Source of the DNA: a virus
IMG/VR virus record: IMGVR_UViG_3300044994_000560
Coordinates: 1-24,656 of that record
Strand: one strand, 5' to 3'
Length of the DNA: 24,656 nt
Shown here: piece after piece, positions 1 to 24,656 of the stretch
How positions within the stretch are numbered: the first letter of the stretch is position 1
How the letters are laid out: every line of letters begins with the position of its first letter
Translations under genes and position numbers: made by a program
Notes under the pieces: generated by a model
Told to the model about the DNA's origin: nothing
What the model saw: the letters and a program-made list of their open reading frames with translations, nothing else
The model's database searches: none

Positions 1-522
1 TTCGTTATTTGAAATAATTCCGGCAGTACTCAATCGTACTACCCGTACGTTAACAGGTTGGTTGATGTATTCCGGGCGGCGAATGGCAATTGTTCGCATT
101 TTATCTATTCTGACAATGCTCACAGCGTCTCCCTGATTACCGCCTAATACATGGTAGCAGACAGGATCTTCCCCCACATATATGCCCACATGTCCGCCGG
201 TTTCGCGGCTGAATACCAGCACATCTCCCAGCATGGCTACACTCGCAGGCTTTCCCCATTTTGCCCAGTTACGTGCCCACAAAGGCTGATCAACAGGTTT
301 TCTGCCTGTCATGTGCACACAGTACGCCATAAACAAGCCGCACCAGGCAACTTCATCGGCAGCGTATGAAATGCCGAGTTTTGAAGCCCAATCCATAATC
401 ACAGGATTGCTGGCCTTCCCGGGTGTTTCTTTTATACCATAGAGCGATAGCCCAGCCTTTAACAGCTTAGGGCCCGGCTCATTGTTCAGCCAGCGATATT
501 GTAGGGGTAGCATCGCTGACAT
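1..522 (-). CDS. Endolysin-like NlpC/P60-type peptidase (TIGR02594 family), 3' end outside window
   Basis: The minus-strand frame is open from an ATG at 522 to the window edge (174 codons seen), so the C-terminus is missing. The protein resembles the TIGR02594 family, which has an NlpC/P60 or CHAP-like cysteine peptidase fold and is expected to cut peptidoglycan. The visible motifs are AWCGLFMAYC with the presumed catalytic Cys near residue 61, GDVLVFSR, GGHVGIYVG with the presumed catalytic His near residue 111, and LGGNQGD. There is no signal peptide, so release would need a holin or similar. The start lies 2 nt after the stop of the tail-tube gene in the same operon; a second ATG at 513 is possible. 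It could be the lytic endolysin or a virion-associated hydrolase. The family call is firm; the role in lysis is inferred. Confidence 0.8.
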   Translation of the reverse strand, partial: MSAMLPLQYRWLNNEPGPKLLKAGLSLYGIKETPGKASNPVIMDWASKLGISYAADEVAWCGLFMAYCVHMTGRKPVDQPLWARNWAKWGKPASVAMLGDVLVFSRETGGHVGIYVGEDPVCYHVLGGNQGDAVSIVRIDKMRTIAIRRPEYINQPVNVRVVRLSTAGIISNNE

Positions 523-524
523 GA

Positions 525-947
525 CTAAACATTTTCTTCTACCCCAAGGAAAATAATAGGGAGCGTCATCTCCATATACTTGGCATTTTGTTCCAGGGCT
601 TTATCCAGCTCCTTGAATTCAAAACTCTTGATCCGGTCATTAGATGCCACTTGAGCACCCGCACGTAAGTAGGTCACCAAAATATCACCGGTGAACGAAA
701 GCATATCCAGTCCCTGCGCAGCTACTGTAGCTCTGAGCCTGTCATACTCTGTTTTGAGCAATCTGATTGAGCCTTCATACATTTTGTTGCCATGCTGAAT
801 GCCCAATGGCTCATTGCCGGCAGCGTGCAACAATTCTTTTTCCTGAGATACTTTATATTGAATACCCCTGATACCCACTAAAGGGCGACCGGCTAACACT
901 ACCGTGAGTGATGCCCAGGCAAAATCGGCGCTGTTAAATGATGACAT
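525..947 (-). CDS. Probable phage tail tube protein
   Basis: This is a 140-residue protein directly downstream of the sheath gene, where contractile phages normally carry the tube gene. The sequence has alternating beta-type segments (ASLTVVLAGRPLVGIRGIQY, MLSFTGDILVTYL) and a late MEMTLPIIFLG strand, compatible with a tube fold of the Mu gpM or P2 FII type. There is a mid-protein helix around LLKTEYDRLRATV. It has no signal peptide and no membrane segment. The gap to the sheath stop is 2 nt, so the two are probably translated together. The call rests mainly on size and position; no diagnostic motif was recognised. Confidence 0.55.
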   Translation of the reverse strand: MSSFNSADFAWASLTVVLAGRPLVGIRGIQYKVSQEKELLHAAGNEPLGIQHGNKMYEGSIRLLKTEYDRLRATVAAQGLDMLSFTGDILVTYLRAGAQVASNDRIKSFEFKELDKALEQNAKYMEMTLPIIFLGVEENV

Positions 948-949
948 GA

Positions 950-2095
950 TTAGTTATTGCTAAATGGGTTAGAAAATCCAAGGCTCACCGAAATAGCTTT
1001 CGTATAGCCCAGAGGTACTACTCTCACCTCTATCTCCAGTTCTTCTGAAGCAAGGATGTTTTGATTGGGGTTAATGAATGCTTTCACCGAACTGATTTCT
1101 GCACCCATATCACGCTTCACTCTGCTCTCAATGATCCCTTCCAGGTACTTCACCACAGACTGAGAAATTCTTCCCTGTGTATCCACCTGAACAGTATCGT
1201 TGATCTCCTCAACATAAGTATCATAGGTGAGCATCAAGGCTTTATTGATAACCCTGTTGCGAGCTGCAGATGACAAGTCGTCGCTTTCTTTAGTAAAAGT
1301 CTGATCGTCGGCCCAGTAATAACCTGACCGTCCAGGGAAACTCCTCAGCACTCCATAACCACGGTTATGGATGGTGGCCAGTGAAGTCACCAGTTCCAGC
1401 TTCTGTCCGCCTATATAAGCCACTGTAGCAGTGGTAGGGCCGTCTTTCACTCTGCCAATATTGGTCGAGATGGTTTTAGCCGCCAACCTGCCCAATGCCA
1501 GGCCTACAGCCGGCAAGGTGCTGTTATCACTACAAGCCAGCAGCGGCATTACTGATGATGCTGTAGCATTTTCCTTATCAGGCAAATCAGCCACATCGGC
1601 CATCAGAAATCCATACACACCCACCACAAAAATTACAGGACTGATGGCAGTGCGCTGCGTATTGGCAATGGTTTGCAGGGTGGCAAAGGCTGTATTAAGA
1701 CCTTCCGGTATAGAGCTGTCTTCTTCAGTTGCAGGCTCATCCGGATTCAACGATATCCCTACAATCGATATATCAGAAGATACAGCTTTCAAGGTGTTGA
1801 TGTGCGACTGGGCTATATCAGAGATCTCTACCGTATCGGCCACCGGCAGTACATACAGCTCGGCACCTTCTCCCGCTTCAGCGTAGAACTCTCTCAGCTC
1901 TTTCAAAGCATGTGCGGTAAGCTCTTCAGCCAAAGCCTCTACCTCTCTTGCAGAGGTGATCAGCCTTACCGTATTCAGTGGAATTTCAGTTGAAGCCTGA
2001 TTGGTCACAATCAGCCCTGCAACTCCATCCCGTCCGGCAGCCAACCTGCCAAGACCTCCGTTCTGGATGGTGATACTAACATTAGGTAATGCCAT
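950..2095 (-). CDS. Tail sheath protein, DUF2586 type
   Basis: This 381-residue protein resembles the DUF2586 sheath-like family of Bacteroidota contractile phages. It starts MALPNVSITIQNGGLGR. It has a central alpha/beta domain (LYVLPVADTVEISDIAQ, PVIFVVGVYGF), a conserved-looking segment HNRGYGVLRSFPGRSGYYW near residues 245-263, and a C-terminal part ending in LEIEVRVVPLGYTKAI, which looks like the strand exchanged between sheath subunits. The sheath would contract to drive the tube into the host envelope. Its start overlaps the stop of the upstream gene by one base (TAATG), so the two are translationally coupled. The tube gene follows after 2 nt. Confidence 0.75.
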   Translation of the reverse strand: MALPNVSITIQNGGLGRLAAGRDGVAGLIVTNQASTEIPLNTVRLITSAREVEALAEELTAHALKELREFYAEAGEGAELYVLPVADTVEISDIAQSHINTLKAVSSDISIVGISLNPDEPATEEDSSIPEGLNTAFATLQTIANTQRTAISPVIFVVGVYGFLMADVADLPDKENATASSVMPLLACSDNSTLPAVGLALGRLAAKTISTNIGRVKDGPTTATVAYIGGQKLELVTSLATIHNRGYGVLRSFPGRSGYYWADDQTFTKESDDLSSAARNRVINKALMLTYDTYVEEINDTVQVDTQGRISQSVVKYLEGIIESRVKRDMGAEISSVKAFINPNQNILASEELEIEVRVVPLGYTKAISVSLGFSNPFSNN

Positions 2096-2400
2096 TATGC
2101 TTTAGCTTTTGAAGAATTTTTTAATGGAGGTTTAGTAGTCTCAGCCGGAGCTTCAACAGGAATTTCTGCAGGTATTTCAGGAACTTCTGCAGGTATTTCA
2201 GGTGCTTCTACCGACCCCTGTCCAACATCCGTGGTTTTCTCCACCATCTCAGCCCTTGTTACCACCTCATAAGGGGTTTTCAACACCTTAGCGTGAATAT
2301 TGGCGTATGATCTGTCAATAAAAACAGTGCCGTCACTGGTCTGATATACTTCCTGAAGATTTGGTCTGTTTTCCAGAACCTTGTATGCTGCTTCTTTCAT
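2095..2400 (-). CDS. Small head-tail region protein with a Pro/Glu-rich tail, unknown function
   Basis: This is a 101-residue protein. Residues 1-55 look folded (AAYKVLENRPNLQEVYQTSD, then GTVFIDRSYANIHAK). Residues 60-95 are a low-complexity linker of PEIPAE, PVEAPAE-like repeats, followed by a basic end. The linker is encoded partly by a 21-bp tandem duplication (two copies from about 2164 to 2205), which explains the seven-residue repetition. The start overlaps the preceding gene's stop by 4 nt (ATGA) and its stop overlaps the sheath start by 1 nt, so it is embedded in the structural operon. Small proteins at this position in Mu-like phages are often head-tail joining or accessory proteins, but no family was recognised. 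Confidence 0.65.
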   Translation of the reverse strand: MKEAAYKVLENRPNLQEVYQTSDGTVFIDRSYANIHAKVLKTPYEVVTRAEMVEKTTDVGQGSVEAPEIPAEVPEIPAEIPVEAPAETTKPPLKNSSKAKA

Positions 2401-2891
2401 AAGACAACAGATTTGAGTTTAATGATGACAAATGCAGTAAAGGCAAGTCCACTGATAATAATAATGACCCAGAATCCGACTTGCAGTTTCCGGGCCCAGG
2501 GTGGCACCACGGTAACAATCTTTTGCCGTTGTACGGTTGCCTGTTGATTGCGGATCTTCTCCAGCTCAGTGATTTTTGAAATCATAAGCTGCATCACACT
2601 GTCACAGTTGGCCGTAGCCACAATGGTTCTGCCTTCTTTAACAATGGTTACCGTAGCGTTGCCGCTGCTGTTTTTTGCCAGCAAGCCATTATAGTTACTC
2701 AGCAGAGAGTCAAGGTTGATGTAGGCACTCGCCTCTGAAGCCGGTATGAACAATGTGTCAATGACCAGGCTTTCTTTGATAATGGTACTGTCCTTTATAA
2801 CAGTAACCGATGACTCTGCTGTTTGAGCACTTTTACGGCTGCAGGCCGTCGCCATAACGACTATCAGCAACAACAACGCTACTCTCACCAT
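2397..2891 (-). CDS. Candidate unimolecular spanin (lipoprotein with C-terminal membrane anchor)
   Basis: This 164-residue protein has an unusual two-ended layout. Residues 1-16 are a short hydrophobic leader (VALLLLIVVMATA) followed by Cys17, a plausible lipobox cysteine. Residues 18-130 are periplasmic in character, with a helical or coiled-coil stretch around 97-123 (DSVMQLMISKITELEKIRNQ). Residues 137-158 form one strong membrane segment (GFWVIIIISGLAFTAFVI) with a short Lys-containing tail. An outer-membrane lipid anchor plus an inner-membrane C-terminal helix is the defining layout of a u-spanin (phage T1 gp11), which bridges and fuses the two membranes in the last step of lysis. The endolysin gene lies in the same operon. 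The lipobox is not ideal (Ala at -3), so it could instead be an ordinary membrane protein. Confidence 0.6.
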   Translation of the reverse strand: MVRVALLLLIVVMATACSRKSAQTAESSVTVIKDSTIIKESLVIDTLFIPASEASAYINLDSLLSNYNGLLAKNSSGNATVTIVKEGRTIVATANCDSVMQLMISKITELEKIRNQQATVQRQKIVTVVPPWARKLQVGFWVIIIISGLAFTAFVIIKLKSVVL

Positions 2892-2897
2892 GTCGTT

Positions 2898-3230
2898 TTA
2901 GTTTAAGGTCACAGTACCTGTATGCACGAAGTTGGTGCCGTCGTACTTGTAACTGATGGCCAATTTTTTGGAAGCTGTTACGGTAACAGCGTTGCCTTCC
3001 ATCTTGGTGCCGGGTGTCAACGCTCTGTTCGTGCCGTCAGCACTGACAATGATGGTAAGATTAGATCCTACCGGCACATCGCCTGCAACAGTTAAATTGA
3101 GCGTTCCTGCTGCACTCATTTGCGATATGGTGGCAATGGTTTCGCTGTTGGCAATGGTGAGCGCCATTGTTGCGCCGGCTGTTACTGAAGCTTTAGTAGC
3201 GTAGCCGAAAGGATATCTGATCTCAGACAT
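2898..3230 (-). CDS. Putative capsid decoration or head-fibre-like protein
   Basis: This 110-residue protein is rich in Thr, Ala, Gly and Val, with strongly alternating beta-type sequence (ATMALTIANSETIATI, GTLNLTVAGDVPVGSNLTII, AVTVTASKKLAISYKYDG) and almost no charged helices. It ends in GTNFVHTGTVTLN. Such small all-beta proteins next to the major capsid gene often coat the head as decoration proteins or form head fibres. The start is preceded by an AAACCCCCT leader like that of the capsid gene. There is no signal peptide. No family was recognised, and the role is inferred from composition and position. Confidence 0.5.
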   Translation of the reverse strand: MSEIRYPFGYATKASVTAGATMALTIANSETIATISQMSAAGTLNLTVAGDVPVGSNLTIIVSADGTNRALTPGTKMEGNAVTVTASKKLAISYKYDGTNFVHTGTVTLN

Positions 3231-3242
3231 GTTATAGGGGGT

Positions 3243-3524
3243 TTAATTTTGAAAACAATTTAATTGACATTTTAAGGCAATAGCATTTACTTGTTTTTGC
3301 ATCTGCTCCAGCCGCTCTGATAATTCGTTCACTTTCTGATCTGACCCTGTTAATTTGGCTTCCAGATCTTCGGCTAATCCTCGCCAGATGGTGATGGCCT
3401 GCTGCACATTATCCAGCTCGTTGGCCTTCACTTGTGCCTTCTGTACCTTCAGACCCAGCAACCAGCCTATTAACATGGTTGCTATAGGCGAGCCATATTG
3501 TAGCAAGACTTCCAAGGTCAACAT
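3243..3524 (-). CDS. Small single-span membrane protein with coiled coil (DUF2730-like or holin-like)
   Basis: This is a 93-residue protein. Residues 6-25 form one membrane segment (VLLQYGSPIATMLIGWLLGL). A basic turn follows, then a long amphipathic or coiled-coil helix (about 35-80, AEDLEAKLTGSDQKVNELSE), and it ends with a short Cys pair (KCQLNCF). The layout recalls the Mu gp25/DUF2730 type of small membrane protein; one-span holins or accessory lysis proteins also look like this. It sits between the capsid and the decoration-like gene, in an operon that also holds the spanin candidate and the endolysin. Function is unproven. Confidence 0.5.
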   Translation of the reverse strand: MLTLEVLLQYGSPIATMLIGWLLGLKVQKAQVKANELDNVQQAITIWRGLAEDLEAKLTGSDQKVNELSERLEQMQKQVNAIALKCQLNCFQN

Positions 3525-3533
3525 GGCAAACGA

Positions 3534-4640
3534 TTAAACGATTGCCTGAACAATAGCACCCACGCCTTTTCCGTCAGCCCTGCGAACACGTCCGCCCATG
3601 CGTACCAATGTGCTGTACACATCGCCGTACATTGTAGCGTCCTGAATGTTCTCGAACAGTTTCACTTCGCCCATGGCGCGTTCTACGCTGTTCTTTTGCC
3701 AAAAGATGGCGGCAGATGAAGCATTGGTACCAGGTACTGCGCCCAATGCCAGTAATGATGGCGAGCCGCCTCCGGCATAAGCTACAGTACTTTCACGCTC
3801 CAGAAAGTTGAAACCATACAACCTGCCGATGATACCATTGGGTACATCCTGATGCGAGGTAAAATCTTTCTCCTGATTTGCGCTCATTTCTTCGCGCAAT
3901 TGCGACATCATGTCTGCATCTATCAAGATGTAGCGGTCAGCCTTGCTGATACCCTGTTTATTCAACTGCTTCTGAGCAGCAATGATATCTTTCAGTGTGA
4001 GGGCTTTTCTGAAGCCGGTTGCGTTATCCAGGTGGGGTGTAACCGAGCTGCCGGTCGTTTGCAAAAGCGATGTAGCCGGAATGCCCGATGCCCACTTATG
4101 CAACATCAGTTCGGCTGCAGCTTCCCTGTTGGCCTCGTGGCTGTTCATCAATACCGACTGCCTTTTGTTGTACGATAATTCATACTGATCGGCATCTTTA
4201 ATCAGCACCGGGTCGGTGGTGATTTCATCCAACGTGTAAGTAACATCTGAATCGTCTCTCACAGTAACCTGAGCCGGCAACTGACTTCTGTTGATCTTAA
4301 CAGCAGGCGGAGTACCGGCCTGTGGTATATGTACCACCTTACCCATCAGTACATAGTCATCAGCGTTAAAGGCAAAATTCAGAAACTGGTTGTCCTTAAA
4401 GATATTCTCTACAATATCCTTGTGCCAAAGCTCCACCTGCAAGCCCATCAGCGCCATGCCTGCCGGCATAGTGCCATATTTGAAGGCACAGTAGGTTTGT
4501 ACCGCTGTAGATACCGCAGTAACGCCTGTGGCCACGTATGCAGCATCAACAGGTGTAAAGAACATGGTGGACACCATGAAAATCATGGCGAAATTGAACA
4601 GTAAGCGTGCAAAAAAAGCCGCCGTTTTAATAGGTTTCAT
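3534..4640 (-). CDS. Major capsid protein (HK97-type, Mu-like) with a hydrophobic N-terminal extension
   Basis: With the ATG at 4640 this gives 368 residues. The part from about residue 64 reads like the major capsid protein of Bacteroidota Mu-like phages: GLQVELWHKDIVENIFKDNQ, ADDYVLMGKVVHIPQAG, a central DRYILIDADMMSQLREEM, and a C-terminal block SVERAMGEVKLFENIQD followed by GGRVRRADGKGVG. The N-terminal 60 residues are unusual. They are strongly hydrophobic (FFARLLFNFAMIFMVSTMFF) and end in PVDAA, like a signal peptide. I chose 4640 because it lies 25 nt after the protease stop and has an AAAACCCCC leader seen at other starts here; starting at the later Met codons would leave about 190 bp uncoded. 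The frame is open further upstream, but that part overlaps the protease gene and is not used. Confidence 0.85.
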   Translation of the reverse strand: MKPIKTAAFFARLLFNFAMIFMVSTMFFTPVDAAYVATGVTAVSTAVQTYCAFKYGTMPAGMALMGLQVELWHKDIVENIFKDNQFLNFAFNADDYVLMGKVVHIPQAGTPPAVKINRSQLPAQVTVRDDSDVTYTLDEITTDPVLIKDADQYELSYNKRQSVLMNSHEANREAAAELMLHKWASGIPATSLLQTTGSSVTPHLDNATGFRKALTLKDIIAAQKQLNKQGISKADRYILIDADMMSQLREEMSANQEKDFTSHQDVPNGIIGRLYGFNFLERESTVAYAGGGSPSLLALGAVPGTNASSAAIFWQKNSVERAMGEVKLFENIQDATMYGDVYSTLVRMGGRVRRADGKGVGAIVQAIV

Positions 4641-4665
4641 AGATATGAAGGGGGTTTTGGGGGGA

Positions 4666-5145
4666 TTATTTAGAAGGTTTCTTTCCGAATTCTTTCTCAA
4701 ACTTCTCTTCGTAGAGGTCCGGGAATGACAGCTTAACTTCAGCAAGCAGATTGCCTTTGTCCAGTTCATCCCAGCTTTTAGCAGCCAGCTCCGCACGTCT
4801 CTCTTTTGAAGGAGTGCCTTGCTGAAATCTTTCTGCAACTGAAGTTCTGGGTGTGCGTGCATTGATCGCTTCTTTAACAGCGTCAAAATCAGCAGCAGCC
4901 AGTTTTACAAAGGAAGCTTTCTCTTTCTCTACAATTCGGCCATCTGCAACAGCAGTGTCCAGGAAGAGATTGATTTCTTTAGAGACAGCCTCTGATTTCA
5001 GTCGGGCAATTTCATTGTCCTTGGCAGTAACCAGATCTTTCTGAACGGCTAGTTCGGCAACGATCTGTTTCACGGCCTGCAAAATGGCCGGCAATGCTGC
5101 ATCGGCACTCAGATGAAGCGCCTCGGCAAGTGATTTTAATTCCAT
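4666..5145 (-). CDS. Probable internally initiated scaffold protein
   Basis: Inside the protease gene, codon 193 is an ATG at 5145 in the same frame. From here a 159-residue product (MELKSLAEALHLSADAALPA onward) would contain only the charged helical scaffold part. The 20 nt before this ATG carry AAAACCCCATTCTATTACT, close to the leader of the capsid gene (AAAACCCCC, then an AT-rich stretch) and that of the gene starting at 3230 (AAACCCCCT). That resemblance is not needed for the protease reading frame and suggests a real start. Mu (I/Z) and lambda (C/Nu3) make scaffold in the same nested way. Confidence 0.55.
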   Translation of the reverse strand: MELKSLAEALHLSADAALPAILQAVKQIVAELAVQKDLVTAKDNEIARLKSEAVSKEINLFLDTAVADGRIVEKEKASFVKLAAADFDAVKEAINARTPRTSVAERFQQGTPSKERRAELAAKSWDELDKGNLLAEVKLSFPDLYEEKFEKEFGKKPSK

Positions 5146-5721
5146 AGTAATAGAATGGGGTTTTGAATTTTGAGGAGTAAAAAGATTAATCACCTGGTTG
5201 ATGTCTGTCAACTCAATGACCTGATCGTTTGAGTCATACAGCACACACGAATTGATGTTGCTGCCAATGTCAACAATACTGGCTTCACGCAGCAGGCCAT
5301 TTTCCAAAACAGGAATTTCATCCGTATCAGCCAGTGCCAATCTGCTGAATTTAATCGTTGCACCCGTTGAGGGGTTCCGGCCTGTTCTTAACTCTGCTAC
5401 CGTTTTAGTAACAAATTGTCCGGGCACAATACCCGATGAACACATTCTCAGCGTGCCCGACTCCACCTTTCTGTAAATAGACAGAGCAAATTCATCTTCA
5501 TCAAAAACCGGTACGCCTGTTAACCTGCCGTCTTTCATCTCCAGGTCTTCCCAGTGGCCAATTGGCAAAGGGTCGCCCAATTGCAACGGACGCTTGTGCA
5601 TCCACAACATAATCGGGTTGTTGTTGAACAGTGTGAGATCTAACGAATCCATGTCAACAGAAAAACCATGTTGATTGATGGAGCCGTCAGAAATCAGCAG
5701 TCGTTTCGATGATTTAGGCAT
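4666..5721 (-). CDS. Prohead protease fused to scaffold protein
   Basis: This is a 351-residue protein of two parts. Residues 1-170 look like an HK97-type prohead serine protease, with His42 in NNNPIMLWMHKRP and Ser95/96 in SGTLRMCSSGIVPG as likely catalytic residues, then REASIVDIGSN. Residues 193-351 are highly charged and helical with Ala/Glu/Lys repeats (KDLVTAKDNEIARLKSEAV), typical of a scaffold, and end in a basic tail, KFEKEFGKKPSK. The protease would cleave scaffold and capsid N-termini during head maturation. The arrangement matches the Mu I protein, whose 3' part also yields a separate scaffold. It is the first gene of the leftward late operon, 25 nt before the capsid start. Confidence 0.85.
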   Translation of the reverse strand: MPKSSKRLLISDGSINQHGFSVDMDSLDLTLFNNNPIMLWMHKRPLQLGDPLPIGHWEDLEMKDGRLTGVPVFDEDEFALSIYRKVESGTLRMCSSGIVPGQFVTKTVAELRTGRNPSTGATIKFSRLALADTDEIPVLENGLLREASIVDIGSNINSCVLYDSNDQVIELTDINQVINLFTPQNSKPHSITMELKSLAEALHLSADAALPAILQAVKQIVAELAVQKDLVTAKDNEIARLKSEAVSKEINLFLDTAVADGRIVEKEKASFVKLAAADFDAVKEAINARTPRTSVAERFQQGTPSKERRAELAAKSWDELDKGNLLAEVKLSFPDLYEEKFEKEFGKKPSK

Positions 5722-5791
5722 CTGTAGTGTTTGGCGGTTAGCACTTCAAGACTTCAAATATCCAACAGGTATTTCATTTCGATGATTGCTT

Positions 5792-5850
5792 TTGCGTCAA
5801 TAGGGCAGAAAATTGGCGTAGAAAACCACAAAACTGCCATAATGACGCAA
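5792..5850. repeat. 17-bp inverted repeat in the divergent late promoter region
   Basis: Arm 1 is TTGCGTCAATAGGGCAG (5792-5808). Arm 2 (5834-5850) is the inverse of TTGCGTCATTATGGCAG. The arms match at 15 of 17 positions and flank 25 bp. The arms sit between the two outward -7 boxes, 29 bp and 20 bp away from them. This suits a binding site for a late activator serving both operons (the role of Mor/C in Mu), though an RNA hairpin is also possible. Confidence 0.6.
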
Positions 5851-5902
5851 GCAAAAAAGGCCATCGCTTTTATATGTGTGAAATTTGAGAGCAGAGCTTA
5901 CA

Positions 5903-5930
5903 GATGATAGACGGTGGAAAATGGACGATA
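5903..5930. repeat. 7-bp repeat array, second family
   Basis: Four 7-bp units are seen: GATGATA, GACGGTG, GAAAATG, GACGATA. They are degenerate but in register, and lie just before an array of the other heptad family. The units resemble the TGGAC-type heptads at 11685, 14194 and 15873. Confidence 0.4.
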
Positions 5931-5937
5931 AGCCTGT

Positions 5938-5968
5938 CTTGATTCTTGGCTCTTGATTCTTGGCTCTT
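5938..5968 (-). repeat. Heptad array (ARYCAAG family), about 4 units
   Basis: Reads CTTGATT CTTGGCT twice on the plus strand, that is AGCCAAG and AATCAAG on the minus strand, followed by a partial CTT. It ends 13 bp before the terminase small-subunit start, so it would lie in the 5' leader of the rightward late mRNA. Confidence 0.75.
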
Positions 5969-5981
5969 TTAATCCCCGACT

Positions 5982-6425
5982 ATGGCCAATAAAAAGGAAA
6001 GAGAACGCGAGCATGCCAAAATTCTGTACCTCAAAGAAAACTGCACTTTCAAAGAAGTTGCAGAGCGTGTAGGCGTTAGTGAACGTACAGTAAGCCGCTG
6101 GGCAACAGAAGGCAAATGGGACGACCTCAAAACTTCCCTGCTCACTACCAAAGAAGATGAGCTGAGAAGATTGTATGCTCAGCTGAAAGAACTGAACACA
6201 GCCATTGAGTCTAAGCCGGAAGGCAAACGATACAGCGACTCTAAAGAGGCAGACATCTTCAGTAAAATCACCGCTTCGATCAGGCAATTGGAAACCGAAA
6301 CTTCAGTAGCTCAGATTGTAGAGGTAAGCCGACAGATGGCCGAATGGTTACGCGCTGTCGATCTCGAAAAAGCAAAGCAGTTTGTATCCTGGGCTGATGC
6401 GTTCATCAAAACCAAACTCAAATGA
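5982..6425 (+). CDS. Terminase small subunit-like HTH protein
   Basis: This is a 147-residue protein. A helix-turn-helix occupies about residues 20-45 (TFKEVAERVGVSERTVSRWA), followed by a helical, charged C-terminal part with a coiled-coil feel (EDELRRLYAQLKELNTAIES). Such proteins directly before a large terminase gene bind the packaging start on phage DNA and recruit the motor. It overlaps the large-subunit gene by 4 nt (ATGA), so the two are translationally coupled. It is first in the rightward late operon. It could also be a DUF1804-type DNA-binding protein, which has the same position in Mu-like phages. A regulatory role is less likely. Confidence 0.75.
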   Translation: MANKKEREREHAKILYLKENCTFKEVAERVGVSERTVSRWATEGKWDDLKTSLLTTKEDELRRLYAQLKELNTAIESKPEGKRYSDSKEADIFSKITASIRQLETETSVAQIVEVSRQMAEWLRAVDLEKAKQFVSWADAFIKTKLK

Positions 6426-7963
6426 AACCCATAGACCGTCAGGCTATAAAAGACTGGGCCGACTATGTGGCACAAATCAGAGCCGCTACTCCCGTAGAAC
6501 ACAACGAGCCTTATGCCGACAAGCTGAAACGCATTGCCAAACTGGAAGCCGACTTTGAAGCGTGGGCAAAGTATTATTTCCCAAAGTTTGCTTTTGCAGA
6601 ACCTGCCGAGTTCCACAAGAAATCGTCGCGTAAGTTCCTCAAAGAAGATCGCATTGTACATAGCCGCAAATGGGCACGCGGGCTTTCCAAGTCAACCAGA
6701 AGGATGATGGAGGTACTCTACAAGATCTTCGCCCAGAAATGCCGCCTCAACATACTGCTCATATCCAAATCAGAAACCAACGCCATCAGGCTCTTGGCTC
6801 CCTACAAAGGGCAGCTGGAAGGCAATCAACGTCTGATCAATGACTATGGCGCTCAGGTAACGCTGGGCAAGTGGACTGAAGATGAGTTTGTAACACAGTC
6901 GGGCTGTGCCTTCAGAGCAGTCGGTGCCAACCAGAACCCAAGGGGTGCCAGGCTCGATGAATTGCGTATCAATGGCATCATCTTCGACGATATTGATGAT
7001 GATGAGGTATGCCGCAATACCGACAGGCTCGATGAAAGGTGGCAATGGATCCAGGAGGCAGTAATACCTACAGTAGATATTTCTGCTCCCTATTTTATAG
7101 TCTTTGACAACAACGTTATAGCTGAAGACAGCATTGCCGTAAGAGCCGCCAAAATAGCCACCTATAGCGAAACCGTCAACATCCGCGATGAAAACGGCAT
7201 CAGTACCTGGCCACAGAAAAACAGCGAGGAAGACATTGACTTCATTCTCAGCATCATCAGCTATGAGTCAGGTCAAAAAGAGTACTTCAACAACCCCATG
7301 TCGGCCGGAAAAACCTTCCCCGAAGTGCATTGGGGAGCATGTCCGCCTATCAGCTCACTGCCCTTTGTTGTCATCTATGCCGATCCGGCCAGCTCCAATA
7401 AAGATAAGCCCAGAGGCAAAAAGGCTGCCAACAACAGCATGAAAGCAGTATTTGCTGTAGGCAGCAATGGCAGCAAATTCTACATCTATAGCGGATTTCT
7501 CGATAACATGAGCAACAGCGACTTTATTGAATGCGCTTATCAGACATTCGACTATGCAGCAAGGGCAAAAATCAGGTATGTATATATCGAGAATAATACG
7601 CTTCAGGATCCATTCTACTCACAAGTGCTCATGCCGCTGATTGTAGATAAAGGCAAAGGGCGCGAATGCCTGCCTGTAGTACCCGACACCCGGTCAAAGC
7701 CCGATAAATGGTTCAGAATTGAAGCCAACCTGGAGCCCATCAACCGACTGGGTAACCTGATATTCAATATTGCAGAGCAAAATAATCCGCATTTAAAGCG
7801 CCTTGAAGCGCAGTTTAAATCGGCTAAACCCACCAGCTCATTACTGGATGGTCCTGACTGTATTGAAGGTGCTGTATTCATTATTAAACAAAAGATGGCC
7901 AACATCACCAGTGCTGCACATGTGCAGTTTGGCAAGCGCATCCCTCACTCTAAAAAATATTAA
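6422..7963 (+). CDS. Terminase large subunit
   Basis: This 513-residue packaging motor has an N-terminal ATPase with a divergent Walker A (ARGLSKST, residues 85-92), a coupling-type segment ILLISKSETNA (111-121), and a Walker B with acidic run GIIFDDIDDDE (185-195). The C-terminal RNase H-like nuclease shows the expected acidic residues: Asp321 in VIYADPAS, Glu390 in YVYIENN and Asp477/479 in LLDGPDCIEGA. It would translocate DNA into the prohead and cut at a full head, taking flanking host DNA as Mu does. The Walker A lacks the usual GxxGxGK(T/S) glycines but keeps Lys-Ser, as in many Mu-like large terminases. Confidence 0.9.
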   Translation: MKPIDRQAIKDWADYVAQIRAATPVEHNEPYADKLKRIAKLEADFEAWAKYYFPKFAFAEPAEFHKKSSRKFLKEDRIVHSRKWARGLSKSTRRMMEVLYKIFAQKCRLNILLISKSETNAIRLLAPYKGQLEGNQRLINDYGAQVTLGKWTEDEFVTQSGCAFRAVGANQNPRGARLDELRINGIIFDDIDDDEVCRNTDRLDERWQWIQEAVIPTVDISAPYFIVFDNNVIAEDSIAVRAAKIATYSETVNIRDENGISTWPQKNSEEDIDFILSIISYESGQKEYFNNPMSAGKTFPEVHWGACPPISSLPFVVIYADPASSNKDKPRGKKAANNSMKAVFAVGSNGSKFYIYSGFLDNMSNSDFIECAYQTFDYAARAKIRYVYIENNTLQDPFYSQVLMPLIVDKGKGRECLPVVPDTRSKPDKWFRIEANLEPINRLGNLIFNIAEQNNPHLKRLEAQFKSAKPTSSLLDGPDCIEGAVFIIKQKMANITSAAHVQFGKRIPHSKKY

Positions 7964-7964
7964 G

Positions 7965-8435
7965 ATGTTCATCACAGTAGAAGAACTGAAGACACACCTG
8001 TATCCAGAGATCGTCAACGAAGTAGCCCGGTACCCGGCAATGACCGATGATGAAGAGCCGGTACCCACCAATCCTGAAGAAAACGAAATAGCACTCACCG
8101 CCATACAAACAGCTATTTCAGAGGCCAACGGCTACATGAGCCGTTATGATACCGCCACTTTATTTAATGCCTCAGGAAGCGACAGAGACGCTCACCTGGT
8201 CAATCTCATTAAAGACATGGCCGTTTGGCACTTCATAGTATTGGCCAATGCCAATGTAGAACTGGCATTGCGCGAAAAACGATACGACAATGCCATTGAA
8301 TACCTGGTAAGAGTGCAAGCAGGCAAAGTAGTACCCAACTGGCCATATGTGCCACAGAATACCTCATTGCCCGGCGGCGGTGCAGGGCAAAGTGTAAAGT
8401 TCAATTCCAATACCAAAAGAAGTAATCATTACTGA
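7965..8435 (+). CDS. DUF1320 family protein (Mu gp36-like)
   Basis: This is 156 residues from the ATG at 7965, 1 nt after the terminase stop. The frame is open further upstream, but that part lies inside the terminase gene, so this start is preferred. It begins MFITVEELKTHLYPEIV and is helical (ALTAIQTAISEANGYMSRYD, LVNLIKDMAVWHFIVLANA), ending in a Gly/Asn-rich tail. This pattern fits DUF1320, the Mu gp36 family, a small structural or head-tail connector protein of Mu-like phages. In Mu the gene lies elsewhere in the late operon; here it sits between terminase and portal. Confidence 0.75.
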   Translation: MFITVEELKTHLYPEIVNEVARYPAMTDDEEPVPTNPEENEIALTAIQTAISEANGYMSRYDTATLFNASGSDRDAHLVNLIKDMAVWHFIVLANANVELALREKRYDNAIEYLVRVQAGKVVPNWPYVPQNTSLPGGGAGQSVKFNSNTKRSNHY

Positions 8436-9697
8436 TGAGAACAAAGAATCAAGAGCCAAGAAACAAGACACTTACTTCGGCAGCACAGCCGGGTATAGTT
8501 GTTCAGAAAATAACCATACGCCCTGTTGAGCGCAGCAGATCCGACGTTCAAAGCTGGCGAAAAGCGCATCAGGCGGCTGAAAGTTACAGCAAGCTGCGCC
8601 GGCAGTTGTACGACCTCTATTCTGATGTCATTGTGGATGGTTTCACCTCCGAAACCATGAACAAGCGAATCAGGGCAGTAACCAACGGCGGCATCATGTT
8701 TTTTGACAAGAGTGGAAAAGAAGTGGATGCAGTCACTAAATACATCTACAGTCTTGCATTTCATCATCTGCTAAAGGAAATAGCCCTCACCCACGCCTGG
8801 GGTGTAACCGTGCTGGAATATATACCGCAAACCAAAAGCTGGTATTCAGTGCCTCGAAAACACATCTGGCCCCACGATAAGAAGATTACCTGGGAACAAA
8901 GCGGTGGCGATGGCATACACTACAACCAACCGCCTGAAAGCAATTACATCGTACAAGTTGGTGATGACGACGATTTGGGCTATCTGCTCCGTGTAACACC
9001 GCTTGTGTTGTACAAGCGTGGCAATTTGGGCGATTGGGCACAGTTTGCCGAAATTTTTGGAATGCCCTTCAGAGAGTATCGCTACAATGGCTATGACGAG
9101 AAAACCCGTCAGGAACTGGAAGTAACTGCCGAAAAAACCGGTGGAGCAGCTTATGCCATACTACCACAAGAGGCTGAATTCAAAATCCATCCCAACAACA
9201 GCACCGGCAGCAAAGATGTGTACAATGGGTTTCATGACGCGGTAAATAAAGAGATCCTCATATCCATTCTGGGCAATACCGAAACCACCCAAAGCAGCAG
9301 CAGCAGTGGATACGCACAAAGCGAAACTCACCTGAAAACAGAAGCCGAGGTAAAGGACGACGACCGCCGCTGGGTAGAGCGCGTGCTCAATGAAAAGATT
9401 CTGCCCATTATGGCACTGCACGGCTGGCCGGTGGAAGGTGGCTATTTCGCATATCCTGAAGCCAAAAAACAGCTCACACTCGATGAAGAGCTGAAGCTGG
9501 CCGGAAGCATGCCCATAGCCCGCAAATACTTCTACGAGAAGTACAATATTCCTATGCCGGAGGCAAGTGATGAACTGGTTAGTCAGCAGTCGGCAGTCAG
9601 TACACCACTGAATGAGAGCCAAGAGTCAAGAACCAAGAACCAAGACTTGAAAAAGCCGAAGGAGCTGAGCGCAGAACATCACCGTTTTTTCGGTTAG
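8435..9697 (+). CDS. Portal protein, DUF935 / Mu gp29-like
   Basis: This 420-residue portal subunit would form the ring through which DNA passes. Recognisable parts are YSKLRRQLYDLYSDVIVDG and FTSETMNKRIRAVTNG at the N-terminus, a wing and stem region around HAWGVTVLEYIPQT, FAEIFGMPFREYRYN, and ISILGNTETTQSSSSSGYAQ with a helix after it. Residues 3-11 (TKNQEPRNK) and about 395-404 (SQESRTKNQD) are translated 7-bp repeats. The gene starts inside the previous stop (TGATG). It ends at TAG 9695-9697, straight after a T TTT TTC slippery site and before a strong hairpin, so some ribosomes may shift to -1 and continue into F. Confidence 0.85.
   Translation: MRTKNQEPRNKTLTSAAQPGIVVQKITIRPVERSRSDVQSWRKAHQAAESYSKLRRQLYDLYSDVIVDGFTSETMNKRIRAVTNGGIMFFDKSGKEVDAVTKYIYSLAFHHLLKEIALTHAWGVTVLEYIPQTKSWYSVPRKHIWPHDKKITWEQSGGDGIHYNQPPESNYIVQVGDDDDLGYLLRVTPLVLYKRGNLGDWAQFAEIFGMPFREYRYNGYDEKTRQELEVTAEKTGGAAYAILPQEAEFKIHPNNSTGSKDVYNGFHDAVNKEILISILGNTETTQSSSSSGYAQSETHLKTEAEVKDDDRRWVERVLNEKILPIMALHGWPVEGGYFAYPEAKKQLTLDEELKLAGSMPIARKYFYEKYNIPMPEASDELVSQQSAVSTPLNESQESRTKNQDLKKPKELSAEHHRFFG
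8447..8467 (+). repeat. Heptad array inside the portal N-terminus
   Basis: Three exact units, AATCAAG, AGCCAAG and AAACAAG, lie just after the portal start codon and are translated as NQEPRNK. The array is free of stop codons in all three plus-strand frames. Confidence 0.75.
9617..9644 (+). repeat. Heptad array inside the portal C-terminus
   Basis: Four units, AGCCAAG, AGTCAAG, AACCAAG and AACCAAG, are translated in the portal frame as part of SQESRTKNQD. The array lies about 40 nt before the candidate frameshift site and would form a flexible linker. Confidence 0.8.
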
Positions 9698-9714
9698 CCC
9701 CCAATGATGGGGGC
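9685..9714 (+). promoter_or_regulatory. Candidate -1 programmed ribosomal frameshift signal, portal to F
   Basis: The slippery heptamer T TTT TTC (9685-9691) is in register with the portal frame (codons CGT TTT TTC GGT TAG). A 6-nt spacer (CGGTTA) follows, then a perfect hairpin: GCCCCC (9697-9702), loop AATGAT, GGGGGC (9709-9714). A -1 slip avoids the TAG and enters a frame that is open from 9616 to the F stop at 11028. The fusion would be about 864 residues. Confidence 0.6.
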
Positions 9715-9768
9715 GTAACAGAACTTACTGCCGAATTATATGAGCAGCACTGTCAGCGATGCAATACT

Positions 9769-11028
9769 TTGTCCGATCCGCCGCATGTGGTCACTTTAAC
9801 ACAGCGCGAAGACGCCATTATTGACAGCGTGGTGCAGCATGTTTTTGCTCGTGCTGTGCCGGGTCGAAGCAAACTGCCATTTGACAGGAAGAGCACCCGT
9901 ATGATGGCCGAGACATTACTCAAGGCTATGGAAGATGGCTACGGCTCTGCATTGAGCGATCTCACACCAGGCACACCCGACTATAACATGATGCAGGCGC
10001 TGGGCAGAAACATCTATGTATTCTCTGCCGCTAAAAACTGGCAGATGTGCCGCGAAGTAACTCGCAACCTGGTAGAAGACGGGCAGGTAGTGAGCTTTGG
10101 TAAATTCAGGCAGAAAAGTGCTGAAACGCTCAAGCAATGGGTAGGACCCTGGTTGCAGGCAGAATACAGCCATGCCCTGGCAGCATCGCAAATGGCCAGC
10201 AACTGGGTAGCACTGGAAAACAGCCCTGCTACCAAATTGCGTTACCTCACCGTGAACGATAGGCGTGTAAGACCCTCACATGCCAAGCTGCATAATATCT
10301 GCCTGCCCAAAGACGATGCATTCTGGAATACCTGGTATCCGCCCAACGGATGGCTGTGCCGCTGCAATGTGATCAGCGACAGCTCAGGAAAGCTGACCGA
10401 TAAAAGCAAAATTGAATATCCTGATACCAAAGAAGCCCCGGAAGCTTTCAGGTTCAATCCCGGCAAGAAGAAAGTCATCTTCCCACCTGACCATCCATAC
10501 TACAACGCCACCTCCAAGGCTGATCTGGTGAAGGCTATTGCCGATATGCCAAGGGAGTATCAGTTTGATCGCATCTACAGCAATGAGAATGGTGGATATT
10601 TAGACAAGCATATCCTTTACAAACAGGGCGATGATACATATTTGCCCGAACTGGCCAAGTGGATAGCGCAGGAAGGCAAAGCAGTGGAATTGTTACCGGA
10701 GATACACTTCAGTGAAAAGGAGGTGCGAGAAAAAGTTTTTCCGGGATACAAACACCCCACCAAAAACCCCGACATGCGTATTGATGGGAAGTACTATGAT
10801 GCTAAGAAAGCAGATCCTACAGATGTGGACGAGGGTATATTCGACAATATTATTCGCAAAGCTAACCAAAAGGATGTGCATGGCGTAGTAATAATGGAAC
10901 ACCACAATATGCCAATGGATTTCTTAAAAAGAAGATCAAATGCTCGTTTAGCCAAACCAGAAATAACACTTCAAGAAATACTGTTCTACAGAGACAGAAA
11001 GTTGCTGTATAAAGCAAAAAAGGAGTAG
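9769..11028 (+). CDS. Head morphogenesis protein, Mu gpF-like, with C-terminal nuclease-like domain
   Basis: The N-terminal part (about residues 1-230 from this start) is the Mu F / SPP1 gp7 head morphogenesis family: KLRYLTVNDRRVRPSHAKLH and WYPPNGWLCRCNVISD are hallmark motifs. It is a minor head protein at the portal. Residues from about 290 on form a separate domain with NPDMRIDGKYYDAKKADP and IIRKANQKDVHGVVIMEHH, resembling the nuclease tips of CdiA-type or phage Barnase/EndoU/colicin-like toxins. The shown start is TTG; no ATG occurs until well inside the conserved region. The frame is open back to 9616, and the bases before the TTG encode protein-like sequence (LAPNDGGVTELTAELYEQ and a CQRC pair), so entry by -1 frameshift from the portal is the better explanation. 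Confidence 0.8.
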   Translation: MSDPPHVVTLTQREDAIIDSVVQHVFARAVPGRSKLPFDRKSTRMMAETLLKAMEDGYGSALSDLTPGTPDYNMMQALGRNIYVFSAAKNWQMCREVTRNLVEDGQVVSFGKFRQKSAETLKQWVGPWLQAEYSHALAASQMASNWVALENSPATKLRYLTVNDRRVRPSHAKLHNICLPKDDAFWNTWYPPNGWLCRCNVISDSSGKLTDKSKIEYPDTKEAPEAFRFNPGKKKVIFPPDHPYYNATSKADLVKAIADMPREYQFDRIYSNENGGYLDKHILYKQGDDTYLPELAKWIAQEGKAVELLPEIHFSEKEVREKVFPGYKHPTKNPDMRIDGKYYDAKKADPTDVDEGIFDNIIRKANQKDVHGVVIMEHHNMPMDFLKRRSNARLAKPEITLQEILFYRDRKLLYKAKKE

Positions 11029-11068
11029 CTAAATGCTACTCCTCTGGGTGTCCAGCCACGCAGGCTGG
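11021..11068 (+). terminator. Two back-to-back hairpins between F and G genes
   Basis: Hairpin 1: AGGAGTAGC (11021-11029), loop TAAAT, GCTACTCCT (11035-11043), a perfect 9-bp stem that contains the F stop codon. Hairpin 2: CCAGCC (11052-11057), loop ACGCA, GGCTGG (11063-11068). Hairpin 1 has an A-run before it but no T-run after it, so it may be a weak or decayed terminator or an mRNA-processing or stability element rather than a full stop. Confidence 0.5.
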
Positions 11069-11107
11069 CTCTTCCGCTCTTGCGAACGGCATAACAAATA
11101 TACAACC

Positions 11108-11662
11108 ATGCTTGAGATTTCACAAATATCGCCTGAAGATTTAACAAAAAAGCTGAAAGCTGTCATGCCCACCATTCCTTACAAGATTGGTGAAGTGGTA
11201 GTTAAATTCTCCATGAACCGCTTCAGTGAGCAGAACTGGGTGAACAACGGCACGCAGCCCTGGCAGTCAAGAAAGGCCAAAGGCAGAAGCAATACCGGCA
11301 GAGCCATACTGGTAAAATCAGGAAGATTGCGCCGCAGTGTGCGCATTGTCAGTACCACTTCCGATTCAGTAAAAGTAGGGTCTGACGTACCTTATGCAGG
11401 TGCACACAACGATGGCTTTAAGGGGTTGGTAACTGTGAGACCACACAGCCGCAGTCGCTTCAAAAAAACGAAGGAAACCTATACCACCAGAACCGGGAAA
11501 GAACGCAAACGCACCGTGCAAAGTATTGCCGCCACTTACCAGATAGGCGAACATAAACGCCGCATGAATATGCCACGCAGAAGGTTTCTAGGCGAAAGTC
11601 ATTATCAAACCAAACAAATCATTCGGATGATAGACGCTGAGATTATGAGAGCAATCAAATAG
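11108..11662 (+). CDS. Virion morphogenesis protein, Mu gpG-like
   Basis: This is 184 residues from the ATG at 11108. An upstream ATG at 11033 in the same frame would add a Trp/Cys-rich, unlikely extension through the hairpins. The protein resembles the Mu gpG / phage virion morphogenesis (tail completion) family: KIGEVVVKFSMNRFSEQNWV, SRKAKGRSNTGRAILVKSGR, LRRSVRIVSTTSDSVKVGSD followed by PYAGAHNDGF, and the closing MNMPRRRFLGES. It is very basic throughout. In Mu the G product acts in head-tail joining or tail completion. It follows F in the same order as in Mu. Confidence 0.8.
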   Translation: MLEISQISPEDLTKKLKAVMPTIPYKIGEVVVKFSMNRFSEQNWVNNGTQPWQSRKAKGRSNTGRAILVKSGRLRRSVRIVSTTSDSVKVGSDVPYAGAHNDGFKGLVTVRPHSRSRFKKTKETYTTRTGKERKRTVQSIAATYQIGEHKRRMNMPRRRFLGESHYQTKQIIRMIDAEIMRAIK

Positions 11663-11684
11663 ACCACAGAAATACATTATAAGC

Positions 11685-11712
11685 CGTGGACTATCAATCG
11701 TGGACTGTCGAC
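11685..11712. repeat. 7-bp repeat array, second family
   Basis: Units CGTGGAC, TATCAAT, CGTGGAC, TGTCGAC are in strict 7-bp register in the 79-bp gap between the G-like and tail-completion genes. No other element is apparent in that gap. Confidence 0.55.
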
Positions 11713-11741
11713 TTTACTACCCACTACTCAATACTTAAAAA

Positions 11742-12251
11742 ATGGAATCAATATTCTCAAAAATGTTTCTGGACATTACTGCCAGGATACAAACGGAGGT
11801 ACCTGAAATCAAATGGATTGACCAGGACTTTGGACAGCTTGAAAATTATGGCGACAGACCTTCGGTTTTGTTCCCTTGCTTGCTGCTCGACTTTGAAGAT
11901 ATGACCTTCAGCAACAAGGGTGAGCGCACTCAAATCGGAGAAGGGTCGGTACTCTTCAGGCTTGGATTTCAGCCCTGGAGCAACACCAACAGCGCTACTC
12001 CGGAGGTGTATAGAAAAAAGGCGATGCACTACTATGAACTGGAACATAAGCTCCATCAATGCCTGCAAGGGTATGGCACAGAAGAGTTCGGGCCGCTGAT
12101 CAGAACAAGTGCCGGCACTGAAGAGCGAAACGACAACCTGCGCGTGAGGCAAATCAGATACAGTGTGGTCAGTGATGACGACAGCGTACTGCCCGAAACT
12201 TCACCCATCCCGGAAGATACTGAGCCAATGATTACACTGAAGTTGAGGTAG
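11742..12251 (+). CDS. Putative neck / tail-completion protein
   Basis: This 169-residue protein starts MESIFSKMFLDITARIQTEV. It has a mixed alpha/beta core (PSVLFPCLLLDFEDMTFSNK, GEGSVLFRLGFQPWSN), a helix (YRKKAMHYYELEHKLHQCLQ) and a final strand block with an acidic, Pro-rich linker (DDDSVLPETSPIPEDTEP). Size, fold pattern and position after G fit a Mu gp37-like or tail-terminator family protein that caps the tail tube or joins head and tail. It is the last gene of the rightward late operon; the next gene faces it. The family is not certain. Confidence 0.6.
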   Translation: MESIFSKMFLDITARIQTEVPEIKWIDQDFGQLENYGDRPSVLFPCLLLDFEDMTFSNKGERTQIGEGSVLFRLGFQPWSNTNSATPEVYRKKAMHYYELEHKLHQCLQGYGTEEFGPLIRTSAGTEERNDNLRVRQIRYSVVSDDDSVLPETSPIPEDTEPMITLKLR

Positions 12252-12302
12252 ATTCAACAGTCAGATAGTTAGTGGACATGAACCAGCCTGCCCGCAGTAG
12301 GA

Positions 12303-12331
12303 AGCAAATCAAGACGGGAGACCGCTTTGCT
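12303..12331. terminator. Hairpin between convergent operons
   Basis: AGCAAA (12303-12308) pairs with TTTGCT (12326-12331), with an inner CGG-GAGA-CCG mini-hairpin. It lies between the end of the rightward late operon and the end of the leftward early operon and overlaps the last stop codon of the latter. It is a weak candidate for a bidirectional terminator; no long T-run is seen. Confidence 0.35.
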
Positions 12332-12764
12332 AAGGTTTTACCTCCGTTTCTTCCCTTTTGCTTTTCAGGAACATGGCCACAGCACCTAGCATTGTAGTTC
12401 CGGCAAACAGTGAGCCTATCAGCAACTTGTCATTATAAAGTAAAATGCCGGAAAGTAAAAAACCTGATATTACGATAATGAAAGCACAAACTATCCGTAT
12501 AATATCAATGGTGTACAATTTGCTGTTTACATCATTGACAAGCTTGATGCGGCTGTTTTCAAATGAATGCCTGTGATCTTGCTCCTTTTCTGATATTTTC
12601 ATCAGCCATGGAACTACTTCCGGATGTAATGCTTTGTACTTAGCCAATTCATCCGCAGACGGTAAGGGTGTGTCATCATGCTCATCAGATCTGATCAGCT
12701 GCATGCCATGTCCTGTTTTTGGATCGAGGATGTTGGCTTGCTGTTTAGATTTCTGCTTTGCCAT
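12330..12764 (-). CDS. DUF2335-like membrane protein
   Basis: This is a 144-residue protein. Residues 1-60 are polar; the segment YKALHPEVVPWLMKISEKEQ followed by DHRHSFE closely resembles the DUF2335 pattern (a helix with AEKEQxHRH before membrane spans). Two membrane segments follow at about 88-108 (IIRIVCAFIIVISGFLLSGI) and 114-133 (LLIGSLFAGTTMLGAVAMFL), with a basic cytoplasmic end. DUF2335 proteins are common in phages and genomic islands and have no proven role. At the far end of the early operon it could be a host-takeover or superinfection-exclusion factor, which is speculation. The start overlaps the previous stop by 1 nt (TAATG). Confidence 0.65.
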   Translation of the reverse strand: MAKQKSKQQANILDPKTGHGMQLIRSDEHDDTPLPSADELAKYKALHPEVVPWLMKISEKEQDHRHSFENSRIKLVNDVNSKLYTIDIIRIVCAFIIVISGFLLSGILLYNDKLLIGSLFAGTTMLGAVAMFLKSKREETEVKP

Positions 12765-13003
12765 TATAAAGCAAATTCTTCACTTCTTTTTTCCCAGCCT
12801 TTGGCAATATCTTTCTTCACCTGGTTGAAATCGCTTTTGAGCGCCCTTTTATCATCGTTTAAAGTACCTGCTTTTTCAATCATTTGATACCGACGAATAG
12901 TCGTATGCTCATTCGCCTTTTCTACTTCAGATACTCTATTTGCATTGAAAATGCCGGCCATGTCAGAAATGAAATTGGTTATTTTGATGATAGCAGAATT
13001 CAT
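12764..13003 (-). CDS. Small unknown early protein
   Basis: This is 79 residues from the ATG at 13003 (MNSAIIKITNFISDMAGIFN). An upstream ATG at 13078 would add a hydrophobic, less plausible 25 residues. The N-terminal 20 residues form an amphipathic helix. The remainder is charged and helical (VSEVEKANEHTTIRRYQMIE and KSDFNQVKKDIAKGWEKRSE). The stop overlaps the start of the DUF2335-like gene by one base, so the two are probably co-translated and may work together. No family was recognised. Confidence 0.55.
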   Translation of the reverse strand: MNSAIIKITNFISDMAGIFNANRVSEVEKANEHTTIRRYQMIEKAGTLNDDKRALKSDFNQVKKDIAKGWEKRSEEFAL

Positions 13004-13137
13004 AAAAAGCGTAATTGAACTGATTGGTAATTGCAAATATGCACTAATTATAAACACATTTACGGAAAGTTTGTGCAAAAGAATTTGTTAAAAAACCGTT
13101 TACTTTCGGTCTACCTCTTGTTAAGGTTTTGCAGAGC

Positions 13138-13263
13138 CTACTTCTTATCAGCCAGTTCTTGGGCTTTGCGGCCATCAGCAGCAATCTTTTTTCCTTGTAA
13201 GTGCCCCAATCATTCGTTTACAAAATACCAGTCGGTTAAAATCCCCTTCAGCGGGTAGCTGCA
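13138..13263 (-). pseudogene. Possible remnant of a small early gene
   Basis: The roughly 290-bp gap between the genes at 13003 and 13296 (both minus) holds a minus-strand reading CSYPLKGILTDWYFVNE, then TGA (13210-13212), then LGHLQGKKIAADGRKAQEL and ADKK before TAG at 13138. Both halves look protein-like and share one frame. A start-led 29-codon ORF in another frame overlaps the first half. This suggests a small gene broken by a stop or frameshift. The rest of the gap is AT-rich with nothing else evident. Confidence 0.3.
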
Positions 13264-13295
13264 TCACGTTGCTTAAGAATGACTATTTAGCTTTT

Positions 13296-13715
13296 TTAAT
13301 ACTCATTTTCAAATCTCCGCTGATGGAGCCAGGTTTCGGCGTATGGCTTGGCGGTGGGCTGCTGTGACTGCCATAGGTTATAACGGGTGAGTTTAATCAT
13401 TGCCAGCAACCGGTCGGCCTCAGACATTGCGTTCCATATCTTCTCACACTTCTTCTTACTGGATACTTTGTGGTCATACTTATTCCAGAAAGCTTCAAAA
13501 CTAAGATCTGTTGGCACCTGGGTTATTTTAACCTTGGAGTTGGTAAGCAAATGCCTGGCAGAGCGTTCTGTTATTGGCACTTTTGACATTAACTCCATCA
13601 GCTGGGCTGTATTGGAAATGTCGGTATGTTGCTCAAAGGCACACAATATGCCGTTGTCGGCGTAGGTGATAATGATGTGACCGCCAAAGCGAGGAGTTTC
13701 AATGATGTATTTCAT
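13296..13715 (-). CDS. Phage replication-type protein (small, C-terminal domain recognisable)
   Basis: This is a 139-residue protein. Residues 1-70 (MKYIIETPRFGGHIIITYAD) have no recognised family. Residues 73-139 (SFEAFWNKYDHKVSSKKKCE, then IWNAMSEADRLLAMI, ending PYAETWLHQRRFENEY) match the general pattern of the C-terminal domain found in phage and plasmid replication proteins and helicase-loader or DnaT-like factors: FWxxYxxKxxKKxxxxxW and a closing P-x-TWLxxxRWE-like motif. It may help recruit host replication enzymes after transposition. It is preceded by a CTAAAAATCTAAACT leader shared with the gene at 14138. Confidence 0.5.
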   Translation of the reverse strand: MKYIIETPRFGGHIIITYADNGILCAFEQHTDISNTAQLMELMSKVPITERSARHLLTNSKVKITQVPTDLSFEAFWNKYDHKVSSKKKCEKIWNAMSEADRLLAMIKLTRYNLWQSQQPTAKPYAETWLHQRRFENEY

Positions 13716-13730
13716 AGTTTAGATTTTTAG

Positions 13731-13786
13731 AGCCAAGAACCAAGAGTCAAGAAACAAGAGCCAAGAACCAAGAGATAAGAATCAAG
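13731..13786 (+). repeat. Longest heptad array (8 units)
   Basis: Eight contiguous 7-bp units: AGCCAAG, AACCAAG, AGTCAAG, AAACAAG, AGCCAAG, AACCAAG, AGATAAG, AATCAAG. They define the consensus A-R-Y-C-A-A-G. The array fills most of the gap between the genes at 13715 and 13815 (both minus). Confidence 0.85.
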
Positions 13787-13814
13787 ACTGCCGTCCGGGG
13801 TCTGTGGACTGAAA

Positions 13815-14138
13815 TCACAACTGCTTATCTATTTTGGCTATGATGCTATTGAGCATTACTTCATAGTACTGGAGGCTGTTTGTGCTTTGTATGCTGGTGT
13901 TGAGCAGCAATTGATGTAGTGTATAGGCTTCATGGTACTTCAGCTTTTTGGTGTAAACCTTTTTGGGTATGGAATACGGTGGCACTAAAAACCGCGTATG
14001 CATATCGCGGATGATACTGATAATCATTTTCTGCTCAGAAGTGGCTGATGCTCGCCGGGCATGATGTGCCAGTAGTTCGTTGATTATTTCCATCTCAGCG
14101 TTGGCTAACTGGAGTTTGATGTTGGGAAGGGCGTTCAT
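13815..14138 (-). CDS. Unknown small early protein
   Basis: This 107-residue, mostly helical protein reads LPNIKLQLANAEMEIINELL, then HHARRASATSEQKMIISIIR, with a basic middle (PKKVYTKKLKYHEAYTLHQL) and a hydrophobic, helical end. It has no signal peptide, no membrane segment and no metal-binding motif. The leader CTAAAAATCTAAACTC is nearly identical to that of the gene at 13715, and both follow heptad arrays. No family was recognised; it lies in the accessory part of the early operon. Confidence 0.55.
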   Translation of the reverse strand: MNALPNIKLQLANAEMEIINELLAHHARRASATSEQKMIISIIRDMHTRFLVPPYSIPKKVYTKKLKYHEAYTLHQLLLNTSIQSTNSLQYYEVMLNSIIAKIDKQL

Positions 14139-14154
14139 GAGTTTAGATTTTTAG

Positions 14155-14175
14155 AGCCAAGTATCAAGAGCCAAG
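14155..14175 (+). repeat. Heptad array, 3 units
   Basis: AGCCAAG, TATCAAG, AGCCAAG, 17 bp before (in the transcribed direction) the start of the gene at 14138. Confidence 0.7.
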
Positions 14176-14193
14176 TCAAATGCAATTCTACCA

Positions 14194-14221
14194 TTGACTG
14201 TGGACCGTTGACCGTGGACTA
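14194..14221. repeat. 7-bp repeat array, second family, supplies a stop codon
   Basis: Units TTGACTG, TGGACCG, TTGACCG, TGGACTA run in strict register. The final unit overlaps the TAG stop (14219-14221) of the minus-strand gene ending there. Confidence 0.6.
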
Positions 14222-14500
14222 CTTCCAATTGAGGTGAGGGAATTGTTTTCTGAGTTCCATAATGGAAGGTTTAAGGCTGAGCACTTCAGGTACATAATCG
14301 GGTAGCCGGCGAGAGAGGTAATCAACTGACAGATAAAACTCTTCAGACAATGTGCTGATGACCTCTTCATATGTGCGGCGATCTTCGCATACCTGTGTGT
14401 AGTAGTAGTATCGGGCGGCTGCGGCTATTAGCCGGCGTTGTGAATGGTTATCGGGCACTTTGACAGGGTGTCGGAAGTTGAGTTTCTTTTTTCCTCGCAT
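14219..14500 (-). CDS. Small basic, possibly DNA-binding early protein
   Basis: This 93-residue protein has a basic N-terminus (MRGKKKLNFRHPVKVPDNHS), a helix with a run of tyrosines (RRLIAAAARYYYYTQVCEDR), then TYEEVISTLSEEFYLSVDYL and SRRLPDYVPE, which reads like a winged or plain helix-turn-helix. Similar small proteins occur beside GemA-type genes in Bacteroidota Mu-like phages. A role as middle or late regulator would be attractive because no clear Mor or C homologue is seen, but this is only an inference. It starts 2 nt after the GemA-like stop, so translation is probably coupled. Confidence 0.55.
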   Translation of the reverse strand: MRGKKKLNFRHPVKVPDNHSQRRLIAAAARYYYYTQVCEDRRTYEEVISTLSEEFYLSVDYLSRRLPDYVPEVLSLKPSIMELRKQFPHLNWK

Positions 14501-14502
14501 TG

Positions 14503-14934
14503 TCAGATTTTTGAGAATTGCGTAATGAGCTTGGGCAGTTCCCCGGCGGTGTACTGTTTCAATGGCTTATGCAGGTATCCGTATTTGCGCAGCCAGGATC
14601 CAAGCGACTCCAGATCTGCCACCATTTTATGAAGTTTGTCGCTGTATTGTGTCCATCCTTTCTGGTGTGCCAGCGAGAGCAGGTACAGGTGTTGCTTGTT
14701 GTGTTTATCAAATATGGCGTAGTGTGCCCAAGTGCTGCGGTTGCCGGTTTTAAGAAAGTAGATTATTTCTTCGGCTTCAAAATAGGTGAGTTGTTTTGTC
14801 GAACTCCGATGATAGTCACCTGTGAATGATGCAATAAAGGATTCTTTCAGCGCTTTATCTTCCCTGATGTGCAATGGCATGAGGGTGTGTATGGCTTTTA
14901 TTTGCGCAGTGGTTATGGTGTGGGTGGCTTCCAT
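14503..14934 (-). CDS. GemA / Mu gp16-like protein (DUF1018-like)
   Basis: This 143-residue protein starts with a helical domain (TTAQIKAIHTLMPLHIREDK, then SFTGDYHRSSTKQLTYFEAE) and ends in the pattern typical of the GemA/gp16 family: HLYLLSLAHQKGWTQYSDKL followed by LGSWLRKYGYLHKPLKQYTA and GELPKLITQFSKI. In Mu, GemA modulates host DNA topology and gene expression during the early phase. Its ATG overlaps the upstream stop by one base (TGATG). The family is reasonably recognisable; the function in this phage is inferred. Confidence 0.65.
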   Translation of the reverse strand: MEATHTITTAQIKAIHTLMPLHIREDKALKESFIASFTGDYHRSSTKQLTYFEAEEIIYFLKTGNRSTWAHYAIFDKHNKQHLYLLSLAHQKGWTQYSDKLHKMVADLESLGSWLRKYGYLHKPLKQYTAGELPKLITQFSKI

Positions 14935-15224
14935 CAGGGTGTAAATTGTGGCGGTATCGGATTATCGCTGACAATGGATTGTCGGGCAGATTCAACACCT
15001 TCCAGGAATTTAGACCGTCCGTATGACAGGGTGGTCTCGATGAGCAGTTTTACTAATGCCAGCTCTTGGTTGTAGTGCATAAGTTCTTCATACTTGCATT
15101 CAACTGCCTTTTCTATCATGTTGCGCACGTCTTCTTCCCTGAGCTGGTAATCGGGGTTGCGTTGCAGGATTATGTCTCGCAGCAGCTCGTTGTGCTTTTC
15201 TAAAATGATTTCTGAGATCTTCAT
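14934..15224 (-). CDS. Unknown small early protein
   Basis: This is a 96-residue, acidic, helical protein: MKISEIILEKHNELLRDIIL, then REEDVRNMIEKAVECKYEEL and a closing Pro-rich tail (DNPIPPQFTP). There is no membrane segment. The central helices could form a small bundle or a coiled coil. It overlaps its upstream neighbour by 4 nt (ATGA) and the GemA-like gene by 1 nt, a tight translational unit. It may be a partner of one of these, but no family was recognised. Confidence 0.6.
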   Translation of the reverse strand: MKISEIILEKHNELLRDIILQRNPDYQLREEDVRNMIEKAVECKYEELMHYNQELALVKLLIETTLSYGRSKFLEGVESARQSIVSDNPIPPQFTP

Positions 15225-15466
15225 GGTGTTTTGGTTTGAGCAGTGAGTGATTGAATTTTTCCGTGTATGGATCCGGCTCTTTTAATTACCGGATTGCCGA
15301 TCATTTTTAGCCTCATGAACCCTTCTGAAATATCCACTTGTATGCAGAATTGTTTGTAGTGATCATTCATGTGATGTCTGATATCAGATAGCAATTGGGA
15401 ATTGTACACGCATGATACCCTGTTGCCTTCTTTCAATGCCTGAACTACTCTTTGTGTGTTGCTCAT
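15221..15466 (-). CDS. Unknown small early protein
   Basis: This 81-residue protein starts MSNTQRVVQALKEGNRVSCV and continues with a helix (LLSDIRHHMNDHYKQFCIQV), an MRLKMIGNPVIKR strand and a Thr/Pro-ended tail. The beginning looks like a small alpha/beta fold. It has two Cys in the first half but no CxxC motif. The start is preceded by an A-rich leader (AAAAAACACCACCC). It overlaps the next gene by 4 nt. No family was recognised. Confidence 0.55.
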   Translation of the reverse strand: MSNTQRVVQALKEGNRVSCVYNSQLLSDIRHHMNDHYKQFCIQVDISEGFMRLKMIGNPVIKRAGSIHGKIQSLTAQTKTP

Positions 15467-15496
15467 GGGTGGTGTTTTTTAGTCCGCATACGGCTG

Positions 15497-15832
15497 TCAG
15501 CATACGGCGGTTTTTGGCTGTTGACCTTGGTTAACTAATTCATTGATGCTGCTGTAAACAGGCAGACCCACTGCCATAGCGACCTCAAGTTCCATACGTG
15601 CGCCTTTACTATCCACCCAGCATGGAAGCAACAATACTGCATCGCACGCCATCAGCGCGGCTATACACTTGCGCATGGCTATATGCCAGGGGCATTTGAA
15701 ATCATTCACTACTTCCAATGGGTTGACAGGTGTAAATCCTTTATCGAGCAGCGCCACATGTGCCTGCCCGAATTTGTGTGTAACCTCTATCAGCGAAAGG
15801 CCGGTTACTTTTCCTGCTATGTATATTTTCAT
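15497..15832 (-). CDS. DUF4406 protein, nucleoside deoxyribosyltransferase-like
   Basis: This is 111 residues from the ATG at 15832; an in-frame upstream ATG at 15862 would pull part of a repeat array into the protein and is unlikely. It starts MKIYIAGKVTGL, the typical first strand and loop of the DUF4406 / nucleoside 2-deoxyribosyltransferase-like Rossmann fold. It has CDAVLLLPCWVDSKGARMEL followed by EVAMAVGLPVY, where the Glu in GARMELEVA is the likely catalytic or nucleotide-site residue. Such proteins are frequent in phages and may act in nucleotide salvage or modification; the actual substrate is unknown. Confidence 0.75.
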   Translation of the reverse strand: MKIYIAGKVTGLSLIEVTHKFGQAHVALLDKGFTPVNPLEVVNDFKCPWHIAMRKCIAALMACDAVLLLPCWVDSKGARMELEVAMAVGLPVYSSINELVNQGQQPKTAVC

Positions 15833-15849
15833 GGGATTAGATTTTTGAG

Positions 15850-15870
15850 TGTCAAGAACCAAGAGCCAAG
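15850..15870 (+). repeat. Heptad array, 3 units
   Basis: TGTCAAG, AACCAAG, AGCCAAG upstream of the DUF4406 start and directly joined to a second-family array at 15873. Confidence 0.65.
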
Positions 15871-15872
15871 TC

Positions 15873-15907
15873 TATGGTCTATCGTCTGTGATCCTCTGTC
15901 TATTTTC
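15873..15907. repeat. 7-bp repeat array, second family
   Basis: Units TATGGTC, TATCGTC, TGTGATC, CTCTGTC, TATTTTC. The array runs up to the TAG stop (15907-15909) of the glycosidase-like gene. Confidence 0.5.
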
Positions 15908-16914
15908 TATTTAACAGTTATGGCATTATATACATTGGTATTGCCTCCCGGCTTTTCTTCGCCTGTAAGCCGCCAGCGAAAGGCCATGTCAAAGTATTTT
16001 GGCAGTATGGTGTCTATTGAGCTTACATACAGCTCCCAGGCTTGCATATCTACACCCTGCATGCCTTTGCTTTCATGCTGCCACCAATATTCTGTCATAA
16101 CTTTCGGCACTGATGGTGCTACCTGACGCCCAAGCTTTGTACGAAGATTCATTTCGATATCTGCTACAGATCTGAATGAGCCCTGCTGATAAAGCTGAAA
16201 TGCAAAGTAATCGACATGGCTCCGGAGTGCTGTAAGGATGATAGTGTTCCAATCGATATATGCAGCATTCTCTTCCTCGGCCATAATAGCTGCAATGGGA
16301 GCATTGCGCTCTATCCGGCGGATGTCGTCAATATATTCTAGGCTAAGCTTCACATACTCTCTCGCTGCAATGTCATAAAGCTGTTTGGCTGATTGTCTGT
16401 TGCGATTGGTGATGTTGACCATCCTGGTAAGGACATTGGTAGGATTATAACTGGATCCAACTCTGAACTTTGTACCTACCACCAGCTCATTCATGTAGAG
16501 TTCATTTCCCAACTGTATGAGGGCAATGGGTACGTTGTTGGCTTTCAGGATTCGAAGGAGGCGAAGATTGTTATCGCGCCAGTTTACAAGTTCGGCTCCT
16601 TTGCCCGGTGTTTTTACGCCCATGCGCATCATCATCTCATAATCGAGTGTGAAGCTGATAGCTGCATGGCTACCTGTTCGCAGGCATAATTCGGCAAACT
16701 CCTCTGCAAAGGTGTATGGGTTGGTCAGGAAAGGGTCGTTATTAGCGAGGTTGCTGAGTTCACCTGCCTGTGTTTGCCCACCTGGAAACCTAAGAACAGG
16801 TGGGTGCAAAAAGTCTGCTGTAAGCTCATTATAGGCCCTTTCGAACTGCAATACACGATGTGGATAGGCTGCTACTTCCGGGAAATATGCGGTGATGTTA
16901 AATCCTTTTTTCAT
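15907..16914 (-). CDS. Predicted intracellular glycoside hydrolase, clan GH-A-like
   Basis: This 335-residue protein reads like a retaining glycosidase with a TIM barrel of clan GH-A. It has LRFPGGQTQ (41-49), ALIQLGNELYMNEL (131-144) with the Gly-Asn-Glu motif whose Glu138 would be the acid/base, and VPKVMTEYWW (269-278) whose Glu275 would be the nucleophile; the spacing of 137 residues suits the clan. FPGG plus GNE is reminiscent of GH79, GH39 or GH51-type enzymes; I cannot name the family. There is no signal peptide, so it should act in the cytoplasm or leave only at lysis. It sits between DUF3164 and DUF4406 in the early operon, far from the tail genes, an unusual place for a carbohydrate enzyme. 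It has the same style of A-rich leader as its neighbours. Confidence 0.6.
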   Translation of the reverse strand: MKKGFNITAYFPEVAAYPHRVLQFERAYNELTADFLHPPVLRFPGGQTQAGELSNLANNDPFLTNPYTFAEEFAELCLRTGSHAAISFTLDYEMMMRMGVKTPGKGAELVNWRDNNLRLLRILKANNVPIALIQLGNELYMNELVVGTKFRVGSSYNPTNVLTRMVNITNRNRQSAKQLYDIAAREYVKLSLEYIDDIRRIERNAPIAAIMAEEENAAYIDWNTIILTALRSHVDYFAFQLYQQGSFRSVADIEMNLRTKLGRQVAPSVPKVMTEYWWQHESKGMQGVDMQAWELYVSSIDTILPKYFDMAFRWRLTGEEKPGGNTNVYNAITVK

Positions 16915-16925
16915 TTTGGTTTGAT

Positions 16926-17579
16926 TTACAGATTTGCAAATGAAAGGTTAATGGGCTGGTCTTTTCCGGAATTGTCTTTCTTGAAGAAGGACATGTTGTA
17001 GCTTACTTCCCGTTCGCGGAACGACTCATTGAGGAGCTCCATGGCTTTGAGCCAGCGTTCGTCCTGGTAGTTGTCGCGAATTTTAAGCAGGTGTGCTACT
17101 TTAGCCGGGTTGAGGTCGCCGCTTTTGTTTTTGCTGAGCAGTGACGATACCAGGCGGTAGGTTTTGGCATCGCGCTTTTTTATTTTGTCTGCCAGAAAAT
17201 CTTCAATAAGCGTGATGGCCTGATCGGCTCGCTCATCATACTCGTACACAACATTTCTGTCGAGCCTGGCAAGGTACACACCGTCGGCAGTGCGCAATGA
17301 AAATCCGCCTTTTGAATCGGAGCGGATGTCGCTGTATTCTTTGGCGATCTCGCGGAACTCTTCGAAACGCGCTATGCATCGGGCCTTGAAATCTGCCAGC
17401 ATTATGTGCATCTCAACGGCTTCCACAATCATGGCCGATACCATGGTGTCGCGTTTTTGTTCATAGGCTTTCTTTCTGGCTGCCTGTGCAGCCTTTTGTG
17501 CCTGCTCTTGTTCTTTGAGCTTTTTCTTCAGCTCAGTCAGCTGTTGTGGCGTGAGCTGGTCAATGCTTAGTTCTGTCAT
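16926..17579 (-). CDS. DUF3164 family protein
   Basis: This 217-residue protein begins with a charged coiled-coil segment (about 10-50: TPQQLTELKKKLKEQEQAQK, then AARKKAYEQKRD) and a helix MHIMLADFKARCIARFEEFR. Then come GFSLRTADGVYLARLDRNVV, DERADQAITLIEDFLADKI and DERWLKAMELLNESFRE. The order matches DUF3164, a family typical of the early region of Mu-like phages, with unknown function. It starts 2 nt after the preceding gene's stop. It may stand in for early Mu genes such as gam, which I do not see, but that is inference. Confidence 0.8.
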   Translation of the reverse strand: MTELSIDQLTPQQLTELKKKLKEQEQAQKAAQAARKKAYEQKRDTMVSAMIVEAVEMHIMLADFKARCIARFEEFREIAKEYSDIRSDSKGGFSLRTADGVYLARLDRNVVYEYDERADQAITLIEDFLADKIKKRDAKTYRLVSSLLSKNKSGDLNPAKVAHLLKIRDNYQDERWLKAMELLNESFREREVSYNMSFFKKDNSGKDQPINLSFANL

Positions 17580-17581
17580 GT

Positions 17582-17944
17582 TTAAATGGTTTTTAAATGT
17601 TCTTTCAATATGGGTTTGCTGAATGTGGGAGTGGCGTGCTGTTCGGCCAATGCTTCGCGCAGGGCTTCTACTGTAGTGATTTCAATGAAAGTGGGTGGCT
17701 CATATGGGTTGATACCTACATTGAGCATGGCCGTAAGGTTTTTGGTGTTCCAGTCGCGCTGCCACCAGCTCCACCATTGTGCTGATGCTTCAAGTTTCTT
17801 GGCATACATAGAGCCTGGCACTGTTTGCAGGCTGATGCGTTTTAGCCCTCTCTGGTAAATGATCTGATGATGCCTTTCGGGCGTGATGCCCATCCACATC
17901 TCAAAGACCTGTTTGGTTTGCTGTAGTTGTTCATTGGTTATCAT
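17582..17944 (-). CDS. Unknown early protein
   Basis: This 120-residue protein starts MITNEQLQQTKQVFEMWMGI, continues with PERHHQIIYQRGLKRISLQT and a Trp-rich patch WWSWWQRDWNTKNLTAML, and ends TVEALREALAEQHATPTFSK. The Trp-rich part may be a protein or nucleic-acid contact. It is directly upstream of DUF3164 (2-nt gap) and downstream of the second ATPase, separated from the latter by a 127-bp gap with inverted heptad arrays. No family was recognised. Confidence 0.6.
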   Translation of the reverse strand: MITNEQLQQTKQVFEMWMGITPERHHQIIYQRGLKRISLQTVPGSMYAKKLEASAQWWSWWQRDWNTKNLTAMLNVGINPYEPPTFIEITTVEALREALAEQHATPTFSKPILKEHLKTI

Positions 17945-17971
17945 GGTGAGTATTTTTTTTTAGACTTTTAG

Positions 17972-17985
17972 AACCAAGAGTCAAG
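17972..17985 (+). repeat. Heptad pair
   Basis: AACCAAG and AGTCAAG. These are in the opposite orientation to the array at 18037-18071, so the transcript of this gap could fold back on itself. Confidence 0.6.
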
Positions 17986-18036
17986 ACAGCACTCTGTTGT
18001 TTTTCGATCTTCCATAACCGGGCTTTTATCTCTATG

Positions 18037-18071
18037 ATTGATTCTTGGTTCTTGATTCTTGGTTCTTGATT
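18037..18071 (-). repeat. Heptad array, 4-5 units
   Basis: CTTGGTT, CTTGATT, CTTGGTT, CTTGATT preceded by ATTGATT. It ends exactly at the stop codon (18072-18074) of the second ATPase gene. Confidence 0.8.
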
Positions 18072-18683
18072 CTATTCAGTTCCCCAGTATTCGATGGCTT
18101 TTTCAGGCCAGATATCGAAGTATCCGCCCGGGTTGTAGCGACCCATACTGATGGCTCTGTAGCCTTGTATGTGCAGCTTCAGGTCGGCATCGAAACGGAT
18201 GGCTTTGCACGGTCTTCCTTCGGGGCTGCTGCCTTGGGCGTGGCTGATGATGATGAACAGCTTTTCGGGAAATTCTTTCTTCAGCAGCAGGTAGTCTTTG
18301 TAGCTCATCTGGGTGTACTGCCAGCTATCAATGAAGATGTATTTGGGTGCACGCTTCTTGCGGAGGCGCATTTTCAGCTCTTCTATCTCTTCGCAGCCTA
18401 TGAGGATGTTGGCGCTATGCTCATGAAGTTGGAACCGCTGTACCTGTTCTTTCATAGTCATGCGGGCGCCTTCTTCGAGGGAGTTATAAAAACAGGGCCC
18501 CAGTGTGGCCAGCTCTTTGAGGAGCTGCATGCAAAAGGAGGTTTTGCCGTTGCCGGATAATCCCCAGATGAAAAAAACGCCGCTGTTTTCGGGGTTTCCG
18601 AAAGCTTGCTGCCAGCGTTCTGACCATTGGATGATATCGTACTTCTTTTGCATGATTTGGGTAGGGTTATAGGCTCGCTCCAT
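18072..18683 (-). CDS. Second P-loop ATPase, RecA/DnaB-like
   Basis: This 203-residue protein has a clear Walker A (GLSGNGKTS, 41-49) and Walker B (KYIFIDS, 114-120). It also has IIISHAQGS (144-152), resembling the segment after Walker B in RecA, RadA and DnaB-type ATPases, and a closing DADLKLHIQGYRAISMGRYN region. It lacks an N-terminal DNA-binding domain. It overlaps the end of the MuB-like gene by 17 nt, so the two are linked in translation and probably in function. Possible roles are target or replication-fork remodelling after strand transfer, or helicase loading. In Mu only one ATPase (B) serves this stage. Confidence 0.7.
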   Translation of the reverse strand: MERAYNPTQIMQKKYDIIQWSERWQQAFGNPENSGVFFIWGLSGNGKTSFCMQLLKELATLGPCFYNSLEEGARMTMKEQVQRFQLHEHSANILIGCEEIEELKMRLRKKRAPKYIFIDSWQYTQMSYKDYLLLKKEFPEKLFIIISHAQGSSPEGRPCKAIRFDADLKLHIQGYRAISMGRYNPGGYFDIWPEKAIEYWGTE

Positions 18684-19605
18684 TTTGTTCAGGGTTGTAT
18701 CCGAGCTTTGTTGAGGAAAGGATCAGTAGTGATTCAGCCCGGCGAAGGCCTCCTATTTCTCCGTTGGCATCGGTGAGGAGACATTTTTTTACCAGCTCGG
18801 GGAGGCGGCTTTTGTCGTCCATGTTGTGCTCGAGCACATCGCTGATGAGCTTGCGGTAGAAACTGATGCGCTCATTGCGGTCGGTAGGTATGATCTTCAT
18901 ATACCGGTCGCTGTACCGGCTGAATATTTCGCGGAAGCCGGTCTTTTTGGCACGTATGCCGTTGGTGATGAAGGTGCGCAGGCCATCGGCTCCGATGAGG
19001 TACCAGCCGCAGTGGTTTTCGGTGGCGTTCCACAGTTCTTTGAGTTCGAGAAAGGCGCGGTAGTTGAGGTCACCGGCTTCATCTACTATCACTATGGGGT
19101 GGTCGAGGATGGTGAGGCAGTATTTGATATCGGCTTTGATATCGGCATAGCGTTGGTTATTGTCCACACCCAGGGCTTTGGCTATTGCTCTGATAAAAAG
19201 TTGCTGTGTTTTAGCTTGTGAGGCATCAATGTAGAAGCAGTTCCTGAGTGTTTTGCTGAGGTATTTGGCAGCATATGTCTTGCCAATGGCACAGTCATCT
19301 ACGAGTATCATGCCTTTGGCGTTCTGCTGGCAGAACTGCACATCGCTTGCTATGGCTTCAAAGACTTCGGTACGCACCATGTTCCAGCGGCGGGCATGGA
19401 GGGTGATGTTGAGCTCGCGCCCTAATGAGATCCACTGTGCATCTTTGATGAGCGAGTCGCCTACTCCGGCGGTTTTGAGCCTCGAAAACACTGATGGGTT
19501 GATGTTGTATGATTTGGCAAAGGCGCTGTCGGTGCCTCCAAAGTTGGCACGCACCTTCAGCAGTGCTGCCAGTACTTGTTCTTTGAATTGCGGTGTTATT
19601 TGCAT
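18667..19605 (-). CDS. MuB-like transposition ATPase
   Basis: This 312-residue AAA+ protein has an N-terminal helix-turn-helix (about 20-50: GGTDSAFAKSYNINPSVFSR), a Walker A variant DDCAIGKT (103-110), Walker B IVIVDEAG (171-178), and a C-terminal helical part ending in a basic tail. MuB binds DNA non-specifically, delivers target DNA to the transposase and prevents self-insertion. It lies directly after the transposase gene in the Mu order A-B. The first Gly of the canonical Walker A is replaced by Asp, while the GKT is intact. Start 19605 has a TTTTAAAACAATATCACC leader. Confidence 0.85.
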   Translation of the reverse strand: MQITPQFKEQVLAALLKVRANFGGTDSAFAKSYNINPSVFSRLKTAGVGDSLIKDAQWISLGRELNITLHARRWNMVRTEVFEAIASDVQFCQQNAKGMILVDDCAIGKTYAAKYLSKTLRNCFYIDASQAKTQQLFIRAIAKALGVDNNQRYADIKADIKYCLTILDHPIVIVDEAGDLNYRAFLELKELWNATENHCGWYLIGADGLRTFITNGIRAKKTGFREIFSRYSDRYMKIIPTDRNERISFYRKLISDVLEHNMDDKSRLPELVKKCLLTDANGEIGGLRRAESLLILSSTKLGYNPEQNGASL

Positions 19606-19617
19606 GGTGATATTGTT

Positions 19618-21723
19618 TTAAAATCTTGATGCCGTGGATGTGGAGTATGCCTGCCTGCCGGAGGAAGGGGTGTTGTACCCGGGGGGTTCGATGGGTTCAG
19701 GGATGACCATAGAAGACTGACGCTCGTCTTGGCTCTTGGTTCCCGGCTCCTGGTTCCTGGCTCCAGGCTTCCTGATCGTGAATGTTTTGGGCTTTTCTTC
19801 TGCTGCTACTTCAAATATTTCTACGCGCTCAATAGAATGTCTGCCTGTCTTGATGAAGCCATCTACGGTAGCTTGGTATCTTGACATGAGTGCTCGGTTG
19901 TCATCATCTGCAGCGGTTCTTTCCAGCGATGATCTGTTGTATTTCAGATCGCCGAGCAGTTCGCATACTATAGCGCCATTGTGTACCAGTACTGCTTTAA
20001 GAACATTTCCATCGTTGTCATCGAGCCAATAACAATCCAAAGTTTTGCCTTCTACTTTCTTCAAAATCTGAATGAGCGTATCGCCTGTAGCAACACAGCC
20101 GTTCAGCCCCAGTACACGTTCCCGGTACTGGAGCTTCGCACGGCCTGCATTTACTGATGTGGGTGTACGGTGGCCTATGAATGGCAGTATGCCGTACCAG
20201 TTAATGGGTTTCAGATCGGGGTGCTGATTGGTTATCCAAACCTCCCAGCGCGTCATACCCGGGTATTTGTTCTGATCAGGATGAAGCGTGTTATTCCAGG
20301 TCTCGATGTCTTCATGCGCATTGTCAATGATAATGTCGGCAGGGATTTGCACTTTTTTGGCCACCCTGGCCTGATTACTCTCGCTGATGGCGAAGGGTCG
20401 GGCGAGCCATCCCTCGCGTTTCTTTTCAATGTTGTAGCGCAAATCGCGATAGAAGCGCTCTATGCGTTTGCCCCTGGCGTTATTGGCTTCAATGCGTACG
20501 GCAGAGAACATTACGCCAGGCGTGAGAAAGGTGCCCATGTATGAGGAATTGAGCGACATCTCTGCTTCCAGTTCTGCGGGCATATTGAAGCCCCATTCGG
20601 CAATGTTGCGGACAAGCTGGCGGTAAAACTCCAGTATGATCCCTTCTTTAGTGTCGCCGTATGTCCAGGCTATAAAAGCCTGAGAATGCAGATCAATGCC
20701 ATTATAGAACCATACCCTTTTTCCGCTGGTGCTTTCAAATGGCGGCTGACGGTCGTCGACAGATATCATCGATCCGCTGAAGTTGGGTGCCATTAGTTTG
20801 TGGTATGGCACATATTTGCTCTTATACTTTTGGTTATCGTCAGTCCGGAGACGTTCGTTGATGATTCTGTTTTCCCATTGTTGCAGGTAGTTGTACACCG
20901 AGGCCTCGCTGATGGGTGCGAATAGTTCGTTGTTTGGGTTGTAAACCTCACCGGTTTCAGAATTGACGATCTCAATCTTTCCCTGCAGGAACTGATCATA
21001 CCGGTGGGCAATTTCCAGATAAGTGGGTTTATGCCTTTGTGTGGCAAACATGTCGTTCCACAGCTTGACCATGAGGTCTGTCACTTTCTGGGCGTTGCTG
21101 TTGCCAAATTTTTCAGAAATGAGTGCTGCATAGCCCAGCTTGTGAAACTCATTCATCTTTTCGCGCAACCGGCGTTCATTTGTCGGCAGGTCGTGTTTAA
21201 CCTGATAGTTTCGCAAGAGGTAGTCGTTGAAATGATGAACATCAGCAACAACAGAAGACCAAACACCTCGGACGCTTCCTCCCATGCGGCGGTGCATGGC
21301 TTCGCGTTGGGTAAATAGTGATTTAGCAGCAGCCAATACCGAGGCATTGACCGTATAAACTACGCGGTACTTGGCTTCGAGATAATTACCGGTGGGGAGC
21401 TGGTAATTGTCGAAAAAAGTCCGTGCAGCCGCGTCCATGGTGAAGTGGTCTTCCAAAGGGTTACGCGAAGCCGTGGGTGCGCCAAAACGGGCGATTATAT
21501 TATGCTGCCATTTTGCAGGCAGTGAGGCAAATTCAATGAGTGAATTGCGGCCATTGCCGCCTTTTTGAAGGAGATTGCCGGTTCTGGACCACTTATCCCA
21601 AAGCGATTGTGAAACTATACCGGAGGCGCTGCGCTCTTTAACCAGCACATCGGCTCTTACGCACAATATGTTGTCTTTGTAGGCAAAGGGCGAGGTGGGC
21701 GATAGTTGCATGGGCGCGGTCAT
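19618..21723 (-). CDS. MuA-like DDE transposase
   Basis: This is a 701-residue protein. The N-terminal Mu-type DNA-binding domain runs to about residue 80 (VSQSLWDKWSRTGNLLQKGG). Two further helical domains follow. A catalytic core runs from about 310: MISVDDRQPP (Asp323/324), AEMSLNSSYMGTF (386-399), and IEANNARGKRIERFY (411-425, Glu412 or Glu422). The beta-barrel and C-terminal parts follow. It cuts and joins the prophage ends in replicative transposition. The second acidic residue appears to be Glu (386 or 388) rather than Asp. Residues 652-667 are encoded by a degenerate heptad array; the rest of the C-terminus is Pro/Ser-rich, whereas MuA ends in a domain that contacts B and ClpX. The start lies 10 nt after repeat R1. 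Confidence 0.9.
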   Translation of the reverse strand: MTAPMQLSPTSPFAYKDNILCVRADVLVKERSASGIVSQSLWDKWSRTGNLLQKGGNGRNSLIEFASLPAKWQHNIIARFGAPTASRNPLEDHFTMDAAARTFFDNYQLPTGNYLEAKYRVVYTVNASVLAAAKSLFTQREAMHRRMGGSVRGVWSSVVADVHHFNDYLLRNYQVKHDLPTNERRLREKMNEFHKLGYAALISEKFGNSNAQKVTDLMVKLWNDMFATQRHKPTYLEIAHRYDQFLQGKIEIVNSETGEVYNPNNELFAPISEASVYNYLQQWENRIINERLRTDDNQKYKSKYVPYHKLMAPNFSGSMISVDDRQPPFESTSGKRVWFYNGIDLHSQAFIAWTYGDTKEGIILEFYRQLVRNIAEWGFNMPAELEAEMSLNSSYMGTFLTPGVMFSAVRIEANNARGKRIERFYRDLRYNIEKKREGWLARPFAISESNQARVAKKVQIPADIIIDNAHEDIETWNNTLHPDQNKYPGMTRWEVWITNQHPDLKPINWYGILPFIGHRTPTSVNAGRAKLQYRERVLGLNGCVATGDTLIQILKKVEGKTLDCYWLDDNDGNVLKAVLVHNGAIVCELLGDLKYNRSSLERTAADDDNRALMSRYQATVDGFIKTGRHSIERVEIFEVAAEEKPKTFTIRKPGARNQEPGTKSQDERQSSMVIPEPIEPPGYNTPSSGRQAYSTSTASRF
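19728..19769 (-). repeat. Degenerate heptad array inside the transposase C-terminus
   Basis: CTTGGCT, CTTGGTT, CCCGGCT, CCTGGTT, CCTGGCT, CCAGGCT: two good units and four drifted ones. Read in the transposase frame it gives GARNQEPGTKSQDE. Confidence 0.7.
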
Positions 21724-21732
21724 TGGGATGAT

Positions 21733-21763
21733 TGGTTATATTTGGGAAAATCTCACCTGTATG
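21733..21763. repeat. R1 direct repeat, copy 1 (31 bp, before the transposase)
   Basis: Identical over 31 bp to 22242-22272, beginning TGGTTATATTTGGG and ending CACCTGTATG. In the operon direction it sits 10 bp before the transposase ATG. In the other direction it contains an exact -7 consensus (TATATTTG) 17 bp before an ATG. Confidence 0.85.
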
Positions 21764-21797
21764 TTTGGAAAAGCTAATGAGGAAGTAGTAGCCATCA

Positions 21798-22214
21798 TTA
21801 TTGGCAATTTGAAGCTGACAAATCAGTTTCTTTATGAGGTGCTGACTGATGAGCAGAAGGCTCTTTACAGAGAGCGTTTACAACGCTTGAAAGAGCATCA
21901 TGTATCTTCTGATCTAAGTCAGAAGATGTTTGATTTACTCTTTCAAGAGCAGCAGTAAGCTCTTCCGCCGATAGCTCTCGACAACCATTTGTCTGGATTG
22001 TAATGTTGACATCCTTGGCTATAGCGTCAATGTTGAAGACTACTGTTTTTTGAAGGTTGGGCAGTTGGCTGATAATCTCCAGCAGGTGCTGACGTTCTGC
22101 AATCAGGTTTATTACTGCCGTTTCACTTTGAACACTCAAAGGGAAGCGGTTTGCCGCCTTTTCGATGGCATCAGCCACCTGTAGCAGATACTGGGCGAGT
22201 TGTTCTGTATTCAT
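21798..22214 (-). CDS. Cassette ORF 2, unknown early protein
   Basis: This 138-residue protein is helical: MNTEQLAQYLLQVADAIEKA, then FPLSVQSETAVINLIAERQH with LLEIISQL, a short beta part (TVVFNIDAIAKDVNITIQTN), and a polar, less ordered tail. It is flanked by repeat R2 at its start and by R1 after its end, exactly like the next gene upstream, yet the proteins look unrelated. An antisense ORF (21761-21958, plus) overlaps its last third; I prefer this strand because of operon direction and the repeated start context. No family was recognised; a role in transposition control is possible because of the position just before the transposase. Confidence 0.55.
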   Translation of the reverse strand: MNTEQLAQYLLQVADAIEKAANRFPLSVQSETAVINLIAERQHLLEIISQLPNLQKTVVFNIDAIAKDVNITIQTNGCRELSAEELTAALERVNQTSSDLDQKIHDALSSVVNALCKEPSAHQSAPHKETDLSASNCQ

Positions 22215-22237
22215 GATTTTATGGATTGACGGGTGAT
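22211..22237. repeat. R2 direct repeat, copy 1 (27 bp, start of cassette ORF 2)
   Basis: Matches 22798-22824 at 26 of 27 positions (TCATGAT, one variable base, then TTATGGATTGACGGGTGAT). It includes the ATG and the leader of the minus-strand gene starting at 22214. Confidence 0.85.
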
Positions 22238-22241
22238 AGAA

Positions 22242-22272
22242 TGGTTATATTTGGGAAAATCTCACCTGTATG
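22242..22272. repeat. R1 direct repeat, copy 2
   Basis: Perfect 31-bp copy of 21733-21763, 4 bp from R2 copy 1. It follows the end of cassette ORF 1 and precedes the start of cassette ORF 2. Confidence 0.85.
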
Positions 22273-22294
22273 AATAAGCCCGAATGGACCATCC

Positions 22295-22801
22295 TTATAA
22301 GTTTTCTGATAGTGGATTGGTCAAAGAATCACCGGATGGATCATTTTGACTGGAGCAAACAGTCGAAAGCTTTCCAGCATCTTGGAGCGCAGTTGCTACA
22401 TCTGCTTGAAGCGGTTCCGGGAACTCAAGTAAGATGCTCACCCTACTTCCACAATAGTGGAACTGAAAGCGAAGTGTGTGCGCATCCTGCACACAGCATT
22501 CATGTGTTATGCGATGTATCTCATTATGACGAAGTGATACGGTACCACAACCTTTATCAGGCAATTGCACATTTACATTACGAACGCCTAATGTCTTTTC
22601 AATTTCGCTTAAAACAATACGATCCTCAGGCTCGATATCGGCTGGAGCTTCGATGGTGATTCTGGTTCTTACCTTTTCTGGAAGCGCCATCCGAGGTAGT
22701 AGATCTGAATGATGCCTGATAGATCTGTAATTGGCCTCTATCTTTTGGGCGTGGCTGCTTTCAAAAGACGGCTCTGTCTTTGATTTGATTGCACTTGTCA
22801 T
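22295..22801 (-). CDS. Cassette ORF 1, unknown early protein
   Basis: This is a 168-residue protein. The middle part (KVRTRITIEAPADIEPEDRI, SEIEKTLGVRNVNVQLPDKG) has a folded alpha/beta character; the ends are polar. There are several Cys and His residues (HECCVQDAHTLRFQFHYCGS), perhaps a metal site. It starts within R2 copy 2 and is followed by R1 copy 2. It is the second gene of the early operon, after the Ner-like gene, with which it nearly overlaps. The antisense 22270-22659 ORF is likely a shadow. No family was recognised. Confidence 0.55.
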   Translation of the reverse strand: MTSAIKSKTEPSFESSHAQKIEANYRSIRHHSDLLPRMALPEKVRTRITIEAPADIEPEDRIVLSEIEKTLGVRNVNVQLPDKGCGTVSLRHNEIHRITHECCVQDAHTLRFQFHYCGSRVSILLEFPEPLQADVATALQDAGKLSTVCSSQNDPSGDSLTNPLSENL

Positions 22802-22824
22802 GATGTTATGGATTGACGGGTGAT
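22798..22824. repeat. R2 direct repeat, copy 2
   Basis: Second copy of the 27-bp R2 element. It holds the ATG of the gene starting at 22801 and also the TAA stop of the Ner-like gene (22806-22808). Confidence 0.85.
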
Positions 22825-23033
22825 GAATCTTTATGAAAAGAAGTTTTAAGCGCTGCCAGATGTTCCTTCAGCTGTGCAGCAGCGGCTTTGATGAGCTTTG
22901 CCTTCCGGCCATTGTGTTTATCCGGGTCATTGAGCACTTTCGATACATAGTATTGGTCACTGCCTACTATTTCAGCTACCTGCCTGCCAAAGCCGCGCTG
23001 CAAAGTTTTACGCCTGTTTACTGAGATTGTCAT
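22806..23033 (-). CDS. Ner/Cro-like small HTH regulator
   Basis: This 75-residue basic protein reads MTISVNRRKTLQRGFGRQVA, then EIVGSDQYYVSKVLNDPDKH and GRKAKLIKAAAAQLKEHLAA. The helix-turn-helix spans about 15-40, with recognition-helix-like YYVSKVLND. As the first gene of the early operon, divergent from the repressor, it is in the position of Mu ner (or lambda cro), which lowers both early and repressor transcription. Transcription would begin near 23050 from the promoter at 23056-23088. There is no C-terminal dimer domain. Confidence 0.75.
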   Translation of the reverse strand: MTISVNRRKTLQRGFGRQVAEIVGSDQYYVSKVLNDPDKHNGRKAKLIKAAAAQLKEHLAALKTSFHKDSSPVNP

Positions 23034-23055
23034 ATATTGATGGTGTTATTTAGTG

Positions 23056-23088
23056 CAAGTATAGTTCAGGATTTCTGAACCTGCAACA
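23056..23088 (-). promoter_or_regulatory. Early promoter, Bacteroidota -33/-7 type
   Basis: On the minus strand TTG (23084-23086 complement) is followed after exactly 20 bp by TATACTTG (23056-23063 complement), one mismatch from TAnnTTTG. Spacing of 19-21 bp is normal for this class. The repressor operator lies between the two elements. Confidence 0.6.
23064..23080. promoter_or_regulatory. Repressor operator O1
   Basis: Perfect palindrome GTTCAG-GATTT-CTGAAC, 17 bp, between the -33 and -7 elements of the early promoter. A second TTCAG-N5-CTGAA site is inside the repressor gene. Binding here would block the early promoter. Confidence 0.65.
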
Positions 23089-23122
23089 CTTAATTCATAA
23101 TTTCTGTAATTACTTCATAGAA

Positions 23123-23818
23123 ATGGAACCCAATACTACACCTGACAGCAAATTAGAAGTAAATGAAAGGTTCAAGCAAGTAGTTGAATACATGCTACTT
23201 GTAGATAAATCATTGAGCAAGACTTCTATTGCTCAACAATTTGGAATTAGCAAATCAAAACTTTCAGAAATTCTGAATAATCGGATGATGGCTGGCGTAG
23301 ATATGCTGAATAAACTAGTGCTATATTATAATGTCAACTCTCATTGGCTGCTCACTGGCGAGGGCAGCATGTTCCTAAAAGATGTACCGGCAGGGGTAGT
23401 ACAGCACACGGCGGCACCGGCGGCAGGCATACCGCTCATACCTATAGATGCACTGGCAGGGGTAGGCATGGGAGAGCTGGTAATCACCGAGCATGATATA
23501 GAGCAGCGCTATGTAGTGCCAGAGTTTGAAAAGGCCGAGTTTCTCATACGGGTAAAGGGCAGCAGCATGTACCCCAAGTACAATGCCGGCGACTTACTGG
23601 CGTGCCGCCGGGTAGCAAAGACCGATTTTATACAGTGGAACAAAACCTATGTGCTTGACACCACACAGGGCATTCTGGTGAAGCGCATCCTTAAGGGCAC
23701 TCACAACAATCACTGGATCCTTCGCAGTGACAATAAAGATTACTTAGACATAGACGTAGAGCCGGAGCAGCACGTCCACGGTATATCACTGGTGATAGGT
23801 GTAATTAGGTTGGAGTAG
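23123..23818 (+). CDS. LexA/CI-type prophage repressor, S24 peptidase
   Basis: This 231-residue protein has an XRE helix-turn-helix at about 30-60 (LSKTSIAQQFGISKSKLSEI), a YYNVNSHWLLTGEGSMF end of that domain, then a linker and an S24 domain. The self-cleavage site is Ala112-Gly113 (DALAGVGMGE); the Ser in KGSSMYPKYNAGD (Ser148) and Lys187 in ILVKRIL form the Ser-Lys pair. RecA-stimulated cleavage should inactivate it, so the prophage is probably induced by DNA damage; Mu's own repressor is of a different type. The HTH half is AT-rich and the S24 half markedly GC-richer, as if the domains had been exchanged. The gene is divergent from the Ner-like gene. Confidence 0.9.
   Translation: MEPNTTPDSKLEVNERFKQVVEYMLLVDKSLSKTSIAQQFGISKSKLSEILNNRMMAGVDMLNKLVLYYNVNSHWLLTGEGSMFLKDVPAGVVQHTAAPAAGIPLIPIDALAGVGMGELVITEHDIEQRYVVPEFEKAEFLIRVKGSSMYPKYNAGDLLACRRVAKTDFIQWNKTYVLDTTQGILVKRILKGTHNNHWILRSDNKDYLDIDVEPEQHVHGISLVIGVIRLE
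23263..23277. promoter_or_regulatory. Second operator-like palindrome inside the repressor gene
   Basis: TTCAG-AAATT-CTGAA, the same half-sites and spacing as O1, 140 bp into the repressor reading frame. It could give autoregulation or looping with O1. Confidence 0.5.
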
Positions 23819-24023
23819 CAAGCTTCCGGCACTCACAACAAACTTTATACGCAAGATACAGTGCTTATGTAGTGCACGCGCAAAGTGTCATACCACACGC
23901 ACTCACTTGCGTGCATGCGCACACCATTTGTACAGCGCTCACACACGTTTCGGGGCCTTACCTATGCCAAAACCTAAGTAAACAAGCATGTTATTATATA
24001 ATTACAAAATCCTTTACCCTGTA

Positions 24024-24086
24024 TTTTCGTGTCGTTTTTGGTTGTTTTTGCCTTTTTTTGTGTCATTTTTTCGGTTGTTTCGATGC
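24024..24086 (+). repeat. Pair of related T-rich direct repeats, possible transposase-binding sites
   Basis: Copy 1 (24024-24052) contains CGTGTCGTTTTTGGTTG; copy 2 (24055-24086) contains TGTGTCATTTTTTCGGTTG. They are offset by about 31 bp, roughly three helical turns, as multiple transposase sites at a Mu end would be. Confidence 0.35.
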
Positions 24087-24103
24087 CCGAAATATTGGTT
24101 TTC

Positions 24104-24139
24104 GTATGCCCAACTGTATGCCCAACTGTACGCCCAACT
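24104..24139 (+). repeat. 12-bp tandem triplication
   Basis: GTATGCCCAACT, GTATGCCCAACT, GTACGCCCAACT in a row. The frames across it give short repetitive peptides and are not supported as genes. It could be an iteron-like site at the prophage end. Confidence 0.75.
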
Positions 24140-24591
24140 GCATTTTTATTGAAAATCCCGGACTAATGGAGTACTCGTAATCAGAATAATTGTGGGTTGT
24201 AAATAGCCGATTGCAATAGCTTACAGATAAATGAAAAACGCCCGTTTTACGGGTATTTAAAGGTGTTTTGGCCCTTTTGGGAGCCTTATGTATATTTAGA
24301 GGCATTAAAAGTCAGTTAAAGCCTATGTTTTCGGTCATAAGATGGCTATAAATGCACATTTGGTTTTCGATAGCAAATCTTTCCAAAGGCTTCTAAACCC
24401 TTTAAAATCGGGCTTTTTCGGCTTTTTTTGTTAATTATCTTTGGTACACTTCGTTTTTACCCCTATACAATTCAGGAAACTTTCCATTTTAACTTACCAT
24501 CTTGTGATGGAAGACATGAGTTTACGCAGAAATCGCAAAGGCTTAGTAGGCAAGATCCCAAAGACTTATGGAAGCTATGCTGATACTCCGT

Positions 24592-24621
24592 CTAAAAAAA
24601 ACGCCCCCGACCGGAGGCGTT
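24592..24621 (-). terminator. Intrinsic terminator for a leftward gene beyond the window
   Basis: Stem AACGCC (24600-24605) with GGCGTT (24616-24621), an inner CC/GG pair, one mismatch and a GACC loop. Read on the minus strand it is followed by eight Ts, a standard terminator layout. It would end a minus-strand gene to the right of 24656, probably host. Confidence 0.65.
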
Positions 24622-24656
24622 CATTTGTATTAATTTCATTTACCCTCAGAACCTGA

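Follow-up and report, generated by a model that had tools for sequence, protein, structure and literature searches.

The stretch of DNA analysed here (the window; 24,656 nt, positions 1 to 24,656 of the IMG/VR virus record IMGVR_UViG_3300044994_000560) contains a portal gene followed by a gene for F, a minor head protein of the MuF/SPP1 gp7 type, and the two adjoin a terminase and a gpG-like neck gene. In profile searches both proteins passed the curated cut-offs, the portal with 212.8 bits against Portal_Mu PF06074 (cut-off 23.9) and F with 51.6 bits against Phage_Mu_F / SPP1 gp7 PF04233 (cut-off 29.6). The coordinates of the features are collected in Table 1.

Table 1. Features of the portal/F junction and of the surrounding window
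Feature	Position	Strand	Basis
Portal gene (420 aa zero-frame product)	8435..9697	+	ORF; Pfam Portal_Mu PF06074, E 1e-62
Slippery heptamer T TTT TTC in portal register	9685..9691	+	Sequence; same heptamer at homologous junctions
Spacer GGTTA, ending with the TA of the zero-frame stop TAG (9695-9697)	9692..9696	+	Sequence
Predicted stimulatory hairpin GCCCCCA-ATGA-TGGGGGC, 7 bp	9697..9714	+	RNA fold; conserved and covarying in relatives
Open -1 frame with F (MuF/SPP1 gp7-like minor head protein)	9616..11028	+	Translation; Pfam Phage_Mu_F PF04233, E 1.8e-13
Predicted transframe portal-F fusion, 864 aa	8435..11028	+	Length and domain order match most fused relatives; PHROG 35074
7-nt-period repeat	5937-5963(-), 8442-8468(+), 9619-9645(+), 13733-13773(+)	both	
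7-nt-period repeat, further copies	15852-15871(+), 18043-18069(-), 19727-19760(-)	both	
701-aa protein in the position of a MuA-like transposase	19618-21723	-	
AAA ATPase, beside the 701-aa protein	18667-19605	-	

The portal ORF ends CGT TTT TTC GGT TAG, and the first T of the T6C run is the third base of its codon, i.e. the correct register for an X XXY YYZ heptamer. A sequence-only reading of this DNA had placed T TTT TTC in the register for -1 slippage, which was borne out. The hairpin that it described is also present, but not with the stated 6 bp and 6-nt spacer: the arms GCCCCCA (9697-9703) and TGGGGGC (9708-9714) pair over 7 bp around an ATGA loop, and the spacer is 5 nt, or 6 nt if counted to the C5/G5 core. 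A stem at +5 meets the structure criterion for a -1 frameshift signal (5-9 nt downstream). The region 9685-9760 has a minimum free energy of -22.5 kcal/mol (z -2.2 relative to shuffled sequences). A terminator reading was rejected, as the T-run precedes the hairpin on the plus strand and it is an A-run that follows the hairpin on the minus strand.

Translation confirmed that the -1 frame is open from 9616 to 11025, through all of F, and that F has no nearby ATG. The first ATG, GTG or TTG past the slip site is the TTG at 9769 (+28 codons) that had been named as the first usable codon, and the first ATG lies at +72 codons; within the window's open -1 frame there is no ATG, GTG or TTG upstream of the slip site. 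The criterion of an overlapping downstream -1 ORF without a start of its own is thus met, on sequence evidence only. Ribosomes are predicted to enter the F frame at the slip site, with CGG (9691-9693) as the first shifted codon, giving a fusion of 419 + 445 = 864 residues; most naturally fused relatives have 812-904. The phrog_35074 profile (890 positions) covers portal and F as one protein, and this gave a first hint that fused relatives exist.

Two other observations concern the window as a whole. An interspersed repeat with a 7-nt period (CCAAGAACCAAGAATCAAGAG type) gave 24 matches on both strands where 0.75 were expected; one copy lies at the portal start codon, and another, which is coding in both frames, falls within the portal linker 40 nt ahead of the slip site. 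The 701-aa protein had no Pfam match at E 0.001.

Scans of viral contigs with single proteins gave almost no matches because the relatives are only 20-45% identical, and a query built from an alignment was needed. The portal-alignment query recovered 80 loci from IMG/VR and 80 from GTDB genomes, and about 180 related loci were examined; a distant Mu-like contig with an unrelated layout (L005) was left out. Among the loci analysed, portal and F were fused in 85, split with F in the -1 frame in 66 and split with F in the +1 frame in eight; F was not recognised in 19. These counts cover loci recovered with one portal motif, and kinship inflates naive probabilities, for which deduplication and shuffle controls correct only partly.

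After removal of identical junctions, an in-register T6C was found at 106 distinct junctions (59 fused, 45 split with F in -1 and two scored as +1, one of which, L146, is really -1 with a later break in F). A perfect stem of at least 5 bp begins exactly 6 nt past the heptamer at 100 of the 106, and at 98 the stem is at least 6 bp; at random positions in the same genes the background for a perfect stem of at least 5 bp is 2.2%. Heptamer, spacer position and stem are therefore all conserved in the comparison of relatives that had been proposed as a check. No further in-register T6C occurs anywhere in 135.8 kb of the same portal ORFs, which, together with the recurrence at 106 homologous junctions, argues that the signal in the window did not arise by chance. 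In the gut phage MT839296 (L009), whose F is only 28% identical and lies in the -1 frame, the portal ends CGT TTT TTC GAC TGA and the stem GCCCCG..CGGGGC comes next. The same junction is seen in the hankyphage p00 (L014), in other gut phages and in the Elizabethkingia phage TCUEAP3 (L020), where the stem is GCTCCTC/GAGGAGC.

The specificity of the signal was apparent from a search that used no protein information. The pattern TTTTTTC-N6-GCCCCG-N3..15-CGGGGC matched at least 120 stretches in 2.9 million viral contigs. Among the 120 matches listed, 113 adjoin a portal homologue, 111 of them in register, with F in the -1 frame in 75 and fused in 33. Four more of the listed matches abut F at a contig end, so that 117 of the 120 lie at portal/F junctions; the other three adjoin neither portal nor F. 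A single DNA pattern thus locates the junction in metagenomes. Judged from its recurrence, the signal at the portal/F junction of Mu-like phages of Bacteroidota is deeply conserved and ancient, and the earlier observation is both correct and much more general than first noted.

The signal occurs in two layouts. In split loci, as in the window, a -1 slip would produce portal-F, whereas in loci where the two genes are fused in frame it would produce a truncated portal. Fused homologues, which the sequence-only reading had suggested looking for, are numerous and most retain heptamer, spacer and hairpin. In Porphyromonas gingivalis phages (L006, L021) and a gut phage (L012), for example, portal-F is one continuous ORF that despite the fusion retains CGT/GCT TTT TTC, the 6-nt spacer and GCCCCG/CGGGGC, and a -1 slip would reach a stop after about 21-32 codons. 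Across the fused class the -1 frame stops 6-32 codons past the slip site in 50 of 50 loci. There was no evidence of selection on the length of this -1 tail, since the +1 frame is short too. A dnaX-like arrangement, in which the unshifted product is long and the shifted one short, is met by the fused class only and not by the window.

On a 125-row portal tree, which is a quick tree with some open branches, at least eight changes between the fused and split -1 layouts were required among signal-bearing rows, with the signal kept. In a sister clade of Saprospiraceae/Chitinophagaceae-type phages, T6C is replaced by A AAA AAG, A AAA AAA or G GGA AAG, followed after about 6 nt by the long stem GCCGTAG..CTACGGC. 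Seven loci have this type of signal with a stop one codon past the slip site (L051, L056, L088, L109, L113, L115, L130). Making both products is not universal, since six fused loci have no usable heptamer: two have none at all (L057, L067), and the other four come from Sphingobacteriaceae. These four (L143, L147, L149 and L154; Pedobacter, Sphingobacterium and Mucilaginibacter prophages) have a T-run decayed to CTTTTTC and out of register but still hold remnants of GCCCCG..CGGGGC, and on that pattern would apparently represent an independent loss of the frameshift. Two further loci (L062, L116) have the signal with F in the +1 frame about 300 nt downstream; their near relatives L071 and L072 are fused, and misassembly or damage to the gene may account for the +1 layout.

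In the 43 deduplicated split loci, the -1 peptide starts FFR(x)SP, or a variant of it, and continues to an LY motif. In many split loci the first ATG, GTG or TTG lies 50 to 110 codons past the slip site, and at seven loci a stop lying zero or one codon upstream of that site blocks the -1 frame. No ATG, GTG or TTG precedes the conserved F sequence in L058, L075, L020, L024, L139, L159 and L178. Between the zero-frame stop and the first possible start, the -1 frames of L058 and L075 are 83% identical at the amino acid level, with a dN of 0.10 and a saturated dS; the other frames are not so conserved. Judged by these substitutions, the -1 frame is under protein-like selection before any start codon, and ribosomes would seem to enter F only by slipping.

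Constraint was also evident in the nucleotides of the signal. The codon ahead of TTT TTC is GAT, CGT, AGT, TCT, GGT, AAT, TAT, CCT, GCT, TGT or TTT, ending in T without exception although it encodes 10 amino acids; for most of these, codons with a final T make up only 17-42% in the same genes. At the two varying inner stem pairs CG, GC, TA and AT all occur; in a leave-one-out covariation analysis, pair 5 was Watson-Crick in 90 of 94 loci (best of 1000 shuffles, 67) and pair 6 in 90 of 95 (best of 1000 shuffles, 59). From these patterns, the constraint on the junction is one that acts on the RNA. The stem of the window type (5-8 bp) is nevertheless short for a strong stimulator.

The split layout could reflect no more than a one-base indel in this phage, by mutation or sequencing error, that disrupted what is really one fused portal-F gene. 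Homopolymers are error-prone, and relatives fused in frame do exist. The same layout, however, is found at some 45 distinct split junctions from unrelated assemblies, prophages and the cultured hankyphage p00 and Elizabethkingia TCUEAP3; split loci form clades on the portal tree; and most of the continuous-frame relatives, which might have exposed the T-run as a recent indel, keep heptamer, spacer and hairpin. We consider that this explanation can be virtually ruled out. A start of its own for F, non-ATG or coupled, near the portal stop, with the T-run and hairpin serving coupling or mRNA stability, is very unlikely but has precedents among the relatives. Phage Mu F is annotated with a separate RBS and a start overlapping the portal end; L036 no longer has T6C and has acquired an ATG for F; the distant Flavobacterium phages L008 and L019 have no slippery site and a separate F in the +1 frame with its own start; and the hankyphage has ATG GTG ATA across the portal stop. 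In the hankyphage and some Prevotella relatives the ATG for F directly follows the hairpin, and an independent start is therefore also possible there. Such a start is contradicted by the loci without any start codon ahead of conserved F sequence, and a coupling hairpin would require neither an in-register heptamer nor retention in fused genes. Junctions combining the absence of a slippery site with an independent F start, which would have spoken against frameshifting, proved to be confined to exceptions and outgroups (L008, L019, L036 and phage Mu).

Transcriptional slippage on the T6 run would also give mRNAs in both frames, and the slip site is indeed a homopolymer. Six Ts are a short run for RNA polymerase slippage, the hairpin 6 nt downstream would not yet be made while the polymerase is on the run, yet its position is fixed and its pairs covary, and the sister clade, with A AAA AAG/A or the non-homopolymer G GGA AAG and another hairpin, argues against it; we regard it as highly improbable. 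For the fused class, the signal might be no more than the peptide motif FFxxAPxxGA, without slippage. The 3' arm is in one common phase, read as AP..GA, in 37 of the 49 fused loci, so part of the conservation could indeed be at the peptide level. In the other 12, however, the arm is read in two other phases (ERGY, EPGL or VGR) and the stem is still intact, 48 of 49 loci use GCC for the Ala, and neither the invariable T before the FF codons nor the covariation of the stem is explained by a peptide. We therefore give a motif alone little credence. The feature is, with high confidence, a -1 programmed ribosomal frameshift signal, an assignment that rests entirely on sequence comparison, without translation or mass data; slippage in cells, its efficiency, the stoichiometry and the role are inferred.

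In a frameshifting model for split loci, most ribosomes, or some set fraction, would read the portal to its stop and yield portal alone. Others would pause at the hairpin with TTT in the P site and TTC in the A site, slip back one base on U UUU UUC and read on through F, yielding the portal-F fusion. This would set the proportion of subunits with and without F, so that a few F domains are built into the portal ring, for which SPP1 depends on gp7 binding the portal non-covalently. If the slip efficiency is e, the fusion fraction would be e in split genes and 1-e in fused genes; free switching between the layouts suggests an e near one half, which is a prediction and not a result. The "minor amount" of fusion foreseen by the sequence-only reading is not required, given that fused lineages share the signal and a slip there gives the short form. 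It is thus possible, though only tentatively proposed, that slippage is about 50% efficient with equal portal:portal-F ratios in both layouts, and that the head contains a mixed portal dodecamer with a set number of F domains inside.

A search of the available literature for portal/MuF frameshifting found no published report, in keeping with the earlier statement that no established case was known. PRFect lists MuF-like genes, with VIP2, only among possible false positives (PMC10885494), and the hankyphage paper, which includes virion mass spectrometry by gel band, makes no mention of frameshifting (PMC12135933). The F homologue SPP1 gp7 is present in few copies, carried through strong portal binding (PMC6316719); a covalent link made through frameshifting would achieve this at a fixed ratio. 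SPP1 gp6/gp7 and Mu gp29/gp30 belong to the same portal and minor head protein families in the same gene order, but there F is a separate protein, whereas the prediction here is that some of the portal subunits carry it covalently.

A conserved -1 frameshift in the tail assembly chaperones of tailed phages (lambda G/GT) was reportedly described by Xu, Hendrix and Duda in 2004. The portal/F junction resembles these in lying in a phage structural operon, in its in-register X XXY YYZ, in giving a short product and a C-terminally extended fusion, and in being conserved in function across great sequence divergence. It differs in joining a portal to a MuF head protein rather than the gene pair before the tape measure, and in having an inverted layout where the fusion is the unshifted product. 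That layout is like E. coli dnaX (tau/gamma), where the zero frame is long and a -1 slip with a downstream hairpin gives a truncated form that would enter the same oligomer; here, however, the heptamer is U UUU UUC rather than A AAA AAG, the protein is a phage portal and the stem has 5-8 bp. Two forms of a head protein also arise by -1 frameshifting in T7 (10A/10B), Lactobacillus phage A2 (major head protein) and Listeria A118/PSA, but these extend a major capsid or tail protein and none joins a portal to a MuF minor head protein.

If the frameshift reading holds, portal/MuF would join the few phage genes known to use conserved programmed frameshifting, in a widespread group of gut, oral and environmental Bacteroidota phages that includes the hankyphage. 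Current annotations give either two separate proteins or one fusion, where by this reading both forms would be made. The MuF copy number on the portal becomes directly testable, and the junctions would form a natural series for comparison, with one signal that lengthens a protein in some lineages, shortens it in others and has been lost independently. Slippage at about 50%, if true, would make the choice of layout almost neutral and account for its repeated switching. The signal would then be a stoichiometry device that breaks the symmetry of the portal and is common to most Mu-like phages of Bacteroidota.

Follow-up and report, generated by a model that had tools for sequence, protein, structure and literature searches.

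Viruses of bacteria are known to carry glycosidases as auxiliary genes, among them an active GH5 endomannanase (PMC6786970) and a chitosanase (PMC9485262), and a preprint describes RyDEP, a glycosidase with which a phage breaks down cyclic ADP-ribose signals (PMC13232231). The gene product described here, P0001, resembles the first two in being a putative phage-encoded glycosidase carried as an auxiliary gene, but the substrates of those enzymes are polysaccharides and their CAZy families are established, whereas P0001 has no signal peptide and is encoded in an early operon. With RyDEP it would share a site of action inside the cell, although the fold of RyDEP is that of an RyR domain and P0001 is assigned to clan GH-A. 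Within this clan, the GH51 alpha-L-arabinofuranosidases (2c7f, 3s2c, 3ug3, 1pz3) have RxPGG on strand 2, GNE on strand 4 and a glutamate on strand 7, a motif pattern that recurs on putative strands of P0001. The GH51 enzymes also have a C-terminal beta-sandwich domain (PF06964), in contrast to P0001, which stops at residue 335, right after its putative strand 8.

The window, that is, the whole stretch of DNA analysed, is a virus record of 24,656 bases. It comes from a Mu-like Bacteroidota phage, whose relatives include hankyphage and phages like it, and encodes MuA (phrog_310), MuB (phrog_296), an ATPase (phrog_6891), DUF3164 and DUF4406 proteins, a repressor, a tail sheath protein and a terminase. 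The features around the glycosidase-like gene are as follows.

15907..16914, minus strand: glycosidase-like gene P0001, 335 aa, ATG start (open reading frame and translation; family HMM E = 8e-11)
16777..16791, minus strand: RFPGG motif, residues 42-46, putative strand 2 (invariant in the cellular family)
16501..16509, minus strand: GNE motif, residues 136-138, with Glu138 as putative acid/base on strand 4 (invariant in the family)
16081..16095, minus strand: TEYWW motif, residues 274-278, with Glu275 as putative nucleophile on strand 7 (aligned to TE[WY]N by hhalign without an accuracy cut-off)
16926..17579, minus strand: DUF3164 gene, upstream neighbour (Pfam PF11363, E 6.8e-22; phrog_846)
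15497..15832, minus strand: DUF4406 gene (nucleoside deoxyribosyltransferase-like), downstream neighbour, start set at the ATG of MKIYIAGK (Pfam PF14359, E 1.3e-18; phrog_355)
15835..15870, no strand: CAAGAACCAAGAG-type dispersed repeat between the glycosidase-like gene and the DUF4406 gene (repeat search, family D1)
18072..21723, minus strand: genes for the ATPase, MuB and MuA, in the same early operon (phrog_6891, phrog_296, phrog_310)

The ATG of the glycosidase-like gene lies 11 bp past the DUF3164 stop, the DUF4406 gene is co-directional with it, and the tail genes are more than 10 kb away. An earlier note, made from the sequence, had placed the gene in the early operon of a transposable phage and away from the tail fibres, and the identification of MuA, MuB, the phrog_6891 ATPase and DUF3164 alongside it agrees with both statements. 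The three motifs that the note had named, FPGG, GNE (Glu138) and TEYWW (Glu275), are all present in the 335-aa minus-strand frame, and there is no open frame on the plus strand of 15907-16914. The signal peptide was likewise rightly said to be absent: the N-terminus of P0001 shows no evident signal peptide or membrane stretch, its best 12-residue hydropathy being 0.76 versus 2.1-2.5 at the N-termini of three secreted relatives. The GC content, GC3 and synonymous codon use of the gene fall inside the range of the window's other genes. A Bacteroidota-type promoter was sought directly upstream of the gene and none was found, and an Rfam search of the window gave no match. Elsewhere in the early region, near-identical direct repeats (21730-21763 with 22239-22272, 97%; 22211-22237 with 22798-22824, 96%) sit just 5' of the MuA start codon and of those of the two early genes that precede MuA, and are possibly shared operators or leaders.

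Direct searches with P0001 returned nothing from Pfam at E values up to 10, nothing significant from PHROGs (best 0.13) and no homologue from the PDB or from phages, plasmids, viral contigs and genome contigs. The best NCBIfam hit, at 0.027, was the arabinofuranosidase ArfA with 13.4 bits, where the cut-off is 625, and there is thus no direct match to a GH51 family model in either Pfam or NCBIfam. Five weak genome matches were judged to be chance, scans of viral contigs for an FPGG-gap-GNE DNA pattern gave false matches only, and among 80 further LRFPGG loci both motifs occurred in just five proteins, none of them close to P0001. In 163 related phage and prophage loci, phmmer found no relative at E values up to 10, and the RFPGG, GNE and TE motifs occur together in none of their approximately 15,000 ORFs besides P0001. 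These phages retain the ATPase, and often DUF3164 and a replication-type gene, without a glycosidase-like gene. Because it is absent from related loci that keep the neighbouring genes, the glycosidase-like gene is accessory, a cargo gene of a transposable phage. Other accessory ORFs in the early regions of the relatives encode C5 and N6 DNA methylases, reverse transcriptases, Mu Gam, HNH proteins, PAPS reductase and radical SAM proteins. We set aside an obligate pairing with DUF4406, as relatives carry DUF4406 without the glycosidase-like gene. Two of the closest phages encode a reverse transcriptase together with C-type-lectin-like proteins bearing a GSRLCFK motif (L086:8939-11780 and L087:7444-9492), a set that resembles a diversity-generating retroelement and lies in the early operon just after DUF3164, not by the tail genes.

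A cellular relative of P0001 emerged from a wider search of 396 genomes belonging to the order of G001 (the genome of L028, a Saprospiraceae MAG). This protein of 369 aa, L309 (also L303), was found at E = 1.4e-5 and matches P0001 pairwise at 2e-12 over residues 3-227. Through it, 19 usable sequences were collected from the 13 genomes of its family, and an HMM built from these 19, with P0001 excluded, recovered P0001 at E = 8e-11 among approximately 15,000 ORFs, the next ORF scoring 0.086. In hhalign the match of P0001 to the family has a probability of 97.6% (E = 3.5e-12). Masking of all three motifs left P0001 with a score of 43.1, against a maximum of 28.1 for 150 masked shuffles and 27.6 for 200 real decoys, and since the masked score stays far above both, the homology extends beyond the motifs. 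By comparison, we discarded as evidence the 72-87% that hhalign gave for a generic GH51-like profile, because this match rested on a single 11-residue motif: motif-keeping shuffles scored 40.9 +/- 2.9 versus 42.7 for P0001, and the signal vanished once RFPGG was masked.

The family belongs to Bacteroidota, is mostly secreted, and is represented by no Pfam or NCBIfam model. It shares with P0001 the RFPGG, GNE and TE-aromatic motifs in the same order and at similar spacing, in an alignment over residues 3-244; RFPGG, GNE and TE are conserved in the family, and both glutamates are invariant in 14 cellular members. At approximately 25% identity to the family, P0001 keeps Arg42, Asn137, Glu138, Tyr242 and Glu275. 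Glu138 aligns directly to the family GNE, whereas the assignment of Glu275 to the TE of TE[WY]N, obtained with hhalign without an accuracy cut-off, is weaker, and a MAFFT alignment misplaces this end of P0001. There are also clear differences. Family members are mostly secreted and have a T-x-AN-Y-H loop after RFPGG, a histidine on strand 6 and a further C-terminal part, whereas P0001 has QTQAG in place of the loop and Gln240 in place of the histidine, and its C-terminus is shorter than that of the cellular proteins by approximately 20 residues, their last helix included.

The placement in clan GH-A is reached in two steps, from P0001 to the family and from the family to GH51 structures. GH51, GH79 and GH39 all belong to clan GH-A. 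A profile of 14 cellular members, again without P0001, matched GH51 arabinofuranosidase structures at 1.1e-5 at best, and including P0001 brought the best match to 3.5e-7, with weak matches to GH79 and GH39. Because its profile matches GH51 structures, the family is placed in clan GH-A, and on these sequence comparisons we regard the homology of P0001 to the family, and its membership of the clan, as close to certain. Asn137-Glu138 fits the Asn-Glu acid/base at the end of strand 4 that is typical of clan GH-A, and Glu275 fits the nucleophile at the end of strand 7, the latter through the weaker of the two alignments. Eight strand-like stretches picked out by eye (approximately residues 4-10, 39-43, 83-89, 130-136, 206-213, 235-242, 270-276 and 309-314) would be consistent with a (beta/alpha)8 TIM barrel. 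The clan GH-A glycosidase proposed in the earlier note has thus gained profile homology and the conservation of both glutamates in a cellular family.

As for the conservation of the two glutamates among phage homologues, which the earlier note had proposed to examine, a single protein could be checked. This is P0002 (L332, IMG/VR 3300020051_000030), a family member of 328 aa encoded by a phage of 43 kb.

L332:7992-8975: P0002 gene, between tail-fibre-like genes and a holin-like gene

P0002 keeps GNE and TE, and ends at the same point as P0001, before the last helix. Unlike P0001, it has a signal peptide and a TVAN loop, and its neighbours are tail-fibre-like and holin-like genes. The P0002 phage also carries two glycosyltransferase-like genes (L338:14559-15218 and 18998-19999). 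In the family tree P0001 falls, on a branch of 3.99, with the L309-L312 clade at moderate support (88/80), and the two phage proteins are not grouped, very long branches making both placements unsure.

The window further contains dispersed repeats with a 7-nt period (AAGAACCAAGAGCCAAG and its complement; CAAGAACCAAGAG-type) in about eight places. They are mostly intergenic, but some lie within the portal-like and MuA ORFs, at their ends.

AAGAACCAAGAGCCAAG repeats: 5925-5968, 8425-8481, 9615-9658, 13716-13793, 14140-14175, 15835-15870, 17957-18081, 19722-19765

No CAAGAACCAAGAG-type repeats were found in any of the related phage loci, nor in the other compared loci (approximately 3 Mb in all), except for two that had been retrieved by the pattern itself. 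They are present in 2 of 38 genomes of one order, by far most abundantly in G433, with 19 matches, and G433 also holds the closest relative of the P0001 gene. The combination of repeat richness and closest relative points to a host near G433 and perhaps to where the P0001 gene came from, but both are suggestive only.

The reading that we favour, and hold to be somewhat probable as a whole, is that P0001 is a single-domain retaining glycosidase of clan GH-A that diverged from a mostly secreted, GH51-like family of Bacteroidota, and that its gene is cargo in the early operon of a transposable phage and encodes no signal peptide. P0001 would be made with the early genes and would probably hydrolyse a small glycoside in the host cytosol through a double-displacement mechanism, in which Glu138 would serve as the acid/base and Glu275 would be the nucleophile. 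We infer the barrel fold, catalysis, the cytosolic site, early expression and acquisition from a bacterial host. Since there is no export signal, P0001 probably acts inside the infected cell, and we consider it likely that it is enzymatically active. Two of the closest cellular relatives (L308:6871-10133; L310) lie directly upstream of galT and galK, as read from the sequences, which makes a galactoside a weak lead for the substrate of P0001; the same neighbours are a substrate clue for a family without Pfam or NCBIfam model.

Because P0001 is highly divergent and lacks the loop, the histidine and the last helix, its activity may be altered or lost. A pseudo-enzyme, in which the barrel has been retained for binding a sugar or a nucleotide (as a sponge or an inhibitor of a host protein) and catalyses nothing, would fit these losses and the very long branch. 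We nevertheless regard it as rather unlikely, for both catalytic glutamates, Asn137, Arg42 and Tyr242 are retained despite the low identity, and P0002 stops at the same point, so that the missing helix need not mean decay. That the resemblance is a chance match of short motifs without homology is hardly credible: such a reading would account for the generic GH51-like signal, which equals that of motif-keeping shuffles, but the match to the closer family covers the full domain in pairwise comparison and survives the masking of every motif, far above decoys.

Two further alternatives concern what the enzyme would do. P0001 could be an anti-defence or anti-restriction enzyme whose target would be a glycosidic bond, either of an immune signal or of modified DNA. 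The substrates of GH51 enzymes are furanosides, and DNA methylases and other nucleic-acid genes are found among the accessory ORFs in the early regions of related phages; both points are compatible with such a role. A counter-defence function is also thinkable by analogy with RyDEP, the phage enzyme of a different fold that breaks down cyclic ADP-ribose immune signals (PMC13232231). The cellular relatives examined, however, all look secreted or adjoin sugar genes, and we consider this role improbable. In its most specific version P0001 would be a cytosolic immune-evasion glycosidase on a GH51-like furanosidase barrel, and would cleave either a sugar carried by modified DNA or the ribosyl O-glycosidic bond of a host signal such as a cyclic ADP-ribose isomer of Thoeris. 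This version seems very improbable; we know of no use of clan GH-A for cleaving immune signals or sugars on modified DNA. Comparably improbable is a polysaccharide depolymerase associated with the virion or with lysis. The sole other phage member found, with its signal peptide and its place between tail-fibre-like and holin-like genes, would suit that function, but the P0001 gene lies in the early operon, far from the tail genes, rather than among tail-fibre genes as those of phage tail depolymerases do, and its product has no signal peptide.

A family of the sugar-cleaving type from Bacteroidota, for which neither Pfam nor NCBIfam has a model, has thus made its way into two or more dissimilar phages, in one case as an early gene without a signal. 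The sequences collected here could found a new family model, and the preferred reading of P0001 as a cargo glycosidase of the host cytosol raises a testable question, namely which intracellular glycoside would be worth attacking during phage takeover or lysogeny.

Follow-up and report, generated by a model that had tools for sequence, protein, structure and literature searches.

What occupies the interval between the ner-position gene and the transposase of a Mu-like phage, and why do near-identical repeats frame unrelated small genes there? The question is raised by an IMG/VR virus record, analysed here as one window of 24,656 nucleotides, which belongs to a Mu-like phage as judged by matches to MuA, a MuB-type ATPase, the Mu-type portal protein (Portal_Mu, E 1e-62) and an S24-type repressor. 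The relatives of this phage fall in Bacteroidota. Two cassettes, referred to as 1 and 2, occupy the interval from the ner-position gene to the MuA transposase (Table 1). Family libraries gave no significant match for the ner-position gene itself. Elsewhere in the early transposition region, a 335-aa protein encoded on the minus strand (15907-16914) has no Pfam match at E 0.01. We propose, with a probability of about 0.6, that the ner-transposase interval serves as an accessory slot in which two cassettes lie in tandem, each made of two convergent overlapping ORFs, and that the cassette borders are duplicated leaders. This proposal builds on the repeats, their fit to four start codons, the dual coding of cassette 2, the variability of the slot and the cassette array found in one relative.

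Table 1. Position and strand of the features discussed, numbered along the window.
Feature	Position	Strand	Remarks
MuB-type AAA transposition protein	18667..19605	-	phrog_296, E 1e-30; adjoins MuA; bait for close relatives
MuA-type transposase	19618..21723	-	phrog_310, E 3e-33
R1, transposase-side copy	21733..21763	+	holds TATATTTG at 21737-21744; last bases are the ATG of p65
p65, repressor-strand ORF	21761..21958	+	65 aa; gene-like codon usage
ORF138, transposase-strand ORF	21798..22214	-	codon usage gene-like in first 85 codons only
R2, junction copy	22211..22237	-	ectopic ner-tail codons and ORF138 start codon
Promoter-like TTG-N17-TATATTTG	22226..22253	+	made by R2-R1 junction; points at p129 and repressor
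R1, copy at cassette junction	22242..22272	+	holds TATATTTG at 22246-22253; last bases are the ATG of p129
p129, repressor-strand gene	22270..22659	+	41% identical to L169 homologue along 123 aa without gaps; ferredoxin-like fold predicted
ORF168, transposase-strand ORF	22295..22801	-	aa 43-133 match L169 at 32% (91 codons), gapless
R2, ner-end copy	22798..22824	-	final ner codons (SPVNP) with stop, and ORF168 start codon
ner-position small HTH-like gene	22806..23033	-	basis: position and sequence
Repressor, HTH and S24 peptidase domain	23123..23818	+	family matches; strand as p65 and p129

The original prediction placed two pairs of repeats at the edges of the cassettes, and this was borne out. 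The copies of R1 agree at 31/31 positions and those of R2 at 26/27, with AGAA (22238-22241) as the R1-R2 spacer at the inner junction. Scanning of both strands revealed no further copy of either repeat in the whole window, where the next-best match has 12/30 mismatches for R1 and 8/25 for R2; by simple counting, the chance of an exact 31-base repeat in 24.7 kb is about 1e-10. Inverted repeats involving R1 or R2 were not found. It was also correct that ORF138 and ORF168 are open and unrelated, the cassette interiors having no similarity in DNA or protein. The claim that R2 covers the starts of the cassette genes holds as well, but the reading of the cassettes on one strand does not, because the last bases of R1 are the ATG of an opposite-strand ORF, p65 or p129. 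In fact, there are two pairs of convergent, overlapping ORFs, and each of their four start codons coincides with one repeat copy, which indicates that each cassette consists of two convergent overlapping ORFs, each started at its own border. What had been overlooked is that the R2 copy next to ner encodes the ner tail and stop; the junction copy is thus an ectopic ner tail followed by a start codon. Since R2 contains the ner tail, the arrangement points to tandem duplication within the lineage, comparable to that seen in the relatives L250 and L212 (see below).

The coding capacity of both strands is best followed in cassette 2. The relative L169 contains a cassette that is homologous to it on both strands, and the alignments of p129 (123 codons) and ORF168 (91 codons) with their L169 counterparts have an identical DNA offset of 662; both frames are open and conserved on a single gapless DNA alignment. 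Identity between the window and L169 at the three codon positions is 0.52/0.61/0.57 inside the overlap and 0.62/0.66/0.35 outside it, the values for MuA being 0.57/0.63/0.34. Third-position identity of p129 reaches 0.574 inside the overlap versus 0.345 outside, and the maximum for ordinary genes of the two phages is 0.468 (168 windows of 94 codons). When synonymous codons were resampled with either strand held, the similarity of the other strand was reproduced in 0/1000 draws each way; since this redraw takes synonymous sites as saturated, the control with windows of ordinary genes is the fairer test. Recent transfer was rejected as the cause of this pattern, because it would lift all codon positions, whereas here protein identity is low and third-position identity high. 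A second pair, unrelated to cassette 2 and located in the same slot of two other relatives (L258 3622-4177 and L279 999-1593), has a third-position identity of 0.556 inside the overlap and 0.278 outside, with an ordinary-gene maximum of 0.511. On the comparative basis of these two sequence pairs, cassette 2 looks protein-coding on both strands. A third candidate pair, cassette 3 of L169 against L168 or L243, was not counted, as both strands are similar but the alignments are shifted.

It could be argued that each cassette codes on one strand only, cassette 2 for p129 and cassette 1 for ORF138 or p65, so that the ORFs facing them are chance openings and R1 and R2 are leaders or leftovers. Among the proteins modelled, p129 alone has a confident fold, and antisense ORFs arise easily: a leftward ORF of at least 58 aa is present at 11% of control positions inside MuA, and 6-20% of recoded versions leave the opposite frame of cassette 1 open. 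This possibility, which we judge unlikely while according it serious weight, is opposed by the other frame of cassette 2, kept in L169 at the same alignment with the third position raised only inside the overlap, and by the L258/L279 pair, which repeats the pattern. Leftward ORFs adjoining the transposase are only mildly enriched (16/78 versus 80/702 control positions).

The original prediction also missed that the better-supported protein of cassette 2, p129, lies opposite the transposase strand. It is considered better supported because its AlphaFold model reaches a pLDDT of 82 (pTM 0.75, beta-alpha-beta-beta-alpha-beta order), compared with a pLDDT of 38 and a fold without confidence for ORF168. 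Judging from these models, ORF168 may be the younger of the two, overprinted on p129. A fold search with p129 retrieved nothing beyond the widespread ferredoxin-like arrangement (best Z 8.9), which points to no function, and a p129 profile run on 395 genomes from the phylum, plus 6 others, found nothing, an empty answer that weighs little. Family libraries returned nothing significant for any of the four ORFs (p129, ORF168, p65 and ORF138); PHROG offered a weak match for ORF168, spanning 27 aa (E 0.0025), to an unknown family. Merging p129 with the L258/L279 family, and ORF168 with the partner of that family, was considered; profile comparison was unsupportive and no claim is made.

For cassette 1, homologue searches detected no homologue of ORF138 or p65, and the available evidence is codon usage. 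In bits per codon, the first 85 codons of ORF138 score 0.157, p65 scores 0.127 and the overlapping part of ORF138 scores -0.05, on a scale where ordinary genes range over 0.05-0.36 and antisense frames average -0.09 to -0.37. Inside the overlap, codon use is gene-like on the p65 strand only. Cassette 1 would then consist of two partly overlapping genes, a reading still unproven. From its sequence alone, p65 looks short and helical; a profile comparison gave no support for merging it with the helical family of L169 and L243, and no such claim is made.

Variation among relatives bears on whether the slot is exchangeable. Single-protein scans with ORF138, ORF168 and MuA revealed no close relative, and relatives were gathered by alignment of MuB (22 loci, 38-65% identity) and of MuA (about 80 loci, 41-50%). 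In 19 of the 36 relatives with both ends of the interval there is room for ner only (gap of 345 bp or less), and the rest hold extra genes; with a repressor-transposase gap of 1400 bp, the window belongs to the over-600 group of this census. Three cassettes stand in a row within the slot of L169 (MuB 61%), the middle one being the homologue of cassette 2, while L168 has one cassette and L209 none. The layout of L169 is that of the window, with a ner end corresponding to R2, inner junctions corresponding to R1 plus R2 and a transposase end corresponding to R1, but the letters differ. An exact repeat of 29 bases is common to its junctions, one of 16 bases reappears ahead of the transposase, and copies of its ner tail stand at two additional junctions. 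Because L169 shares cassette 2 and yet has its own border repeats, the borders belong to the phage and not to the cassette, and therefore they are not universal swap sites.

These observations divide the original prediction of an exchangeable slot, according to which R1 and R2 are common recombination borders through which cassettes are swapped among many phages. Its variable content stands, given that the number and identity of cassettes vary widely and that unrelated interiors lie between identical borders. Its conserved swap borders do not: the exact R1 and R2 sequences were not found in relatives, most of which have a slot without repeats, although the relatives compared are not close ones; the R1 core occurs only once elsewhere in viral_contigs, as a chance match inside an unrelated tail gene; and L169 carries cassette 2 between different borders. 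Swapping through borders common to many phages is thus quite improbable, though swapping within one lineage may occur.

A separate observation concerns the small proteins that transposase-strand ORFs encode immediately upstream of MuA in three relatives (L258:3622-4140, L169:1789-2064 and L168:201-506); these proteins carry a MuA-like segment, NNARGKRIExYxRxLRY..GWLARP. A profile of this segment, applied to 1135 frames, gave E-values of 7.5e-12 for L258, 1.7e-6 for L169 (cassette 3) and 4.4e-6 for L168. Such proteins may be MuA-derived competitors, mimics or regulators of the transposase, as far as their sequences suggest. ORF168 resembles the motif by eye, yet it was missed by the motif profile and is not included.

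The origin of the repeated borders can be approached through relatives with tandem copies. In L250 the slot copies are 96% identical in DNA, which we call a fresh duplication, and in L212 an older pair is 76% identical in DNA and 65% in protein, with an exact 26-bp border that starts in the ner tail. Such a graded series is what would be anticipated if an old duplication of one cassette had been followed by complete divergence of the interior, with the borders held under purifying selection. In the window, however, the interiors retain no residual similarity, the ferredoxin-like model of p129 differs from the short, helical p65, and L169 has one cassette in common while its others differ, which suggests acquisition or loss and not divergence alone; divergence from an old duplication is accordingly unlikely. 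In the accessory-slot reading that we favour, the slot would have undergone tandem duplication, which copied R1 and R2, and recombination with other phages would later have replaced the interior of a cassette, or the interior would have diverged beyond recognition. The complete difference in content between the copies may have arisen when recombination through the borders replaced an interior, or when unequal joining inserted a foreign cassette. Tandem paralogues of one small protein family, with the motif ALNEGWxPDW, are present in the ner-MuA slot of L250 (373-1377), L212 (2490-3199) and L210 (reverse strand, upstream of MuA), and stand at several stages of divergence.

What the borders might do is suggested by their content. 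R1 contains TATATTTG, which is the known -7 form of Bacteroidota promoters. At the inner junction, a TTG contributed by R2 lies 17 bases upstream of this element, generating the sole TTG-N17-22-TAnnTTTG site on the plus strand of the window. Among 16 leaders of leftward genes, 5 contain the -7 form where 1.3 would be expected (P=0.006). The N17 spacing is short, and the transposase-side copy of R1 has no -33 element at that distance, so that the support given to R1 by the promoter motif is modest. R2, in turn, places the transposase-strand start a few bases past a ner-type stop, as is likewise the case in many relatives. R1 may therefore be viewed as a putative promoter and start leader, and R2 as a putative start leader coupled to the end of ner: the transposase-strand ORF would start just past the ner stop or its duplicated copy, and the repressor-strand ORF at R1. 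This fits a second option of the original prediction, namely that the repeats are kept as regulatory elements.

Two further repeat families occur in the window. The near-palindromic pair TTCAGgAtTTCTGAA / TTCAGaAaTTCTGAA, at 23065-23079 and 23263-23277, is placed beside and inside the repressor gene and represents candidate repressor operators. Near the left end, a 12-bp direct repeat, GTATGCCCAACT, occurs three times (24104-24143), and comparable triples of 12 bp are located upstream of the repressor gene in L178, L179, L182, L185, L186 and L189; the window repeats may bind the transposase or may be a repeat within a coding frame. It has also been considered that R1 and R2 are themselves operators or transposition enhancer sites for a phage protein, the genes between them being incidental. 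Their phage-specific sequences in the window and in L169 would be expected if they co-evolved with a phage regulator. Nevertheless, R1 and R2 end exactly on start codons, are unlike the TTCAG-type palindromic pair near the repressor and have no counterpart among the slots of most relatives, which makes an operator role highly doubtful.

The layout of the cassettes finds a parallel in the ner - gene 10 / olg1 (sie1) module of the B3-like Pseudomonas phages Fc02 and Ps56, located at the same transposable-phage locus (PMC9936078). In Fc02, gene 10 follows ner and is overlapped in antisense by olg1 on the repressor strand, and these antisense overlapping genes of the ner-adjacent locus give superinfection exclusion (PMC9936078). 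Like that module, the window has a gene right after ner that is overlapped in antisense by a repressor-strand ORF, and its repressor-strand ORFs lie upstream of the repressor in the same direction. Unlike it, the unit of the window is tandem and has repeated borders, and the likeness rests on layout, p129 having no homologue in 50,697 phage records. An Fc02-type module would have a distal promoter for the repressor-strand transcript; in the window, the predicted TTG-N17-TATATTTG at the R2-R1 junction is the candidate for it (motif P=0.006). By analogy, the repressor-strand proteins would be made in the lysogen together with the repressor, the transposase-strand proteins would be made early in lytic growth, and the cassette proteins would act in phage-phage competition, for example in superinfection exclusion. 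On this analogy, phage competition would be the most likely use of the cassettes, at odds well short of even.

Other systems share part of these features. The plasticity regions and morons of Mu-like phages, as described in the available part of PMC4378225, also place small ORFs of unknown function, from zero to several, in fixed slots between conserved genes; unlike the morons described there, the window has repeated, phage-specific borders for each unit and two-strand coding. A long opposite-strand coding overlap likens the cassettes to experimentally supported bacterial antisense overlapping genes, such as those of E. coli EDL933 (PMC9927249); in contrast to these, dual coding is supported here by comparison of two independent homologous pairs, and the unit lies in a repeated phage cassette. 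Integron gene cassettes are also tandem small genes parted by a repeated junction. Unlike them, the window has R1 and R2 without an attC-like inverted repeat, and R2 originates as a copy of the ner tail. Among the ORFs of the window, an integron integrase was not noticed.

To our knowledge, demonstrations of long opposite-strand protein-coding overlaps are rare for prokaryotes and their phages. Within this phage group, one slot supplies comparative evidence for opposite-strand coding from two gene pairs that are unrelated to each other. It is conceivable, with a chance somewhat below even, that the slot is an array of two-strand cassettes, each flanked by opposed start and promoter borders, in which one strand would be lysogenic and the other lytic, the borders being kept alike within a phage while the contents turn over. 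If the opposite-strand reading is right, the ner-transposase interval of transposable phages would be a good hunting place for new phage-competition genes missed by one-strand annotation, and the slot would offer a natural system in which to study the origin of overlapping genes and their spread as whole units.
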